In this document: in pieces, positions 1 through 64,000 of the stretch
Position numbering within the stretch: position 1 is the stretch's first letter
Layout of the letters: every line of letters begins with the position of its first letter
Source: Brevundimonas sp. NIBR10
Lineage (GTDB): Bacteria; Pseudomonadota; Alphaproteobacteria; Caulobacterales; Caulobacteraceae
Reading direction: 5' to 3'
NCBI RefSeq assembly: GCF_027912515.1
Contig: NZ_CP115464.1
Coordinates: 3,139,501-3,203,500 of the forward strand
DNA: 64,000 bases
Program-made: the position numbers and the translations under genes
The notes under the pieces: generated by a model
The model's input: only the letters and a program-made list of their open reading frames with translations
What the model was told of the DNA's origin: nothing
The model's database searches: none

Positions 1-52
1 CCGGAGAGCGGGATTAAGCGAGCATCCCACCCTCCAGATTCAAGAGAAGCCT

Positions 53-1087
53 ATGTCCATCCTCGATAAAATTCTCGGCAAGGACGAAACGCCGCGCGAC
101 ACGCCTGCCAAGCCCGACATGGCCATGGGCAAGGTGCTGGACACCCTGGCCGGACTGGGCGGCAAGCCGATCGAGACCCTGACGGCGCAGGAGGCGCGGC
201 TGCAGCCGACACCCACCGATGCGGTGAAGAAGATTCTGCGCGAGGCGGTCAAGGACGAGAACCCGTCAATGGGCATCCAGACGCGCGACATCACCATCGA
301 CGGCGCGGCCGGCCCTCTCCAGGCCCGCGTCTACAGCCCCGATCCCGACAGCGACGACCTGAAGCCACTGGTCGTCTATTTCCACGGCGGCGGTTTCGTG
401 ATCGCCGACCTCGACGTCTACGACGGCGGGCCGCGCGGGGTGTCACGGTTTGCCGACGTGGTGGTGCTGTCGGTCCACTATCGCCAGGCCCCGGAGAACA
501 AGTTCCCGGCGGCACATGAGGACGCTGTCGCGGCCTGGAAATGGGCGGTTGCCAATGCCCAGTCGATCGGTGGTGACCCTCGTCGGATCGCGGTGATGGG
601 TGAAAGCGCGGGCGGCAACCTGGCCATCAATGTCTCGATTGCGGCGCGCGATCAGGGGCTGCAGGCACCCATGCATCAGGTTCTGGTCTATCCGCTGGTC
701 GGCACCGACCTCGACAACGAAAGCTATCGCGAGAACGCCACGGCCAAGCCGCTGAACAAGCCGATGATCGAATGGTTCGTGAAACAGACCTTCGCCGACC
801 TGTCCGATCTGATCGATCCGCGCGTCAATGTCGTCGGCAATGCCGACCTGCGCGGTCTGCCGTCGTCCACGGTCATCACGGCCGAGATCGACCCACTGCG
901 GACCGAGGGCGAGAAGCTGGCCGAACTGCTGGAAGCGGCCGGTGTCGATACCCGGTCCAAGACCTTCAACGGTTCGACGCACGAGTTCTTCGGCATGGGG
1001 CTGGTGGTGCCGGACGCGGCGGTGGCCCAGCAGTTCGCGGCGCATGAGCTGAAGCGGGCGTTCGGCACGGCCATCCTGCCGATCTGA
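53..1087 (+). CDS. alpha/beta hydrolase, hormone-sensitive-lipase-like esterase
   Basis: A 344-residue cytoplasmic esterase of the HSL family (family IV). The oxyanion-hole motif HGGGF is at residues 111-115 and the nucleophile elbow GESAG is at 183-187 with Ser185. An acidic residue in AEIDPLR (about 280) and the His of STHEFFG (about 317) complete a plausible Ser-Asp-His triad. The first 75 residues form a helical cap, as usual in the family. There is no signal peptide. An AGAGAAG stretch just before the ATG serves as ribosome binding site. It converges on the deaminase gene with 6 bp between stop codons. The true ester substrate cannot be told from sequence. Confidence 0.9.
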   Translation: MSILDKILGKDETPRDTPAKPDMAMGKVLDTLAGLGGKPIETLTAQEARLQPTPTDAVKKILREAVKDENPSMGIQTRDITIDGAAGPLQARVYSPDPDSDDLKPLVVYFHGGGFVIADLDVYDGGPRGVSRFADVVVLSVHYRQAPENKFPAAHEDAVAAWKWAVANAQSIGGDPRRIAVMGESAGGNLAINVSIAARDQGLQAPMHQVLVYPLVGTDLDNESYRENATAKPLNKPMIEWFVKQTFADLSDLIDPRVNVVGNADLRGLPSSTVITAEIDPLRTEGEKLAELLEAAGVDTRSKTFNGSTHEFFGMGLVVPDAAVAQQFAAHELKRAFGTAILPI

Positions 1088-1093
1088 CGGCGA

Positions 1094-2125
<1,032 letters not shown>

Positions 2126-2146
2126 TTATCCCAAGTTCGATCCGTC

Positions 2147-3949
2147 TTACATCCGCTCCGGCGTCTCGATCCCCAGCACATCCAGCGCCAGCACCAGTTG
2201 GTCCAGCGCCGCCTTCGACAGGGCCAGCCGCGAGCCGCGCGTGGCGTCGTCCGGCGCGATCAGTACCGGGCAGGCGGCGTAGAATTTCGAGAAACTCTGC
2301 GCCAGCCGATAGGCGTGTTCGGCGATCAGGTGCGGCATCCGCTTGTCGTAGGCGTCCGACACCGCCTGATCGAAGGCGTCCAGCGTCAGGGCCAGATCGC
2401 GCTCGGCCGATTCGACGATGGCGATCGGCGACACACCCGCGCCCTGTTCGGCCGCGCGGCGCAGCAAGGAGCGGATGCGGACGACCTGATACAACAGATA
2501 CGGCCCCGTCTTGCCCTCGAAGCTCATGAAGCGGTCGAGATCGAAGACGTAGCTGGTGGTGCGGCTGTTCGACAGGTCGGCGAATTTCAGGGCGGCGATG
2601 GCGACCTTGTGGGCCGTGGCCTCGAACTCTTCGGGCGACAGGTCGGCGCCGAGATTGGCCTCGGTCAGACGGGCGCGGGCCTTGTCCCGGGCCTGGGTGA
2701 TCAGGTCGTGCAGCTTCAGGACGCCGCCGGCGCGGGTCTTGAACGGCTTTCCGTCCGTGCCGTTCATGGTGCCGAAGCCGAGATGCTCCAGCGTGCCCTT
2801 TTCGGCGTATCCGGCCAGGTAGGCGGCGCGGAACACCTGTTCGAAATGTTCGGCCTGACGCTCGTCCACGACATACAGGATCAGGTCGGGGTCGATGGTC
2901 TCGCGACGATCAACGATCGTGGCCATGTCGGTCGTGCCGTACATGGCCGAACCCTCGGAGCTGATCACCAGCAGCGGCGGCGGGCTGGGGGCCTCGATCA
3001 CCGAGCCGTCGGCCAGCTTCTTCTTGCGGGTCTCGCCGGGGCCGGCGACGTGGACCACGCGCGCACCGTCATCCTGGACCAGCAGGCCCCTGGCCTCCAG
3101 ATGGGCGATCATCTCGGCCATCCGCGGATCGGCGTCGCTCTCGCCGTTCCACAGGTCGAAGGTGACGCCCAAGGCACCGAACTCGCGTTCCAGGGCAGTG
3201 CGGCTGACGGCCACGAAATGCTGCCACAGCGCGCGATAGCCGGGCCGGCCGGCCTGAAGCTCGGCCGTGGCCTTGCGGGCGCGGTCGCGGAAGGCCGGGT
3301 CTTCCTTGGCCTGGGCGGCGGCGGCGGGATACAGCCGTTCGAGATCTTCGAGGCTGACGGGGCTCTGGTCCGGGAAGGGGCCCTCACCGTCGGTCAGAAA
3401 CGCGTCCGCCCTGCCCTCATCGCCGACGGCGACGATCAGCAACCCCATCTGGAAACCCCAGTCGCCGAAATGGGCGTCGCCCCAGACGGTGTCGCCGCGC
3501 AGGCGGAACAGTCGCTTCAGGCTCTCGCCGATGATGGAGGAGCGCAGGTGCCCGACGTGCATCGGCTTGGCCACGTTTGGCCCGGCGTAATCGATGACGA
3601 CCTTGCGCGGCGTGGTGACAGCCGATGCGCCGGCAAGCACGGTATCCCCGGCGATCGCCTCGGCGCGCGTCGCCAATGTCGCTTCGGCGACCTTGAAGTT
3701 GATGAACCCCGGCCCCGCCACCTCGACGCCCGACAAGCGCGGATCGCCGGACAGGCGTGCGGCGACGCGGGTCGCCAGATCGCGCGGATTAGCCTTCAGC
3801 GCCTTGGCGGCGGCGAGTGCGCCGTTGGACTGGAAGTCGGCAAGGTCGGGGCGGTCGGACGTCGTTACCCGGGCCAGCGACGCGTCCACGCCTTCGGCGG
3901 CGAAGGCGGCGGCCACCGCTTCGCCCAGTTCGGTCTTGAGGTCGGCCAT
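2147..3949 (-). CDS. argS: arginyl-tRNA synthetase
   Basis: A 600-residue class I aminoacyl-tRNA synthetase that charges tRNA-Arg. The N-terminal Add-1 domain covers about residues 1-85. The HIGH-type signature HVGHLRS lies near residue 130 in the context [15 protein letters not shown]. The C-terminal DALR anticodon-binding domain ends with the typical [13 protein letters not shown]. Length matches the family. The ATG overlaps the TAA of the upstream gene as TAATG, so translation of the two is probably coupled. The pairing of argS with a SPOR- or signal-peptide-bearing protein is common in Caulobacterales. Confidence 0.97.
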
Positions 3950-4638
3950 TACTGAGCGGGGGGCTGGGCGACCGGCGCGGTGCCGGCGTTGACGCGGAAC
4001 CGGCTGCCGTCGCGGTTGAAGGCGGCCATTTCGGGCGTGACGTCAAAGCCGACCAGGACCTCGAAGTTCGAGCCAGAGGTCTCGGCGTTGGCGCGCGGAA
4101 TGACGATCGTCTTTTCCTGGGTCACCGAGGCGGTGCGGGCACCCTCGAAATCCACCGGCAGGTCGAAATATTCCTTGGCCAGGACCGCCTCGTTTCGGGC
4201 GGTGACGGCGATCCAGTAGCGATATGTGCGCTGATCGGCCGTCGCCTGGGCGCCGCGGCCCAGGTTGAACAGCAGGTCCATCTGGACGGTGATCGGCTCA
4301 TCCCCGCGATAGCTGCAGCCGGCGGTGACGCCCTCGATCTCGCCGGTATAGCCGACGTTGGCGACGGCCGGGCGGTTGTCCGCCAGTTCGACGTAGCGGG
4401 CGGCGTCGTAGAGGATCTTCACATAGGGACAGGGTCCGGCGTTGGCGCGCTGGTTCAGCGGCGCGATACGCGCAGGACGGCGGCTGGCACCCTCTTCTTC
4501 CTGACCCTGCTGGCGGTCACGCTGGCCCTGCTGCTGCTGACCCGGCATGGACTGGGCGTGAGCCGCGACCGGAACCGAACCGGCGAACAGGGCGACGGCA
4601 GCCAGGGCGGCGGTCTGAACGGAGATAACGCGACGCAT
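3949..4638 (-). CDS. secreted protein of unknown function upstream of argS
   Basis: This 229-residue protein has a clear signal peptide (RR near the N-terminus, hydrophobic core, AHAQS cleavage region at about 25-29), followed by a Gln/Arg/Glu-rich low-complexity stretch (30-55) and a globular beta-rich domain. Two cysteines, in PCPY and GCSY, may form a disulfide. I chose the ATG at 4638 because the signal peptide starts there; an in-frame extension to 4737 would place 33 unlikely residues ahead of it. I recognise it only as a protein that recurs upstream of argS in Caulobacter relatives. Its role is unknown. Location is probably periplasm or outer envelope. Confidence 0.8.
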
Positions 4639-4678
4639 CAAGGGAAGTATCCGACAGCCGAAAGGAGGCGCTGCACAG

Positions 4679-4694
4679 GGGTCGGCGCCGACCC
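4679..4694. promoter_or_regulatory. 16-bp perfect palindrome between divergent genes
   Basis: GGGTCGGCGCCGACCC reads the same on both strands and sits between the divergently transcribed secreted-protein/argS unit and ispH. Its position fits an operator for a dimeric regulator. In such GC-rich DNA a chance palindrome is also possible, and no regulator is known to me for it. Confidence 0.3.
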
Positions 4695-4782
4695 TGCCAC
4701 GCTGGGTGCTGATAGCGGCTAAAGCGAGGCGCGGCAAACGCTCGCGGTGGCGATCAGCGGCCGGAACCGCTACCTAGAGGGC

Positions 4783-5739
4783 ATGAACGCGATTTCCCCG
4801 AACCGCCGACCGATGAATGTTCGTCTGGCCACGCCACGCGGCTTCTGCGCCGGGGTCGATCGCGCCATCCAGATCGTCGAGCGGGCGATCGAGAAGTTCG
4901 GCGCGCCCGTCTATGTCCGCCACGAGATCGTCCACAACAAGCATGTGGTCGAGCGCCTGAAGGTCATGGGCGCGGTCTTCGTCAAGGAACTGGACGAATG
5001 TCCCGACGATCGGCCCGTCGTCTTCTCGGCCCACGGGGTGCCCAAGTCGGTGCCGGCGGCGGCGGGCGCGCGCCAGATGCTGTACCTCGACGCCACCTGC
5101 CCCCTGGTCTCCAAGGTCCATGTCGAGGCCGAGCGTCACCACGCCGCCGGCCGTCACATCCTGCTGATCGGCCACGCCGGTCACCCCGAGGTCGTCGGCA
5201 CCATGGGACAGCTGCCGGACGGTGCCATCACCCTGGTCGAGACGGTCGAGGATGCGCAGACGGTCCAGCGACCGGGCAACGCCCCCCTCGCCTATGCGAC
5301 CCAGACCACGCTCTCGATGGACGACACCGCAGAGATCCTGAGTGTGCTCAAGGCCCGGTTCCCCGAACTGCCGGACCCGCACAAGGAAGACATCTGCTAC
5401 GCCACCACAAACCGTCAGGAGGCCGTGAAGGGTCTGGCGGACGGATCGGACCTGGTGCTGGTGGTGGGCTCGCCGAACTCGTCGAACTCGGTGCGGCTGG
5501 TCGAGGTGGCGCTCAGGGCCGGGGCGGCGGATGCGCGGCTGGTCGATGATGCGTCCCATGTGGACTGGAGCTGGTTCGACGGCGTTTCGACCGTCGGCAT
5601 CACCGCCGGTGCCTCGGCCCCCGAACCGCTGATCCAAGCCCTGATCGAGGCGATCCGCGAGCGCTTCGACGTAACGATGATCGACGATCCCGGCGAACGG
5701 GAGACCGTGACGTTCAAACTGCCCCGCGTTCTCGCCTAA
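4783..5739 (+). CDS. ispH: 4-hydroxy-3-methylbut-2-enyl diphosphate reductase
   Basis: IspH (LytB) performs the last step of the MEP pathway and yields IPP and DMAPP. The three iron-sulfur cysteines are in [21 protein letters not shown] and the CYATTNRQ segment. The glutamate-bearing and substrate-binding blocks ([33 protein letters not shown]) are present in the expected order. The protein has 318 residues from the ATG at 4783, which follows AGAGGG. A GTG at 4747 and an ATG at 4813 are possible alternatives, the latter giving a start immediately before the conserved core. Confidence 0.96.
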
Positions 5740-5780
5740 GCCGGTTGCGACCGAGGCTCGTCTCAAACCGCTTGCTTTGA

Positions 5781-5792
5781 GACACCGGTGTC
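5781..5792. promoter_or_regulatory. putative LacI-family operator
   Basis: GACACCGGTGTC is a perfect 12-bp palindrome with a central CG, the usual form of LacI-family operators of sugar regulators in Caulobacterales and Xanthomonadales. It lies 58 bp before the start of the large secreted LamG-domain gene, in a promoter-proximal position. A second small inverted repeat (TCTCAAA and TTTGAGA, 5761-5782) touches its left side. No LacI-type regulator is encoded in this window. Confidence 0.5.
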
Positions 5793-5849
5793 ATAACCTG
5801 AGCCCAAGCGGTCGATCAAGCCGCACAGGGACGACGCCGAGGTACAGTC

Positions 5850-8800
5850 ATGCTTGCTCTTCGCTCCACCGCCTGCGTGGCCGCGCTTCTGGCCGGGCTC
5901 GCCCTGCCGTCCCTGGCCCAGGCGCAGAACCCCTCGCCTGCCGGTGACGGACTGCTGTTCCGGATGTCGGCCGATACGGGGCTGACGGCCGATGTGGCGG
6001 CAGGTCAGGCGGAACCCACCTTCGCCGACAAGATCACCCAGAAACCCACCGGCGGCACCGACGGCGGCTATCTTGAGGGCACCGACGACCAGCAACTGGC
6101 CTGGTCGGCACCCGGCAACATCTATGCCCAGAGAGGCACGATCGCCTTCGACTGGCGGCCTCGCTACGCGACCGGGCCGACGCCCTTCGTCCTGTTCCGG
6201 GTCGGGTACGCCAACCATTCCAGCTGGGACATGACCTTCCTGCGGATCGACTGGAACGGCGAAGGTTTCGATGCCTTCGTCACCGACAACAACCTGGCCC
6301 GCGTCCGGGTGTCGTGGAAGATGCCCGAAGCACCCGCACCAGACGCCTGGATGCATCTGGCTTTCAGCTGGGACGAGGCCGAGGGCGTTGTGCTTTATGT
6401 CGACGGCGAGCGGGTGGCGGCGACGCGGACCCCGGCGGTGCTCGACGCCGCGCTGGATCAGTTCGGCACGGCCGGACGGATCGTGTCGCCGATCCAGGTT
6501 CACAGCCGCTACAGCTTCACGCGCGGCTCCGACTATGACGACCTGCGCATCTATGACCACGCGCTGGATCAGGGCGAGGTGCAGGCTCTGGTGAGTCCCG
6601 CCGCAAACCCTGTGACGTCCTCGGCTCCGGCTGACTGGCGGCCCGCCTGGGATCGCCGCTTCGGCTTCGATCAGGGTCCGGCGCCCTATCTCGCCGATCC
6701 GGTGACCCGCATCCGCCGGGTCGAGTTCACGGACCAGCGCGACATCGCCCAGCGACTGATGTTCGGCAACGACGGCATCCGCGAGACCACCTGGCCCGGC
6801 GTCTACAACCGGTCGCGCCTGACGGGACGCAGCGACTATTTCATCCTGCCCGACTGGGACGTCTATTCCATGGGCGGCAAGTCGGCGACCTGGTTCCTGC
6901 CTGACGAACCGTGGAACCAGGTGGAGATCCAGGGGGCCGCCTTCGGCACCCTGTCGGCCGTCGATGCCACCATCGCATCCAGCAAGATCGTGGACGCCGG
7001 CGCGCCCCAGCCCCTGGCCAGCCGCCCGCGCGGAGCCGAGCGCACGACGACGCGTGTCGAGGGTCGCGACGGCGGCGCGATCCGCTTCGTCAATGTCGAG
7101 CAGGAGACCCCGATCCAGGAGATCGGCGTCTACAACGTCACGGCCGGCGCTGTGCCCGACAGCCTCGGCGACTATCGCTATGTCGTGCGCGCAGGGGTCG
7201 AGCCATCCTATGTCGCCACCGACGACCTGTCGGCCTTCATCGCCGGGCGTTATCCGGCCGAGGAACGCGACACCGTCGCCGCCCTGCCCGCCAGCGCTCC
7301 GACCGCGCCGCGCACAACGGCGCTGAACGGCGCCCGCCCCATCGCCCACGTCGTCATCCCGATCGAGTTCCGGCGCGGCCGGGCCGCCGGACCCCTGATC
7401 CGCAATGTGCCGACGCTCAGCTATCAGGAGGCGGGCGGTCTCGACGGGCTGGTGCTGGAGATCCCGGCCCTGACCGCGACGCCGGGCCCGGACGGGCTGA
7501 TCTCGCTGAACATCCGGGTCAAGGATCCGACCTGGGCCCTGCGCGACCTGCTGGACATCAACGTCTCGGTCAGGCCGGGCGAGGCGCGGACGGTGTTCCT
7601 GGATACGCGCGACCGGGTGCTGGACAACGACAACAGCCTGTACCTGACCGTGGCATCGTCGGCCGCCGACTTCAGCGCCCAGGGCCTGGACGGGATGGCC
7701 GTGCGGCTGATCTTCAAGGACCGCGACGCCGCCCGGCCCGAGCACGTCGCCGACCGGCTGATGCAGATCAAGGACAGCTATGGCTTCCTGGTCGAGGAAC
7801 GCCAGATCACGCGCGACCTGGCCCTGTTCGACCAATTCTATCTGGACCTGACCGACCTGCTGCGGGTCGATCCCGGCAATGTCGAGGGCCGGGCCTACTG
7901 GAGCGAGTGGAACGCGTCCCAGCCCCTGCCCGCCTTCACCCAGGCCACGCCGCCGGCGGGCGTTCCGCTGTGGGCCTTCCGCCAGGTCGAGGACCTGAAA
8001 CAGGTGCGGACCTTCATCAACTGGTGGATCGACAATCGCCAGGTCGAGGGTGAGTTCGGCGGAGGCATTTCCGACGACACCGACATGACCAACCAGTGGG
8101 TCGGCCCGGCCCTGATGGGCGTCGACCCGGACAAGTTCAACGCCTCCCTCCTGGCCCTGATCGAGGCCAGCTATCGCAACGGGATGTGGGACAACGGCCT
8201 GGGCATGATCCAGACCGACGAGCTTCACGTCTATGAGGAGGGCGTCAACGCGATCAGCCAGGCGGCCATGCTGAACCGGGGCGATCCGAAGACGATCGAG
8301 CGGCTGATGGCGACCGCGCGGCGCTACAGCGACCTGACCCAGGTCAATGCGGCGGGGCACCGGCACATCATCTCGTCCAACTTCTCCGGTTCGCTGTTCG
8401 CGCGGGATACGCCCTGGGACTGGTCCAAGTCGCAGTCGAACCTGATCCTGCATCCCGGGTATGCACTAGTCGACTACAACGGGTCGCCGCGCCTGAAGGC
8501 CCTGCTGCTGGAACTGGCCGACGGCTATCTGGCGCACGGCAAGCCGGGAGCGGACGGCGTGGTCACCTGGCCCGCCGACATCAACTGGACGACGGACGCC
8601 CAGCGCGGCACGGGTCTGGGGCCGACCAACATGCTGCTCTGGGCCTCGTATCGCTGGACCGGTGAAGCCAGATATCTGACGCCGATGGGCGAGCCGGGAT
8701 CGCCCGGCTGGTCCGGCATCACCGCCGACGTCGCGCGCGAGCTCAAGCGCCCCGAGATCAGCCAGGGATGGGTGGCCGCCGCCGCCAGACCGGGCGCGTC

Positions 8801-9641
8801 GCCGGACGCCCTGACCTTCGCCGCCGCGGAGACCGGCGACCGCTCGCTGCTGGAGCGGCTGTACGCCGACGAGATCCGCTTCGCCTCGGTGCGGATGACG
8901 ATGCAGACCGAGGATCACTGGTGGTCCGACCGGGTCGATGTACCGTCGGACCAGCTGCAGCGCGCCCGGCTGGGCGGCGTCGCCCATGTCCGCAACCGGA
9001 TCGTGCCCGGCAACCGGATCAGCTGGCGCTTCGACGACGCCGGGGATGCGCTGAAGACGGCGATCCTGGTGCGCGAGCCGGCGGCCGACGGTTTCCGCGT
9101 CGTGGTCTGGAACCTGGCCGACCGGCCTGTCGCCGCGACGATCTCGGGCGGTCAGGTCACGCCGGGCCAATGGACGGTGACGCAAGGGATCGACGCGGAC
9201 GGCGACGACCGGCCGGACGCGGGTACCGCATCGACCGTGGCGTTCGGGCCCGGAGAGGGGGTGCCGGTCACCCTGCCGTTGGGGGCCAGCGTCATCACCT
9301 TCGCCCTGACCGAGGCAGGCCCGGCCATGGCCACCCGGCCCGACGTCGGAATCGGCGTGGACGACGTCGTGCGCCGCGGCGGACGGCTGTCGGTCACGGT
9401 CCACGGCCTGGGGGGCGTCGCCTCTCCGGCCGGGCGTGTTGTCCTCGAAGGACCGGATGGGGCCGTGCTGGCCAGCACCCGGTTCGCAAGCCTGGCGGCA
9501 CCCGATGACCTTCAGCCCAAGGTCCAGACGGTGACCCTGTCGGTGCCACGGCCCGCTCCGGCAGGATCGAGGGTGCGGCTGGTGCTGGACGGTGAACCCC
9601 TGGAGATCAGCGCCGCGAACAACGTCCGTCCCCTGCCCTGA
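5850..9641 (+). CDS. very large secreted LamG-domain protein, candidate carbohydrate-active enzyme
   Basis: The product has 1263 residues. Residues 1-26 are a signal peptide ending AQAQ. A LamG/concanavalin-like jelly-roll follows (about 90-250, ending in the DYDDLRIYDHALDQGEV block typical of such domains). Residues about 270-640 are beta-rich. A region at about 690-970, rich in Trp, Asn and acidic residues (FINWWIDNRQ, DTDMTNQW, WDNGLGMIQTDELH, DINWTTDAQ), looks like an alpha-helical toroid as found in polysaccharide lyases and glycoside hydrolases. The C-terminus (about 1150-1263) is an Ig-like or CARDB-like module. No family can be named with confidence. A LacI-type operator upstream supports a role in glycan use. 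Confidence 0.75.
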   Translation: MLALRSTACVAALLAGLALPSLAQAQNPSPAGDGLLFRMSADTGLTADVAAGQAEPTFADKITQKPTGGTDGGYLEGTDDQQLAWSAPGNIYAQRGTIAFDWRPRYATGPTPFVLFRVGYANHSSWDMTFLRIDWNGEGFDAFVTDNNLARVRVSWKMPEAPAPDAWMHLAFSWDEAEGVVLYVDGERVAATRTPAVLDAALDQFGTAGRIVSPIQVHSRYSFTRGSDYDDLRIYDHALDQGEVQALVSPAANPVTSSAPADWRPAWDRRFGFDQGPAPYLADPVTRIRRVEFTDQRDIAQRLMFGNDGIRETTWPGVYNRSRLTGRSDYFILPDWDVYSMGGKSATWFLPDEPWNQVEIQGAAFGTLSAVDATIASSKIVDAGAPQPLASRPRGAERTTTRVEGRDGGAIRFVNVEQETPIQEIGVYNVTAGAVPDSLGDYRYVVRAGVEPSYVATDDLSAFIAGRYPAEERDTVAALPASAPTAPRTTALNGARPIAHVVIPIEFRRGRAAGPLIRNVPTLSYQEAGGLDGLVLEIPALTATPGPDGLISLNIRVKDPTWALRDLLDINVSVRPGEARTVFLDTRDRVLDNDNSLYLTVASSAADFSAQGLDGMAVRLIFKDRDAARPEHVADRLMQIKDSYGFLVEERQITRDLALFDQFYLDLTDLLRVDPGNVEGRAYWSEWNASQPLPAFTQATPPAGVPLWAFRQVEDLKQVRTFINWWIDNRQVEGEFGGGISDDTDMTNQWVGPALMGVDPDKFNASLLALIEASYRNGMWDNGLGMIQTDELHVYEEGVNAISQAAMLNRGDPKTIERLMATARRYSDLTQVNAAGHRHIISSNFSGSLFARDTPWDWSKSQSNLILHPGYALVDYNGSPRLKALLLELADGYLAHGKPGADGVVTWPADINWTTDAQRGTGLGPTNMLLWASYRWTGEARYLTPMGEPGSPGWSGITADVARELKRPEISQGWVAAAARPGASPDALTFAAAETGDRSLLERLYADEIRFASVRMTMQTEDHWWSDRVDVPSDQLQRARLGGVAHVRNRIVPGNRISWRFDDAGDALKTAILVREPAADGFRVVVWNLADRPVAATISGGQVTPGQWTVTQGIDADGDDRPDAGTASTVAFGPGEGVPVTLPLGASVITFALTEAGPAMATRPDVGIGVDDVVRRGGRLSVTVHGLGGVASPAGRVVLEGPDGAVLASTRFASLAAPDDLQPKVQTVTLSVPRPAPAGSRVRLVLDGEPLEISAANNVRPLP

Positions 9642-9662
9642 GGCCCGGCGGGCGGGCCCCGG

Positions 9663-10490
9663 TCATGCCGGACGAAGGCCCGCCAGCACCGCAGGCAGTA
9701 TCTCGGGCAGGTCCTCGGCGATCAGCCCGGGGCCGAATCGCGCCGCCGCATCCGCATGCAGCCAGACCGCCGCCCGCACGGCCTCGAAACTGTCCATCCG
9801 CTGGGCGATCAGGCCGCCGATCATCCCGGCCAGGACGTCGCCGCTGCCTGCTGTGGCCAGCCAGGGCACGCCGTTGTCATTGACCGCGACCCGTCCGTCC
9901 GGCGCGGCGATCACCGTCTGCGGTCCCTTGAGCACCACCACGGCCCCCGCCTGTCCGGCCGCGACCCTCGCCGCCGCCTCTCGCCCCTGGGCCAGCAATC
10001 CCGGGAATATCCGCTCGAACTCCCCCTCATGCGGCGTCAGCACGTCGTCGCGATCCAGACAGGCGAACAGCACAGCCGGCCGGTCGCGGAAGATCGTCAG
10101 GGCGTCGGCGTCCACCACCAGGGCCGCGCCCGTCCGGGCCAGGGCCTGCAGATTATGCACCGTCCCCTCACCCAGCCCCGCCGCCGGTCCGATGACGACG
10201 GCGTCAAGCGGCTCGGCCAGCTTCATCAGGGCCTCGGGCGAGGCGAACTCGTCGACCATCACGGCCTCCACCGCCGCCGCAACGATCAGTGCCGCGTCCG
10301 GGGGGCAGAGGATTCGCACCAGCCCGGCCCCGATCCGCAAACCGCCTCTCGCCGCCAGCCGCGCGGCGCCGGTCCTCAGCGCCGGACCCGAAACCACCCC
10401 CAGCCTGCCCCTCTCATGCTTGTGGGTTTGCAGAGTCGGCCAGGGAAACAGTGCGCGCCACGATCCGGGCGTGGAATATTCTTGCGTCAT
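9663..10490 (-). CDS. nnrD: ADP-dependent (S)-NAD(P)H-hydrate dehydratase
   Basis: This 275-residue ribokinase-like enzyme repairs hydrated NAD(P)H. Visible signatures are KHERGRLGVVSG near the N-terminus, VIGPAAG, the HEGEF block, VVLKGPQTVI and the GSGDVLAG nucleotide-binding motif near residue 210. Most bacteria fuse it to the epimerase (NnrE, YjeF N-terminal domain), but here only the dehydratase half exists and no epimerase is adjacent. The start at 10490 is the Met before TQEYSTP; the longer open frame to 10736 would run into glnB on the other strand and is not credible. It is divergent from glnB. Confidence 0.9.
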   Translation of the reverse strand: MTQEYSTPGSWRALFPWPTLQTHKHERGRLGVVSGPALRTGAARLAARGGLRIGAGLVRILCPPDAALIVAAAVEAVMVDEFASPEALMKLAEPLDAVVIGPAAGLGEGTVHNLQALARTGAALVVDADALTIFRDRPAVLFACLDRDDVLTPHEGEFERIFPGLLAQGREAAARVAAGQAGAVVVLKGPQTVIAAPDGRVAVNDNGVPWLATAGSGDVLAGMIGGLIAQRMDSFEAVRAAVWLHADAAARFGPGLIAEDLPEILPAVLAGLRPA

Positions 10491-10514
10491 GACGTTTCCG
10501 GGGCCGCACATTGA

Positions 10515-10949
<435 letters not shown>

Positions 10950-11025
10950 CGACTACAGTACCCGGCCGCGTCCGCGCGGTCGTTCGCGTTCCCTCTCTCC
11001 CCAGAAGAAACAGGACCACCCGAGA

Positions 11026-12435
11026 ATGAGCACCGCCGAAAAGATCCTGAAAGAGATCAAGGACAAGGACGTCAAATACGTCGACGTCCGCTTCACCGAC
11101 ACCAAGGGCCGACTGCAACACGTCACCTTCGACATCGACCTGGTCGACGAGGATTTCCTCAACGAAGGCACGATGTTCGACGGCTCCTCGATCGCCGGCT
11201 GGAAGGCGATCAACGAGTCGGACATGCTGCTCAAGCCCGACCTGACGACGGCCTATATCGACCCGTTCTATCAGGCCACGACGATGTTCCTGTTCTGCGA
11301 CGTCATGAACCCGGACACCGGCGAACCCTACAACCGCGACAGCCGCTCCATGGCCAAGAAGGCCCTGCAGTACATTCAGTCGGCCGGCGTGGGCGACGTG
11401 GTCTATTTCGGGCCGGAAGCCGAGTTCTTCATCTTCGACGACGTGCGCTGGACGACCCAGCCGGGCAACACCGGCTATTCCTACGACTCGATCGAACTGC
11501 CGGCCAACACGGGCTCGGAATACACCGAGGGCAACATGGGCCACCGCCCCGGGCCCAAGGGTGGCTATTTCCCCGTCAACCCGGTCGACTCCGGTCAGGA
11601 CCTGCGCGCCGAGATGCTGGGCGTGATGCGCGACATGGGCATGCAGCCCGAGAAGCACCACCACGAGGTGGCCCCGGCCCAGCACGAGCTCGGCCTGAAG
11701 TTCTCGGACATGCTGACCATGGCCGACCGGCTGCAGCTCTATAAGTACATCATCCACAACGTGGCGGCCGCCTACGGCAAGTCGGCGACCTTCATGGCCA
11801 AGCCGATGTTCGCGGACAACGGCTCGGGCATGCACGTCCACATGTCGATCTGGAAGGACGGCAAGCCCCAGTTCGCGGGCGACAAGTACGCCGGTCTGAG
11901 CCAGGAATGCCTGTGGTACATCGGCGGCATCATCAAGCACGCCAAGGCCATCAACGCCTTCGCCAACTCGACCACCAACTCCTACAAGCGCCTGGTCCCC
12001 GGCTATGAAGCCCCGGTCAAGCTGGCGTACTCCGCCCGCAACCGCTCGGCTTCGATCCGTATCCCATGGGTGTCGTCGCCCAAGGGCAAGCGTCTGGAAG
12101 CCCGCTTCCCCGATCCGATGGGCAACCCCTATCTGACCTTCACCGCCCTGCTGATGGCTGGCCTGGACGGGATCGAGAACCAGATCGATCCGGGCGCGCC
12201 CGCCGACAAGAACCTGTACGACCTGCCGCCAGAAGAACGCGGCTCGATCCCCGAGGTCTGCGGTTCGCTGAAGGAAGCCCTCGAGAACCTCGACAAGGAC
12301 CGCGCCTTCCTCAAGAAGGGCGGCGTCATGGATGACGACTTCATCGACAGCTACATCGAGCTGAAGATGGAAGAGGTCATGCGCCTGGCCCTGCACCCAC
12401 ACCCGGTCGAGTTCGACATGTACTACAGCTGCTGA
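11026..12435 (+). CDS. glnA: glutamine synthetase, type I
   Basis: The 469-residue enzyme makes glutamine from glutamate, ammonia and ATP as a dodecamer. The N-terminal beta-grasp block contains [13 protein letters not shown], the catalytic domain has [10 protein letters not shown] and the [18 protein letters not shown] block, and NRSASIRIP marks the ATP/glutamate site. The adenylylation Tyr398 lies in NLYDLPPEE, so this is the GlnE-regulated GSI-beta type. It follows glnB by 76 bp and ends before a strong intrinsic terminator. Confidence 0.98.
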
Positions 12436-12459
12436 TCGCACCGCACAGAGACACTAGGG

Positions 12460-12495
12460 AGGCGCCGGGCAACTCTGCTCGGCGCCTTCGTTTTT
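12460..12495 (+). terminator. intrinsic terminator after glnA
   Basis: An 8-bp perfect stem (AGGCGCCG pairing with CGGCGCCT) with a 12-nt loop is followed by TTCGTTTTT. It lies 25 bp after the glnA stop and separates the glnBA operon from the methyltransferase gene, whose start is only 13 bp downstream of the T-tract. Confidence 0.85.
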
Positions 12496-12508
12496 GAAGG
12501 GACTGGCA

Positions 12509-14047
12509 ATGGCGGGAATCATCGGCACGCTTCGTCGCCGCTGGCACAAGGTGACGGGCGAAGCCCAACGCCGGAAGCAGGCGGTTGCGGCCATGCGGAC
12601 GGATGACGCAATCATTCAACTCGAACAGCGGATTGATTTGCTGGAACGGACAGCTGCCCTTCTAAGCACCGAAATCAACGCGAGTACTGCCGAGACACGC
12701 CTCCTGCATCGAGCAAATCGTCCACTCGCCCGGCGCGATGTGATCGAAAGGCCTCCGCTCGTCCATGGCGGGCCCGGAAACCAGATTTTCGACGTTTCGA
12801 CCATGTGTCGTGAAAGCGATTTTCATACCGCCTGGTTCACGCACTGGAGCCTGCAGACCGGGTTCTGGCCCCGGTATCATCGAAAACTGTGGGAGTATGT
12901 GTTCATTTGCCAGTGCCTCTACGAACGCGGCCTCATTGCGCCTCATATGCGTGGAGTCGGTTTCGGCGTAGGCGAAGAGGTGTTGCCGGCGCTGTTTGCG
13001 GCTCATGGATGCGAAATCGTCGCCACTGATCTAGGGCCAGAAGGTGCAGTTGGCACGGGTTGGATCGAAACCGCGCAACACGCCCACGACCGGGATTCAC
13101 TGCGGCGCCCCGATATCTGTCCGGAAGATATTTTCGACCGAAATGTGTCGTTCCAGGCCTGCGACATGAACGCGATCGATCCTGGTTTGAAAGGTTTCGA
13201 TTTTTGCTGGTCGTCTTGTGCTTTCGAACACCTTGGATCGATAGAACATGGGCTGCGCTTCGTTGAAAATTCGATCGACTGCCTGAGGCCCGGCGGCTGG
13301 GCGGTCCACACGACGGAATTCAATCTCTTCTCGAATGACGAAACGATCGACAATCAAGGCACGGTTCTGTTTCGCAGACGAGACTTCGAAGAACTGCAGC
13401 GCAGGCTGACTCTGAAGGGCCATCGCATGGCCCCTCTTCGACTCGATCTCGGCGAAGGCGTCATTGAGAATGTGATCGACGTCCCACCATTCAGTACCGA
13501 TGTCAGCTTGAGAATCGCCATTTCAGGCTTCGCGACAACGTCGTTTGGACTACTGATCCAGCGAGCGCCGACATCGCCTGAGCCTCTCACGAAGCCGGAA
13601 GTCGCGGACGATCATCAACAGATATTGACCTATCTGATGAGCCAGAATGTCGACGAGCGACGCCACGGCGTGGTTGTGGCGGCGGACCGCCTCAAGCGAA
13701 TCGACGCCATGACGCCGGTCCAAGCTCAGCTGTTCCATCAGGCTCTGCTCGACGCCATTCTAGCAGAGCGTGATCACGACATGCTTGCGTCCGAGGCAAA
13801 GGGTCTTGCGGAGTCCGTATGGCCATTGACCGGCCTTGCGCCTCTGGACCAGCTGGCGGAGTTCGCGCCTTTCCTGCCATACGACGCCGCTGTCTTCGTC
13901 TTGTTGGTATTGGAGCGAAGGGGCGATCCTGGAGATGCGGATCGACTGGAAAGTGGTCTGGGAGCCAGAACGATCTATCCTACAGATGAGGCCAAACGGC
14001 TGATCGCGCAGCTTCGCGCGAAGCAGACTTCGATTTCCGACCTGTAG
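12509..14047 (+). CDS. SAM-dependent methyltransferase-like protein, probably acquired
   Basis: The 512-residue product carries a class I methyltransferase fold. Motif I with Gly-rich GVGFGVGEE is at about 149-157 and the acidic end of strand 2 (IVATDL) at about 170-175. A DFCWSSCAFEHLG block and LRPGGWAVHTTEFN follow as motifs II-III. The N-terminal 60 residues are basic and coiled-coil-like. The C-terminal 150 residues are helical and unknown. ATG 12509 follows GAAGGGA. The gene is visibly less GC-rich and uses more A/T-ending codons than its neighbours, and it splits glnA from tatC, which suggests horizontal gain. Similar proteins occur in glycan and O-antigen loci, but the substrate is unknown. 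Confidence 0.75.
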   Translation: MAGIIGTLRRRWHKVTGEAQRRKQAVAAMRTDDAIIQLEQRIDLLERTAALLSTEINASTAETRLLHRANRPLARRDVIERPPLVHGGPGNQIFDVSTMCRESDFHTAWFTHWSLQTGFWPRYHRKLWEYVFICQCLYERGLIAPHMRGVGFGVGEEVLPALFAAHGCEIVATDLGPEGAVGTGWIETAQHAHDRDSLRRPDICPEDIFDRNVSFQACDMNAIDPGLKGFDFCWSSCAFEHLGSIEHGLRFVENSIDCLRPGGWAVHTTEFNLFSNDETIDNQGTVLFRRRDFEELQRRLTLKGHRMAPLRLDLGEGVIENVIDVPPFSTDVSLRIAISGFATTSFGLLIQRAPTSPEPLTKPEVADDHQQILTYLMSQNVDERRHGVVVAADRLKRIDAMTPVQAQLFHQALLDAILAERDHDMLASEAKGLAESVWPLTGLAPLDQLAEFAPFLPYDAAVFVLLVLERRGDPGDADRLESGLGARTIYPTDEAKRLIAQLRAKQTSISDL

Positions 14048-14145
14048 CCCTACGTCAGCGCCAAGCACGCCCGTTTCTGGTCGCGCCTGAAACGCACTGG
14101 GCAGGGTCGCACCGAGAACGATGAAAAACTCCTGACCAGCATCCT
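14048..14145 (+). other. in-frame coding-like tail after the methyltransferase stop
   Basis: After the TAG at 14045-14047 the same frame stays open to about 14222. It begins PYVSAKHARFWSRLKRTGQ, with codon usage typical of the host chromosome rather than of the preceding gene. The stretch up to 14145 is otherwise unexplained intergenic DNA. It may be the remnant C-terminus of a gene that the insertion disrupted, or a degraded extension. No start codon or ribosome site supports it as a gene of its own. Confidence 0.3.
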
Positions 14146-15021
14146 TCAGGCAGCCGGTGATGTCTCACCCTTCCCTCGCCGCCACTCGATCGCGCGCACG
14201 CACCAGATCGAGATCTCGTAGAGCAGCACCAGCGGCACCGCGAGCATCAGCTGGCTGATGGGGTCGGGCGGGGTGACGACGGCGGCAACGACGACCACCG
14301 CGACGATGGCATAGCGGCGGACCTCGGCCATCATCTTTGACGACACGATGCCGGCGATGCCCAGCAGGGTGGTGATGACCGGCAGCTGGAAGCACAGGCC
14401 GAACGCCAGGATCAGGGACGTCACCAGGCTGAGGTATTCGCTGATCTTGGTCATCAGGGCGACGGAGATGCCGTCCGAAACGATCTGCTGGCTCAGCGAG
14501 AACCACATGACCAGCGGCAGCATGACGAAATAGACCAGCCCTCCCCCCAGGCAGAACAGCACGGGTGCCGCGATCAGGAACGGCAGGAAGGCCCCGCGCT
14601 CGTTGCGATACAGCCCCGGTGCCACGAACCGGTACAGCTGCCAGGCGATGACCGGAAAGGCCAGGACGATGGCCCCGAACCCGGCGATCTTCATCTTGGA
14701 GAACAGCTGTTCCAGCGGCGCGGTGGCGATAAGTTGCACCGCCGCCTGGCCGCCCTCCGGGATCGGTTTTAGTCCGGCCGTAACCATCAGCAGATCGATC
14801 ATGTTACCGTGCCCGCCAGTCGCCGCCGCGGCGGCATGGACCGCCGAGGCCGCCTGGAACGGCTTGATCAGCACGATCTGGATCTGGGCCGCAAAGAAGA
14901 AGCACAGGAAGAAGGCCAGGACGAAGGCGATCACGCACACGACCAGGCGCCCGCGCAGCTCGATCAGATGATCCATCAGGGGAGCGCGCGAGGCTTCGAT
15001 TTCAGACTCGTCGCGGGTCAT
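14146..15021 (-). CDS. tatC: Sec-independent protein translocase TatC
   Basis: TatC is the multi-spanning receptor of the twin-arginine translocase for folded proteins. The 291-residue protein starts with a short cytoplasmic arm containing MDHLIELRGRL, the signal-peptide binding motif. About six membrane segments follow, with the FPVIAWQLYRFVAPGLYRNE-type loop near the middle (about 125-145). The P1-like loop carries a Gly/His/Ala-rich insert (about 60-75, HAAAAATGGHGN), slightly longer than in E. coli. It overlaps tatB by 4 bp. Confidence 0.96.
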   Translation of the reverse strand: MTRDESEIEASRAPLMDHLIELRGRLVVCVIAFVLAFFLCFFFAAQIQIVLIKPFQAASAVHAAAAATGGHGNMIDLLMVTAGLKPIPEGGQAAVQLIATAPLEQLFSKMKIAGFGAIVLAFPVIAWQLYRFVAPGLYRNERGAFLPFLIAAPVLFCLGGGLVYFVMLPLVMWFSLSQQIVSDGISVALMTKISEYLSLVTSLILAFGLCFQLPVITTLLGIAGIVSSKMMAEVRRYAIVAVVVVAAVVTPPDPISQLMLAVPLVLLYEISIWCVRAIEWRRGKGETSPAA

Positions 15022-15629
15022 AGGTCGAGCTTCGAGTTACGCGATGTGCGGGGTTTGGCCTTGGCCGGAGCCTTGGTGGCGGCCTTGACCGGAGACTTGG
15101 CGGCGCTCCCGCCCTTGGCCTTCACGGGCGCGGAGACGGCTGTGGCAGCTTTTGCGCGCGGCTTACGGGCCGGCTTTCTGGCGACTGGCACGACCGGTGC
15201 TTCCTCCGGCAGGGCGACCAGCGGCGGGTCGGCGAGCGGCAGCATGACGGGATCGCCGTAGGGCCATTCCGAGGCCTGGGGCGTCATCGCCGGATCGGCG
15301 GCCACGGCCTCGTCGGTCAGGGGTTTTTCGAGCTCGTTCCGGATGTCCTTGAACGCCGCGTCGGCCTCGGCCCCCAGGCGGACGGGCGAATAGGGCGACT
15401 GGCCGGTGCGCAGGGCCTCGACCTCCTTGCGCAGGTCATCCAGCTCGGACTGGCGGGCCATTTCGTCGAAGCTGGCGCGGAACTCGTTGGCCATGCCGCG
15501 CGCCTTGCTCACCCATTTGCCGAGCTGACGCAGCAGGCCAGGCAGCCGTTCGGGCCCGACGACCACCAGGGCCACCAGTCCGATCACTACCCATTCCAGG
15601 CCCCCGATCCCCGGGGTCAGACCGCCCAT
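15018..15629 (-). CDS. tatB: Sec-independent protein translocase TatB
   Basis: The 203-residue TatB has a short N-terminal membrane helix in the typical form GGLEWVVIGLVALVVVGPERLP (residues 9-30), then an amphipathic helix (LRQLGKWVSKARGMANEFR) and a long Ala/Lys/Pro-rich tail from about 130. The hinge Pro in GPERLP is conserved. It forms the TatBC receptor complex. The tail is low-complexity, as in other alphaproteobacteria. It lies between tatA and tatC in one operon. Confidence 0.93.
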   Translation of the reverse strand: MGGLTPGIGGLEWVVIGLVALVVVGPERLPGLLRQLGKWVSKARGMANEFRASFDEMARQSELDDLRKEVEALRTGQSPYSPVRLGAEADAAFKDIRNELEKPLTDEAVAADPAMTPQASEWPYGDPVMLPLADPPLVALPEEAPVVPVARKPARKPRAKAATAVSAPVKAKGGSAAKSPVKAATKAPAKAKPRTSRNSKLDL

Positions 15630-15654
15630 GCGCGGAGTCTTCCGTCGCGGCCAA

Positions 15655-15873
15655 CTAGCGCTTCAGCTCTTCCTTCTCGGCCTCGGTGCGCGGCAGGGAG
15701 GACACACCATCAGTGGGGCCGTCCTTCTTGGCGTCGTCCTTGAGACCCTCGCGGAACGCCTTGATACCCTTGGCCGCGTCGCCCATCAGGCCCGACAGCT
15801 TGCCACGGCCACCGAACAACAGCAGCACGATGACGGCGACGATGGCCCAATGCCAGATGCTGAAGCTGCCCAC
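15655..15873 (-). CDS. tatA: Sec-independent protein translocase TatA
   Basis: TatA forms the translocation element of the Tat pathway. From the GTG at 15873 it has 72 residues beginning [20 protein letters not shown], the canonical TatA helix, followed by [12 protein letters not shown] and the amphipathic helix [13 protein letters not shown] prefer this GTG over the upstream ATG at 15957 because the family starts exactly there, and GGAG lies 8 nt before it. A promoter-like pair upstream would also put the longer start outside the transcript. Confidence 0.93.
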
Positions 15874-15927
15874 GAACACGTCTCCGAAAAAGCGGCCCGA
15901 CCTCGGCCCGCTGCAAATCATACGCGC

Positions 15928-15957
15928 CATATAGGCCAAGGCGTGGCGGCGCGGCAA
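15928..15957 (-). promoter_or_regulatory. possible promoter of tatABC
   Basis: On the minus strand TTGCCG (15957-15952) and TATATG (15933-15928) are separated by 18 bp. They would start a transcript about 48 nt before the tatA GTG. This fits the chosen start. It is a weak match and untested. Confidence 0.35.
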
Positions 15958-15980
15958 TCGACGCTGTAGTCACATGCCAA

Positions 15981-16442
15981 ATGAGCACACCGTCTTCTCA
16001 CGTCATCATCCACACCGACGGTGCCTGCAAGGGCAACCCGGGGCCCGGCGGCTGGGGCGCGATACTGCAAGCGTCCGGCAAGACCAAGGAAATGTCGGGG
16101 GGCGAACCCCTGACGACCAACAACCGGATGGAACTGACCGCCGCCATCATGGCGCTGGAGGCCTTGACCCGCCCGTGCCGGATCGACCTGCACACCGACA
16201 GCAAATACGTCATGGACGGGATCACCAAATGGATCCACGGCTGGAAGGCGCGGGGCTGGCGGACAGCGGACAAGTCCCCGGTCAAGAACGACGACCTGTG
16301 GAAACGCCTTGATGCCGCCCGCGCCCGGCATGAGGTCAAGTGGCACTGGGTCAAGGGCCACGCCGGTCACGAACTGAACGAACGCGCCGACCAGTTGGCC
16401 AATCGCGGCATCGCCGAGATGCGGTCTGCACGCGCGGGCTGA
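15981..16442 (+). CDS. rnhA: ribonuclease HI
   Basis: The 153-residue enzyme removes RNA from RNA-DNA hybrids. The catalytic carboxylates are visible as Asp13 ([14 protein letters not shown]), Glu51 (NNRMELTA), Asp73 (HTDSKYV) and Asp137 (NERADQLA), and the basic handle with Trp-rich [10 protein letters not shown] is present (85-94). The start has no clear Shine-Dalgarno sequence. The gene is divergent from tatA and converges on the next gene with a 3-bp gap. Confidence 0.97.
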
Positions 16443-16445
16443 TCC

Positions 16446-16967
16446 CTACTCGACCACGCGATAGTCGAAGCCGCCCGTATCGACCCATTCGCCCTTGATC
16501 AGATGGCGGCTGCGAATGCTGTAGACGCCGTTCTCGAAGGTCGTGGTGGCGCGCACGCCCGGCAGGTCGGGCAGGCCGTGAGCCACCTGATCGAATTCGA
16601 AGGTGCCGGGCCCCCGCACCGCGATCGTGCCGGTCGTGTAGAAGCCGCCGTTGGTCGCATAGAAGCTGACCAGTCTGTTCTGAGCAGGGTCCCAGGTGAT
16701 CAGGGTTTCGCCCGCATAGACGCCGCCATTGACCGAATGGGTGCTGCGGATCGCACGCCCGTTCAGGATGCGCTCGAACCGGACCTCGTCTATGGTATCG
16801 GCCGCATTCAGCGACGCCCCACGCCAGGTCTTGCCGATCAGCGGGTCGAAGGCCGCAAGCGCCTGGGCGGCAGCGGACGGCGCGGCCGCCTCGGCCGGGC
16901 TGGACTGCGTGGAAGCGCCCGGAGCGGCCGTCATCAAGGCTGTTGCGGCCAGCCAGATCAGGATCAT
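16446..16967 (-). CDS. secreted or lipocalin-like protein of unknown function
   Basis: A signal peptide (residues 1-20) is followed by an Ala/Ser/Pro linker and a domain (40-173) with repeated beta-strands ending in YRVVE. The pattern FDPLIGKTWRG, then FERILNGRAIRSTHSVNGG, then VSFYATNGGFYTTGTI is like DUF1579/THAP4-type beta-barrels that describe a total-effect or lipid-binding fold; this is a resemblance only. Its ATG overlaps the nfeD stop by 4 bp, so it is the third gene of the stomatin-NfeD operon. Confidence 0.7.
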   Translation of the reverse strand: MILIWLAATALMTAAPGASTQSSPAEAAAPSAAAQALAAFDPLIGKTWRGASLNAADTIDEVRFERILNGRAIRSTHSVNGGVYAGETLITWDPAQNRLVSFYATNGGFYTTGTIAVRGPGTFEFDQVAHGLPDLPGVRATTTFENGVYSIRSRHLIKGEWVDTGGFDYRVVE

Positions 16968-17425
16968 GTCGTGGCTTTGACCGTCAGCCTGCCACTTCCC
17001 ACCGCCGTCACCACGACGGACTCAGCGATGGCCGGCGTGTCTCCGTCCAGTTCGGCCGACCATTCGGCACCCGATACGAAGACGCGTCCCCGGCCATCGA
17101 CGAACGGTTCGACCACCGTCGCCTTCTGCCCGATCAGGCGGCGGTCGCGATCGTTGATGTCGGGCTGGTCGTCGGGATTGACGCGCTGGACCAGCCGACG
17201 CGAGAGCAGGGTCGAGGCCAAGGTCAGGGCCGCGAACAGCCCCACCTCTCCGGCCAGACCCAGCGACAGGCCCAGGGCGGTGACCACCGCCACGATCCCG
17301 GCCGAAACCGCCGGCCAAAGCAGCCATTCGGTCGAGGCTGCCGCCTCGACCGCCAGCAACAGGGCACCGATGGCGAGCCAGAGCCAGAAGGGCTGGGCCG
17401 AATAGAGGTCGATCAAGGTGTCCAT
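16964..17425 (-). CDS. NfeD family membrane protein
   Basis: The 153-residue short NfeD protein has two to three membrane segments (about 12-75) and a C-terminal OB-fold (about 88-153) including LIGQKATVVEPF and GRVFVSGAEWSAE. It has no serine-protease domain and is thus the NfeD1b-type partner of stomatins. The start at 17425 is the Met just before the first helix. It lies 4 bp after the stomatin gene. NfeD and stomatin pairs are thought to organise membrane microdomains. Confidence 0.9.
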   Translation of the reverse strand: MDTLIDLYSAQPFWLWLAIGALLLAVEAAASTEWLLWPAVSAGIVAVVTALGLSLGLAGEVGLFAALTLASTLLSRRLVQRVNPDDQPDINDRDRRLIGQKATVVEPFVDGRGRVFVSGAEWSAELDGDTPAIAESVVVTAVGSGRLTVKATT

Positions 17426-17429
17426 GGCG

Positions 17430-18416
17430 TCACGCAGTCGGAGGCACGGCACCGCCGCGGGGTGCGCGCGGTGCGGGCGGTGCGGGCGGCGGTGCGGACG
17501 GCGTCCGCTGCTGATCGCGGGCCAGGCCGACCAGTTCACCGATGCCGGCGATGGTCCCGACCAGGCCGCTCATCTCGGCCGGAACGATGACGGTCTTGGC
17601 GGTGGGGTTGCGGGCCAGTTCGGCGAAGGCCTCAACATACTTCTGGGCGACGAAGTAGTTGATGGCGTTGACGTCGCCACGGGCGATCGCCTCCGAAACC
17701 ATGGCGGTGGCCTTGGCCTCAGCCTCGGCCTCGCGTTCGCGGGCTTCGGCGTCGCGGAAGGCGGCTTCCTTGCGGCCCTCGGATTGCAGGATGGCCGACT
17801 GTTTGGCACCCTCGGCGCGCGCGATGGCGGCCTGCTTCTCGCCCTCGGCCTCGGTGATGACGGCGCGGCGCTCGCGCTCGGCCTTCATCTGGCGCGCCAT
17901 GGCGTTGGTGATGTCCACCGGCGGGGTCAGGTCCTTGATCTCGATCCGGTTGACCTTGACGCCCCACGGCTCGGTCGCCGCGTCGATGACCGTCAGCAGG
18001 CGCGAGTTGATATTGTCGCGCTGGAACAGCACCTCATCCAGGTCCATCGAGCCGACGACGGTCCGCAGGTTGGTCGAGCACAGCTGGGTGATCGCATAGG
18101 GAAGGTTCTCGACGCGATAGGCGGCGGCCGAGGCGTCCATCACCTGGATGAAGACGATGGCATCGACCTTCACCATGGCGTTGTCCTTGGTGATGACCTC
18201 CTGCTGGGGCACGTCCAGGACCTGCTCCATCATGTTCATGCGCCGCCCGATCCGCTCGACGAAGGGCGTCAGGACGCTGATCCCGGGCTTGAGGGTCTTG
18301 GTGTACTTCCCGAACCGCTCGACCGTGAACTCACGGCCCTGAGGCACGATCTTCACCACGCTGAACAGCAGAATGAAGGCCAGTATGACCAGGGCGAGGA
18401 CGAAGACGAGGCTCAT
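17430..18416 (-). CDS. qmcA: SPFH/Band 7 (stomatin-like) membrane protein
   Basis: The 328-residue product has an N-terminal membrane anchor (4-22), an SPFH domain (about 22-180, with VPQGREFTVERFGKY and VDAIVFIQVMD), then a long coiled coil of Ala/Glu repeats (190-250) and a Pro/Ala-rich tail (about 300-328). The layout is that of QmcA/paraslipin. The tail is encoded by short GC-rich repeats (17456-17510). It sits before nfeD, the usual arrangement, and is presumed to oligomerise in the inner membrane. Confidence 0.92.
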   Translation of the reverse strand: MSLVFVLALVILAFILLFSVVKIVPQGREFTVERFGKYTKTLKPGISVLTPFVERIGRRMNMMEQVLDVPQQEVITKDNAMVKVDAIVFIQVMDASAAAYRVENLPYAITQLCSTNLRTVVGSMDLDEVLFQRDNINSRLLTVIDAATEPWGVKVNRIEIKDLTPPVDITNAMARQMKAERERRAVITEAEGEKQAAIARAEGAKQSAILQSEGRKEAAFRDAEAREREAEAEAKATAMVSEAIARGDVNAINYFVAQKYVEAFAELARNPTAKTVIVPAEMSGLVGTIAGIGELVGLARDQQRTPSAPPPAPPAPRAPRGGAVPPTA

Positions 18417-18494
18417 GCGGCAATCCTTCGGCTGTTTGAACCAGATTACGCCCGCCGCGCCCGCCGCGCCATCGAATCCGGACCGTCGTCACAA

Positions 18495-18528
18495 ACGAAA
18501 AGGGCGGCTCCCTCTCGGAAGCCGCCCT
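18495..18528 (-). terminator. intrinsic terminator after the small acidic secreted protein
   Basis: A 9-bp perfect stem (AGGGCGGCT with AGCCGCCCT) with a 10-nt loop is followed on the minus strand by TTTTCGTTTG. It lies 23 bp after the stop of the gene at 18552 and isolates it from the stomatin operon. Confidence 0.85.
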
Positions 18529-18551
18529 CGACGTCTGACCTGTCGCGAAGC

Positions 18552-18896
18552 TTAGTCGCTGACGGTGATGTCGCCGCCGTCCAGTTCGCAGAAGTCTTCC
18601 GAACCGACGGTCACTTCGGAACCGTCCGAGAATTCGGCCTTCAGGTCGTATTCGCAGTCTTCCAGATCATCGTCGATCGTGACTTCGACGCTGTCGCCGG
18701 CTTCCAGGATCCCGTCGCCGAAGATGTCCTCTTCCCATTCATTGGTCGAGACGACCGAGATGTAGAGCGAGATCAGGTCGTGCTCGGTCTCGTTGTGCAG
18801 GGTGAAGGTGACCGGCTCGGTCACCTGGGCCGAGGCGACGACAGGCGCGCCGGCGAGCATCAGGGCGGCGACAGCCGCCAGAGTGGTCTTGATCAT
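18552..18896 (-). CDS. small acidic secreted protein of unknown function
   Basis: The 114-residue precursor has a signal peptide cleaved after ASAQ (about 23). The mature part is strongly acidic and has beta-strand character. It contains two cysteines (DCEYD and DFCELDGG) that could form one disulfide. The start at 18896 is supported by GGGGGA 8 nt upstream; the longer frame to 18998 adds no recognisable signal. It carries its own terminator and is probably monocistronic. I do not recognise a family. Confidence 0.8.
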   Translation of the reverse strand: MIKTTLAAVAALMLAGAPVVASAQVTEPVTFTLHNETEHDLISLYISVVSTNEWEEDIFGDGILEAGDSVEVTIDDDLEDCEYDLKAEFSDGSEVTVGSEDFCELDGGDITVSD

Positions 18897-19048
18897 TGTA
18901 GTCCCCCATTTCGGCGAAAAGCCGAGGTAAGCCCCCCCGAGCCGACACAGTATCGACCCGTTGGGCGCGGATGTTACATAGAGAATGTCGGCTGTCACGC
19001 CGGAATTTCAGGTCCGTTGAGCGCCGTTCCGGTAGACGGCGGCGTGGG

Positions 19049-19474
19049 TCAGGCGGTGACGTCCTGATCGCGAATCCGTACCGCCTCGGTGACGATCCGC
19101 CGGGTCTCGTCCCACGCCAGAAGTCCAAGAGCCGCATCGACCGCAAAGAACCGGGCCTCGGCCGCGTCATCCCCAGCAACCGGATCACCGGAGACCCAGA
19201 CCGCGACATAGTCGATCAGCACATAGTGAAAGGCTGGAAACAGCCCGTCCACGACATCGACCAGACTTAGGATTCGCGCCGAGACGCCGGTTTCTTCATA
19301 CAACTCCCGCAATGCTGCCGCGTGCAGCCTCTCGCCCGGCTCGATCCGACCCCCGGGCAGGCTCCACTCCCCCTCACGCGGGGGTCGCCCCCGCCGGATC
19401 AGCAGGACCTCGTCCCCCTTCAGACAGACGACACCGACGGCGGGAACCGGACCGGCCTGGGGAATCGAGGTCAT
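19049..19474 (-). CDS. Nudix hydrolase
   Basis: The 141-residue protein has an intact Nudix box at residues 42-64: Gly42, Glu48, Arg56, Glu57, Glu60, Glu61 and Gly63 are all in register. It begins with the usual beta-strand PAVGVVCLKGDEVLLIRRG. Single-domain proteins of this size usually hydrolyse ADP-ribose, dinucleotide polyphosphates or damaged nucleotides, and the actual substrate is unknown. An alternative ATG at 19498 would add eight residues. It is divergent from the FAD-oxidase gene. Confidence 0.9.
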   Translation of the reverse strand: MTSIPQAGPVPAVGVVCLKGDEVLLIRRGRPPREGEWSLPGGRIEPGERLHAAALRELYEETGVSARILSLVDVVDGLFPAFHYVLIDYVAVWVSGDPVAGDDAAEARFFAVDAALGLLAWDETRRIVTEAVRIRDQDVTA

Positions 19475-19543
19475 CGCGCGCTTTCCATGGCCCACCATAG
19501 CTTTCCGCTTTCGTCCCGCGACCGATTTTGACAGAAGGCGGCC

Positions 19544-20971
19544 ATGACCCCGCCCTCCCCCGCCGTGCTTGACGAACTGAAGGCTGCGCTCGGCCCGTCC
19601 GGCTGGAGCCAGGATCCGTTCACCCTGGCCCCCTATCTGACGGAATGGCGCAATCGCTGGACGGGCGAGACGCCGATCCTGCTGACGCCCGGCACGACCG
19701 AACAGGTCCAGCGCGCGGTGGCCATTTGTGCGGCCCACGGCGTGGCGATTATCCCGCAAGGCGGCAACAGCGGTCTGGTGGGCGGGCAGATTCCTTATGG
19801 CGAGGTCCTGTTGTCCACGCGCCGCCTGCGCGCCGTGCGCGACGTGACGCCCCTGGACGACGCCATGACGCTGGAGGCCGGGATCACCCTGCTAGAGGCT
19901 CAGCACCACGCCAGGGACGCCGGCCGGTTCTTCCCGCTGAGTCTGGCTGCGGAAGGGTCGGCGACCATCGGCGGGGTGATCTCCACCAATGCCGGCGGCA
20001 CCCAGGTCCTGCGCTACGGCATGATGCGCGACCTCGTGCTGGGGATCGAGGCCGTCATGCCCAATGGCGAGATCTTCAACGGCCTGAAGCGGCTCCGAAA
20101 GGACAACACCGGCTATGACCTGAAGCAGCTTCTGATCGGGGCCGAGGGCACGCTGGGCGTCGTCACCGCCGCGACGCTGAAGCTGTTTCCCATCATGCGG
20201 TCGCGGGCGGTGGCCATGGTGGCGCTGGAGACAGCCGGAGCGTCGATCGAGCTCCTGGCCCGCGCCAAACAGGAGACCGGCGGCGGGGTCGAGGCCTTCG
20301 AGCTGATGAAGCGGATGGGTGCCGAACTGGTCGTCAAGAACATCCCCGACAGCCGCTGGCCGCTGGATCCCGTCCCCGCCTGGTCGGTGCTGATCGAGAT
20401 CGCCTCGGGCACGCCGGGCGGCGCCGAGGCGCAGATGGAAAGCCTGCTGGAGGTCGCCTTCGAAGAAGGCCTGATCACCGACGCCGCCATCGCTCAGAAC
20501 GACGCCCAGCGCGCGGCCTTCTGGCGTCTGCGCGAGGAGCATTCGGCCGCGCTCAAGCCCGAGGGGGGCGGCTGGAAGCACGACGTCTCGGTGCCCATCT
20601 CGCGCATCGCCGACTTCATCGACGAGGCAACGGCGGCGGTGGAGCGGTTCCACCCCGGTGCCCGCGTTTCCGTCTTCGGCCATATCGGCGACGGCAACCT
20701 GCACTACGACATCCTGCCGGGCGTCGGAGAGGATGTGCCCGCCTTCATCGCACGCTGGAAAGAGGGCTCCCGGGTCGTCCACGACATCGTCGCCTGCTAC
20801 GACGGTTCCATCTCCGCCGAACACGGCCTGGGCCGGCTCAAGACCGACGAGGTCCGCCGCTACAAGTCGCCGCTCGAAGTCGCCACCATGGCCGCGATCC
20901 GGGGCGCGATCGATCCGAAGGGCATCATGAACCCGGCCGTCCTGTTCAGCCCCGAACGACCGTCATGCTGA
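19544..20971 (+). CDS. FAD-linked oxidase, D-2-hydroxyglutarate dehydrogenase-like
   Basis: The 475-residue flavoprotein has a PCMH-type FAD domain (about 40-220, with IPQGGNSGLVGGQIP and GGVISTNAGGTQVLRYG) and a C-terminal FAD-linked oxidase domain. The FGHIGDGNLHYD block and the terminal KGIMNP motif are typical of D-2-hydroxyglutarate, D-lactate and glycolate dehydrogenases of the GlcD family. The overall sequence layout favours D-2-hydroxyglutarate dehydrogenase, but the substrate is not certain. AGAAGG lies 7 nt before the ATG. Its stop overlaps yaaA by 7 bp. Confidence 0.88.
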   Translation: MTPPSPAVLDELKAALGPSGWSQDPFTLAPYLTEWRNRWTGETPILLTPGTTEQVQRAVAICAAHGVAIIPQGGNSGLVGGQIPYGEVLLSTRRLRAVRDVTPLDDAMTLEAGITLLEAQHHARDAGRFFPLSLAAEGSATIGGVISTNAGGTQVLRYGMMRDLVLGIEAVMPNGEIFNGLKRLRKDNTGYDLKQLLIGAEGTLGVVTAATLKLFPIMRSRAVAMVALETAGASIELLARAKQETGGGVEAFELMKRMGAELVVKNIPDSRWPLDPVPAWSVLIEIASGTPGGAEAQMESLLEVAFEEGLITDAAIAQNDAQRAAFWRLREEHSAALKPEGGGWKHDVSVPISRIADFIDEATAAVERFHPGARVSVFGHIGDGNLHYDILPGVGEDVPAFIARWKEGSRVVHDIVACYDGSISAEHGLGRLKTDEVRRYKSPLEVATMAAIRGAIDPKGIMNPAVLFSPERPSC

Positions 20972-21726
20972 TCGTCCTGTCCCCGGCCAAACGGCTCGAC
21001 TTTTCAGAGCCCGACCCCGCCCTGCCCGCGACGACGCGCCGGTTCGTGGAAGACACGGCGTCCCTGGCCGTGACGACGCGGCGTCAGACCAAGGCCGATC
21101 TGCGCCGGCTGATGGGGATTTCCGAGGACCTTGCACGCCTCAACCAGGAACGGTTCAAGGCCTTCGACGCAGAGGCGCTCGACACCGGCGTCCAGGCCGC
21201 CTTCGCCTTCGCCGGTGACGTCTATCAGGGGCTTGAGGCCCGCACCCTCGACACGCCGGGCCTGGCCTTCGCCCAGGACCATCTGCGTATCCTGTCGGGT
21301 TTCTACGGCATGCTGCGCCCCCTGGACCGCATCCAGCCCTATCGGCTTGAAATGGGCACCCGCCTGCGCACCCGCAGGGGTCAGAGCCTGTATGATTTCT
21401 GGGGCGACCGGATCTCGAAACAGCTGAACGCCGACCTCGACGGCCATGCTCACCCGGTCGTGGTCAACCTGGCCAGCCAGGAATACTTCGGCGCAGTCGA
21501 TGCCAAGGCGCTCAGGGTCCCCGTCGTGACGCCCCATTTCCGCGAGCAGAAGGACGGCGAAAGCCGGATCATCTCCTTTTTCGCCAAGAAGGCGCGCGGC
21601 ACCATGGCCCGGTTCGCCATCGACGAACGCATCGACGATCCCGAATCGCTCAAGGCTTTCGATCGCGACGGCTATCGGTTCGACAAGGCCGCATCAACCA
21701 ACACAGACTGGATATTCACCAGGTAG
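20965..21726 (+). CDS. yaaA: peroxide stress protein YaaA
   Basis: The 253-residue DUF328/UPF0246 protein begins MLIVLSPAKRLDF, the family signature, and includes SGFYGMLRPLDRIQPYRLEMG and the FFAKKARGTMARF block. In E. coli YaaA lowers free iron during peroxide stress and has DNA-binding folds. It overlaps the upstream oxidase gene by 7 bp, so the two are translated from one message. Confidence 0.95.
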   Translation: MLIVLSPAKRLDFSEPDPALPATTRRFVEDTASLAVTTRRQTKADLRRLMGISEDLARLNQERFKAFDAEALDTGVQAAFAFAGDVYQGLEARTLDTPGLAFAQDHLRILSGFYGMLRPLDRIQPYRLEMGTRLRTRRGQSLYDFWGDRISKQLNADLDGHAHPVVVNLASQEYFGAVDAKALRVPVVTPHFREQKDGESRIISFFAKKARGTMARFAIDERIDDPESLKAFDRDGYRFDKAASTNTDWIFTR

Positions 21727-21825
21727 CGAAATCCTTGAACCGGCCTGTCGCCTTCCGCCGCCTGAGCCGCTAGAGTCGGGCTCAAATCAGAAACGACCTC
21801 AAGACACGATCCGGGAAACGCCTTC

Positions 21826-22671
21826 ATGTTTCAACGCACAAAGAAAGACGCGATGGACAACCAGCGTCCGGTCTTCAAGGACCCCAACGACCTGTCCGGC
21901 CAGGTGGCGGTCATCTCCGGCTCGACCTCAGGCATCGGCCTGGCCCTGGCGCGCGCGGTTGCGGCGCGGGGCTGCGACGTCGTCCTGAACGGCCTGGGCG
22001 ACCCTTCCGAGATCGAACGCACCCGCGCCGAGCTTGAGGCCTCCTGCGGCGTCCGCGTCCGCTATCACGCGGCCAACATGCTCAAGGGCGACGAGGTCGC
22101 CGACATGGTCGCCTATGCCAAACACCAGCTGGGCCGGCTCGACATCCTGGTCAACAACGCCGGCATCCAGCACGTCGAGGCGGTCGAGAAATTCCCCTCG
22201 GACCAGTGGGAAAAGATCATCGCGATCAACCTGTCGTCGACCTTCTACGCCACCCGTGCCGCCATTCCGATCATGAAGGCGCAAGGGCGCGGCCGGATCG
22301 TCAACATCGCCTCGGTCCACGGCCTGGTCGCCAGCCCATTTAAGTCGGCCTATGTCGCGGCCAAGCACGGCGTCGTCGGCTTCACCAAGACCGTCGCCCT
22401 GGAACTGGCCCAGGACAACATCACCTGCAACGCCATCTGCCCCGGCTTCGTCGAGACCCCTCTGGTCGCCGCCCAGGTCGCCGACCTGGCCCGCACGCGC
22501 GGTACCTCCAAGGAAAAGGTCCTGTCCGAAGTCATCCTGGAATCCCAGCCGACCAAGCGGTTCGTCACCACCGACGAACTGACCGGGGCCTTCCTCTATC
22601 TGGTCAGCGATCTGGGGGCCTCGACCACCGGGATCAGCATGCCCATCGACGGCGGCTGGACCGCCCGATAG
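21826..22671 (+). CDS. bdhA: 3-hydroxybutyrate dehydrogenase
   Basis: The 281-residue short-chain dehydrogenase has the NAD motif SGSTSGIGLALA (about 32-43), NNAGIQHVE, the catalytic Ser in SVHGLVAS and YVAAKHG (Tyr-Lys). The VHGLVASPFKSAY region and the C-terminal GISMPIDGGWTAR match the D-beta-hydroxybutyrate dehydrogenase subfamily that interconverts 3-hydroxybutyrate and acetoacetate. An ATG at 21853 is an alternative start. In related genomes it is commonly next to the patatin gene; here a toxin-antitoxin locus separates them. Confidence 0.9.
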   Translation: MFQRTKKDAMDNQRPVFKDPNDLSGQVAVISGSTSGIGLALARAVAARGCDVVLNGLGDPSEIERTRAELEASCGVRVRYHAANMLKGDEVADMVAYAKHQLGRLDILVNNAGIQHVEAVEKFPSDQWEKIIAINLSSTFYATRAAIPIMKAQGRGRIVNIASVHGLVASPFKSAYVAAKHGVVGFTKTVALELAQDNITCNAICPGFVETPLVAAQVADLARTRGTSKEKVLSEVILESQPTKRFVTTDELTGAFLYLVSDLGASTTGISMPIDGGWTAR

Positions 22672-22739
22672 CCGACGGCCACACGCCCCTCTGAGCCGTG
22701 GCTGATGCATCCGCAGTCGTGGCATGATAAGGGTTTGCC

Positions 22740-23027
22740 ATGGCCCAGCCCGCGCTCCAGCTTCCGCCGACGCTCGACGCCTTCGTCGACGAACAGGTGC
22801 GCTCGGGAGCCTACCCCGACCGGGATGCTGTGATCGCCGATGCCGTGGGCATGTTGCGCGAACACACGGTTGCCCATGAGGAGAGTGATGACGTCAAGCT
22901 GGCCCAGCTTAACGCCAAGCTTCAAGTGAGCATCGACAGCCTGGATCGAGGCGAAGGGATCAGGGTCACAGACCTCAAAGCCTATTTCGACGGGATCATG
23001 GAACGTGTGAAAGCGCGCGTGGCTTGA
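22740..23027 (+). CDS. ParD-like antitoxin (ribbon-helix-helix)
   Basis: The 95-residue protein has an N-terminal RHH domain: LQLPPTLDAFVDEQVRSG followed by AYPDRDAVIADAVGMLRE, the ParD pattern. A flexible, acidic C-terminal part (45-95) would bind the toxin. The reading frame is intact. Its TGA overlaps a TTG as CTTGAG, the expected start of the toxin gene. It should repress its own promoter as part of a type II toxin-antitoxin module. Confidence 0.88.
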   Translation: MAQPALQLPPTLDAFVDEQVRSGAYPDRDAVIADAVGMLREHTVAHEESDDVKLAQLNAKLQVSIDSLDRGEGIRVTDLKAYFDGIMERVKARVA

Positions 23028-23367
23028 GAGCCCTCGATGTCTGCTCCAAGCAGAGCTGGAGATTGAGGAGATACTCGTCCATAGCGCAGCGAAATTCGGC
23101 CTGGCGGCAGCGTTCAGATACAGGATCCTGATCGAGCAGGCCTATGCTGATTTGCTGGAAAGCCCGACGAGGGTCGGCGTCAGCGCGCACGACGATGTCC
23201 CCAAAAGCTTGCGTTTCTATCCCATCCGACACAGCCGCGACCGCGTGGCGCGCGGCGACCGCGTCGGGACTGCGAGCCATGTGATCGTCTTTCGGTTCGA
23301 CCCACACCGCGTCGAAATCCTGCGTCTGTTGCACGCTTCGATGGATTTCCCCCGACATCTGAGCTGA
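23024..23367 (+). pseudogene. ParE-like toxin gene with a frameshift near its start
   Basis: From 23050 to 23367 the frame reads AELEIEEILVHSAAKFG, then a RYRILIEQAYADL helix, SLRFYPIRHSRDRV and EILRLLHASMDFPRHLS. This is a full ParE-type core of about 105 residues. That frame has no ATG, GTG or TTG before 23152, far inside the domain. The expected start is the TTG at 23024, overlapping the parD stop, which reads MRALDVCSK in another frame and meets the core at 23048-23050 (AAGCAG). One missing base there (AAG-GCA) would restore a protein of about 114 residues. It is either a real inactivating mutation or a sequence error. Confidence 0.75.
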
Positions 23368-23376
23368 GGCCGGCCC

Positions 23377-24456
23377 ATGGCGCTTTTCAAACGCAAGGCT
23401 CCGGCGGCGAAAGCCGCGCCAGTCGCCCCCGACGACGGCCAGCGCAAGGTCTGTCTGGCGCTTCAGGGCGGCGGGGCGCACGGGGCGTTTCAGTGGGGGG
23501 TGCTGGACCGGTTGCTCGAGGATGGGCGGCTGGACATCCGGGCGGTGACGGCGGCCTCGGCCGGGGCGATGAACGGGGCGGCCCTGGTCTCGGGCCTGGC
23601 GACGGGCGGGCATGACGGCGCCCGCGCCACCCTCGACAAGCTGTGGCGGGAGACCAATCAGTCGGGCGGCAAGAACGTGTTCGGCGATACCTCGATCTGG
23701 TCCAATGCCCTGACCCCCGGCTGGCTCAAGGACACGACCCTGTGGCGGGCGTCGGAGACCCTGGCGATGTCGATGTCGCCCTATGAGTTCAATCCCCTGA
23801 ACCTCAATCCTCTGAAGCGGGTCCTGAACGCGACGGTCGATTTCGAGGCGGTGCGAGCCTCCGACGTCAAGCTGCACGTCGCCGCCACCGCCGTCCGCCA
23901 TGCCAAATCCCGCGTCTTCACCAATGCCGAGATCACCGACCAGGTCCTGCTGGCCTCGGCCTGTCTTCCGCAACTGTTCCAGGCGGTCGAGATCGAGGGC
24001 GAGCCCTACTGGGACGGAGGCTATCTGGCCAATCCGCCGCTCTGGCCGCTGTTCTATGAGGACACGCCCGACGACGTCCTGCTGATCACCCTGAATGCCT
24101 TCGAGCGCGCCGATACGCCCAAGGCCCCCGGCGATATCATGGACCGGCTGAACGAGGTCGTCTTCAACGCCCCCCTGGGCGCCGAACTGCGCGCCGTCGC
24201 CTTCGTTCAGGACCTGATCGAACAGGGCCGCCTGACGCCCTCGGCCAAGGACCGTTATCGCAACATCCTGATGCACGCCATCGAGGCCGACAGCTGGCTG
24301 GGCGACCTGTCGCTGGGCTCCAAATTCAACACCGAATGGACCTTCCTTAACGACCTGAAGACGCGCGGGAGGGCGGCGGCGGACGAGTGGCTGGGGAGCT
24401 GTTTCGCGGAGGTCGGCGTGCGGTCGAGCGTCGATCTGCAGGCGCGGTTTGGGTAG
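23377..24456 (+). CDS. patatin-like phospholipase
   Basis: The 359-residue hydrolase has the oxyanion-hole motif GGGAHG (31-36), the nucleophile in ASAGA (Ser61) and the dyad Asp213 in DGG (WDGGYLANPPLW). The N-terminus is basic with no signal peptide, so the enzyme is cytoplasmic or membrane-peripheral. Patatins of this group often neighbour 3-hydroxybutyrate dehydrogenase and are suspected to act in polyhydroxybutyrate or lipid turnover. This is an inference from context. Confidence 0.9.
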   Translation: MALFKRKAPAAKAAPVAPDDGQRKVCLALQGGGAHGAFQWGVLDRLLEDGRLDIRAVTAASAGAMNGAALVSGLATGGHDGARATLDKLWRETNQSGGKNVFGDTSIWSNALTPGWLKDTTLWRASETLAMSMSPYEFNPLNLNPLKRVLNATVDFEAVRASDVKLHVAATAVRHAKSRVFTNAEITDQVLLASACLPQLFQAVEIEGEPYWDGGYLANPPLWPLFYEDTPDDVLLITLNAFERADTPKAPGDIMDRLNEVVFNAPLGAELRAVAFVQDLIEQGRLTPSAKDRYRNILMHAIEADSWLGDLSLGSKFNTEWTFLNDLKTRGRAAADEWLGSCFAEVGVRSSVDLQARFG

Positions 24457-24648
24457 AATTCTCCTCCCCGTCGCGGAGCGATGGGGAGGTGGATCGGCGC
24501 TCCTTCGCGCCGAGACGGAGGGGGCGACGCGGTAACTGGAGTAGGGGCTGGCAGAGTTGATCGGACAGATCGAGTCGCCCCCTCCGTCAGCTCGCAAGCG
24601 CTCGCTGCCACCTCCCCATTCGCCAAGCGGCGAACGGGGAGGAGAAAT
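24457..24648. repeat. long imperfect palindromic intergenic repeat, copy 1
   Basis: The first and last about 75 bp are inverted copies. The ends read ATTCTCCTCCCCGT and, reversed, TTTCTCCTCCCCGT; inner shared blocks are ATGGGGAGGTGG and GACGGAGGGGGCGAC. Each arm holds its own small hairpin, such as CGGCGCTCCTTCGCGCCG. The unit fills the whole gap between the patatin stop and the sua5 stop. It has no coding capacity and looks like a MITE or REP-type element that would fold as a long hairpin in RNA and may serve as a bidirectional terminator. Confidence 0.8.
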
Positions 24649-25569
24649 CTACCCTACAAATCCCGCCGCCCGCCTGAGCCTGTCGTTGATCGCCTCACCC
24701 AGCCCGGCCATCGGCACAGGGGCCACCGCGATCCCTGCCGGCTGCTCCCGATCCGCCTCCCGCAGCAGCCGGAACAGGTTCGCCGCCGCCTCGCGCGGGT
24801 CGCCCGACGCGCTCAGGCTCCAGCGCGCCTCCCCCACCCCCGGCCCGAAGCCGAGCAGGATTTCACCGTCGCGCGCGCCTTGCGCCTCGATCCGCACGGG
24901 CGCGTCCGGCGCATAGTGGGTCGTCAGCCGGCCGGGCGAGCGATGCCCCTCCCCGCCGCGATCGATCGGCCCGACCAGGGCCTCGATCTCGTCGCGCGTC
25001 ACGGCGCCCGGCCTCAGCAAGGCCATCCGCCCGTCCAGAACCGAGACCACCGTGCTCTCCACCCCCACCGCGCAGGGCCCGCCGTCGACGGCGGCCGCGA
25101 CTGCGAACCCCGTCTCCTCGAACGCGTCGACGAAGGTCGTCGGGCTGGGCCTGCCCGACCGATTGGCCGACGGCGCGACCACCGCCCCGCCGAAGGCCGC
25201 GATCACAGCCCTTGCCTTCGGATGGCCGGGCACCCGCACCGCCACACTGTCCAGCCCCGCCCGCGCCAGGTCACAGACCCGGTCGCCGGCCCGCACCGGT
25301 GCCACGATGGTCAGCGGGCCGGGCCAGAAGGCTTCGGCCAGCCGCCGCGCCGCCGCGTCGAACACGGCGACACCTTCCGCCGCCGCCGCATCTTCCACGT
25401 GCGCGATCAGGGGGTTGAAGCGCGGCCTTCCCTTGGCCTCGAAGATGGCGGCGACCGCCTCCGCATTGGCCGCATCCGCCGCCAGCCCATAGACCGTCTC
25501 GGTCGGCAGCAGCACCAGCCGGCCCTCCCGCAGCGCCTGCGCCGCCTGGAGGGTATCTGACCCGGTCAC
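24649..25569 (-). CDS. sua5: L-threonylcarbamoyladenylate synthase (Sua5/YrdC)
   Basis: The 306-residue long-form enzyme makes threonylcarbamoyl-AMP for the t6A37 modification of tRNA. The YrdC domain occupies about 1-200 (LLPTETVYGLAADA, RPRFNPLIAHV, PSANRSGRPSPT, VESTVV), and the C-terminal Sua5 domain about 215-306. It starts with GTG, which overlaps the yceI stop as GTGA. It is the last gene of the cytochrome b561-yceI-sua5 unit. Confidence 0.94.
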   Translation of the reverse strand: MTGSDTLQAAQALREGRLVLLPTETVYGLAADAANAEAVAAIFEAKGRPRFNPLIAHVEDAAAAEGVAVFDAAARRLAEAFWPGPLTIVAPVRAGDRVCDLARAGLDSVAVRVPGHPKARAVIAAFGGAVVAPSANRSGRPSPTTFVDAFEETGFAVAAAVDGGPCAVGVESTVVSVLDGRMALLRPGAVTRDEIEALVGPIDRGGEGHRSPGRLTTHYAPDAPVRIEAQGARDGEILLGFGPGVGEARWSLSASGDPREAAANLFRLLREADREQPAGIAVAPVPMAGLGEAINDRLRRAAGFVG

Positions 25570-26135
25570 GACGCCCGGCGCGTGGCCAGGGCTACATCGA
25601 CGCGCACCTGACGGGCCACCAGGGCGTTCATCGCCCCCTGCGTCCCGATGCCATAGTCGGCGCGATCCAGCACGAACCCGCCCCGCATCCGCGCTGTCCC
25701 CCCGTCCACCGCCAGGGTCACGGGAAAGGTCACCGGACGGGTCCGGTCACGAACCGTCACATCGGCCCGCGCCGTGTATCGCCCCGGCGCGGTCGGCTCC
25801 AGCGCGCGCAGCCGGAACTGGATGGTCGGATAGCGTTCGGCGTCCAGAAACCCCGGCCCGACGGCGCGCTGGGTCACCGCCGCCTGGCGCATGGTCAGGC
25901 TGGCCGCCCGCACCGTGATCGCCACCTCGGCGTCCTCGGGCGCGTCGGGATCGAAGCGGATGTCGCCGGTCCAGCGCCCGAACCGCCCCGTCTGGGTCAC
26001 GCCCAGGGCCCGCACCGACATGGTGATGGCCGAGCTTTCGCCGATGACGGCCCAGCGATCCGCCACGGCACCCGCAGGTCCGGCCATGGCGATCGCCATG
26101 AGACCCGCCCCCATCAAGGCCGCGAACCGCCTCAT
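25566..26135 (-). CDS. YceI family periplasmic protein
   Basis: The 189-residue precursor has a signal peptide (1-24, ending AGAVA) and a YceI beta-barrel. Typical elements are GRFGRWTGDIRFDPD, the FLDAERYPTIQFRL block and DRADYGIG. YceI proteins bind isoprenoid lipids such as quinones. Its position directly after a cytochrome b561 gene, 1 bp apart, supports a redox or quinone-related role in the periplasm. Confidence 0.93.
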   Translation of the reverse strand: MRRFAALMGAGLMAIAMAGPAGAVADRWAVIGESSAITMSVRALGVTQTGRFGRWTGDIRFDPDAPEDAEVAITVRAASLTMRQAAVTQRAVGPGFLDAERYPTIQFRLRALEPTAPGRYTARADVTVRDRTRPVTFPVTLAVDGGTARMRGGFVLDRADYGIGTQGAMNALVARQVRVDVALATRRAS

Positions 26136-26136
26136 A

Positions 26137-26688
26137 TCAGGGCCTGCGCGGGATCAGCGGGATCATCCGGTGCAGGACGTTGTCGCGATCCACGAACTGG
26201 TGCTTGAGCGCCGCCAGCACGTGCAGGGCCAGCAGGACGTACAGGACCTTCACCCCCGCCTCGTGCATGTCCATGAAGGTCCCGGCCAGATCCCGGCTCT
26301 GGGGCAGGGGCAGCAGCGGCCAGTTGAACAGGCCGAACCACTCGATCGCGCGACCGCCGGCCGACGACGCCGCCCACCCGCCCAGCGGCAGGCCGATCAG
26401 CAGCACATAGAACAGCACATGCGTGGCCTTGGCCGCCAACGCCTGCCACTTCGGCGTCCCGGCCGGCAAGGGAATGGCCGGGTTAGCGATCCGCCACCCG
26501 ATCCGCGCCAGGGTCAGGACGAGGATGGTCAGGCCGAGCGCCTTGTGGCTCTGGACAAACTCGCGCGAGATCGGCCCCTCCGTGGCCTCGTGCGCCGTGA
26601 TCAGCAGCACCTGGGCCAGGATCATCAGCGCCAGCCCCCAGTGGAAGGCCAGCGACACGGCGGAATAGCGGTTTCTCGGCTCGGCCAT
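26137..26688 (-). CDS. cytochrome b561
   Basis: The 183-residue integral membrane protein has four hydrophobic helices with histidines suited to bind two b hemes: His16, His48, His142 and His156. It probably passes electrons from membrane quinol to periplasmic acceptors. ATG 26688 is preferred because GGGAG lies 6 nt upstream; in-frame ATGs at 26700 and 26742 are alternatives. It is the first gene of the operon with yceI and sua5 and is divergent from the acyl-CoA dehydrogenase gene. Confidence 0.93.
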   Translation of the reverse strand: MAEPRNRYSAVSLAFHWGLALMILAQVLLITAHEATEGPISREFVQSHKALGLTILVLTLARIGWRIANPAIPLPAGTPKWQALAAKATHVLFYVLLIGLPLGGWAASSAGGRAIEWFGLFNWPLLPLPQSRDLAGTFMDMHEAGVKVLYVLLALHVLAALKHQFVDRDNVLHRMIPLIPRRP

Positions 26689-26801
26689 CGGGGCTCCCAT
26701 CGGATTCGGCGGCACACTGAACCAGCCGATGACGTTCGCCAAGATGCTTGCGTGCCCCTACGGCAAACCGTCACAAAGGCGGATCAATCTGGATTGCCGC
26801 C

Positions 26802-28586
26802 ATGCCCTATCGCTCGCCCGTCCGTGACCTCGCCTTCAGCCTGACCGCCGTCGCGGGCATCGACCAGGTCGCCGCCACCGGGGCCTTCCCCGACTATGAC
26901 GCCGATCTCATGAATGCGGTGCTGGAGGCGGCCGGATCGTTCTCGGACGAGGTGCTGGCTCCGCTGAACCGCCCGGGCGACCTGAACGGTGCCAAATACG
27001 CCAACGGCTCGGTCACCGCCGCCCCCGGGTTCGCCGACGCCTATCGCCAGTTCGCGGAAGGGGGCTGGACCGGCCTTACCGCCTCGGCCGAGGCCGGCGG
27101 ACAGGCCCTGCCCAAGGCGCTGGAACTGGCGGCCTATGAGACGATCCAGGGCGCCAACATGGCCTTCGCCCTCTGCCCCATGCTGTCTCTGGCGGCGATC
27201 GAGGCGCTGGAACAGGTCGGCACGGAGCATCAGAAGGCGACCTATCTGCCCAAACTGGTCAGCGGCGAATGGACCGGGGCCATGGTCCTGACCGAGCCCG
27301 GCGCGGGCTCCGACCTCGGCGCCCTGACGGCCACAGCCACCCCGAACGGCGACGGCACCTATGCCCTGAACGGCCAGAAGATCTTCATCACCTGGGGCGA
27401 CCACGACGCCACCGACAATATCGTCCACCTGGTCCTGGCCCGTTTGCCCGACGCACCCGCAGGACCCAAGGGCATCAGCCTGTTCCTGGCCTCGAAGTTC
27501 GAGGTCAGGGACGACGGCACCCTGGGCGGCCGCAACGACTTCCGCCCCGTCGGCATCGAACACAAGCTGGGCATCCACGCCTCGCCCACCTGTGTGATGA
27601 GCTATGAGGGGGCCCGCGCCGAACTGGTCGGCCTGCCGAACCAGGGCCTGGCCCATATGTTCGTCATGATGAACAACGCCCGCGTCGCCGTGGCGGTGCA
27701 GGGCGTGGGCGTCGCCGAGGGCGCCTATCAGCACGCCCTGGCCTATGCGCTGGACCGCCGCCAGGGTCGTTCGATCTGGACCGGAGAGGCCAACGCTCCG
27801 ATCATCGACCACCCCGATATCCGCCGTGCCCTCGGCGTCATGAAGTCGAAGATCGAGGCCGCGCGGGGCATCGCCCTGGCCACCGGCGTCGCCGCCGACC
27901 TGGCCAGGCACGCGGCGACCCAGGACGAGCGCCGGGCCTGGAAGGGCCGCGAGGACCTGCTGGTCCCCATCGCCAAGGCCTGGGGCACCGACGTCGGCTG
28001 CGACGTGGCCTCCATGGGCGTCCAGATCCACGGCGGCATGGGCTATATCGAGGAGACCGGTGCCGCCCAGTACTATCGCGACGCCCGCATCACCCCGATC
28101 TACGAGGGCACCAACGGCATCCAGGCCATGGACCTGGTCGGCCGCAAGCTGTCCCAGGACGGCGGGGCCTCGGCCAAGGCGGTGATCTCCGAGATGAGGA
28201 CCACCCTGACGGCACTCGGCAAGCTCTATTCCGGCAAGCCCGTCGAACGGTTCAAGACCGCCATCGAGGCCGTCGAGGACGCCACCCTGTGGCTGCTGGA
28301 CGCCAAGGCCGATCCCGCGCGCCGGGCCGACGTCCTGGCCGCCGCCGACGCCTATCTGAAACTGCTCGGCGACGTCATCGGCGGCTGGATGCTGGCGAAG
28401 GGCGCGCTGGCCGCGAAGTCCCAACTCGACACTGGCGAGGGCGACGCGGAATGGCTCGAGGGCAAGATCGTCCTTTACGAAGTCTACGCCGCCAACGTCC
28501 TGGGCCACGTCTCCAGCCGCCTCGCCGCCGTCGGCCAGGGCGGCCCCCTGCTGGAACGGCTCAGCCGGGTGGCGCTGGGGGTCTGA
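26802..28586 (+). CDS. acyl-CoA dehydrogenase (long, DmdC-like type)
   Basis: The 594-residue flavoenzyme is longer than classical 380-residue acyl-CoA dehydrogenases. It has an N-terminal helical domain, the FAD/acyl-CoA strands with MVLTEPGAGSDLGAL (about 160-175), the C-terminal helical domain with GGMGYIEETG and the catalytic Glu in PIYEGTNGIQAMDL, and an extra C-terminal domain (about 460-594). This layout is shared with 3-methylmercaptopropionyl-CoA dehydrogenase DmdC and with fatty acyl-CoA dehydrogenases of alphaproteobacteria. The substrate is not determined. The start MPYRSPVRDL is the family start. Confidence 0.92.
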   Translation: MPYRSPVRDLAFSLTAVAGIDQVAATGAFPDYDADLMNAVLEAAGSFSDEVLAPLNRPGDLNGAKYANGSVTAAPGFADAYRQFAEGGWTGLTASAEAGGQALPKALELAAYETIQGANMAFALCPMLSLAAIEALEQVGTEHQKATYLPKLVSGEWTGAMVLTEPGAGSDLGALTATATPNGDGTYALNGQKIFITWGDHDATDNIVHLVLARLPDAPAGPKGISLFLASKFEVRDDGTLGGRNDFRPVGIEHKLGIHASPTCVMSYEGARAELVGLPNQGLAHMFVMMNNARVAVAVQGVGVAEGAYQHALAYALDRRQGRSIWTGEANAPIIDHPDIRRALGVMKSKIEAARGIALATGVAADLARHAATQDERRAWKGREDLLVPIAKAWGTDVGCDVASMGVQIHGGMGYIEETGAAQYYRDARITPIYEGTNGIQAMDLVGRKLSQDGGASAKAVISEMRTTLTALGKLYSGKPVERFKTAIEAVEDATLWLLDAKADPARRADVLAAADAYLKLLGDVIGGWMLAKGALAAKSQLDTGEGDAEWLEGKIVLYEVYAANVLGHVSSRLAAVGQGGPLLERLSRVALGV

Positions 28587-28594
28587 CGTCGCCG

Positions 28595-28772
28595 CTTTCC
28601 TTCTTCCCCTGTCCTTCACGGGGGAAGTGGCCCGTCGAGCCCGAAGGGCTCCAGGGTCGATGGGGGAAGTCTGATTTCTTCGCTCCCTTCACAGACCCCC
28701 ATCGTCGCTGCCTTCGCTGCGCTCAGCGACGCGGCACTTCCCCGCTGCGCGGGAGAAGAACAGGAGGCCTTG
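28595..28772. repeat. long imperfect palindromic intergenic repeat, copy 2
   Basis: Two arms of about 80 bp are inverted copies: TTCTTCCCCTGTCC and GGGGGAAGTGGCCCGTCGAG on the left answer CGCGGCACTTCCCCGCTGCG and GGGAGAAGAA on the right. Inner blocks GATGGGGGAAGTCTG and CAGACCCCCATCG also pair. Small hairpins (GAGCCCGAAGGGCTC, GCTGCCTTCGCTGCGCTCAGC) sit inside each arm. It lies between the acyl-CoA dehydrogenase and radA, in a gap of 263 bp with no gene. Confidence 0.75.
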
Positions 28773-28849
28773 CGTCTCTACGTCATTTCCGGACGCACCC
28801 CCTCCACCAGCCCCTGCCCATCCCGCCCCACCTCCTGTAAGCCCTGACC

Positions 28850-30214
28850 ATGGCCAGGGATTCCGCGATCTACGTCTGTCAGTCCTGCGGGGCGGTCCAC
28901 GGCAAGTGGTCGGGCCAGTGCAATGCCTGCAACCAGTGGAACACCATCGTCGAGGAGAGCCGCGCCACCCCGCCCGGCGCGATCAAGCCGGTCAGCGCCT
29001 CGCGCAGCCGGGGCCTGACCTTCGAGACCCTGGACTCCGACACTCCCGAGCCGCCCCGAATCGTCACCGGCGTCGCCGAGTTCGACCGGGTCTGCGGCGG
29101 CGGGGTGGTGCCGGGCTCGGCCCTGCTGCTGTCGGGCGATCCCGGCGTCGGCAAATCGACCCTGCTGCTGGACGTCGCCGGTCGTGCGGCCCTGCGCGGC
29201 GTCCGTGTCGCCTATATCTCGGGCGAGGAGGCCATCGAACAGATCCGCGCCCGCGCCCGCCGCATGGGGCTGGAGAAGGCCCCGGTCCAGCTGGCCAGCG
29301 CCACGGCGCTTCGCGACATCCTCGGCACCCTGAAGCGCGAGAAGTTCGACATCGTCATTGTCGATTCGATTCAGACCCTGTGGTCCGACGTCCATGAGGC
29401 CGGGCCGGGATCGGTCACCCAGGTCCGCGCCTGCGCCGGTGAACTGGTCCGCATGGCCAAGGCGGGCGGTCCCGCCGTCGTCCTGGTCGGCCACGTCACC
29501 AAAGACGGCCAGGTCGCCGGCCCCCGCGTGGTCGAACATATGGTCGACGCCGTCATGACCTTCGAGGGTGAGCGCGGCTATCCGTTCCGCATCCTGCGCG
29601 CCGGCAAGAACCGCTTCGGCGCGACCGACGAAATCGGGGTTTTCGAGATGGGCGACGCCGGCCTGACCGAGGTCGCCAACCCCTCGGCCCTGTTCCTGGG
29701 CGAAGGCAAGGACCGTGCGCCAGGCGCGGCTGTCTTCGCCGGGATCGAGGGGTCTCGCCCCGTCCTGGTCGAGATGCAGGCCCTGGTCGCCCCGTCCGCC
29801 TACGGCACGCCGCGCCGCGCGGTGATCGGCTGGGACACCGGACGCCTGGCCATGGTCATGGCGGTGCTGGAGGCGCGCTGCGGCGTCGGCTTCGGCCAGC
29901 AGGACGTCTACTTGAACGTCGCGGGCGGCCTGCGCATCAACGAGCCCGCCGCCGACCTGGCCGCCGCCGCCGCCCTGATATCGTCGGTGACCGACACCCC
30001 CCTGCCGCAAGGCTGCATCGTCTTCGGCGAGATCAGCCTGTCGGGCGAGGTCCGCGCCGTCGGCCGCGCCGAGGCCCGCCTGCGTGAAGCCTCCAAACTG
30101 GGCTTCGACAAGGCCCTGGCACCGCCCCTGACCGTCAAGGGTGGCGGCGTTTCCGTCACATCCGTCAACCGATTGACCGAAGCCGTCGAACGAATCTCCC
30201 AGAACAGGTATTAG
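28850..30214 (+). CDS. radA: DNA repair protein RadA
   Basis: The 454-residue RecA paralogue helps process recombination intermediates. The N-terminal zinc finger has Cys10, Cys13, Cys24 and Cys27. The Walker A GDPGVGKST is at about 97-105, the RadA-specific KNRFG motif is at about 253, and the C-terminal Lon-protease-like domain covers about 290-454. Length and motif order are canonical. It heads the radA-cvpA-purF unit with gaps of 26 and 31 bp. Confidence 0.97.
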   Translation: MARDSAIYVCQSCGAVHGKWSGQCNACNQWNTIVEESRATPPGAIKPVSASRSRGLTFETLDSDTPEPPRIVTGVAEFDRVCGGGVVPGSALLLSGDPGVGKSTLLLDVAGRAALRGVRVAYISGEEAIEQIRARARRMGLEKAPVQLASATALRDILGTLKREKFDIVIVDSIQTLWSDVHEAGPGSVTQVRACAGELVRMAKAGGPAVVLVGHVTKDGQVAGPRVVEHMVDAVMTFEGERGYPFRILRAGKNRFGATDEIGVFEMGDAGLTEVANPSALFLGEGKDRAPGAAVFAGIEGSRPVLVEMQALVAPSAYGTPRRAVIGWDTGRLAMVMAVLEARCGVGFGQQDVYLNVAGGLRINEPAADLAAAAALISSVTDTPLPQGCIVFGEISLSGEVRAVGRAEARLREASKLGFDKALAPPLTVKGGGVSVTSVNRLTEAVERISQNRY

Positions 30215-30240
30215 GGTCCCATGCGCCCCACGGGAACCGA

Positions 30241-30837
30241 ATGACCGGCTTCGACGCCTTCGCCATCCTGGTCATCCTGGCCTCGGCTGCCGCTGGCTGG
30301 GTGCGCGGTGGTACGCGCGAGATCATCACCCTGCTCAGCTTCGTGCTGGCGGCGTTTCTGGCCCTGGTCAGCCTGCCGCTGACGTCGCGGATCGGGCGGG
30401 CACTGATCGACCCCGACTGGGCCGGAACCATCTTCGCCGCCGTCGCCGCCTTCCTGATCATCTATTTCGGCATCCGCATCTTCGGCTCGATCCTGTCCAA
30501 GCGGGCCCAGGCTCATCCGACCCTCGGCGGCGTCGATCGCATCTTCGGCGTCTTCGTCGGCGCGGGTCGGTCATTGGTGCTGCTGGGGGCCATCCATCTG
30601 GTCATCGTCGCGGCCCTTCCGGGCGAGCGGACGCCGCGCTGGCTGTCCGAGGCCACGCTGCGCCCGGTCAGCGCCGGGGCCGCCCGCGCCATCCAGATCA
30701 TCCTCCCCGGCATCGGTCGCGGGGCAGATGCCCTGTCGCCCGTCGTCGATTCATCCGTCCGCAGAGGCTTTTCCGACGATGAAGCCTTGCAGTCGCCCCA
30801 AACAGGCAATAGTTCGCCTGCCGCCCCTGCCCAGTAA
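30241..30837 (+). CDS. cvpA: CvpA family membrane protein
   Basis: The 198-residue protein has four hydrophobic helices in the first 145 residues and starts MTGFDAFAILVILASAAAGWVRG, the CvpA pattern. The C-terminal 50 residues are polar and probably cytoplasmic. The placement immediately before purF is the same as in E. coli. CvpA is needed for colicin V production and for bile or envelope stress in enterics, but its molecular role is not known. Confidence 0.92.
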   Translation: MTGFDAFAILVILASAAAGWVRGGTREIITLLSFVLAAFLALVSLPLTSRIGRALIDPDWAGTIFAAVAAFLIIYFGIRIFGSILSKRAQAHPTLGGVDRIFGVFVGAGRSLVLLGAIHLVIVAALPGERTPRWLSEATLRPVSAGAARAIQIILPGIGRGADALSPVVDSSVRRGFSDDEALQSPQTGNSSPAAPAQ

Positions 30838-30868
30838 TGTCACCCCGCTATCATCGGAGCCCCCCACG

Positions 30869-32383
30869 ATGAGCAGCCTTGACCATTCCATCGCCGCCCC
30901 CGTCGTTCATCGGGAGCATTTCCGCGACGCCGATGACGATCATCCGCGTCTGGAATGCGGCGTCTGCGGCGTCTGGGGCGCCGAAGCGGATGAGGCCTCC
31001 GCCATCGTCGCCCTCGGCCTGCACGCTCTCCAGCATCGCGGTCAGGAAGCCTGCGGCATTGCCTCGGTGAACGACACCCGCTTCCACACCGAACGCCACA
31101 TGGGCCATGTCGGCGAGGCCTTCGGCGGCACGGACCTGAAGGAACGGATGCCCGGTGCGGCGGCCGTGGGCCACACCCGCTATTCCACCGCCGGCGGCAG
31201 CTTCCTGCGCAACATCCAGCCGATGTTCGCCGACTTGGATCAGGGCGGCATCGCCATCGCCCACAACGGTAACCTGACCAATTTCCACTATCTGCGGAAC
31301 CAGCTGGTCGGCGAGGGCTCGATCTTCCAGTCGACGTCAGACTCCGAGGTGATCCTCCATCTGATCGCCCGCAGCCGCAAAGCCAAGATCGTCGACCGCT
31401 TCATCGACGCCCTGGCCCGGATCGAGGGCGGATATGCCCTGGTCGCCCAGACCCGGACCAAGATGATCGGCGCCCGCGATCCCCTCGGCATCCGCCCGCT
31501 GGTACTGGGCAAGATCGGCGAAGCCTGGGTCCTGGCGTCCGAGACCTGCGCGCTCGACACCATCGGCGCGACCTTCGTGCGCGACGTCGAACACGGCGAG
31601 GTCATCGTCATCGACCACGAGGGCCTGCGCTCGCTCAAACCCTTCCCCGCTCGCGCCGCCCGACCCTGCCTGTTCGAGTACGTCTACTTCTCGCGCCCCG
31701 ACAGCGTCGTGAACGGCCGCTCGGTCTATGGCGTGCGCAAGCGCATGGGTCAGGGCCTGGCCCGCGAGTTCCCGATCGACGCCGACGTGGTCGTGCCCGT
31801 CCCCGACTCCGGCGTGCCCGCCGCCCTCGGCTATGCCCAGGAAAGCGGCATCCCCTACGAGATGGGCATCATCCGCAGCCACTATCTGGGCCGCACCTTC
31901 ATCCAGCCCAGCCAGGGGGCCCGCCAGAAGGGCGTGGCCATGAAGCACAGCCCCAACCGCGCGGTGCTGGAAGGCAAGCGGGTCGTGCTGATCGACGATT
32001 CCATCGTGCGCGGCACCACCTCGGTCAAACTGGTCCGTGCCGTCCGCGACGCCGGGGCCACCGAGGTCCATCTGCGCTCGGCCAGCCCGCCGATCCTGTG
32101 GCCCGATTTCTACGGCATCGACATGCCCGAACGCGACCAGCTGATCGCCGCCAACCAGACGCTGGAAGAGATGCGCCAGTTCCTCGAGGTCGACTCGCTC
32201 GGCTTCCTGTCGGTCGATGGTCTCTACAAGGCCATGGGCGAGTCTGGCCGCAACGACGCCCTGCCCCAGTTCACCGACCACTATTTCACGGGTGACTATC
32301 CGACCCGCCTGGTGGACCGCGAGATCGAGGAAGGCGGCCGCCAGATGCTGGACCGGCAACTTTCCCTGCTGGTGAGTGCTTAA
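30869..32383 (+). CDS. purF: amidophosphoribosyltransferase
   Basis: The 504-residue enzyme starts de novo purine synthesis by forming phosphoribosylamine from PRPP and glutamine. A 29-residue propeptide precedes the nucleophile Cys30 in ECGVCGVWG, the Bacillus-type arrangement that needs processing. The Ntn glutaminase covers 30-270, and the PRPP loop VVLIDDSIVRGTTS is present. The cysteines that hold the [4Fe-4S] cluster in B. subtilis appear lost: WPDFYGI replaces PCFYGI and the C-terminal pair is absent. ATG 30869 is chosen because it gives the short propeptide. Confidence 0.97.
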   Translation: MSSLDHSIAAPVVHREHFRDADDDHPRLECGVCGVWGAEADEASAIVALGLHALQHRGQEACGIASVNDTRFHTERHMGHVGEAFGGTDLKERMPGAAAVGHTRYSTAGGSFLRNIQPMFADLDQGGIAIAHNGNLTNFHYLRNQLVGEGSIFQSTSDSEVILHLIARSRKAKIVDRFIDALARIEGGYALVAQTRTKMIGARDPLGIRPLVLGKIGEAWVLASETCALDTIGATFVRDVEHGEVIVIDHEGLRSLKPFPARAARPCLFEYVYFSRPDSVVNGRSVYGVRKRMGQGLAREFPIDADVVVPVPDSGVPAALGYAQESGIPYEMGIIRSHYLGRTFIQPSQGARQKGVAMKHSPNRAVLEGKRVVLIDDSIVRGTTSVKLVRAVRDAGATEVHLRSASPPILWPDFYGIDMPERDQLIAANQTLEEMRQFLEVDSLGFLSVDGLYKAMGESGRNDALPQFTDHYFTGDYPTRLVDREIEEGGRQMLDRQLSLLVSA

Positions 32384-32388
32384 CAGCG

Positions 32389-32422
32389 CGATCCCGAAAA
32401 GTGGACGCCGGTTTTCGGATCG
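32389..32422. repeat. short palindromic repeat after purF
   Basis: CGATCCCGAAAA and TTTTCGGATCG form an 11-bp stem with one bulged C and an 11-nt loop (GTGGACGCCGG). The GAAAAGTGG...CCGGTTTTCGG pattern is a widespread alphaproteobacterial intergenic palindrome. In this position it may also stop transcription after purF. Confidence 0.65.
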
Positions 32423-32445
32423 GGTCGCGCGCAACAAGGAACGCC

Positions 32446-32796
32446 ATGACGCAGGTCCAGCTCGGTTACTTCACCCTCGACACCGCCGACATCGGCAAGG
32501 CACGCGCTTTCTACGGAGCCCTGTTCGGCTGGACGTTTGACGAGGACGCGTCACGGTCGACCTATGCCCACGTCGCGGACTCGAACCCGCCGTTCGGCTT
32601 CGTGAAGGCCGAACGCCCCGTCAGCGAACCCAACCTGTACTTCCGCGTCGACGACATCCACGCGACTTGCGCCCGCGTCGCCGAACTCGGCGGCAAGGCC
32701 GCGATTCCCGCCGAGAGCGCGACCGGCCAGTCCTGCGTCGTCTGCGACGACCAGGGCGTCAGCTTCAGCCTGTGGCAGGCGGCACCGGGTTTCTAG
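32446..32796 (+). CDS. VOC family (glyoxalase-like) protein
   Basis: The 116-residue single-unit protein of the vicinal-oxygen-chelate superfamily has two beta-alpha-beta-beta-beta modules: LGYFTLDTADIGKARAFYGALFGW starts the first (residues 6-29), and NLYFRVDDIHATCARVAELGG starts the second. The ATG follows AAGGA by 5 nt. Proteins of this type include metal-dependent dioxygenases, resistance proteins and antitoxin-like partners, and nothing here fixes the substrate. The stop codon overlaps that of the convergent toxin pseudogene. Confidence 0.85.
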   Translation: MTQVQLGYFTLDTADIGKARAFYGALFGWTFDEDASRSTYAHVADSNPPFGFVKAERPVSEPNLYFRVDDIHATCARVAELGGKAAIPAESATGQSCVVCDDQGVSFSLWQAAPGF

Positions 32797-33090
32797 CCGA
32801 CATCATGCTCTGCTGGCCATTGTCGAGCCGTATGCATCAAGGTGATGATTGTCGTCACGGATGAGACTTCATCTCTCGTATAGATAAGAACGTACGGTGC
32901 TCCGATCACCGATTTTTCGAATGTGCCGCGCCGACGGCCGACCCGACCAATATTACGGCGGGCGACCAACTCACTGGCTGCCAATTCGATTGACGACTTT
33001 CAGCGCGACCATTGGGTTATCCTTGGCGATATAATCGTAGGCCGCTCTGAATTCCGCGCTGGCCGACTCAGACCAATGCAAAACCGTCAC
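32793..33090 (-). pseudogene. RelE/ParE-family toxin gene with an internal frameshift
   Basis: From the GTG at 33090, which overlaps the antitoxin stop as GTGA, the frame reads MTVLHWSESASAEF, then AAYDYIAKDNPMVAL and KVVNRI, and hits a TGA four codons later. The next frame continues from 32984 with LAASELVARRNIGRVGRRRG, FEKSVIGAPYVLIYTRD and TLMHTARQWP, the standard RelE/ParE C-terminal half. The join is at the AATCGAATTGGC sequence (32991-32980). The repaired protein would be about 98 residues, normal for the family. It is inactive as written unless there is a sequence error or ribosomal frameshift. Confidence 0.78.
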
Positions 33091-33347
33091 GCGGCTTCGG
33101 CCGATCTTTCAGCAATGTGTGCCCGGAGGCGGTCCATGGCGTCTTCATGGCTGACCGTCCGTCCGCAGGCAAAATCGTCCATGCCTTCCTCGATCTGTTC
33201 GAAGATCGGCACTTCGCGGTCGATGAACTGGCGCAACGCCTCTTCGACTAACGCTGCGGATGTTCTCCCCGACAGCCCGGAGATGTAGGCCAGAGCCTCT
33301 TGAACCTCCGCTGAGAGGGTCAATGTCAGCTTTTCTTCAGCACTCAC
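33087..33347 (-). CDS. RHH-type antitoxin
   Basis: The 86-residue protein begins with KLTLTLSAEVQEALAYISGLSGRTSAALVEEALRQFI at positions 6-42, a ribbon-helix-helix DNA-binding domain, and ends in an acidic tail that would bind the toxin. It starts with GTG, with GGAG about 8 nt upstream. The frame is intact. It is the first gene of a two-gene type II toxin-antitoxin locus whose toxin is broken. Confidence 0.85.
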   Translation of the reverse strand: MSAEEKLTLTLSAEVQEALAYISGLSGRTSAALVEEALRQFIDREVPIFEQIEEGMDDFACGRTVSHEDAMDRLRAHIAERSAEAA

Positions 33348-33392
33348 GTCGCCGCTCCGCTAAAAGGCCGGCCTGTACCGGAAGCATACCAG

Positions 33393-34157
33393 ATGACCAC
33401 AACCTCTCCCAATCAACTCCTCGCCGACCGTATCGCCCTTGTCGTCGGCGCCTCGCGCGGTATCGGCTATGAGAGCGCGCTTGCCCTGGCCAGGGCCGGT
33501 GCCCACGTCGTCGCGACGGCCCGGACGCAGGGGGGGCTGGAAGAGCTCGATGACGCCATCTATGCCGCGACCGGCAAGCACGCCACGCTCGTCCCCTTCG
33601 ACCTCGTGGACGGCGGCGGCATCGACCGGCTGGGCGGCGCGATCTTCGAGCGGTTCGGCCGGCTGGACATCTGGGTCCACACCGCCGCCACCCTGGGCGC
33701 CGCCGGCCTGACGCCGGTCTCGCATCTGGACCCGCGCGGCTGGGGCAAGATCGAGAAGACCAACCTGACCGCCGTCTATCGCCTGATCCGGTCGCTGGAG
33801 CCGCTGTTGCGCCAGTCCGACGCCGCCCGCGTGATTCATCTGACCACCAGCCTGACCTCCGTGCCCAAGGCCTTCTGGGGCCCCTACGCCGCGACCAAGG
33901 CGGGCGCCGAAATCATGATGAAAATCTGGGCCGACGAGATCGAGAACACCTCGATCCGCGTCGCCGTTCTCGATCCCGGCCGGATGCGCACCGCCATGCG
34001 GGCCCAGGCCTTCCCGGGCGAAGACCCCCAAACCCTGCCCCATCCATCGGAGATCGGACCCCTGGTCGTCGAACTGGCCCGACCCGACCTGACCCCGCCC
34101 CTGACGGTCGCCTTCAAGGACTGGAACGCCGCCCTGCCGGTGTCGGCCCTGATCTAG
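33393..34157 (+). CDS. SDR family oxidoreductase
   Basis: The 254-residue short-chain dehydrogenase has the NAD(P) motif VGASRGIGYE (about 18-27), HTAATLGAAG in place of NNAG, the Ser in TTSLTSV and the YAATKAG catalytic pair. The altered NNAG motif and the short C-terminus place it outside the well-studied branches. GGAAG precedes the ATG by 9 nt. The substrate is unknown. It converges on the SEDS/PBP operon with a 4-bp overlap of ends. Confidence 0.88.
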   Translation: MTTTSPNQLLADRIALVVGASRGIGYESALALARAGAHVVATARTQGGLEELDDAIYAATGKHATLVPFDLVDGGGIDRLGGAIFERFGRLDIWVHTAATLGAAGLTPVSHLDPRGWGKIEKTNLTAVYRLIRSLEPLLRQSDAARVIHLTTSLTSVPKAFWGPYAATKAGAEIMMKIWADEIENTSIRVAVLDPGRMRTAMRAQAFPGEDPQTLPHPSEIGPLVVELARPDLTPPLTVAFKDWNAALPVSALI

Positions 34158-34504
34158 TCGATCTCAGCGGCCTGGCCGCAGGATGCATCGCCGGCCAGCG
34201 GGATGGTGACGACCTCCCCGGGCGTGGGCCCGTTCACCGCCTCGATTCGGGCCTTCACGAAGGCGTCGTCGAACGGGTAGCGACGGAAAAAGGCGGACCA
34301 GCTCTTGAACTCGCCGGGGACCGCGTCGGTGACACAGGCCGCGCCCGACGCCGCCTCGACCCCGCCGCGACCGCCAAACGCCATCACGGCGGAAATCAGC
34401 GCCACGGCGCACAGTCCGACGACGGGCGCGAGCCTGCCCCACCCGGTCGGCACGGCTCGCGATCTGGACCTCTGTCCTTTCGGCACGCGACTGCCCCGGC
34501 TCAT
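34154..34504 (-). CDS. small single-pass membrane protein, last gene of the SEDS-PBP operon
   Basis: The 116-residue protein has a basic N-terminus, one membrane helix (24-43) and a 70-residue extracytoplasmic part with two cysteines (57 and 109) and the segment FKSWSAFFRRYPFDDAFV. Its ATG overlaps the stop of the transpeptidase gene by 4 bp. I recognise no family. Position and topology suggest an accessory subunit of the transpeptidase or the SEDS protein. The first residues MSRGSR resemble the MSRSR start of the preceding gene product. Confidence 0.75.
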   Translation of the reverse strand: MSRGSRVPKGQRSRSRAVPTGWGRLAPVVGLCAVALISAVMAFGGRGGVEAASGAACVTDAVPGEFKSWSAFFRRYPFDDAFVKARIEAVNGPTPGEVVTIPLAGDASCGQAAEID

Positions 34505-37110
34505 GGCGCGGTTGCCTCCTGCACCAGCCAGGCGCGGACCACCGCCGAGGCCAGCAATGCCCCCGCCATGTCGGTCGCCGGTGCTTCTCCGTCATGGCTC
34601 TCCAGATTGATGACGATGGCCAGGGCCCGGTACGGCGGCACACCCGGCACGGCCTTCGCCTCTGCCACGGCCGACGGATAGCGGCCGATCACCAGCGCGA
34701 TCCCGTGCCCCACCCCGACCGCAGCGGACGCCTCCAGCGTCAAGTCCGTCACCGCATGGGGCCGGGCCAGCAGGTCGCGATCGATCCGGCTGCGATAGGC
34801 CGGCGACATGGCCCCCAGCGCAGCATCGAGGCTTGCCCGCGATCCCGCCTGGCCGGCGATGTCTGCACAGACCGGCCGCATCGTGATCGGCGCGGTGATC
34901 CTGCGACGCTCCGGATCCCAGGTCAGACCGCACTGGCGCTCGGCCAGCCGCACGGCCGCTGCCCGCGCCGGCGACGGCGCCACCCCGATCTCCAGCGTCG
35001 GCGTCCCGGTCTTGGCAAAGACGCGATAGTCGCCGGGCGGCAGGCTGGGCCGCAACCGCGCCGCCGTGCCCCGCACCGCCGGATCGCGGCCGGTCACGGC
35101 CTCCATCCCCTGCAATACCAGATTCCATTCCGCCGGATGGGCAATCATGCGCACGGCGGGCAGCGGCAGGCGGTCCGGCTGGGTCAGCCGCGCATTGACA
35201 GGCCGCCGCGTCACCATCCGCGACACGATCTCGGCTACCTTGATCGAGGACCATCGCGTCCGGTTCCCGCCCAATATGCTCATCAGATAGTCGCGATGCA
35301 GATCGACCAGGTCGTTCAGACCGAGGTTGCCCTCCTCCAGAAAGATCCACCCGGCCCCCTGTTTCGGCGTCTCCGCCAGACCGGGCCACAGATTGGCCGA
35401 AGACGTCGCCCCGCCCGCCTCGAACTCGGTCAGGGCGCCGAACAGGTCGTTCATCGTCACGCCCCAGGACAGCGGCGGCCCCGTGCGTCCCTCCAGCCGA
35501 TAGCCGTCCGGCCCGGAGGGCCCGATCGGCCGCATGGTCTCGATCATCGGCGGCCGGCACAGCCGCGTCACCCCGATCGCATAACAGTCCGACCCGTCGA
35601 CCAGCGCCGGATCGGGTACGGCCGGCGCATCACTGAGCGCCAGCAGCATCAGCCCCACGGCGTAGCGATTGCTCGACCGCGCCAGGAAGCTGACCATGTC
35701 CAGATCACCCGACACCGTATCCCTGAACGGCGCCTCGACCCCCACCACCCCCTTGAAGTCGCCCATGGCGGTCAGCTTCAGCCCCGCGAGTTCCCGATGG
35801 GCTTGCAGGATCGCCATGGTGATCGGTGCCTTGGCCACCGACCCGACAGGCTGGGCCGTGAAGTTGTGATTGCGGTCGTCCATCCCGGCGCGGGTGAAGA
35901 TCGAGGCGTCGGGCGGTCGCTGCGGCCGGCTGGCGATGGCCAGCACCTCGCCCGTATTGGCGTCCATCAGGGTGATCGAGGCCCGCGCCGGCAGGCCCGC
36001 TGCATTCAGCAGCCGGCCGGGCGGCCCCAGCACCGTCTCGGCCGCGTCCTGCAACCGTGCGTCCAGCGTCGTCTCGATATCGCCGAGGCCCGGCCGACCC
36101 GCCACCAGCGTCTCTACCCCCCGGCTGAAGGCATCCAGCCCCCAGGCCCGCGTCCGCCTGGCCCCGGGCACAGGGGCCGGCGAGATCGCCTCGTTCGCCC
36201 CGCCGTAGTCATAGGCGTCCCGCAGCATCGCGCCGCCCGGTCCCGCCGCCTCGAAGGTCAGGGTCTCGCCGGCCCTCAGCCGCGCATAGGCCACCCCGTC
36301 AGCCGCCTGAAGCCGGCCGCCGATGCGCACCGCCAGCCGGCATTCGGGATGGGCTCGCAGCCGCACCAGGGCGTCGCCGCGCAGGTCGGTGCCGATCCGC
36401 ATCACACTGGCCACCTCGCCGACACAGCCCGCCTTGGTCGCGCGGAACCGATAGCGCCAGGCCGCGTCCGCCGTCGCCGGGGTCTCGCCGAACAGCTCGA
36501 CTGTCCCATCGCGACCGTTGGGCCGGAACCGCATCGGCCGCTCACGGCCCGGTCCCGCGCCGGCCTCCGCGACGCGCCTCGTCAGGCCGACGACCCGCGC
36601 CGTGCCGGGCCGGTACAACAATCCTCCGCGCCAGTTGTCCGGCGCATTGAACGGCCCAGCCACCTGATGGGCGGAAGGATCGACGCCTACGATCTCGATG
36701 GTCTCGCGGCCGTCGCGCTGGAACCGATAGTCCGAGACCCGCCAACGCTCGGGTGCTCTCAGGTCGCCGAACAGATAGGACTCGCGCTTGAACCGCTGCC
36801 AGACCGGATCGTCGGGCGCCAAGGGCGACTCGACCACGGCATATCCCCCGCCGGTCTCCCGCATCTCCAGCCAACCTCGCGCGACAACCAGGTCGTCGAT
36901 CAGGGCATTGTACCCCTCCGCCCGCTCGTCGCCCCCCGACGCTACCGCACCACCGGCGACGCGTGGGATCGGATTGGTCACGGTCAGAACCTGGGGCGCG
37001 ACGCAAATCAGCAGCACCAGCAGCGCGCCCAGCGCACCGCCCCAAGAGACCCGCATCGCCTTCAGCGACGGCAGGGCCATCCGGGCCTTCGGAATGCGCG
37101 ACCGGCTCAT
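34501..37110 (-). CDS. class B penicillin-binding-protein-like transpeptidase
   Basis: The 869-residue protein has one N-terminal membrane helix (22-43), a long extracytoplasmic domain (45-340) that I do not recognise, and a C-terminal penicillin-binding transpeptidase domain (345-869). The domain opens with TTLDARLQDAAETVL and TLMDANTGEVLAIASRP. All three active-site motifs are intact: SxxK at 424-427 (SVAK), SxN at 479-481 (SSN) and KTG at 700-702. Two inserts, near 500-620 and 710-830, enlarge the domain. The start at 37110 overlaps the SEDS-like gene by 4 bp. A SEDS gene directly followed by its transpeptidase partner is the usual rodA/pbpA or ftsW/ftsI logic. Confidence 0.88.
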   Translation of the reverse strand: MSRSRIPKARMALPSLKAMRVSWGGALGALLVLLICVAPQVLTVTNPIPRVAGGAVASGGDERAEGYNALIDDLVVARGWLEMRETGGGYAVVESPLAPDDPVWQRFKRESYLFGDLRAPERWRVSDYRFQRDGRETIEIVGVDPSAHQVAGPFNAPDNWRGGLLYRPGTARVVGLTRRVAEAGAGPGRERPMRFRPNGRDGTVELFGETPATADAAWRYRFRATKAGCVGEVASVMRIGTDLRGDALVRLRAHPECRLAVRIGGRLQAADGVAYARLRAGETLTFEAAGPGGAMLRDAYDYGGANEAISPAPVPGARRTRAWGLDAFSRGVETLVAGRPGLGDIETTLDARLQDAAETVLGPPGRLLNAAGLPARASITLMDANTGEVLAIASRPQRPPDASIFTRAGMDDRNHNFTAQPVGSVAKAPITMAILQAHRELAGLKLTAMGDFKGVVGVEAPFRDTVSGDLDMVSFLARSSNRYAVGLMLLALSDAPAVPDPALVDGSDCYAIGVTRLCRPPMIETMRPIGPSGPDGYRLEGRTGPPLSWGVTMNDLFGALTEFEAGGATSSANLWPGLAETPKQGAGWIFLEEGNLGLNDLVDLHRDYLMSILGGNRTRWSSIKVAEIVSRMVTRRPVNARLTQPDRLPLPAVRMIAHPAEWNLVLQGMEAVTGRDPAVRGTAARLRPSLPPGDYRVFAKTGTPTLEIGVAPSPARAAAVRLAERQCGLTWDPERRRITAPITMRPVCADIAGQAGSRASLDAALGAMSPAYRSRIDRDLLARPHAVTDLTLEASAAVGVGHGIALVIGRYPSAVAEAKAVPGVPPYRALAIVINLESHDGEAPATDMAGALLASAVVRAWLVQEATAP

Positions 37111-39932
37111 GACGCCCGCCCCGGTCGCAACCGCCGCACCATCCGTCCCAGCCCCGCCTCCCAGGCGAAGGCGTCCTTCGCCCACAGACCGGCGATCCCG
37201 ACATAGGCCAGGACGATCAGGATCGTCCCCTCCAGCAGGTCGCTATCCGACGCCGCCGCCAGCAGATAGACGTTGCGCCCCGTGAACGGCACGAGCTGCA
37301 GATTGGCCAGCACGATATAAGCGTCCACCCCGAACACGACCCACAGCGCCATGAAGCCCGCGATCTCATAGCGACCGCGCAGCGTCCCATCCCGTCGCGT
37401 CCGCCGCGCCAGAGCGACGGGCACCACGACCAGCAGGATCAACAGGGCCGCCGCCGTCACCCGACCGAACGGCGAGATCAGATGGATGGCCGACAGGTTG
37501 TCGTTCAGATGCACGGGCCTCAGCACCGTCAGATTGGCCGGTGTCAGATAGCCTCGCCCAAACAGGGTGTCGGTGTACCCCGATAGCTGGCGCGAGATGA
37601 CCCTCAGATCCTCGGCCTCGCTCGCCCCCGACCGCAGCAACCGCTCGGGATCCAGCCGCATCCAGACCCGCAGCAGGGTCGGGTCCTCGTCCACCGCCTG
37701 TTCCAGGATCTTCAGCGCCTGGGCGTCGCTGACCGCGTCACGGGCCTGGGCGATATTTCGGTCCCGGTTCTCGGCGAACCCCAGCGAAAACGCCCCCGCG
37801 ACCAGCACCCCCAGCAGCAGCGCCGCCAGCCCCGCCGCCGGGGCCGACCAGATCATCCGCGTTTGCAACGGCGACCCGCGCCCGAACCGGCTCCACGCCA
37901 CCCAGGCCGCCATCCCCGCGATGGGCAGGGCGACGATCACATAGCCGTTGTCCTTGACCAGCCCCGGCAGCACCGCGAGCATCACGAACAACAGGCCTGC
38001 GAACACCAGCCCCAGCCGCATCAGACGCCGGGGATCCGCCCGCAACGCTTCGGCTAGCAGCCCCGAGAACCCCAGGATCATCGCCGGCGTATAGATCACG
38101 CTGACCGCGAACCCGAGGCCGGGGATCCGCTCCTTGATCGACAGGAATCCCAGCACCGCCCGCATTGCCGCCGTCGCCCCGAACAGCACCGGCCAGGTCT
38201 GGGCCGTGTCAGTTTCGGCCTCGGCTTCGGCTCCAACCTCGGCATCCGCATCCGGCAGGCCTCGATCCGGCCAGAAGCCGACCACCGCCGCGCCGAGGAT
38301 CGCCAGAACACCTCCAACGAGGGCCAGTCCGCCCGGCACCGCGCCCGCCAGACCGCCCTCCGCCGCGACGGGCGCGCCGTACAACCCGCCGACCACCAGG
38401 GCCACGCCCGCGAACAGACCGAGCCCGACCGCCCACGGCCTGCGTCCGTCCTTCGGCGGCACAAGCAGCAGGAACAGAACCGGCAAAACCACATAGGCGA
38501 TCGCCGCCTCGCCGATCAGCCGGCCGGGCGCCAGGGTCTCCGGATCGGCCGCCGCCCCCGACACCGCGATCACGAACCTCAGCGCAAGCAGTGTCTGGAA
38601 CACGCAATAGATCGACCAGTGGACCGCGCGCTCCGTCCACACGCCGCGCTGCAACCACAGCACGCCCCCGGTCCAGGCCAGGATCAGCACCACCAGCGAC
38701 CAGGGCGCCCCGAACCGGGCCATGGTGAAGGTCGGCGCGACACCGCCCTCACCCTTGATCACACTGGATTGGAACCGCGCGCAACTGGCCGCGCGCGGCA
38801 GGGTCGGGTGCTGATCCAGCCCCGCCGCCACCGGCCCACCCAGGATCGGATAGCGGATATCCGCCGTGGTCAGTCGCCCGTTGGTCGGACAGGTCGCCAC
38901 CACCTCGGTCGCCGGGGTCTGGAGCCGAACCGAGATACCCCGACCCTGCTGCTCGACCAGAAGGGCCCGCCGCTCCTGTAACCGCCCCGCCGGCTGCCCG
39001 GCCTGCGAAAATCCATAGGTCCGCAGGTCCCAGACCGTGACCGTCGAACCCGACGCGACCTCGACCGACCGGCCGTTCAGCCCGTTCGCCCCACCATAGG
39101 CGCTGGCCCGACGCGGCGTCTCGCCGGGCAGGGCGACCCAGAGCTGTGGGTCCAGCGCCAGCAGCCGCCAGTCCGCGCCCCGCCAGCCGCCCTGCTGATA
39201 CAGCACCGACCTCAGCCGTCCGGCGGCTGCGTCCGCCTCCAGATACCGCTCGACGGGATAAACGGCCTGCGACGCCCGCCACGGCCGGGGCGCGGCGATG
39301 AAGGGGAAGGGCTCGCGGCGCGGAAAAGTCTCGCCGTCTGCTGCGCCGTACTCGGCGACCTCGACCCGGCCTTCGGCGTCGAGCCGACCTGGCCGGAACC
39401 GCACCGCACCGGATCGGCTCAGCACACGCCAGCGCGCGCCCGGGCCTTCACAGGCGCCGACGCACAGGGCGCTGCCGCGCGGAAACGGCTCCGACCCGAC
39501 GAAATCCTTATCGATCGAGACCACCGAGACGGTCTCGTCCCTTGGCGTGGGCGGCCGCATGATCAGTTCAGCGATGCCCTCACCGTCCGGACCCGCCGAA
39601 ACCGGCCGCAACGACGCCAGCCCCGCCGGCGCACCCTCGACGACCAGCCCGTCCTCGGGCCCGCCGCCGATGGTCAGCCGGTCGCCGCGCCCGCCGAGGT
39701 CGAGGCTCTCGAGCGTCAACCGGATCTGGCCGAACCGCGCCGTCTGGCCTCCGGCGCGATCGATCAGCACCGCGCTGCCGATGGCAATCAGCACGATGGC
39801 CGGGGCGACCAGCACCCCAAGCACCGCGACCCGTCCCGACAGCGGCGCAGGCTGTCCTGACGACTGGCCCGACCCCGACCAGATCAGCCAGGCCAGCAAC
39901 CCCAGGGCGACGGCGACCAGAGCTCCGGTCAT
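37107..39932 (-). CDS. divergent SEDS (FtsW/RodA-like) glycosyltransferase with large extracytoplasmic domain
   Basis: The 941-residue membrane protein has two N-terminal helices (4-18, 36-57), an extracytoplasmic beta-rich domain (about 60-400), and about ten helices (408-917), broken by an acidic linker (557-578). The last part fits SEDS proteins: KDNG at 660-663, RVWMRLDP at 755-762 as the start of loop 4, LFGRGYL at 790-796, HLNDNLSAIHLISPFG at 808-823 and LQLVPFTGRNVYLLAAASDS at 878-897. Asp811 sits where FtsW and RodA have their catalytic Asp. Known FtsW/RodA have only 370-420 residues and lack the N-terminal domain. It should polymerise lipid II or a related substrate. Confidence 0.8.
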   Translation of the reverse strand: MTGALVAVALGLLAWLIWSGSGQSSGQPAPLSGRVAVLGVLVAPAIVLIAIGSAVLIDRAGGQTARFGQIRLTLESLDLGGRGDRLTIGGGPEDGLVVEGAPAGLASLRPVSAGPDGEGIAELIMRPPTPRDETVSVVSIDKDFVGSEPFPRGSALCVGACEGPGARWRVLSRSGAVRFRPGRLDAEGRVEVAEYGAADGETFPRREPFPFIAAPRPWRASQAVYPVERYLEADAAAGRLRSVLYQQGGWRGADWRLLALDPQLWVALPGETPRRASAYGGANGLNGRSVEVASGSTVTVWDLRTYGFSQAGQPAGRLQERRALLVEQQGRGISVRLQTPATEVVATCPTNGRLTTADIRYPILGGPVAAGLDQHPTLPRAASCARFQSSVIKGEGGVAPTFTMARFGAPWSLVVLILAWTGGVLWLQRGVWTERAVHWSIYCVFQTLLALRFVIAVSGAAADPETLAPGRLIGEAAIAYVVLPVLFLLLVPPKDGRRPWAVGLGLFAGVALVVGGLYGAPVAAEGGLAGAVPGGLALVGGVLAILGAAVVGFWPDRGLPDADAEVGAEAEAETDTAQTWPVLFGATAAMRAVLGFLSIKERIPGLGFAVSVIYTPAMILGFSGLLAEALRADPRRLMRLGLVFAGLLFVMLAVLPGLVKDNGYVIVALPIAGMAAWVAWSRFGRGSPLQTRMIWSAPAAGLAALLLGVLVAGAFSLGFAENRDRNIAQARDAVSDAQALKILEQAVDEDPTLLRVWMRLDPERLLRSGASEAEDLRVISRQLSGYTDTLFGRGYLTPANLTVLRPVHLNDNLSAIHLISPFGRVTAAALLILLVVVPVALARRTRRDGTLRGRYEIAGFMALWVVFGVDAYIVLANLQLVPFTGRNVYLLAAASDSDLLEGTILIVLAYVGIAGLWAKDAFAWEAGLGRMVRRLRPGRAS

Positions 39933-39939
39933 CCGGCGC

Positions 39940-40593
39940 TCACCCCTCGGCCTCCAGATGGTCGGCCCGGTGCTCCGACACATAGAGCCGCCGATAGGCC
40001 CGCCGCACCCGCCGCAGGAACCGCGCGCCGCTGACCACCACCCCCGTCAGTCCCGCCAGCAGCGCCAGCGACAAGATCGCCGATCCGATCGGCGTCAGGG
40101 TCGTCGCCATGGGGGCCAGGATCATCGCCTTGCCCGCGCCTCGGCACAGGTCGGCGTGTTCCCGCAGATACCAGACCAAGGCCCGCCTCTCGTCGCCCGT
40201 CCGCCGCGCCGTCACGGCGCACAGGTTCTCGTCCAGCCACTCACGCGCCTCGGCCGTCCGGAACAGCCCCTCGGGTGCCGCGAAATCACGCCCCGTGTTG
40301 ATCGCCGAGAGCACGGGTTGCAACACGGCCGGCGACGGTTCGTCCGACGTGTCGAGGAAGGCGCGCGGGGCCAGCCTGTCCGCCCCCCGTCCCGCCTCGG
40401 CCCGCTCGAAGTCCACCGGCCCCTGCGCCCCCTCCCCCGGGAACGCCCCGAACAGGATCGCCGCAAACACCAGAACCAGAACCGCGCCCAGCGCCGCCGC
40501 CCCCATCTCGGGCCGGGCGTCGGCGCGCATCAGGACCGTGTCGATCAGCCACCGCCGCCCCCGGCTCACCGGATCATTCCCCCGTCCGCTCAT
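39940..40593 (-). CDS. two-TM membrane protein of the SEDS-PBP-GTPase operon
   Basis: The 217-residue product has two membrane helices (about 31-51 and 164-190) flanking a 110-residue extracytoplasmic loop with Cys125 and Cys150, probably a disulfide pair. The C-terminal tail is cytoplasmic and basic to acidic (RRVRRAYRRLYVSEHRADHLE). ATG 40593 overlaps the GTPase stop by 4 bp; the upstream frame to 40719 is a shadow of the GTPase gene. No family is recognised. A topology that spans the membrane and follows the GTPase gene makes it a candidate link between the cytosolic GTPase and the periplasmic synthase. Confidence 0.78.
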   Translation of the reverse strand: MSGRGNDPVSRGRRWLIDTVLMRADARPEMGAAALGAVLVLVFAAILFGAFPGEGAQGPVDFERAEAGRGADRLAPRAFLDTSDEPSPAVLQPVLSAINTGRDFAAPEGLFRTAEAREWLDENLCAVTARRTGDERRALVWYLREHADLCRGAGKAMILAPMATTLTPIGSAILSLALLAGLTGVVVSGARFLRRVRRAYRRLYVSEHRADHLEAEG

Positions 40594-42233
40594 CGAAACT
40601 GATCCCCGCGACGGACTTTTCTCAGACGTCCCTGATTCCGGAACCGCCGCAGCGCCCGCGCCGCGCCGATGGCGCGCCAGTCGGCCTCCGTGAGGTCGGT
40701 GTCGGACGCCCGCGCCCACTCCATCCAGCGCAGCACCGCCGCCACTCCGCGACGGCCCAACGTGTAATCCACCACCGTCCCTGCCGCCCCACCGTCACCA
40801 TGGCCTCTGAACGCGGTCACGAAGTCGAACTTGCTCCACCGGAACGCCCCGACCGCACTGGCGAGCGCGGGCCGATAGCGATCGACGATCTCCTCCGGGT
40901 CGCGGTCGAACTCCTGCAAGGCCTCGATGTCGGCGGGTGCATCGCGGTACAGGAGGTCCAGCACGGATTTCGGCGCACCGTCTTCGCCCGCCCCGCTCGA
41001 CACCGCCTGGGCCTCGATCACATCGGCCTTGGACAGGGCCACGAAGACCGGCTTGGACGAGGGCTTGTAGGCTTCGGAATCCAGATGCCGGATCAGATCT
41101 TCCGACGTCATGGCCGCGATCTTGCCAACCTCGACCCCGTGGCTCAGCAACGACAGGACCACGTTCAGCTGGGCAACATGGGCCGTGAACCGCTCCAGTC
41201 GGGGATTGTCGGCCGCCAGCGCCCGCGCCTGCCGCTCCAAGTCGCTCACCTCGGCGCCGCCGGCCTGGCGCGAGAACAGGGCGCTGGCCCGTTCGCCCAG
41301 CAGCACCTCGTCGGCCGGCACCACGATGATCAGGGCCTTGCACGCTTTGAGCGCCAAAAGCTCCCGCTCCCGCCCCAGGAAGCGCCCCTCGGCCAGGGAG
41401 ATGAACCGCTCGCCCGGAATGTCGATCACATAGAAGGACGACGGCGCGTCATGCCGCGTCGAGCGGAAGAAATGCTCGCTGACGCCGTTGGTCCGCCCGA
41501 CATTGTCCCACTGGGCAGCATGGGGCGGGATCGCCGCGTGCCGGTCGTCGCGCGAGGTGAACAGTTCGAACTTCAGCCGGTTCAGGAACCAGGTCTTTCC
41601 GGCCCCGGGAAAGCCCAGCAGGCCGACGACATTCGCGTTCTTGTCGATCAACTCCTGGATCCGCTCGGCCGACATCTCGGGCTCGACGACGCGGGGGGCC
41701 GCCCCCGACGGACCGGCCTCGGCCAGGGTCCGGTTGAACCGTTCCAGCACCGCCGCATCGTCCGCCACCGTCTCGGCGACGCCCGGCACCGGCACCGCCA
41801 CCTCGGCCGGCGCGGGCGGCGGATCGGCGGGCGCGTCCACCGGCTCGGCGAAACTGGGCGTGATGACGGGCGCGGGGTCCAGATCGGCCGTCAGCTTGCG
41901 GATCTCGTCATGGATACGCGCGGCCTCTTCCGCCGACGGCGCGGGAGCCGCCACCTCGACGGAACGAGGCCCGACTGTCGGCTCTGGCTCCGGTTTCGGC
42001 TCAGGCTCGGGACCTAGCTCCGGCTCCGGCTCCACGAGGACAAGCGGTGGCTTCACCGCCGTCGGCTCAGTCAGCGGAGCCACCTCCACGGCAGGGGCCT
42101 CGACCCGCACCGCCGGTTCCGTCGTCACGCCCAGCAGCCGGTTCACCGCCTCGGCGCGTTGACGCTCTCGGCGACACTGCGGACATTCGCCGTCGGTCGC
42201 CTCGTACCGGCCATGGCTTTCGCAGACGCTCAT
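40590..42233 (-). CDS. zinc-ribbon P-loop GTPase-like protein
   Basis: The 547-residue cytoplasmic protein starts with a zinc ribbon (Cys4, His7, Cys17, Cys20), followed by a Pro/Glu/Ala-rich linker (40-185) and a P-loop domain. Walker A/G1 is GFPGAGKT (207-214), G3 is DIPG (271-274), G4 is SKAD (401-404), and FDFVTAF near 475 suits G5. The set is complete for a TRAFAC-type GTPase and looks closest to the double-GTPase/GTPase-associated families described in bacterial conflict systems; that link is a resemblance. Two kilobases of operon follow with cell-wall enzymes. No membrane helix is present. Confidence 0.8.
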   Translation of the reverse strand: MSVCESHGRYEATDGECPQCRRERQRAEAVNRLLGVTTEPAVRVEAPAVEVAPLTEPTAVKPPLVLVEPEPELGPEPEPKPEPEPTVGPRSVEVAAPAPSAEEAARIHDEIRKLTADLDPAPVITPSFAEPVDAPADPPPAPAEVAVPVPGVAETVADDAAVLERFNRTLAEAGPSGAAPRVVEPEMSAERIQELIDKNANVVGLLGFPGAGKTWFLNRLKFELFTSRDDRHAAIPPHAAQWDNVGRTNGVSEHFFRSTRHDAPSSFYVIDIPGERFISLAEGRFLGRERELLALKACKALIIVVPADEVLLGERASALFSRQAGGAEVSDLERQARALAADNPRLERFTAHVAQLNVVLSLLSHGVEVGKIAAMTSEDLIRHLDSEAYKPSSKPVFVALSKADVIEAQAVSSGAGEDGAPKSVLDLLYRDAPADIEALQEFDRDPEEIVDRYRPALASAVGAFRWSKFDFVTAFRGHGDGGAAGTVVDYTLGRRGVAAVLRWMEWARASDTDLTEADWRAIGAARALRRFRNQGRLRKVRRGDQFR

Positions 42234-43765
42234 GCGGCAGGCTCCAGGATCAGGGCGACGGCGCGAAGGCCCTCGATGAAGTCGGGCCGCGTCATGCTCG
42301 TCTGCCGTCTCAGCACCGGACGCAGCGCCCGCTCGGCATAGGCGGCGCGATCGATGCGCGGATGATCCCGGACCAGTCCGGCGATCTCGACCCGGGCCAG
42401 ACCGACGTCCACCGCGTCCGCCGGTCGCTCCATCAGGGCCGCGACCCCGGCGGCGGCATAGCGCCTCGACAAAGGCTCGCCGCCAGACAGACGCCGGATC
42501 AGGCCGACGGCCAGCGCCCGCGTTTCGCCCTCCAGCCGGGGCCGCCCCAGAACCTTGCCCAGCATGGTCATGGTCAGGTCGGGACCGAGCGCCGCCACGG
42601 CCGCCACGCCGGCTGCGGCGACCCGTTCAATCAGCCCGACCTCCAGCGCACGCGCCGTCGCCGCCGGCCCCAGCCGTGCCACCGCTTCGATCGGTGCCGC
42701 CTGAACCACCTCGCGTGCCGCCACATCCCCCAGAGCCACCTCAGTCAGCCCCGCTTCGAGATAGGCGTCGCCGGCACCCGCCTCGTCGGTCGCCGCCGCC
42801 AGCCGGACCAGGGCCTGACCCGCCGCCCGGCTCAAGGCCTCCGCAATCTCTTCATCGGCAGGAGCGCCGCTCACCGCCCTAGATATCAACGCCAGTCGAT
42901 CCGGGGCCGTCAGGGGTGCTGCAAATTGCAGCAGCGCCAGGGCCGCGCTCCGATCGGGCAACAGCGCCTGATACGCCGGCTTCCAGCCCGTATCGGCCGC
43001 CTGCGAGACCCCCGCCACCGCCGTCTGCACCGCCTGCCAAGCGCGCCACGACGCCGGCTCCGACTGGGGCGGAGCCATGATCCGTCCGCCACTGAGCTCG
43101 ACCGCCGCCCGGTCCCCGCCCTCGACCCGCCGAGGCTCACGCGGTTCGGATTGGGGTCGAACGATCAGCCGGAACGCCGCGTCCGGATCGAACCCGCCAG
43201 AGGGCCGCAAACTGCCCGTGGTCGCCCAGCCGTCGATCCGCGCCTGCTGTACGCGCGGCGAAATCCCGTCCAGCGCCGCGATCGCGACCGCCTCGGGATC
43301 GGCGTCGTCGAGCAAATCCAGAACCTGATCCCGCCACTCCAGCCCGAATGCCGCCAGCATGTCCGGCCCCGCCGTCAACAGCCCGCCGATCGACAGGCGT
43401 GTCACCCCGAACGGACTCCCGTCCGGCTCGGGCAGGCTGCCCAACAGTCGATGCGCCTGCCCGCCCAGTCGCGCGACCTCGGTTTCCGACAGGAACAGGC
43501 CGTTGGCCACCGCGATACTGCCCAGCTCGCCCGCCCCGATGAACCGGGCCCGCCACAGCACGGCCGGACCACCCGGCCCCTCCAGCGGTGTCAGCGCCGC
43601 GAACCGCGTCAGCCCCAAATCAGCCCAGGCGGCCAGGGCAAGGGCGAAATCTTCCAGCCGGGGCCGCGCCCTGGCGAAATCGTCGGCCTCCAGCGAATGA
43701 TGCAGCACCCCGTACGACCGCCCCCGGTCGCGTGGCCCGATGCTCAGCGTCGGATAGTCGCTCAC
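42230..43765 (-). CDS. GTPase-partner protein, helical, unknown function
   Basis: The 511-residue protein has no membrane segment. Residues 1-160 are alpha/beta with a YGVLHHSLEADDF start and a WRARFIGAGELGSIAVANG segment. The rest (200-511) is mostly helical with many Ala/Leu repeats that look HEAT- or TPR-like without a clear consensus. Position next to a GTPase and the early pattern recall GTPase-associated protein 1 (GAP1-N), but the usual YGxxxGH motif is not seen, so I keep this as a weak hint. The stop overlaps the GTPase start by 4 bp. Confidence 0.7.
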   Translation of the reverse strand: MSDYPTLSIGPRDRGRSYGVLHHSLEADDFARARPRLEDFALALAAWADLGLTRFAALTPLEGPGGPAVLWRARFIGAGELGSIAVANGLFLSETEVARLGGQAHRLLGSLPEPDGSPFGVTRLSIGGLLTAGPDMLAAFGLEWRDQVLDLLDDADPEAVAIAALDGISPRVQQARIDGWATTGSLRPSGGFDPDAAFRLIVRPQSEPREPRRVEGGDRAAVELSGGRIMAPPQSEPASWRAWQAVQTAVAGVSQAADTGWKPAYQALLPDRSAALALLQFAAPLTAPDRLALISRAVSGAPADEEIAEALSRAAGQALVRLAAATDEAGAGDAYLEAGLTEVALGDVAAREVVQAAPIEAVARLGPAATARALEVGLIERVAAAGVAAVAALGPDLTMTMLGKVLGRPRLEGETRALAVGLIRRLSGGEPLSRRYAAAGVAALMERPADAVDVGLARVEIAGLVRDHPRIDRAAYAERALRPVLRRQTSMTRPDFIEGLRAVALILEPAA

Positions 43766-44292
43766 TGCGCGGGCCCCGAGACGGGCGGCGAGGCCCCATC
43801 GACCGGGGCCTGCGGCGTCTGGCCCGTCACTGCGGCCGGATCGACCACGGGGCTCGGCACCGCCGCGACCGCCGCAGGCGCTGCCCTGTCCGGCAGCATT
43901 CTGGCCGTCACGAACCCGCCGACGAACAGCAGGACGGCGGCCAGAACGGCAACCCCCGCCCCGATCACCAGGGTCATCTGCGACGACCGCCCCCCCAGGC
44001 CCGCCGTCTGCCCCGCGCCCGCCGCCCGCGCGATCCGGATCAGCTCAGGCCCCACGGCGTCGAGCACGGCGTCGGCCAGGGCTTCGGCCGAAGGCGTCCG
44101 GCTTTCGATCTCCCGCGCCGCCTGGGCCGTCCGGCGATCCACGGCCTGCACGAGGGCCGCCGACAGCGCCAGACCCGGATCGCGCGCCACCGCCTGCCCT
44201 GCCTCATTGAGGATCAGCCGCGCCAGATCGGCCCGCAACCCGTCCAGGTCCTCGGCGTCGCTCACGGCGTTTCCGGTCTCGACCTGGCTCAT
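43762..44292 (-). CDS. single-TM protein, first gene of the SEDS-PBP-GTPase operon
   Basis: The 176-residue protein has a helical cytoplasmic N-terminal part (1-105), one membrane helix (106-133, LVIGAGVAVLAAVLLFVGGF) and an extracytoplasmic Ala/Pro/Val-rich tail (134-176). It overlaps the next gene by 4 bp. It may anchor the cytoplasmic GTPase and its partner to the membrane. I do not recognise a family. The 105-bp gap to dctA upstream is the most likely place for the operon promoter, but no convincing -35/-10 pair stands out. Confidence 0.72.
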   Translation of the reverse strand: MSQVETGNAVSDAEDLDGLRADLARLILNEAGQAVARDPGLALSAALVQAVDRRTAQAAREIESRTPSAEALADAVLDAVGPELIRIARAAGAGQTAGLGGRSSQMTLVIGAGVAVLAAVLLFVGGFVTARMLPDRAAPAAVAAVPSPVVDPAAVTGQTPQAPVDGASPPVSGPAQ

Positions 44293-44397
44293 CGTGGTCC
44301 CCCTCAGCCTCGCGGCTCACTCGACGCGCGGATGCTGACAGGCCGCTCGTGGCGAAGGTATGACGCACCGCGCAACACCGGCAAGCGCCTTCCGGGT

Positions 44398-45879
44398 TCA
44401 GTCTGCGACCACGGCCGTATCGTCGCCCGGCCCCGCCTTCGGGTCGGGCTGTGCGGCCAGGGGCCTGGGCGTTCCGTTCAGGGCGGCGTCGAGCGCCTCG
44501 CGATCCAGTTCGTTCTCCCAGCGCGCCACCACGATGGTGGCCACGGCGTTGCCGATGAAGTTGGTCAGGGCCCGGCACTCGCTCATGAAGCGGTCCACGC
44601 CCAGGATCAGCGCCATCCCCGCCACCGGCACCGACGGCACCACCGCCAGGGTCGCCGCCAGGGTGATGAACCCGGCACCAGTAACCCCCGCCGCCCCCTT
44701 GGAGCTCAGCATCGCCACCGCCAGCAGCAGAACCTGCTCGCCCAGCGTCAACTCGACCCCGCACGCCTGGGCGATGAACAGCGCCGCCAGCGTCATGTAG
44801 ATATTGGTGCCGTCCAGGTTGAACGAATACCCGGTGGGCACGACCACCCCGACCACGGACTTGTCGCACCCGGCCGCGCCCATCTTCTGGATCAGGCTGG
44901 GCAGGGCCGCCTCGGACGAGGATGTGCCCAGCACCAGCAGCAGCTCCTCCTTCAGATACCGCATCAGCTTGAAGATCGAGAACCCGTTCAGCCGCGCCAC
45001 GGTCCCCAGGATCACGACGACGAACAGGGCGGCCGTGAAATAGAAGGTCAGCACCAGGGCGGCCAGGTTGACCACCGACTCGATCCCGTACTTGCCGATG
45101 GTGAAGGCAAAGGCCCCGAACGCCCCGATCGGCGCCGCCTTCATCAGGATCGCTACCAGCTTGAACATGGCGTCCGACAGGCTCTCCAGCACGTTCAGCA
45201 CCGGCTGGGCCCGGTCCCCGATGATGGCCAGGGACACCCCGAACAGCACCGAGAAGAACAGCACCTGCAGGATTTCGCCGCCCGCGAACGCCCCGACCAC
45301 GGTCTCGGGGATGATGTTCATCAGGAAGCCGACGATCGAGGTATCGTGCGCCTTGTCCGCATAGGCGGCGACCGCCCCGGCGTTCAGACTGGCCGGATCG
45401 ATGTTCATGCCGGCGCCCGGCTTGACCAGATTGGCCACGATCAGCCCGACGATCAGCGCCAGGGTCGAGAAGGTCAGGAAATAGGCAAACGCCTTGCCCA
45501 CCACCCGGCCCAGACGCGCCAGATCCCTCAGATGCGCGATCCCCGTCGCCACGGTCAGGAAGATCACCGGCGCGATGATCATCTTGACCAGCCGGATGAA
45601 GGCATCGCCCAGCGGCTTCAGCTTCTCGCCGAAGCCCGCGATCGCCTCCCCGTTCGGCCCGGTCGTGCTGGGCCAGAAATGCCCGATCAGCGCCCCCAGC
45701 GCGATGGCGATCAGCACCTGGAAATACAGATGACGATAGAAGGGGTGTTTGACCGGACGGGCCTCGACGACCTCCTCACTGGCCGATGCCGCCTCGACGG
45801 GTGCCGCCACCGCCGGGGTCGCAGCGACCAGGCGACGGGGCGTGGGGGTGTCCGAAGAAGGCTTGGCCGGTCGTTTCAT
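44398..45879 (-). CDS. dctA: C4-dicarboxylate transporter DctA
   Basis: The 493-residue protein belongs to the dicarboxylate/amino acid:cation symporter family. It has eight membrane helices and two re-entrant hairpins. Signature elements are [10 protein letters not shown] (hairpin 1), [10 protein letters not shown] in helix 7 and [23 protein letters not shown] hairpin 2. Dicarboxylates such as succinate and malate enter with protons or Na+. The N-terminus has an unusual Ala/Pro/Thr-rich 35-residue extension. It is the same strand as the SEDS-PBP operon but separated from it by 105 bp. Confidence 0.95.
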
Positions 45880-46021
45880 GGGGATATCCGTCTATCGATC
45901 AGAGCCGAGTGTGCAGTCCCATCGCCGGCATATCCAGCGCCTTCAACAGGGTCGCTGGCGCTACGACCGACGACAGGCGCTGCGCTCCGTCTGCGCCGTG
46001 ACGAAATGGCCCGCGTCTTAA

Positions 46022-46232
46022 CTCACCTCTCCGTGCGCGAAGGCGCGCGGGGAGGACAGGCGGCGCCCTTGCGACGCCAGGAGGGGGCGACGAGGTCTGG
46101 CCGGTGAGGGACTCCTTGCGCCACCCCGACGTGTCCGGCAGCCCCCACGCCCACCGTCACCTCGCCCCCTCCTGACCGCTTCGCGGTCTGTCCTCCCCGC
46201 CGCCCTTCGGCGCCGGAGAGGTGAAATCCGGC
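46022..46232. repeat. long imperfect palindromic intergenic repeat, copy 3
   Basis: Left arm blocks CACCTCTCCG, CGGGGAGGACAG and CAGGAGGGGGCGA return inverted on the right as TCGCCCCCTCCTG, CTGTCCTCCCCG and CGGAGAGGTG. Each arm has small inner hairpins such as GCGCGAAGGCGCGC and ACCGCTTCGCGGT. It shares the GGAGGGGGCGAC core and the GGGGAGG block with copy 1 at 24457, so the two look like members of one family. Confidence 0.78.
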
Positions 46233-46793
46233 TTGTCCGCCGCCTCGAACTTGCGAACTTCGAGCCACCAATCCCTTGCCCCGCAACGGATTGCAGATTT
46301 CTGACCCCCTCCAACCCGCCCAGGTACCGGCTGCGGCTATACTGCCCTTCGTCCCGTCGCGGGGAAGGGCGCAAGGCCTTGCGATCTTGTTGCGGCGGGG
46401 GTGTGTGGAGCGGGGCGGTCGAGGCCTCGTCTCCGGTCAGCCTTGTCGAGCTCCGAAGCCGGCGTCCCTCGGGAGGCTGGGCGCGGCGCCCGGGGGATCG
46501 GGGGCGGTGTCGCCGGCCGTGCAAAGGATCTGGCGAAGAGAGTCGGATCGTTCAGGGGATGGCTCTGCAAGGGGGCCACCTTCCCGCCGGGGGCGCGGTA
46601 GCGGCAAGGGGTTAATACCCCCGCTGGTTCGGGAGACCGAGCCGTACAGCTCCCGGAAGACCACATGCGCGGAGCGTTCGTCTTTCGCCGAAACGGTATT
46701 TTCTATTCTTTTCCGGGCGAAGGCCCGGGCGCTCCGCTGGCCCTTCCCATGACTTCAGCGCCTCGGCGCGTGAGGGCGAAGAGCCGTGTGTGG

Positions 46794-46930
46794 AGGGTGA
46801 TGAGTGGCTGGGTGGCTGGGTGGCTGCTGGCAGCTGGCAGCTGCGTCTGGCAACGGGCTCCGGCGGCAGCCATGGTCGCTGCGTCGAGCATGCCACAACC
46901 ACCAGCCACCAGCCACCAACCCCTCACCCA
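46794..46930. repeat. palindrome built from short tandem GGCTGGGT/AGCCACC motifs
   Basis: The left side repeats GTGGCTGG three times within GAGTGGCTGGGTGGCTGGGTGGCTG (46802-46827). The right side repeats CCAGCCA within CACCAGCCACCAGCCACCAA (46900-46919). The sides are inverted complements, so the 137 bp could form a long hairpin, with a second hairpin (GGCAGCTGGCAGCTGC region) in its loop. It lies 55-85 bp before the acyl-CoA synthetase gene. Confidence 0.6.
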
Positions 46931-47014
46931 ACGTAACGCATCTTTTCAATCGCCGGCCCCGGCACTAGGGTCCGCCCGTTCGAAGTGACGGGGCGGCACA
47001 AGCCTCGAGAGGAG

Positions 47015-48568
47015 ATGCGTTTGCGGCCCGGTCTGGATCCCAAGGCGAGTGACGAACCCATCTTCGACGCCCTGATCGCCGCGCGCGAGCGGTTCGGCGA
47101 CAAGGAAATTCTCGAGGATCAGGACCGCAAGCCCCTGACCTATACCGGCCTGATCCGCGCCGCCTTCGTGCTGGGACGCAAGATCGCGGGGCTGACCGAA
47201 CCGGCCGAACGGGTCGCCATCCTGCTGCCGTCGTCCATGGGGGTGGTCGTGACCTTCTATGGCCTGCACGCCTTCGGGCGGGTGCCGGTCATGCTGAACT
47301 TCACCTCGGGCGAGGCCAACATCAAGGCCGCCATCAAGGCCGCCGGCGTCAAACGTATCCTGTCCGCCAAGCGGTTCGTCAGCCAGGCCAAGCTGGACGA
47401 CCTGATGACCGAACTGGCCACGGTCGCCGAGATCGTCTGGCTGGACGATTTGCGCGGCACGATCGGGCTTCAGGACAAGCTGTTCGGCCTGATGGCGGGC
47501 TTCATGCCCAAACGCTTCCGCACTCCGACCAAGGCGTCCGATCCCGGCGTCGTCCTGTTCACCTCGGGCAGTTTCGGCGCGCCCAAGGGCGTGGTGCTGA
47601 GCCAGGGCAACCTCGTCGCCAACTGCCGCCAGATCAATACCCACATCCCGCTCGACCCCGACTGGGTGATGTTCAACCCCCTGCCGACCTTCCACTGTTT
47701 CGGCCTGACCGGGGGGGTGCTTCTGCCCCTGTTGCAGGGGCTGAAGGCCTTCCAGTACCCCTCGCCGCTCCATGCCAAACAGATCACCGAACTGCTGCCC
47801 CAGGTCGGCGCCTCGATCCTGTTCGCCACCGACACCTTCCTGAACCAGTACGCCCGCGTCGCCGGGCCCGACGACTTCTCGACGCTGAAGTTCGTGGTCG
47901 CCGGCGCCGAGCGGGTTCGAGACGAGACCCGCCACCTGTTCAACACCAAGTTCGGCGGTGTCCTGCTGTTGGAAGGCTACGGCGCGACCGAGGCGGCACC
48001 CGTGGTCGCCGTCAACCATCCCGAGCGCAATCGCCCCGGCACCGTCGGCCAGATGCTGCCCGGCATGGAATGGCGGCTCGATCCCGTCCCCGGCATCCTC
48101 GAGGGCGGGCGTCTGTATCTGCGCGGCCCCAATGTCATGAAGGGCTATCTGTCGCCCGACGATCCCGAGGCCATCGACCCGCTGGAAGGCGGCTGGCACG
48201 ACACGGGCGACATCTGCGCCCTCGACGACGAGGCCTATGTCACCATCCTGGGACGGGTGAAGCGGTTCGCCAAGATCGGCGGCGAGATGGTCTCCCTGAC
48301 CGCCGTGGAGGGCCTGGCCGCCGCCGTCTGGCCCGAGGGCCGCCACGCCGTCGTGTCGATCCCCGACAGCCGAAAGGGCGAGAAACTGGTCCTCGTCACC
48401 GACCAGAAGGACGCCGAATCCGGCCGCCTCTCCGAATGGGCCCGCGACCACGGTGCCCCCGACCTGGCGGTGCCGAAGAAGATCCTCAAGGTGAAGGAAC
48501 TGCCCGTCCTGGGCACCGGCAAGACCGACTACGTCGCGATCCAGAAGCTGGCGGAAGCGAAGGACTGA
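47015..48568 (+). CDS. AMP-dependent acyl-CoA/acyl-ACP synthetase, Aas C-terminal type
   Basis: The 517-residue adenylate-forming enzyme has the AMP-binding motif TSGSFGAPKGV (about 182-192), EGYGATEAAPV and the hinge DTGDICALDDEAYVTILGR. Overall it resembles the acyl-ACP synthetase half of the bifunctional Aas protein, without the acyltransferase half. It activates fatty acids for phospholipid remodelling. The start is uncertain: GTG 46985, ATG 47015 and TTG 47021 are in frame, and AGGAG at 47010-47014 is best spaced for the TTG. Confidence 0.9.
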   Translation: MRLRPGLDPKASDEPIFDALIAARERFGDKEILEDQDRKPLTYTGLIRAAFVLGRKIAGLTEPAERVAILLPSSMGVVVTFYGLHAFGRVPVMLNFTSGEANIKAAIKAAGVKRILSAKRFVSQAKLDDLMTELATVAEIVWLDDLRGTIGLQDKLFGLMAGFMPKRFRTPTKASDPGVVLFTSGSFGAPKGVVLSQGNLVANCRQINTHIPLDPDWVMFNPLPTFHCFGLTGGVLLPLLQGLKAFQYPSPLHAKQITELLPQVGASILFATDTFLNQYARVAGPDDFSTLKFVVAGAERVRDETRHLFNTKFGGVLLLEGYGATEAAPVVAVNHPERNRPGTVGQMLPGMEWRLDPVPGILEGGRLYLRGPNVMKGYLSPDDPEAIDPLEGGWHDTGDICALDDEAYVTILGRVKRFAKIGGEMVSLTAVEGLAAAVWPEGRHAVVSIPDSRKGEKLVLVTDQKDAESGRLSEWARDHGAPDLAVPKKILKVKELPVLGTGKTDYVAIQKLAEAKD

Positions 48569-48579
48569 CACGAAGCGGT

Positions 48580-48828
48580 ATGAACGACCACGGGTGGATT
48601 CACGCTCACACCGGCCTTGAGAACGACGACGCCAAGGTCGGCGGACTTCTGGTGTGGAAACATCGTTGGATTTCGACGGGCTCGACGATCCGGCTGCCTG
48701 AAAACGCCGATGTCGGACGGACCTACGCCATCTATCGCATGGGAGAACCGCCGTGGCCTACGCCCGTCACTTTCGCCGCGACCGAGAAATCGAACGGCGT
48801 ATGGTCGTTCTGGATACCCGGTCCTTAG
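48580..48828 (+). CDS. small hypothetical protein
   Basis: The 82-residue Trp-rich protein (MNDHGWIHAHTG start) begins 11 bp after the acyl-synthetase stop, with GAAGCGG just before the ATG. It has no signal peptide, no membrane segment and two Gly-containing turns; the sequence reads like a small beta-sheet domain. The codon use is less GC-biased than that of its neighbours. It converges on ygiD with a 4-bp overlap. No family is recognised. Confidence 0.55.
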   Translation: MNDHGWIHAHTGLENDDAKVGGLLVWKHRWISTGSTIRLPENADVGRTYAIYRMGEPPWPTPVTFAATEKSNGVWSFWIPGP

Positions 48829-49583
48829 CCGATCCGAACGCCCGTCATTGAGATCGACCCGCCGGTGATCTCGTCATTGAAGAAGGAAATCTCATCCCCC
48901 GGCCGCTGCTGGGCCGCCACATACAGCAACGGCAGATAGTGCTCATCCGTTGGCACACTGAGCTGCGCATCCTCGGCCAGGTCGACCCAGTCGATCAGGG
49001 CGTCGTGGTCGCCGCGAACGAAGGCCGCCTTCACGGCGTCATTGAAATGCGTCGCCCACGGATAGGGCCCATCGTCGCCCGTCCGCTTCCAAGTCCGCAG
49101 ATTGTGAACGAAGTCGCCTGACCCCGCGATGACGATCCCCTCGTCCCGCAGTGGGTTCAGCGCTCTGGCCAGCTCATAGTGCTGGCGCGCGGTCAGGCTT
49201 CGGTCCAGCGACAGCTGCACCACGGGCACATCAGCGTCGGGCCAGACATGGACCAGCACCGACCAGGTCCCGTGATCCAGACCCCAGGTCTCGACCGCAT
49301 GGGCCCGGGTCAGCTCGGACACCCGCCGCGCCAGATCGGGAGACCCCGGTGCCGGGTACTGCATCGCATGCAGTTCCGGCCCGAAGTTCCCGAAATCGTG
49401 GATGGTTTCCGGCCGTCCCTGCGCCGTCACCCCCAGCCCACGGGTCTCCCAGTGGGCCGAAATCATGACGACGCCCTTCGGCTTGCCGATCGCCTCGCCC
49501 AGCTCACGCCAGGCCGCGACGTACGGTCCGCCGAGCGCATTCATCGGCGAGCCGTGACCAAAGAAGATGGCCGGTTGGGTCAC
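48825..49583 (-). CDS. ygiD: 4,5-DOPA dioxygenase extradiol-like protein (YgiD)
   Basis: The 252-residue class III extradiol ring-cleavage dioxygenase family member has metal-ligand histidines His10 (FFGHGSPMNA) and His44 (ISAHWE), with further conserved blocks VVQLSLD, GSGDFVHNL and THFNDAV. It starts with GTG. In E. coli YgiD cleaves L-DOPA in vitro, but the native substrate is not established. It lies 3 bp after wrbA, so the two quinone/catechol-type genes are co-transcribed. Confidence 0.93.
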   Translation of the reverse strand: MTQPAIFFGHGSPMNALGGPYVAAWRELGEAIGKPKGVVMISAHWETRGLGVTAQGRPETIHDFGNFGPELHAMQYPAPGSPDLARRVSELTRAHAVETWGLDHGTWSVLVHVWPDADVPVVQLSLDRSLTARQHYELARALNPLRDEGIVIAGSGDFVHNLRTWKRTGDDGPYPWATHFNDAVKAAFVRGDHDALIDWVDLAEDAQLSVPTDEHYLPLLYVAAQQRPGDEISFFNDEITGGSISMTGVRIG

Positions 49584-49586
49584 GGC

Positions 49587-50189
49587 TCAGCCGTGCAGCT
49601 TCAGGGCGATCTCGGCAATGTGCCGGCCCTGATGCCGGGCACCACCGAGCTCGATCTCGCTGGGTTGACGCGATCCGTCGCCGCCGGTGATCGTGGTTGC
49701 GCCATAAGGGCTGCCGCCGTGAATGCCGTCCAGCGTCATCTGCTCCTGATAGCTGTAGGGCAGGCCGACGACGATCAGGCCGTGATGCAGCAGGGTCTTG
49801 TGAAAGCCCGTCAGGGTCGTCTCCTGCCCGCCATGCTGCGTCGCCGTGGCGGTGAAGGCACCGCCGACCTTGCCGATCAGGGCTCCGCTGAACCACAGGC
49901 CACCGGTCGTGTCCCAGAAGGCCTGCATCTGCGACGCCATGGTCCCGAACCGGGTCCCGGCCCCGACGATGATGGCGTCATAGTTTTTCAGGTCTTCGAC
50001 CGTCGCGATCGGCGCCGCCTGGTCCAGCTTGTAGTGGGAGGCGACGGCCAGGTCGTGCGGCACCGTCTCAGGCACTCGCTTGATGTCGACGGTGACGCCC
50101 TCGACGGAACCGGCACCTTCGGCAACGGCGTTCGCCATCGTCTCGAGGTGGCCATAGGTGGAGTGATAGAGAACCAGAACCTTCGCCAT
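49587..50189 (-). CDS. wrbA: NAD(P)H:quinone oxidoreductase, WrbA type
   Basis: The 200-residue flavodoxin-like enzyme reduces quinones by two electrons and prevents radical formation. FMN phosphate loop [12 protein letters not shown] (about 8-19), [16 protein letters not shown], the [11 protein letters not shown] block and PYGATTITG are typical WrbA features. ATG 50189 is preferred over the frame start at 50204 because the core begins MAKVLVLY. It pairs with ygiD. Confidence 0.96.
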
Positions 50190-50264
50190 GGGGCGCTCCT
50201 GCAAAAACCGCGACGCGCTATCGTAACAGCGTCTGTAGCGGATTTAATACCTCCCCTCCCGCGA

Positions 50265-50750
50265 TCAAGGTCCGGGATCGAAACGCTGGGTTTCGACCAC
50301 CGCCTCGAACGGGCAGATGCGGGCATAGAAGGCGTCGTCTCCCGGCGTCGCCTGGCCCCGAGAGCGCCGGAACCGATGCTCGACCGCCATGGCCTGCTGC
50401 TCGATGTTCAGCCCGTCCCACCGGCAACTGTCGTCGGCGACATAGCCATAGGCTGCCGGTCCGTCGCCGGCCTTCAGCTTGGCGATCAGCAGATTCATCC
50501 CGGCCTGAGCCTGCCAGACGTGGACCAGCTCATGGATCAGCGTCGCCTGCACCGCCATCGGCGCCACCGCAATGTCGTCGGGCAGACCACGTGCCGGCCA
50601 GACGATCCACTCTCGCCCCGCCACCATCCCCGGCACGAAGACCCGGTCGAACGGCCAGGGGCTGCCGATCAGCCGAACCGTGTCGAGCCTCACCGCATCA
50701 CCCAGCGCCGACCGCGCCAGTTGCTTCTCGCCCACTGTCAGCGCCCGCAT
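50265..50750 (-). CDS. HExxH protein, vgr-related type
   Basis: The 161-residue protein has an HELVH zinc-binding motif (73-77) in the context ATLIHELVHVWQAQ, where the fold resembles minimal zincins. Annotated relatives in Caulobacter are called Vgr-related proteins, though it has no VgrG spike domain. Its ATG overlaps the stop of the VanY-type gene as TGATG, so both are translated together. There is no signal peptide. Whether it is a working peptidase is unknown. Confidence 0.75.
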   Translation of the reverse strand: MRALTVGEKQLARSALGDAVRLDTVRLIGSPWPFDRVFVPGMVAGREWIVWPARGLPDDIAVAPMAVQATLIHELVHVWQAQAGMNLLIAKLKAGDGPAAYGYVADDSCRWDGLNIEQQAMAVEHRFRRSRGQATPGDDAFYARICPFEAVVETQRFDPGP

Positions 50751-51592
50751 CACCCGCCCGGCCTGCCGACGAACTCCCAATGCCACGGCTCGTAAAGGTA
50801 GGGCACGAACCCGAACCGCCCGGCGTTCGCGACCAGCCAGCGATAGGTCGCGCCCCGCGTCAGGGCCAGCCGCGCCGCCGGTGCCGTCGAGTCGACCTCG
50901 AACCCTTCCAGTTGACCGACGAACAGATCGACCGCCGCCCCCGTCCGATGCGGGGAACAGACAGCGCGGCGAACCCCGTCACAGTTGCGCTGCTCGGCGC
51001 ACCGTGCTGCATCGGCCTCCGGATCGCGGAAGCCGGAAAAGATCTGCAACAGCTCGGGATTGGCTCGCGTCTCCGCCACGTCGCGCCGGGCCGCAGCGAC
51101 CATATCGCGATAGGCGGCCAGGGTGTCGCGCCGCAGCAGCCGGGTCAGTCGATCGGCGTGCTCCTCCTCGGCCGACAGATATCCGAGCTCAGGCAAAGGA
51201 GGCGGATCGGGGCATTCGTCGCGGGTCCGGGCCATCACGAATGGCCGTCGCTCCTGCAACACGCCCTTGAGCACCCCGAACGTCGCCTGATCGAACACCC
51301 CGGTCGCGGTCAGGGCATACCTCCCCTGCCACTGGGCCAGGGCCGCAGCGAAATCCGGCGTCGTGGGGCCGCAGTCGGTGCGCAGCTCATGCTGAAGCAG
51401 CGGCACATAGGCCCCCCACCCCATCTCCGCCTGACCGAACGGGGCCCACTCCAGCGAATAGACCGACACGGCGTTGGCGAAGGCCTGGCCCGACCAGGCC
51501 TCACCCGACCGGTCGCACGTCTGAGCCCGTGCCGCCCCGCCGAACAGGCCGAGACCGACAAGCAGAATGGCGAACAGGGTCCGAACCGTCAT
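50750..51592 (-). CDS. D-alanyl-D-alanine carboxypeptidase family protein (VanY type)
   Basis: The 280-residue precursor has a signal peptide (1-23, ending ARAQ), a peptidoglycan-binding-like segment (about 60-115) and a M15B peptidase domain. SPHRTGAAVDL supplies His215 and Asp222, EPWHWEF supplies Glu268 and His271, and SGFRDPEADAARC matches the family. It should cut the terminal D-Ala of muropeptides in the periplasm. It is divergent from the MFS gene across 120 bp. Confidence 0.88.
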   Translation of the reverse strand: MTVRTLFAILLVGLGLFGGAARAQTCDRSGEAWSGQAFANAVSVYSLEWAPFGQAEMGWGAYVPLLQHELRTDCGPTTPDFAAALAQWQGRYALTATGVFDQATFGVLKGVLQERRPFVMARTRDECPDPPPLPELGYLSAEEEHADRLTRLLRRDTLAAYRDMVAAARRDVAETRANPELLQIFSGFRDPEADAARCAEQRNCDGVRRAVCSPHRTGAAVDLFVGQLEGFEVDSTAPAARLALTRGATYRWLVANAGRFGFVPYLYEPWHWEFVGRPGG

Positions 51593-51712
51593 CGCCTGAG
51601 CAAGCCTGACGATCTCATGCCCCGCAAGCGGAAAACCCACTGCGCGACGGCCTGCAAAGCTGCGATAAGCAGGCTTGGCCGATTCACCCGGCCGGCCGAC
51701 CGGATCCGCGCG

Positions 51713-53065
51713 ATGTCCTCGACCGAAGCCCGCCGCTCCAACGCCGTGCTGGCGGCCTTTTCCGGGCCCTGCCTGCCTCTGGCCGCGTTCGGCGTCGCCC
51801 TGCCCGTCACCCTGCCCGAGTTCTACGCGACCCATGTCGGGCTGGAGCTGGGCGTCGTGGCGGCGGTGTTCATGATCGTGCGGCTGATCGACATTGTCTT
51901 CGACCCCTTCATCGGCTGGGGCATGGACCAGACCCGGACGCGGTTCGGGCGTTACCGACCGTGGATGGCGATTTCGACCCCCATCCTGATGTTGTCGGCC
52001 TTCATGATGTTCGTCGTCGTCCAGCCGGGTGCCGGGCCCATCTATCTGTTCGCCTGGCTGCTGGTCCTCTACCTCGGCTTCTCGATCGGAACCCTGGGTC
52101 AGCTCGGCTGGGCCTCTGTACTGGCCCCTCAGTATGACCAGCGCAGCCGCGTCTATGGCTGGTGGCAGGTGTTCAACATCATCGGCGTGATCCTGATCCT
52201 GATCCTGCCGACCGTGGTGATCCAGCTGGGCATCGGGACCTATGCCGACGGGGTGCGGATCATGGGTTGGGCCATCCTGATCGCCCTGCCCGTCACCATC
52301 GGCCTGGCCATGTTCGCGGTGCCGGAGCCCGTCAACGCCGGGGCCGCGCCGCACGGAGGCCCCAGCGCCTACATCGCCCTGTTCAAGCGCGGGTCGGTGC
52401 GCAAGCTGCTGTTCGCGGACCTGGTGCTGGGCGTCGCGCCGGGCATCACCGGTTCGCTGCTGTTTTTCTTCTTCGGCCAGATCAAGGGCTACGACCACAC
52501 CGAGGCGTCGCTGTTCATGCTGCTGTATTTCGTGGCGGGACTGGTCGGAGCCCCCTTCTGGGCCTGGCTGGCGACGCGGATCGGCAAGGACAAGGCCCTG
52601 GCGGTGGCCAGCCTGGTGTTCGCCGTCTTCTACATCGGCGCGACCCTGGTTCCGGGCGGCAACTTTGCGGTGACGGCCGTGGCCATGTTCATCGCCGGCC
52701 TGCCTTACGCGGCCGGTCTGTTCCTGCTGCGAGCCATGATGGCGGACGTGGGTGATGAGGTGCGGCTGGAGACCGGCGTGGACCGCACGGGCCTGATGTT
52801 CTCCATCCTGTCGGCGACGACCAAGATCGGCCACGTCGTCGCCCTGATCCCCTACCTGGTCCTGCAGGTCGTGGGCTTCAAGGCCATCCCACCGGCCGGG
52901 GGCAACAGCGCCATGTCCCTGCTGACGCTGCAGATCCTGTTCATCCTGGTGCCCGGCCTGCTTCTGGCGAGTGCGGCCCTGCTGCTGCGCAACTATCCCC
53001 TGACCCCGGCCCGCCATGACGAGATCCGCAAGGCGCTCGAAGCCCGGGACGCGGCTGCCGCATGA
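51713..53065 (+). CDS. MFS transporter, GPH (sugar:cation) type
   Basis: The 450-residue permease has about 12 hydrophobic helices. The first block with DPFIGWGMDQTRTRFGRYRPWM (about 65-86) is the GPH/MelB signature (D-x-x-G-x-x-x-D). GLMFSILSATTKIG in the second half and NLGQLGW-like helix motifs also agree. GPH members move sugars or glucuronides with Na+ or H+. ATG 51713 has the correct cytoplasmic N-terminus. Its stop overlaps mazG by 4 bp. Confidence 0.9.
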   Translation: MSSTEARRSNAVLAAFSGPCLPLAAFGVALPVTLPEFYATHVGLELGVVAAVFMIVRLIDIVFDPFIGWGMDQTRTRFGRYRPWMAISTPILMLSAFMMFVVVQPGAGPIYLFAWLLVLYLGFSIGTLGQLGWASVLAPQYDQRSRVYGWWQVFNIIGVILILILPTVVIQLGIGTYADGVRIMGWAILIALPVTIGLAMFAVPEPVNAGAAPHGGPSAYIALFKRGSVRKLLFADLVLGVAPGITGSLLFFFFGQIKGYDHTEASLFMLLYFVAGLVGAPFWAWLATRIGKDKALAVASLVFAVFYIGATLVPGGNFAVTAVAMFIAGLPYAAGLFLLRAMMADVGDEVRLETGVDRTGLMFSILSATTKIGHVVALIPYLVLQVVGFKAIPPAGGNSAMSLLTLQILFILVPGLLLASAALLLRNYPLTPARHDEIRKALEARDAAAA

Positions 53066-53847
53066 CCCCGATCGACCGCCTGCGCGGCATCATGGCCAGA
53101 CTGCGCGATCCGGAGGGCGGCTGCCCCTGGGACGTGGCCCAGACCTTCGCCACCATCGCCCCCTACACGATCGAGGAGGCCTATGAGGTCGCCGACGCGA
53201 TAGAGCGCGGCGACATGGTCGAGCTGAAGTCCGAGCTGGGCGACCTGCTATTCCAGGCGGTGTTCCACGCCCGCATGGCCGAGGAAGCGTGCCTGTTCGA
53301 CTTCGACGATGTGGCGAACGCCATGTCCGACAAGCTGGTGCGGCGTCATCCGCACGTTTTCGCCGATGAGAAGGCCAAGGGTGACGCGGTGGAACAGAAG
53401 GCCCGCTGGGAAGACATCAAGGCCGCCGAGCGGGCGTCGAAGGCCCAGCATGGCGTGCTCGACGACGTGCCCGTCGGCCTGCCCGCCCTGGCCCGCGCGG
53501 CCAAGCTGACCAAACGCGCCGCCCGCGTCGGTTTTGACTGGCCCTCGACCGACGAGGTCTTCGACAAGCTGCATGAGGAGGTCGCCGAACTGCGTGTCGA
53601 GATCGCCGCGGGTGACCTGGACAAGGCTCGCGAGGAAATGGGCGACCTGTTGTTCGTCGTCGCCAACCTGGCCCGCAAGCTGGGTGTCGAGCCCGAGGAC
53701 GCCCTGCGCGCCACCAACGCCAAATTCGTCCGCCGCTTCAGCTTCATCGAGGCCGAACTGGCCCGCAATGGCCGCACGCCGGACCAGTCGAACCTGGCCG
53801 AAATGGACGGGCTGTGGGACGCAGCCAAGGTCGCGGAGCGGGCGTGA
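53062..53847 (+). CDS. mazG: nucleoside triphosphate pyrophosphohydrolase MazG
   Basis: The 261-residue enzyme hydrolyses NTPs and dNTPs to monophosphates. Two MazG repeats are visible: EEAYEVADAIERGD with GCPWDVAQTF before it (about 15-60), and EEVAELRVEIAAGDLDKAREEMGD in the second (about 170-195). All-alpha fold and length fit the E. coli-type. It is within an operon of four overlapping genes (51713-55060). Confidence 0.96.
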   Translation: MTPIDRLRGIMARLRDPEGGCPWDVAQTFATIAPYTIEEAYEVADAIERGDMVELKSELGDLLFQAVFHARMAEEACLFDFDDVANAMSDKLVRRHPHVFADEKAKGDAVEQKARWEDIKAAERASKAQHGVLDDVPVGLPALARAAKLTKRAARVGFDWPSTDEVFDKLHEEVAELRVEIAAGDLDKAREEMGDLLFVVANLARKLGVEPEDALRATNAKFVRRFSFIEAELARNGRTPDQSNLAEMDGLWDAAKVAERA

Positions 53848-54515
53848 GCCGTTTCGACCTCGTCATCCTCGACTACGACGGCGTCATCGCCGACAGCGAG
53901 TTGCTCAATAACCAGGCTATGGCCGAGGTCCTGACCGGCATCGGCCTGCCAACGACGCTTGACGAGGCGCTGGCGTCCTACATGGGGCGGCGCTGGCTGG
54001 ACTGTCGGCCGGACATCGAGGCTCGGCTGGGGCGATCCTGTCCGGAAACCACGCTCGGCGAGTGGACGCGGCTGTGCCACGAGCGGGCGGCGACGACGCT
54101 GCAACCGGTGTCCGGGGCGACCGCCTTCATGGCCAACCTCACGCTGCCCCGATGTGTCGCGTCTTCGAGCCCGCCGGATTGGATCGCGCTCGGCCTGGCG
54201 ACCATGGGCGTGCCGCTGGAACACGCGGGGCCGATCTACAGCGGCGCGGTCCATGTGACACGCGGGAAGCCCGAGCCTGACCTATTCCTGCACGCCGCCC
54301 GCGAAATGGGCTGCGACTCCGACCGGACCCTCGTCATCGAAGACAGCGTGGCGGGCGTCCAGGCCGGTGTGGCGGCGGGGATGACCGTCATAGGCCTGCT
54401 GGCGGGCGGCCATGTCCGCGACGGGCACGGCGAGAGTCTGGTCGAGGCGGGGGCTCATGCCGTCCTGCCGAACTACGAGGCGGTGCGCGTCTACATCGAC
54501 AGGCCCGACCGGTGA
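53844..54515 (+). CDS. HAD-superfamily hydrolase (beta-phosphoglucomutase-like)
   Basis: The 223-residue protein begins MSRFDLVILDYDGVIADSE with the nucleophile pair Asp10 and Asp12. HAD motif II is ASSSPP, motif III lies in GKPEPDLF, and motif IV is VIEDSVAGVQAG. The cap is helical, as in beta-phosphoglucomutase and sugar-phosphate phosphatases. GTG at 53844 overlaps the mazG stop as GTGA. The substrate is unknown; the neighbouring sugar-type MFS makes a sugar phosphate plausible. Confidence 0.9.
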   Translation: MSRFDLVILDYDGVIADSELLNNQAMAEVLTGIGLPTTLDEALASYMGRRWLDCRPDIEARLGRSCPETTLGEWTRLCHERAATTLQPVSGATAFMANLTLPRCVASSSPPDWIALGLATMGVPLEHAGPIYSGAVHVTRGKPEPDLFLHAAREMGCDSDRTLVIEDSVAGVQAGVAAGMTVIGLLAGGHVRDGHGESLVEAGAHAVLPNYEAVRVYIDRPDR

Positions 54516-55060
54516 GCGCCGACCTCCACGACCCCGGTGGCAAGGTCCGGCTGGCGCTGATGGCGGGGGTCAGGGGTGACGCGACCTTCAGCGCGGACGG
54601 TCGCTATCGGCAGCTGATGCGGCGATGGATCGGCGAGACCTTTCCCGACCGCTACATCCTGTTCATCGGCATGAACCCCTCGACGGCCGACGCCACCGTC
54701 AACGATCCGACCTGCGCTCGCGAATGGACCTTCGCCCGGCGCGAGGGCTTCGACGCCATGGTCAAGGCCAATGTCGGCGACTATCGCGCCACCGATCCGA
54801 AGATGCTGCTGGCTCCCGGTGTCGTCGCCTCCTCGGCTGAGAACCTGCCGGCGATCCGGGCGGCGGCGGCGAAGGCTGACCGGGTCGTGCTGTGCCACGG
54901 CAAGCTCAACAAGGCGCTGGCACCGGCGGGCCTTGCCCTGATCGAGGCCCTGCGCGCGGACGGTATTCCCCTGTGGTGCTTCGGTCAGAACGCGGATGGC
55001 AGCACCAAGCATCCGCTCTATCTGCGCGCCGACACGCCGTTGAGGCCGCTGGACCTCTGA
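54512..55060 (+). CDS. DUF1643 family protein
   Basis: The 182-residue cytoplasmic protein contains FIGMNPSTADATVNDPT and CHGKLNKALAP, typical of DUF1643, and ends with a WCFGQNADGSTKHPLYL segment. The fold resembles nucleoside deaminase or uracil-DNA-glycosylase-like folds, but no activity is known. The GTG start overlaps the HAD gene by 4 bp. It is the last gene of the MFS-mazG-HAD operon. Confidence 0.88.
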   Translation: MSADLHDPGGKVRLALMAGVRGDATFSADGRYRQLMRRWIGETFPDRYILFIGMNPSTADATVNDPTCAREWTFARREGFDAMVKANVGDYRATDPKMLLAPGVVASSAENLPAIRAAAAKADRVVLCHGKLNKALAPAGLALIEALRADGIPLWCFGQNADGSTKHPLYLRADTPLRPLDL

Positions 55061-55069
55061 GCGGCCGGA

Positions 55070-55477
55070 TCAGTCCGGATCGTCGGCGGCGCTCATGTCC
55101 ACGGCCGCGTCGACCAGGGCCCGCCAGGTCGGGTCCGTGTCGTCGACCAGATCGACGTCTTCCAGCAGGGCCACGGCCGCCGATCCATCGGGCAGGATCA
55201 GACCCAGCACCTCCATCTCCTCGCCGTCGGGACTGGTGTGGTTTTCGGCCTGGACGGCGACGGCGGCCTGTTCCCCGTCTTCTTCCCACCAGATCACCGG
55301 CTGAGGCAGGTCCATGTCGATCGGCCACGGCCGCTCACTATCGTCGAGCGCGAACACGGCCCGCCTAGCCTGAACGTCGTCCAGCGTCGCCACCTTGCCG
55401 GTGAAGGCGGCCAGCCGTGACCAGTCGTCGGCGTCATAGCCGCCTGAATCATCATCGGTTTCGTGGTCGGGGGACAT
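55070..55477 (-). CDS. small acidic protein of unknown function
   Basis: The 135-residue protein is rich in Asp and Glu with no signal or membrane segment. A core of about 90 residues (30-120, with WPIDMDLPQPVIWWEEDGE) looks like a beta-rich single domain. GGAG lies 7 nt before ATG 55477, which makes it better than the TTG at 55489. The stop faces the DUF1643 gene with 9 bp between. No family is recognised. Confidence 0.7.
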   Translation of the reverse strand: MSPDHETDDDSGGYDADDWSRLAAFTGKVATLDDVQARRAVFALDDSERPWPIDMDLPQPVIWWEEDGEQAAVAVQAENHTSPDGEEMEVLGLILPDGSAAVALLEDVDLVDDTDPTWRALVDAAVDMSAADDPD

Positions 55478-55489
55478 CGGACACTCCAA

Positions 55490-55522
55490 TGAAAAGGGCG
55501 CACCCGCGAGGATGCGCCCTTG
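55490..55522 (-). terminator. intrinsic terminator of clpX
   Basis: A 9-bp stem (AAGGGCGCA with TGCGCCCTT) and 10-nt loop are followed on the minus strand by TTTTCATT. It lies 25 bp after the clpX stop. The structure lies just before the acidic protein gene, overlapping its leader. Confidence 0.85.
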
Positions 55523-55546
55523 ATCGTTCAGGCTGACGCGTGGGCC

Positions 55547-56812
55547 TTACGCCGCGCCGTCGGCCGTCTTTTTCTTCTCGGCATAGATCAGCAGGGGCTG
55601 GGCCTTGCCGTCGATGACCTCGGCGTTGACGACGACTTCCTCGACGCCCTCGAAGGTCGGCAGCTCGAACATGGTCTCGAGCAGGATGCCTTCCAGGATC
55701 GAACGCAGGCCACGGGCACCGGTCTTCCTCGTGATCGCCTTCTTGGCGACGGCGTTCAGGGCGTCGTCGGTGAAAGTCAGGCCGACGTTCTCCATCTCGA
55801 AAAGGCGCTTGTACTGTTTGATCAGGGCGTTCTTGGGCTCGGTCAGGATGGTGACCAGGGCCGTTTCGTCCAGATCTTCTAGCGTCGCCAGAACGGGCAG
55901 ACGACCGATGAACTCGGGGATCAGGCCGAAACGCATCAGGTCGTCGGGCTCGACGCCCTTCAGGATGTCGCCCGTGCGACGTTCATCGACGTTCGACACC
56001 TTGGCGCCGAAGCCGATCGAGGCCCCTGCCCCGCGCGCCGAGATCACCTTCTCCAGCCCGGCGAAGGCACCGCCGACGATGAACAGGATGTTGGCGGTGT
56101 CGACCTGCAGGAACTCCTGCTGCGGATGCTTGCGGCCACCCTGAGGCGGCACGGAGGCGACGGTTCCTTCCATGATCTTGAGCAGGGCCTGCTGCACGCC
56201 CTCGCCCGAGACGTCGCGAGTGATCGAGGGGTTGTCGGACTTGCGCGAAATCTTGTCGATTTCGTCGATGTAGACGATGCCGCGCTGGGCCCGCTCGACG
56301 TTGTAGTCGGAGGCCTGGAGCAGCTTCAGGATGATGTTCTCGACGTCCTCACCCACATAACCGGCTTCGGTCAGGGTAGTGGCATCGGCCATGGTGAAGG
56401 GCACGTCGATGATGCGGGCCAGCGTCTGGGCCAGCAGCGTCTTGCCCGAGCCCGTCGGCCCGATCAGCATGATGTTGGACTTGGCCAGCTCGACGTCGTT
56501 GTTCTTGGTCGCGTGGTTCAGGCGCTTGTAATGGTTGTGGACTGCGACCGAGAGTACCTTCTTGGCGTGGCCCTGGCCGATCACATAGTCGTCGAGGACC
56601 TCGCGGATTTCCTTGGGCGTCGGGACGCCGTCGGTCGACTTCTTGAAGCCGATCTTGTGCTCTTCGCGGATGATATCCATGCACAGCTCGACGCATTCAT
56701 CGCAGATGAAGACGGTCGGGCCCGCAATCAGCTTGCGGACTTCATGCTGGCTCTTGCCGCAAAATGAGCAGTACAGAGTGCTCTTGGCGTCGGTTCCGGC
56801 GGCTTTGGTCAT
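55547..56812 (-). CDS. clpX: ATP-dependent Clp protease ATP-binding subunit ClpX
   Basis: The 421-residue AAA+ unfoldase delivers tagged substrates, including cell-cycle regulators in Caulobacter, to ClpP. The zinc domain has Cys15, Cys18, Cys37 and Cys40. Walker A is GPTGSGKT, followed by [10 protein letters not shown] (pore-1 loop) and YIDEIDK (Walker B), with RTGARGLR as sensor 2. Length is canonical. It is divergent from cicA, and the 200-bp gap between them should hold both promoters. Confidence 0.98.
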
Positions 56813-57015
56813 GGACCCTTCTCAATCTCGTGGGGTTGCGGCTCCGTTAAAAACGGCTGCTACCGACACGCTTCCTTCGCGTTGATTCCACCACTATGGA
56901 CGCGAAGATATTCAAAAAATGACAATCAACCATCCGGCCGTTCGTCACAACCCCGCCCGGTTGAGCAGTTCGTGATGATCGGGGGGATGTTCAATGTCGA
57001 CGGGGACTGCGGCGG

Positions 57016-57663
57016 ATGAGTGACATGGGGACGCAAGGGTCCGATCGCCAGAGCGTCACGGAAGGCCGACCCATCGTCGCCTTCGATTTCGACGGCACCC
57101 TGACGATTCGCGACAGCTTCACCGCCTTCCTGCGCTGGCGGGCCGGACGTCGTGGCTGGGCGATGGGACTGGTCAGGCTGGCCCCAGCGGTGGCGACCTA
57201 TGCGCGGGACCGCGACCGGGGGCGGATCAAGGCCGCGTCAGTACGCGAGTTTCTGGGCGGCGTTGACCGCGCGACCCTGGCGGCCGAGGCGGAAACGTTT
57301 GCCCAGGATGTCTGGAGCCGGTTCATGCGGCCGGACGCCCTGAGCTGCTGGAACGAGTGGGGCGCAAAGGGTGCGCACCGGGTCATCGTCACCGCATCGC
57401 CCGAGGAAACCGTCGCGCCCTTCGCCCGCAAACTGGGTGCGGAGGCCCTGCTGGGCACATCGCTGACGTTCGATAAGGCCGGTCGCGTGACCGGTGCCTT
57501 CACAGGCGAGAACTGTCGTGGCGAGGAAAAGGTGCGGCGCTTGAAGGCGGCCTATGGCGACGATGTCAGAGTTCTGGCCGCCTATGGCGACACATCCGGC
57601 GACACCGAGATGCTGGCCATGGCCGAAACGCCCGGGTTTCGCGTGTTCAGAGGGCGGCCGTAA
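57016..57663 (+). CDS. cicA: HAD-IB family phosphatase, CicA homologue
   Basis: The 215-residue HAD phosphatase has the nucleophile Asp24 and Asp26 in VAFDFDGTLT, motif II Ser/Thr in VTASPEE and motif III/IV in YGDTSGDTEML. It belongs to the SerB-like IB group. The position between clpP and clpX is that of CicA in Caulobacter crescentus, where overexpression blocks growth. Here its orientation is opposite to both clp genes. The natural substrate is not known to me. The ATG has no clear Shine-Dalgarno sequence. Confidence 0.85.
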   Translation: MSDMGTQGSDRQSVTEGRPIVAFDFDGTLTIRDSFTAFLRWRAGRRGWAMGLVRLAPAVATYARDRDRGRIKAASVREFLGGVDRATLAAEAETFAQDVWSRFMRPDALSCWNEWGAKGAHRVIVTASPEETVAPFARKLGAEALLGTSLTFDKAGRVTGAFTGENCRGEEKVRRLKAAYGDDVRVLAAYGDTSGDTEMLAMAETPGFRVFRGRP

Positions 57664-57666
57664 GGC

Positions 57667-57987
57667 TCAGTTGCCGTCCGCGTCCACGTCGAACACGACC
57701 ACCTTGCCGCGCGAGGTGGGATCCCACCCCGCCGCGATGGCCGAGGCGACGGCGTTCTTCACGGCCTCGACGTTGATCCGCTGACGCTCGAAGTTCGGGG
57801 CGCCGTTGGACCGCATCGCCATGGGGAACTGGACGATAGCCTCGCGCTGGGCGTCCACCTGGCGCAGGGCGATACCGATGCCCTGCCATTCGTTGCCGGT
57901 GGTGCGCTGGGGCTGGCGACGGACTTCCCAGGCATAGTCGTCGCCATCGACATGGACGACGCCTTTGAGATCGCGGGTGTGCTGCAT
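57667..57987 (-). CDS. small conserved hypothetical protein
   Basis: The 106-residue cytoplasmic protein starts MQHTRDLKGVVHVDGDDYAWEV and is basic at its centre (RRQPQRTTGNEW) with an acidic C-terminus. A single mixed alpha/beta domain is likely. It follows clpP in the same direction after a terminator. It converges on cicA with 3 bp between stops. I do not recognise a family. Confidence 0.72.
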   Translation of the reverse strand: MQHTRDLKGVVHVDGDDYAWEVRRQPQRTTGNEWQGIGIALRQVDAQREAIVQFPMAMRSNGAPNFERQRINVEAVKNAVASAIAAGWDPTSRGKVVVFDVDADGN

Positions 57988-58002
57988 GATGTCCTGTTAT
58001 CA

Positions 58003-58043
58003 CAAATGAAAAGGGCGCGCCGATCCCGGCGCGCCCTTTCCTC
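58003..58043 (-). terminator. intrinsic terminator of clpP
   Basis: A 12-bp stem (AAAGGGCGCGCC with GGCGCGCCCTTT, loop GATCCC) is followed on the minus strand by TTCATTTG. It lies 20 bp after the clpP stop, between clpP and the small downstream gene. The two sides are nearly symmetrical, so it could work in both directions. Confidence 0.85.
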
Positions 58044-58058
58044 GTCATTGAAGCGAGG

Positions 58059-58700
58059 TCAGACGGTCTTGATGCCGTCCGCCTCGGCTTCGGTGCGCTT
58101 GTCGTAGACGTGATCGACGATGCCCCAGGCCTTGGCCGATTCGGCGTCCATGAAGTGGTCGCGGTCCAGCGTCTTCTCGACCTCCTCGTACGTCCTGCCG
58201 GTGTGGTGGACGTAGATCTCGTTGAGGCGACGCTTGGTGTAGCGGATGTCGGCGGCGTGCAGTTCGATGTCCGACGCCTGGCCACGGAACCCGCCGGACG
58301 GCTGGTGAACCATGATGCGAGCGTTCGGCAGGGCGATACGCTGGCCCGCCTCACCGGCGGTCAGGATCAGCGAGCCGGCAGAGGCCGCCATCCCCATGAC
58401 CACCGTCGAGACCGGCGACTTAATGTACTGCATGGTGTCGTAGATCGCGAGCGCCGAGGTCACCTGACCGCCCGGGCTGTTGATATACATGGAGATTTCC
58501 TTCTTGGGGTTCTCCGATTCCAGGAACAGCAGCTGGGCGCAGATCAGCGACGCCATGCCGTCCTCGAACGGACCCGTCAGGAAGATGATCCGCTCACGCA
58601 ACAGGCGCGAGAAGATGTCGAAGGCCCGCTCGCCCCGGCTGGATTGCTCCACCACCATGGGAACGAGGTTGTTCGAGATGTAGTCGATCGGATCGCGCAT
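58059..58700 (-). CDS. clpP: ATP-dependent Clp protease proteolytic subunit ClpP
   Basis: The 213-residue serine protease forms tetradecamers with ClpX or ClpA. The catalytic triad is Ser107 in MGMAASAGS, His132 in MVHQPSGG and Asp181 in DRDHFM. The handle region ([10 protein letters not shown], helix E) and the N-terminal loop of about 20 residues are standard. Length is in range. The gene ends before a strong terminator. Confidence 0.98.
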
Positions 58701-58767
58701 TCTGGCCTTCTCGATGATTATGGCGCGCCCGAATCAGCACGCGTCTGGCTTGGTCTTGGATATCGCG

Positions 58768-61083
58768 TCACAGAGGCCCGGTTTCAAGCGGCATGGACGC
58801 ATCCCATGCCGCACGGACGGAGTTGCGAAACAGATAACGCAGGCCATTCAGGTCGGATCGCCCGTCCTGACCCGTCGCCTGCCCGCCCACACGCTCCAGC
58901 AGCAACCGGGCGGCGGCGCGCAGGACGACCAGCGCCTGGTCGGGCTGCTCGGCCCGGATCATGGTGACGCCCAGGTTGGTGCCGAATCTTATCCGGCTTC
59001 GGGGATCGTCGTCAGTCTCCATGATCGCCAGGGCGCGCCGCATCAGCGGAATCGCCTCCTCGAAACGGTCCTGCATGAAGATGGCCAGGGCCAGTTCCTG
59101 AAGAGCGTCGGCCGTCTGGGGGTGGTTCGGGCCAAACCCCCGCTCGCGGACCTCGACCAACGAGCGCAGATAGCGTTCGGCCTCGGCATACTGGCCCCGC
59201 TCGACCATTTCGAGCGCCAGCCGTCTTACGACATTGACCGTATCGGGATGCCCCCCCCCGAACAGCTCGCGACGGATACGCAGGGCCAGGGCCAGATGCT
59301 CCATGGCCCGATCCGACCGGCCGCTGTCGCTGAAGGCGGCCCCCAGGGCCAGATGCGCGTTTGCCAGCAGGATGCGGTCGTTCGACGCCGTGGCGATCTC
59401 CGCAGCGCGTGCCAACAGGGGATCGGCCCGCGCCCAGTCCCCCCTCGCCCCCAGGGTTTGCCCCAGCCTCAGCATGGCCCCTGCGGTCGCGGGATCACTG
59501 GCCCCATAGGCCTGCTCCGTGGCCGCCAGCGCGTCGCGAAACAGGTCTTCTGCGGCCGCCGTTCGACCCAGGTTGTGGGTGGTCATGGCCAGGTCGGTCA
59601 GGCCGTCGGCCCTGACCCTGGCATTGTCTGCATCCCGCAGCGCCTGCTGCTGGATTGCCTCGGCCTCGATGTAGCGTTCCTGGGCATACAAGGTGCCGGC
59701 CAGATTCAGTCGGGCGCGGCCTGTCGCCACCGGATTGGCGGGCTCCTCGGCCAGACGCATGCCCAGCGCGCGACGGCGCACCGTCTCGGCCTCCTGATAG
59801 AGACCGGTCCGGTTCAGGGCCGTACCCAGCAGTTCGATGGTGCGAATATTGGGGGCATCGACGGCATCGTCGATCGTGACGGCGCGGCGCAGGATGCGCA
59901 GCCCGTCGATGTATTTGTACTGGTCCATATAGGTCGAGCCTAGGTTGAACAGCTGGACCGCGACCGCAGGATCATTCTCGCCATGAACCACCCCGGCCAA
60001 CCGCACGGCCTCGACCAGGACCGGTTCGGCCTCGGCCGGGCGGTCGAGGTTGCGAAGGGTCAGACCCAGCCAGGACACGGGCGGAAACAGCAGTGACGGC
60101 GTGACCGGCTCGCGACGACGCAAGGCGACCGCGGTCCTGAACGGGGCCTCGGCCTCGGCAATGCGCCCGGCGCGATGGCGCAGGATACCCAGGTTCACGG
60201 CCGACCGGGCCACCTGATCGTCGGTCAACAGGCGTTGGGGCCCGCTCGCCTCGCCTTCCATTTCCAGAATTCGCGCCAGCAACGGCTCGGTCTCGGCCTC
60301 GCGCTCCAGCCGCTTCAGCGTTTCCGCCAGCCAGTAGGCGGCCGTCGCGGCGTGCGGCGCATCCGCACCGCCGGCCGCCGTGCGCGCATCCAGCTCCACC
60401 CGATAGACCGGCTCGGCCTCGGCATAGCGCGATAGCTCGTACAGCCTGACCGCCAGACGGTTGGCAGCGGCGGCCCTGATCGACGCATCGTCCCCGTCCT
60501 TCACGGCATCCAGCACCGCCCGGAGCTGGACCAAGGCCTCGGGCTTGCGATCTGTGGCCGACAATGCGTCGGCCAGACTGTTGCGCACCGTCAGCAGATC
60601 GGCATCCACTGGCGATCGCGCGGACAGAATCTCGATCGCGCCCTCGAACAGCGGAACGGCTTCGGCCGGTCGATCCGTCTCAGCCAGCGCATAGGCAAGC
60701 TGTGCCCGCGCGGCCCCCAGGCTGTCACGATCGGCCAGATGCGCCTCTGCGATCCGCAGACGTTCGCGCAGATGGCCCTCATAGTCGGCGATGGGCCTGC
60801 CCTGAAGCCGGATCGCTGTCGCCATCCACGAGTGGCTCGCCGACACGCGCGGATCATCGGGTCCGTAGGCGACCAGCTCCAGCGGCAGCAGCAGGCGAAG
60901 GGTGGCCTCAACCTCGACCCAGTCCTGGGCCTCGATCGCCGTCGATGCCCGGGCATCGAGCGCTAGCATCTCCGGCGTGGTCGCCTCTGTCGCCCGCAGG
61001 CTCCCGGCGTCCTGCGCCGCAGCCGCGAATGCCGGAGCCACAAGCCCCAGCACCACGGCGATCAGCATCCCCCAGATGCGCAT
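58768..61083 (-). CDS. large secreted TPR-repeat protein
   Basis: The 771-residue precursor has a signal peptide (1-23, ending AFAAAAQ) and about a dozen tetratricopeptide repeats over residues 40-760; repeats such as AEAVPLFEGAIEIL, AEAEPVYRVELDAR and AIPLMRRALAIME follow the W-LG-Y-A-F-A-P pattern. The repeat spacing (about 42 residues) marks TPR_10/TPR_12 (kinesin light chain-like) repeats. It is likely a periplasmic scaffold. The ATG is two bases after the T-tract of the tig terminator, which leaves little room for its own leader. Confidence 0.85.
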   Translation of the reverse strand: MRIWGMLIAVVLGLVAPAFAAAAQDAGSLRATEATTPEMLALDARASTAIEAQDWVEVEATLRLLLPLELVAYGPDDPRVSASHSWMATAIRLQGRPIADYEGHLRERLRIAEAHLADRDSLGAARAQLAYALAETDRPAEAVPLFEGAIEILSARSPVDADLLTVRNSLADALSATDRKPEALVQLRAVLDAVKDGDDASIRAAAANRLAVRLYELSRYAEAEPVYRVELDARTAAGGADAPHAATAAYWLAETLKRLEREAETEPLLARILEMEGEASGPQRLLTDDQVARSAVNLGILRHRAGRIAEAEAPFRTAVALRRREPVTPSLLFPPVSWLGLTLRNLDRPAEAEPVLVEAVRLAGVVHGENDPAVAVQLFNLGSTYMDQYKYIDGLRILRRAVTIDDAVDAPNIRTIELLGTALNRTGLYQEAETVRRRALGMRLAEEPANPVATGRARLNLAGTLYAQERYIEAEAIQQQALRDADNARVRADGLTDLAMTTHNLGRTAAAEDLFRDALAATEQAYGASDPATAGAMLRLGQTLGARGDWARADPLLARAAEIATASNDRILLANAHLALGAAFSDSGRSDRAMEHLALALRIRRELFGGGHPDTVNVVRRLALEMVERGQYAEAERYLRSLVEVRERGFGPNHPQTADALQELALAIFMQDRFEEAIPLMRRALAIMETDDDPRSRIRFGTNLGVTMIRAEQPDQALVVLRAAARLLLERVGGQATGQDGRSDLNGLRYLFRNSVRAAWDASMPLETGPL

Positions 61084-61114
61084 GAAAAAGCCCCCGGCGC
61101 GGAACGCCGGGGGC
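61084..61114 (-). terminator. intrinsic terminator of tig
   Basis: A 10-bp stem (GCCCCCGGCG with CGCCGGGGGC, 5-nt loop) is followed on the minus strand by TTTTTC and then directly by the ATG of the TPR gene. It lies 54 bp after the tig stop. The position implies that the TPR gene depends on read-through or on a promoter inside this stem region. Confidence 0.88.
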
Positions 61115-61167
61115 CATCATGCATGCTCGGGATCGCCTGCGCGACCCACGGAAGCTGACCGAAGGGA

Positions 61168-62511
61168 TCAGCCCTCGTCTTCGTCCTTGAGCAGCTCTTC
61201 CTTGGTGATCGGCGTGTCGGTGGTTTCCGCCTGGTTGAAAATCAGGTCGACGACCTTTTCCTCATAGATCGGGGCGCGCATCTGGGCGGCGGCGTTGGGG
61301 TTCTGGCGATAGAAGTCCAGCACCATCTTCTCCTGACCCGGATAGTTGCGGGCCTCGGCCATGATGGCGTTGTTCAGTTCCTGATCGGTGACGCCGATGT
61401 TGTTGGCGCGGCCGATCTCGGCCAGGACCAGGCCCAGGCGCACGCGGCGCTCGGCGATCTTGCGGTATTCGGCCTTCAGGTCCTCGTCGGACTTGGCGGC
61501 GTCTTCCTCGGGCAGGTCACCCTTGGCCTTGTCGGCCTCGACCTGTTTCCAGATGCCGTCGAACTCGGCCTCGACCATCTTGGGCGGCAGGTCGAAGCTG
61601 TGGGCCTCGTCCAGCTGGTCCAGCAGGGCGCGCTTCAGCTTGAAGCGGGCGGCGCCGGCGTATTGCTGGTTCAGGTTGTCGCGCAGCAGCTCCTTGAGCT
61701 TGTCCAGCGATTCCAGGCCGATCCGCTTGGCGAAGTCCTCGTCCACGACGGCGGGGGCCTCGGCCTTGATGGCCTTCACCTTGACGTCGAAGGTGGCCAG
61801 CTTTCCGGCCAGGTTGGCGGCCTGATAGTCGGCGGGGAAGGTGACCTCGATGGTCTTCTCTTCGCCGACCTTGGCACCCTTGAGCTGCTCTTCGAAGCCC
61901 GGGATGAAACGGTTGGAGCCGATCACCAGGTCGGCATCCTCGGCCGCGCCGCCCTCGAAGGGCTCGCCGTCCAGCTTGCCCAGGAAGTCGATGGTCAGTT
62001 GATCGCCGTCGGCGGCCTTCACGGTCTTGCCCTTCTTGTCTTCGTAGTTCTTGGCCTGTCCGGCCAGTTCGGTCAGGGCCTCGTCCAGATCGGCGTCGGA
62101 CGCCTCATAGGTCGGGCGGGCCAGCTTGAGCGTCTTGGGATCGACCGGCGTGAAGTCGGGCATGACTTCCAGGGCCATCTCGTAGGACAGGTCCTCCTCG
62201 CCCTTGATGACCTTGTCCATGTCGGACAACAGCTTCATCTCGGCCGGGGCGGCAGGACGCAGATTGATCTCTTCCAGCGCCTTCTGGCTGGTCTCGTTCA
62301 GCTCGGCGTTGATGATCTCGCCCATGAAGTCACGGCCGAAGGTCTTCTTGACGTAGGTGACGGGCACCTTGCCGGGACGGAAGCCCTTCAGCTTCATCTG
62401 CGGCGCGACTTCCTTGACCTTGGCGTCCAGCTTGGCGTTCAGCTCGGCCGCGGGGATGGTCACGCCGATGACGCGGCTGAGACCTTCGGTGGTTTTTTCG
62501 ACGACTTGCAT
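61168..62511 (-). CDS. tig: trigger factor
   Basis: The 447-residue ribosome-associated chaperone and peptidyl-prolyl isomerase has the ribosome-binding signature GFRPGKVP (43-50), an FKBP-like domain (about 165-245, with GDQLTIDFLGKLDGEPFEGG) and the C-terminal helical arms. Length is typical. In Caulobacter and E. coli tig and clpPX lie close together, as here. The start at 62511 (MQVVEKTTEGLSRV) is the family start. Confidence 0.97.
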   Translation of the reverse strand: MQVVEKTTEGLSRVIGVTIPAAELNAKLDAKVKEVAPQMKLKGFRPGKVPVTYVKKTFGRDFMGEIINAELNETSQKALEEINLRPAAPAEMKLLSDMDKVIKGEEDLSYEMALEVMPDFTPVDPKTLKLARPTYEASDADLDEALTELAGQAKNYEDKKGKTVKAADGDQLTIDFLGKLDGEPFEGGAAEDADLVIGSNRFIPGFEEQLKGAKVGEEKTIEVTFPADYQAANLAGKLATFDVKVKAIKAEAPAVVDEDFAKRIGLESLDKLKELLRDNLNQQYAGAARFKLKRALLDQLDEAHSFDLPPKMVEAEFDGIWKQVEADKAKGDLPEEDAAKSDEDLKAEYRKIAERRVRLGLVLAEIGRANNIGVTDQELNNAIMAEARNYPGQEKMVLDFYRQNPNAAAQMRAPIYEEKVVDLIFNQAETTDTPITKEELLKDEDEG

Positions 62512-62696
62512 GGCCGGGATTCTGACGCTCTGTGGCGCGGCGACCTCTCGAGGGCTGCGCGCGCGGGGTGGAAAAGCAGAAAGGGCCGCTCCATTCAGGA
62601 AGCGGCGCCTCGAAGGCCGCCCTTATGTCGAGATGGGCCCCAAAGGTCAACGCGGCGATGGTTTCGCAAGGGGCGGATCGTCGCTATCTGTGCCGG

Positions 62697-63398
62697 ATGA
62701 CCCAATCTGCCCTGCCCATCGGCGTCTTCGTGACGCCCGTCACCCCGCTGCAACAGAACTGCACGACGGTCTGGTGCGCAAAGACGAACAAGGCAGCGGT
62801 GATCGATCCGGGCGGAGCTGTGGATCAGGTTCTCGGTGAAATCGCGCGGCGCGGTCTGACCCTCGACCAGATCTGGATCACCCACGGCCACCTCGATCAC
62901 GCGGGCGGGGCGGCGGAAATGAAGGAAAAGACCGGCGTCCCGATCATCGGCCCGCATGAGGACGATCTGTTCTGGATCGAAGGGATTCCCCGCCAGGGTC
63001 AGATGTACGGATTGCCGGACGCGCGCACCTTCACATCGGATCGCTGGCTGACGGACGGCGACACGGTGACCCTGGGCGAAACGACGTGGGACGTAGTCCA
63101 CACGCCCGGCCACACACCCGGCCACGTCGTCTTCTTCAACCGCGAAAGCGGCTTTGCCCAGGTGGGGGACGTGATCTTTCAGGGCTCGATCGGCCGGACG
63201 GACTTTCCCAAAAGCGACCACAACGCCCTGCTTCACTCGATCACGCACAAGCTGTGGGCTCTGGGCGACGGGGTCACCTTCGTGCCGGGACACGGGCCCA
63301 TCTCGACGTTCGGGGCCGAGCGCCAGACCAACCCCTATGTCTCGGACCGGGCGATGCGGTCGACGCCGATCGCCCGGCCCGCGACGGGACCGTCCTGA
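62697..63398 (+). CDS. MBL-fold metallo-hydrolase (YcbL/glyoxalase II-like)
   Basis: The 233-residue protein has the metallo-beta-lactamase motif THGHLDH with His63, His65, Asp67 and His68, a GHTPGHVVF block and the terminal PGHGP motif. It resembles YcbL-type glyoxalase II-like thioesterases. It is cytoplasmic, with no signal. ATG 62697 is preferred since the family begins before VFVTPVTPLQQN. It is divergent from tig across 185 bp. The substrate could be S-lactoylglutathione or another thioester. Confidence 0.9.
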   Translation: MTQSALPIGVFVTPVTPLQQNCTTVWCAKTNKAAVIDPGGAVDQVLGEIARRGLTLDQIWITHGHLDHAGGAAEMKEKTGVPIIGPHEDDLFWIEGIPRQGQMYGLPDARTFTSDRWLTDGDTVTLGETTWDVVHTPGHTPGHVVFFNRESGFAQVGDVIFQGSIGRTDFPKSDHNALLHSITHKLWALGDGVTFVPGHGPISTFGAERQTNPYVSDRAMRSTPIARPATGPS

Positions 63399-63402
63399 GC
63401 CT

Positions 63403-63708
63403 TCAGCGACGCAGCAGAAGCCCGATCAGGACACCGGCCCCGACGGCATAGAGGGCGACCTTGATCGGCTCATCCACGATGGCTTCGCGGGTCGAAGCTG
63501 CCCGGCTACGCGCCCACTCGCGCGTCTGGCTCAGGTCTTCGCGAACGGCCTGGCGGATCGAGGTCGTCTGGGCGAAGGATCGCGTCTCGGAATCGCGACG
63601 ATCGGCATTCGCCAGAAAATCCGAGGCCTGACGGTCCAGGCGGGCGGACTCGGTGTCATCCTCGATGATGTCGTCGGCAGTCGCGGCGGTGGCGTAAGGG
63701 TCGGTCAT
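63403..63708 (-). CDS. YqjD/ElaB-like (DUF883) membrane-anchored protein
   Basis: The 101-residue protein has a helical N-terminal part (25-78, rich in Ala, Asp, Arg) and a C-terminal membrane helix with glycine zipper spacing, ending ALYAVGAGVLIGLLLRR (85-101). Proteins of this form bind ribosomes at the membrane in E. coli stationary phase. The match is structural, and sequence similarity is limited. It converges on the MBL gene with 4 bp between stops. Confidence 0.72.
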   Translation of the reverse strand: MTDPYATAATADDIIEDDTESARLDRQASDFLANADRRDSETRSFAQTTSIRQAVREDLSQTREWARSRAASTREAIVDEPIKVALYAVGAGVLIGLLLRR

Positions 63709-63824
63709 GGCGTCATCCTGGGTTGAGGGGCTGGCCGACTGAACAGTCCTTCGGGCGGCCGGTTCCGTTCGACCTGAACATCCTGATCAGCAGCGCGTTG
63801 GTCTGGCTCACCAAGGAGCGCGCC

Positions 63825-63971
63825 ATGTCCCCCAACGAACCGGAACCCCGTCCCGAAGAACAACCGGCCCCCGATTTTCAGCCCGAGGTCGAGCCGGCCG
63901 GCAGCCCGGACGAAATCCCGCCCTTCGATCCCGGCGGCGGCGAAGGCGATTTCGGCCAGCCGATGTCCTGA
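63825..63971 (+). CDS. 48-residue proline- and acid-rich protein
   Basis: The ATG at 63825 is preceded by AAGGAG with 6-nt spacing, the best ribosome site of the window, which supports translation. The peptide is rich in Pro and Glu, with no hydrophobic segment, and is likely disordered. It is too short for family assignment. A longer frame from 63723 adds 34 residues but has no ribosome site. Whether it is a stable protein is unknown. Confidence 0.6.
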   Translation: MSPNEPEPRPEEQPAPDFQPEVEPAGSPDEIPPFDPGGGEGDFGQPMS

Positions 63972-64000
63972 TCCGGATCATTTCGACCGTGACACGAAAG

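Follow-up and report, generated by a model that had tools for sequence, protein, structure and literature searches.

Pairs of SEDS and PBP proteins are core targets of antibiotics, and the way in which cells activate them is an open question. A block of genes in Brevundimonas sp. NIBR10 (NZ_CP115464.1), in which a SEDS-like gene and a class B PBP gene are found together with a GTPase gene, raises the question whether this genome carries an additional pair that is linked to a GTPase. The block was analysed within a stretch of 64,000 nucleotides, called the window in the following, and was compared with corresponding loci of other genomes.

Organization of the operon

The ORF list and the translations confirmed seven minus-strand genes running from 44292 to 34154, as described in the initial annotation. 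Gene spans were deduced from the ORF coordinates and the internal Met positions read in the translations (Table 1). Nearly all genes had been said to overlap by 4 bp, and this overlap is present at five of the six junctions; the two-TM gene (gene 4) and the SEDS-like gene (gene 5) are separated by a gap of 7 bp, provided that gene 5 starts with the ATG at 39932. Neither a promoter nor a terminator was found near 44292 in a search that covered sigma-70-type promoters. The operon has a GC content of 71.5% vs. about 67% in the flanks. Because other genomes have homologues arranged in this same order, the block is not a chance pile-up of ORFs, and the seven-gene operon is confirmed as real.

Table 1. 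Genes of the operon in the window, listed from 44292 downwards.
Gene	Position	Strand	Product
1	43762..44292	-	176 aa; one predicted TM (residues 106-124); N-terminal part helical; tail Pro/Ala-rich
2	42230..43765	-	511-aa soluble helical protein; adjoins the GTPase gene; not recognisable as GAP1
3 (P0003)	40590..42233	-	547-aa DO-GTPase-like GTPase; N-terminal Cys/His pairs
4	39940..40593	-	two-TM linker protein; 217 aa counted from ATG at 40593
5 (P0001)	37107..39932	-	941-aa divergent SEDS-like protein
6 (P0002)	34501..37110	-	class B PBP; 869 aa counted from ATG at 37110; N-terminal TM
7	34154..34504	-	116 aa; one TM

Conservation and distribution

The operon core was found in the same order at six other loci with differing flanks, so that seven loci were compared (the window, the Brevundimonas MAG contig L004, L006, L022, L023, L024 and L025). 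Their SEDS-like and PBP proteins are 26-95% identical. The SEDS-like gene is directly followed by the PBP gene in 7/7 loci, and the GTPase gene lies upstream of the pair in all six whose contig extends that far; the synteny in relatives on which the initial annotation had made its reading depend is therefore conserved. The identity matrices of five operon genes correlate at 0.97-0.99, a correlation for which close pairs account to a large part. Compared with L004, dN/dS is 0.15 for the SEDS-like gene, 0.08 for the PBP gene and 0.17 for the small protein, indicating purifying selection.

The small membrane proteins are less uniform. A one-TM gene stands at the place of gene 1 in all five loci that extend there (the window, L006, L023, L024 and L025), as judged by position and by architecture seen by eye; no sequence match for gene 1 was found between P0005 and P0014. 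Gene 4 has sequence matches in L022 and L004 only, and its counterparts in L006, L023, L024 and L025 were assigned by position and by two hydrophobic segments seen by eye, those of L006 and L023 being larger and showing weak TPR matches. Gene 7 comes last in four of the six testable loci, by sequence in the window and L004 and by position and one TM seen by eye in L006 and L023; it is absent from L024 and L025, and the contig of L022 ends there. In L024 and L025 the block is headed by a kinase-like TM gene (weak PF00069).

The operon is rare and was found in 5 of 99 sampled family genomes, where absence counts from the large scans are lower limits since 2-4 first-look candidates were scored per genome. 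Since most relatives lack the operon, it is not generally essential. A tblastn search of plasmids with P0001, P0002, P0003 and P0008 gave nothing, and among 147 pattern matches in viral contigs there were no relatives of the operon. A weak N-terminal match in G768 (E 3.5e-4) was rejected as chance because none of the operon proteins or profiles has a match in its region, L014.

The class B PBP and the SEDS-like protein

Judged by its sequence, P0002 is a class B PBP, an enzyme type that acts on peptidoglycan stem peptides. It matches the transpeptidase model PF00905 with 25.4 bits (cut-off 22.1), a model that is matched by five of the seven PBP homologues at E<=1. The motifs S449xxK452, S504-S-N506 and K725-T-G are intact, and SxxK, SxN and KTG are invariant in 7/7 homologues. 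A TM is located at residues 51-69, and hmmscan gave no match to a GT51 glycosyltransferase. The AlphaFold models of P0001 and P0002 are both weak, and usable matches came from the PBP model only: here Foldseek returned PBPs, with PBP2X, MrdA and FtsI as the best solved relatives. The transpeptidase with intact motifs named in the initial annotation is thus borne out by both the Pfam and the Foldseek matches. PF03717, which we take to be the PBP dimerisation domain, has no match in P0002 at E<=1; this lowers, without excluding, membership in class B, since the domain is not found in every class B PBP model match.

For P0001 the name SEDS-like is right only at the level of profile-profile comparison. 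The protein consists of two N-terminal TMs, a probably extracytoplasmic domain of about 350 residues and a polytopic core whose loops include an ECL4-like (D828) and an ECL5-like one. The initial annotation had called it SEDS-like and had named a failure to hit SEDS profiles as refuting its reading. Taken literally, this failure occurred: none of the seven family members matches the curated model PF01098 at E<=1, and a search of its own genome with this model found only the two canonical SEDS and not P0001. What stands is the profile-profile score of 45.0 between the P0001 family and SEDS, which exceeds all controls: 19.4 and 19.2 for reversed profiles, at most 26.5 in 60 block shuffles and 21.9 in 60 full shuffles, and 18.5 for Wzy_C (30 Wzy_C proteins), 15.3 for SDF and 12.1 for MFS. 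In global alignment mode the same comparison reached a probability of only 5%. The local alignment starts at FtsW residue 154 and leaves the N-terminal half unaligned, so the conserved SEDS positions G134-A-R-R-W138 and Q147-P-S-E150 and the K153 region lie ahead of it.

Seven residues are invariant in both the P0001 family and SEDS. Among them is D828, which is aligned with the putative catalytic Asp of E. coli FtsW (D297, ECL4) and kept in 7/7 members. At the other 18 of the 25 conserved SEDS positions, including Y379 and G380, the P0001 family does not have the SEDS residue throughout; three of these positions carry a different residue in all its members (N829, Y889 and S912). The ECL5 motif S-Y-G-G is absent from P0001, with S378, Y379, G380 and G381 aligned with A909, A911, S912 and D913. 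In E. coli FtsW the exchanges Y379A and G380A are lethal (PMC8765783). With these two among the 18 lost positions, catalysis by P0001 is only putative. The AlphaFold model of P0001 is poor (pLDDT 39), and the Foldseek search with it gave no SEDS among the 50 matches listed, none of which reached E<=0.001.

The GTPase and gene 2

The GTPase assignment with G1, G3 and G4 motifs holds, as P0003 contains GFPGAGKT, DIPGE and LSKAD, and these motifs are kept in 6/6 homologues. The match to MMR_HSR1 (22.9 bits) lies above the cut-off of 21.9. The DO-GTPase and GAP1 families, which the initial annotation had named for a profile search, fared differently (the DO-GTPase models in question are PF19993/PF19975). 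P0003 matches DO-GTPase2 with 18.7 bits, under the Pfam cut-off of 27, and five of the six homologues match it at E<=1 (best 9.3e-4). The GTPase profile scored 46.2 and 40.4 against two DO-GTPase profiles of two sequences each, with a reversed profile at 15.8 as sole control. All six homologues carry DxPGE, and a Glu in the Walker B/G3 region is given as a DO-GTPase feature in excerpts of PMC7159879. The GTPase would accordingly resemble DO-GTPases by a weak but positive link.

No such link was seen for GAP1. Gene 2 is present in all five loci that extend there, the L025 copy being recognised by its position and because it is 61% identical to that of L024, and the protein is helical as described; Pfam hmmscan and NCBIfam placed it in no recognised family. 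None of five gene 2 proteins matches the GAP1 models (GAP1-N2 compared by hmmscan against Pfam), hhalign against GAP1-N1 gave 13.25 vs. 13.14 for the reversed profile, and the N-terminal part scored 11.2 against GAP1, with 100 shuffles reaching up to 16.7. These values do not support GAP1 as the identity of gene 2.

As a control, the neighbourhoods of PF19993 matches were searched in eight regions, one per genome from eight of the nine genomes with a match (all except G227, with one of the sites in G193; L071 ends at a contig end). At E<=1 they contain no match to the SEDS-like, PBP, gene 2 or linker profiles and a single GTPase profile match (L070, 0.0087). With NCBIfam no match was found at E<=0.1 for P0001, P0004, P0008, P0011 or the GTPase of L023.

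Possible function of the operon

The operon resembles an additional machine for building or sensing the wall, of a kind not described so far. We favour, with a probability of roughly 55%, that it encodes a third SEDS-like/class B PBP pair linked to a GTPase, the mechanism of which we infer as follows. The SEDS-like protein would polymerise a lipid-linked precursor, either lipid II or a related one, and the PBP would cross-link the product. The GTPase in its GTP-bound form, anchored at the membrane via genes 1 and 4, would turn the pair on; contact between the GTPase and the pair is hypothetical. In addition to the two canonical SEDS that the genome has, the pair might serve a special task, e.g., repair or growth under envelope stress. 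This reading is based on the gene order kept in seven loci at 26-95% identity, the invariant PBP motifs, D828 with the six further shared positions and the SEDS similarity above controls, the constant adjacency of the two genes as in canonical pairs, the correlated identity matrices, purifying selection and the GTPase motifs. Against it speak the 18 lost SEDS positions with Y379 and G380 needed in E. coli FtsW, the unaligned N-terminal half, the 5% in global mode, the poor P0001 model with a Foldseek result lacking SEDS, and the absence from most relatives. The third, dedicated wall synthase under GTPase control of the initial annotation is thus plausible as a third pair; catalysis, complex and control would be its conjectural part, with several canonical FtsW residues missing. 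More tentatively, the operon could be a nucleotide-switched wall machine, in which a dedicated GTPase of DO type directly gates, from the cytoplasm, polymerisation or sensing by a new SEDS-like subfamily that has an extracytoplasmic domain of its own and a class B PBP as partner. Such a machine would join wall synthesis to GTPase-centred systems hitherto classed as biological conflict systems.

The lost ECL5 residues and SEDS positions and the large added domain of P0001 would also suit a sensor of wall status, the main rival, to which we give about one chance in five: the SEDS-like protein would bind precursor without polymerising, the PBP domain would bind peptide or beta-lactam, and the TM linkers would relay the state to the GTPase as output switch. 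The kinase-like TM gene in two loci fits signalling, but the ECL4 Asp and complete transpeptidase motifs are kept at 26-40% identity, beyond the need of mere binding, and the block contains no recognisable regulator as output gene. SEDS-like proteins are distant relatives of Wzy-type polymerases, and the large distance to canonical SEDS (none of seven members has a Pfam match) together with changed substrate-side residues could mean a different lipid-linked donor and another envelope glycan. This is improbable, since the profile is near SEDS and not near Wzy_C, the SEDS-like protein is always paired with a class B PBP whose transpeptidase motifs are complete, and no glycan-synthesis genes were recognised in the block. 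Less probable still is a conflict (defence) system of DO-GTPase type with the wall enzyme pair as effector. The DO-GTPase-like GTPase, the patchy distribution, the raised GC content and the kinase-like genes, cf. one theme of GAP1-N2 systems in excerpts of PMC7159879, agree with it; however, nine proteins searched against the PADLOC anti-phage families gave only weak matches at chance level (PifA, E 0.022, for P0003; mad8, E 0.033, for P0010), GAP1 was not recognised in the operon, and it does not look like the genuine GAP1-N1 systems that L069 and L070 contain.

If the third-pair reading is true, an accessory pair with its own GTPase would provide a compact, dispensable model of a cytoplasmic nucleotide switch over periplasmic wall synthesis, and the SEDS-like proteins would gain a branch that the Pfam and NCBIfam models miss.

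Comparison with known systems

Searches of an open-access library listed no description of this system, in agreement with the initial annotation, which knew of none with this composition. The operon shares with FtsW-FtsI and RodA-PBP2 the adjacent genes, the complete transpeptidase motifs, the putative catalytic Asp with six other invariant SEDS positions, and the ECL4/ECL5-like loops. In contrast to these pairs, P0001 lies outside the curated SEDS model, has lost the ECL5 motif and carries the extra domain of about 350 residues, and the operon pair, which is accessory and rare, comes with a GTPase and with membrane linkers. SEDS beyond the housekeeping set are also found in Enterococcus, Listeria and Clostridioides, some of them reportedly tied to wall stress, but the portions of the literature considered name them FtsW/RodA homologues and do not mention a GTPase module there. 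Unlike the DO-GTPase/GAP1 systems as excerpted from Kaur et al. (2020; PMC7159879), the operon has no recognisable GAP1, GASH or FNIII protein, and gene 2 is located upstream of the GTPase gene, not downstream. The terms SEDS, FtsW, RodA, penicillin and transpeptidase are absent from the main text of that paper. In its excerpts, the same systems resemble the operon in a GTPase with a zinc-ribbon-like N-terminus and a Glu after the G3 Asp, in membrane-linked partners, and in the kinase-like genes seen in two operon loci.

Operon layout and conservation of gene order

The initial annotation had described a seven-gene minus-strand operon in which nearly all genes overlap by 4 bp. The ORF reading in the host genome (4.0 Mb, single contig; window at 3139501-3203500) bears this out, with 4-bp overlaps at five of the six junctions. 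The sixth, between the two-TM and the SEDS-like gene, is a 7-bp gap when the ATG at 39932 is used as start, which also gives the 941-aa protein named there. For the three genes that are complete in L004, a Brevundimonas MAG contig, dN/dS values of 0.15, 0.08 and 0.17 were obtained against the window. With L004 as the one named relative found for the SEDS-like protein, the host is very likely a Brevundimonas as well. The GC content of the operon (34154-44292) is 71.5% versus 67.3% and 66.5% in the two flanks, a difference that a gained block might show. It is bordered by a gene of the short-chain-dehydrogenase type and by a symporter of the dicarboxylate type, neither of them a wall gene.

Gene order was compared in seven loci: the window, L004, L006 (genome G044), L022 (G872), L023 (G906), L024 (G910) and L025 (G942). 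In every one of them the two-TM gene, the SEDS-like gene and the PBP gene follow one another in this order. The last two were assigned by sequence throughout. The two-TM gene was assigned by sequence in the window, L022 and L004 (whose contig holds only the end of the gene); in L006, L023, L024 and L025 it was recognised by eye, from its position and a pair of hydrophobic segments. The GTPase precedes the two-TM gene in all six loci whose contig extends there; the L023 copy was missed by phmmer and assigned by position and motifs. Gene 2 lies before the GTPase in 5/5 loci (in L025 by position and 61% identity to the L024 copy), and the one-TM gene heads the block in 5/5, by position and architecture, by eye. 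The small last gene was found in four of six testable loci, two by sequence and two by position. As the operon-gene profiles were built from sequences of the same loci, their matching all these genes is no independent proof. Correlations between the identity matrices of five genes lie at 0.97-0.99 (10-21 pairs), owing in large part to close pairs; L024 and L025 share 75-80% identity in the PBP and SEDS-like proteins. The anatomy of the operon is secure.

The flanks vary between loci, with for example cytochrome bd genes near the L024 block. In L024 and L025 a kinase-like TM protein of 633-635 aa is added at the head of the block; it contains a hydrophobic segment, has a long C-terminal portion and is possibly a pseudokinase member of the operon. 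A gene resembling D-alanyl-D-alanine carboxypeptidase lies close downstream of the L024 block. The linker protein is far larger in L006 and L023 than in the window (217 aa).

Coordinates of the operon and of genes discussed in the text
Feature	Position	Strand	Remarks
Operon, seven genes	44292 to 34154	-	ORF reading
Canonical SEDS + PBP match (own genome)	1893800/1895095		1.3 kb apart
Canonical SEDS + PBP match (own genome)	1622957/1629501		7 kb apart
Kinase-like gene	L024:15327-17228	-	PF00069 E 0.022, 14.6 bits, cut-off 31.7
Kinase-like gene	L025:2630-4537	+	PF00069 E 0.0043, 16.9 bits, cut-off 31.7
Large linker gene	L006:5010-6830	+	606 aa, weak TPR matches
Large linker gene	L023:6953-8635	+	560 aa, weak TPR matches
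Carboxypeptidase-like gene	L024:3891-5465	-	by eye

The SEDS-like protein and its class B PBP

The name SEDS-like had been given from the sequence alone. It finds no backing in Pfam, where none of the seven members has a SEDS-like match (PF01098, 0/7), and is supported by profile-profile comparison with controls. A PDB profile search with the family gave no match at E<=10. In the host genome, a SEDS profile search detects two canonical SEDS, each with a PBP match nearby, which are probably the RodA and FtsW pairs.

For the comparison 30 canonical SEDS were aligned, drawn from 31 loci that form a subset of those matched by the SEDS search (L049 was left out, its frame being unclear), and the SEDS-like family was trimmed to residues 425-940 of the window protein, P0001. 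Local hhalign gave a score of 45.0 (P 9.1e-5, probability 59%). Controls scored 19.4 and 19.2 (reversed), at most 26.5 (60 block shuffles) and at most 21.9 (60 full shuffles); other families reached 18.5 (30 Wzy_C proteins), 15.3 (SDF) and 12.1 (MFS). The probability is modest, yet the score lies far above every control. SEDS against Wzy_C scored 57.9. For the same 30 SEDS the global mode gave a probability of 5%, in keeping with the first half of the protein not aligning. Adding E. coli FtsW (31 SEDS) changed the local values to 43.2 and 50%.

Among 223 aligned pairs, 25 positions are conserved (>=95%) in SEDS, 28 are invariant in the SEDS-like family and ten are both. Seven of the ten carry the same residue (P0001-E. 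coli FtsW: D678-D197, R772-R246, G809-G278, G811-G280, D828-D297, G840-G308, G902-G371), against a mean of 0.26 and a maximum of 3 in register-shift controls. At the other three (F298, N359, G380) the family is invariant for N829, Y889 and S912. According to PMC8765783, E. coli FtsW D297A, Y379A and G380A are dominant-negative and fail to complement, whereas H295A, T296A, P368A and S378A complement; in the alignment, only D297 of the former three is kept. All seven SEDS-like proteins have an H-x-x-D-N motif in a loop of 93-108 residues, and the final loop region holds FTG(R/K)N. The loops were placed by crude hydropathy, which missed late TMs in L023 and L024; this placement resembles ECL4 and ECL5 of SEDS. 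The AlphaFold model of P0001 is poor (pLDDT 39), and the 50 matches listed by its fold search include no SEDS, with none reaching E<=0.001. Judged by these alignments, P0001 is a distant SEDS relative which keeps the putative catalytic Asp and lies outside PF01098 as curated; activity is not thereby assured.

The transpeptidase with intact SxxK, SxN and KTG motifs could be confirmed. P0002, the class B PBP of the window, exceeds the PF00905 cut-off (25.4 versus 22.1 bits), five of seven homologues match at E<=1 (best 7.2e-6), and S449, K452, S504-S-N506 and K725-T-G-T are invariant in all seven. Run against PDB at E<=1, the seven-PBP profile matched 58 distinct sequences, with PBP2X on top (1.8e-7), then MrdA and FtsI. 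The best NCBIfam match of P0002 was pbp2_mrdA (37 bits, cut-off 455). Using its AlphaFold model (mean pLDDT 45), Foldseek found E. coli PBP3 at E 9.5e-9; among the 50 matches listed 49 name a PBP, and the remaining match is to a chain from the FtsWIQBL complex. Query-normalised TM-scores are low (0.24-0.29), in keeping with a protein only partly modelled. From the KTG motif onward the tail comprises 170-192 residues in five PBPs and 71-79 in L024 and L025.

As the SEDS-like protein lacks the ECL5 residues and carries a large extra domain, a reading of the pair as a sensor of wall status stays in play. We consider this unlikely, since the Asp of ECL4 and the complete transpeptidase centre are kept at 26-40% identity, a conservation pattern which favours an enzyme.

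The GTPase module

The proposed zinc-ribbon GTPase has its G1, G3 and G4 motifs (GFPGAGKT, DIPGE and LSKAD in the window protein P0003). DxPGE is present in 6/6 homologues, the K of KAD in 5/6 and N-terminal Cys/His pairs in 4/6 (the L022 start is at the contig end). P0003 is barely over the MMR_HSR1 cut-off (22.9 versus 21.9). DO-GTPase2 matches five of six members at E<=1 (best 9.3e-4) with P0003 under the cut-off. The product of gene 2 could not be recognised as a GAP1 protein. Against two DO-GTPase1 and two DO-GTPase2 proteins from control systems the GTPase profile scored 46.2 and 40.4 (reversed 15.8); as a comparison with DO-GTPases alone, this points to DO-like features of the GTPase and does not establish that it belongs to the family. 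In the systems of PMC7159879 GAP1 usually lies downstream of the GTPase, an order that the operon does not show. In control loci L069 and L070 hmmscan recognised true GAP1-N1/DO-GTPase/GASH systems, so it finds the GAP1-N1 family where present. These systems carry DO-GTPase1 and 2 and a phosphoesterase gene (L069) or a phosphorylase-type gene (L070); a TniB gene lies close to the latter.

A GTP-dependent switch, tethered by membrane linkers, may act on the SEDS-like/PBP pair. Kaur et al. 2020 (PMC7159879) assign GAP1-N2 systems to the vicinity of the membrane and describe peptidoglycan-binding, tubulin, HSP70 or kinase components in them; FtsW, RodA, penicillin, SEDS and transpeptidase are absent from its main text. 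In open-access full text no paper was found pairing SEDS with a DO-GTPase, nor, judging by titles and the opening lines of abstracts, one that brings a SEDS-like protein and a class B PBP together with a GTPase of this kind. The accessible parts of PMC11237479 and PMC12130487 do not mention such an operon.

Recurrence across genomes

The counts are lower limits, because the large scans score few candidates per genome and the samples overlap. With P0001 as query, the own genome was the only positive among 41 relatives; in the class 2/385 genomes were positive, the own one and G044. A three-row alignment (A1) found 1/96 in the order of G044, which was G044 itself, 5/99 in the family, own genome included, and 2/398 in the phylum, where one of the two, a weak match, was rejected as a relative. 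The seven-row alignment (A5) gave 2/289 in the class and 2/200 in the order. When named genome contigs were scanned with a pattern, 32 pattern matches yielded one relative, L004, the sole named relative found, whose SEDS-like protein is 90% identical to P0001.
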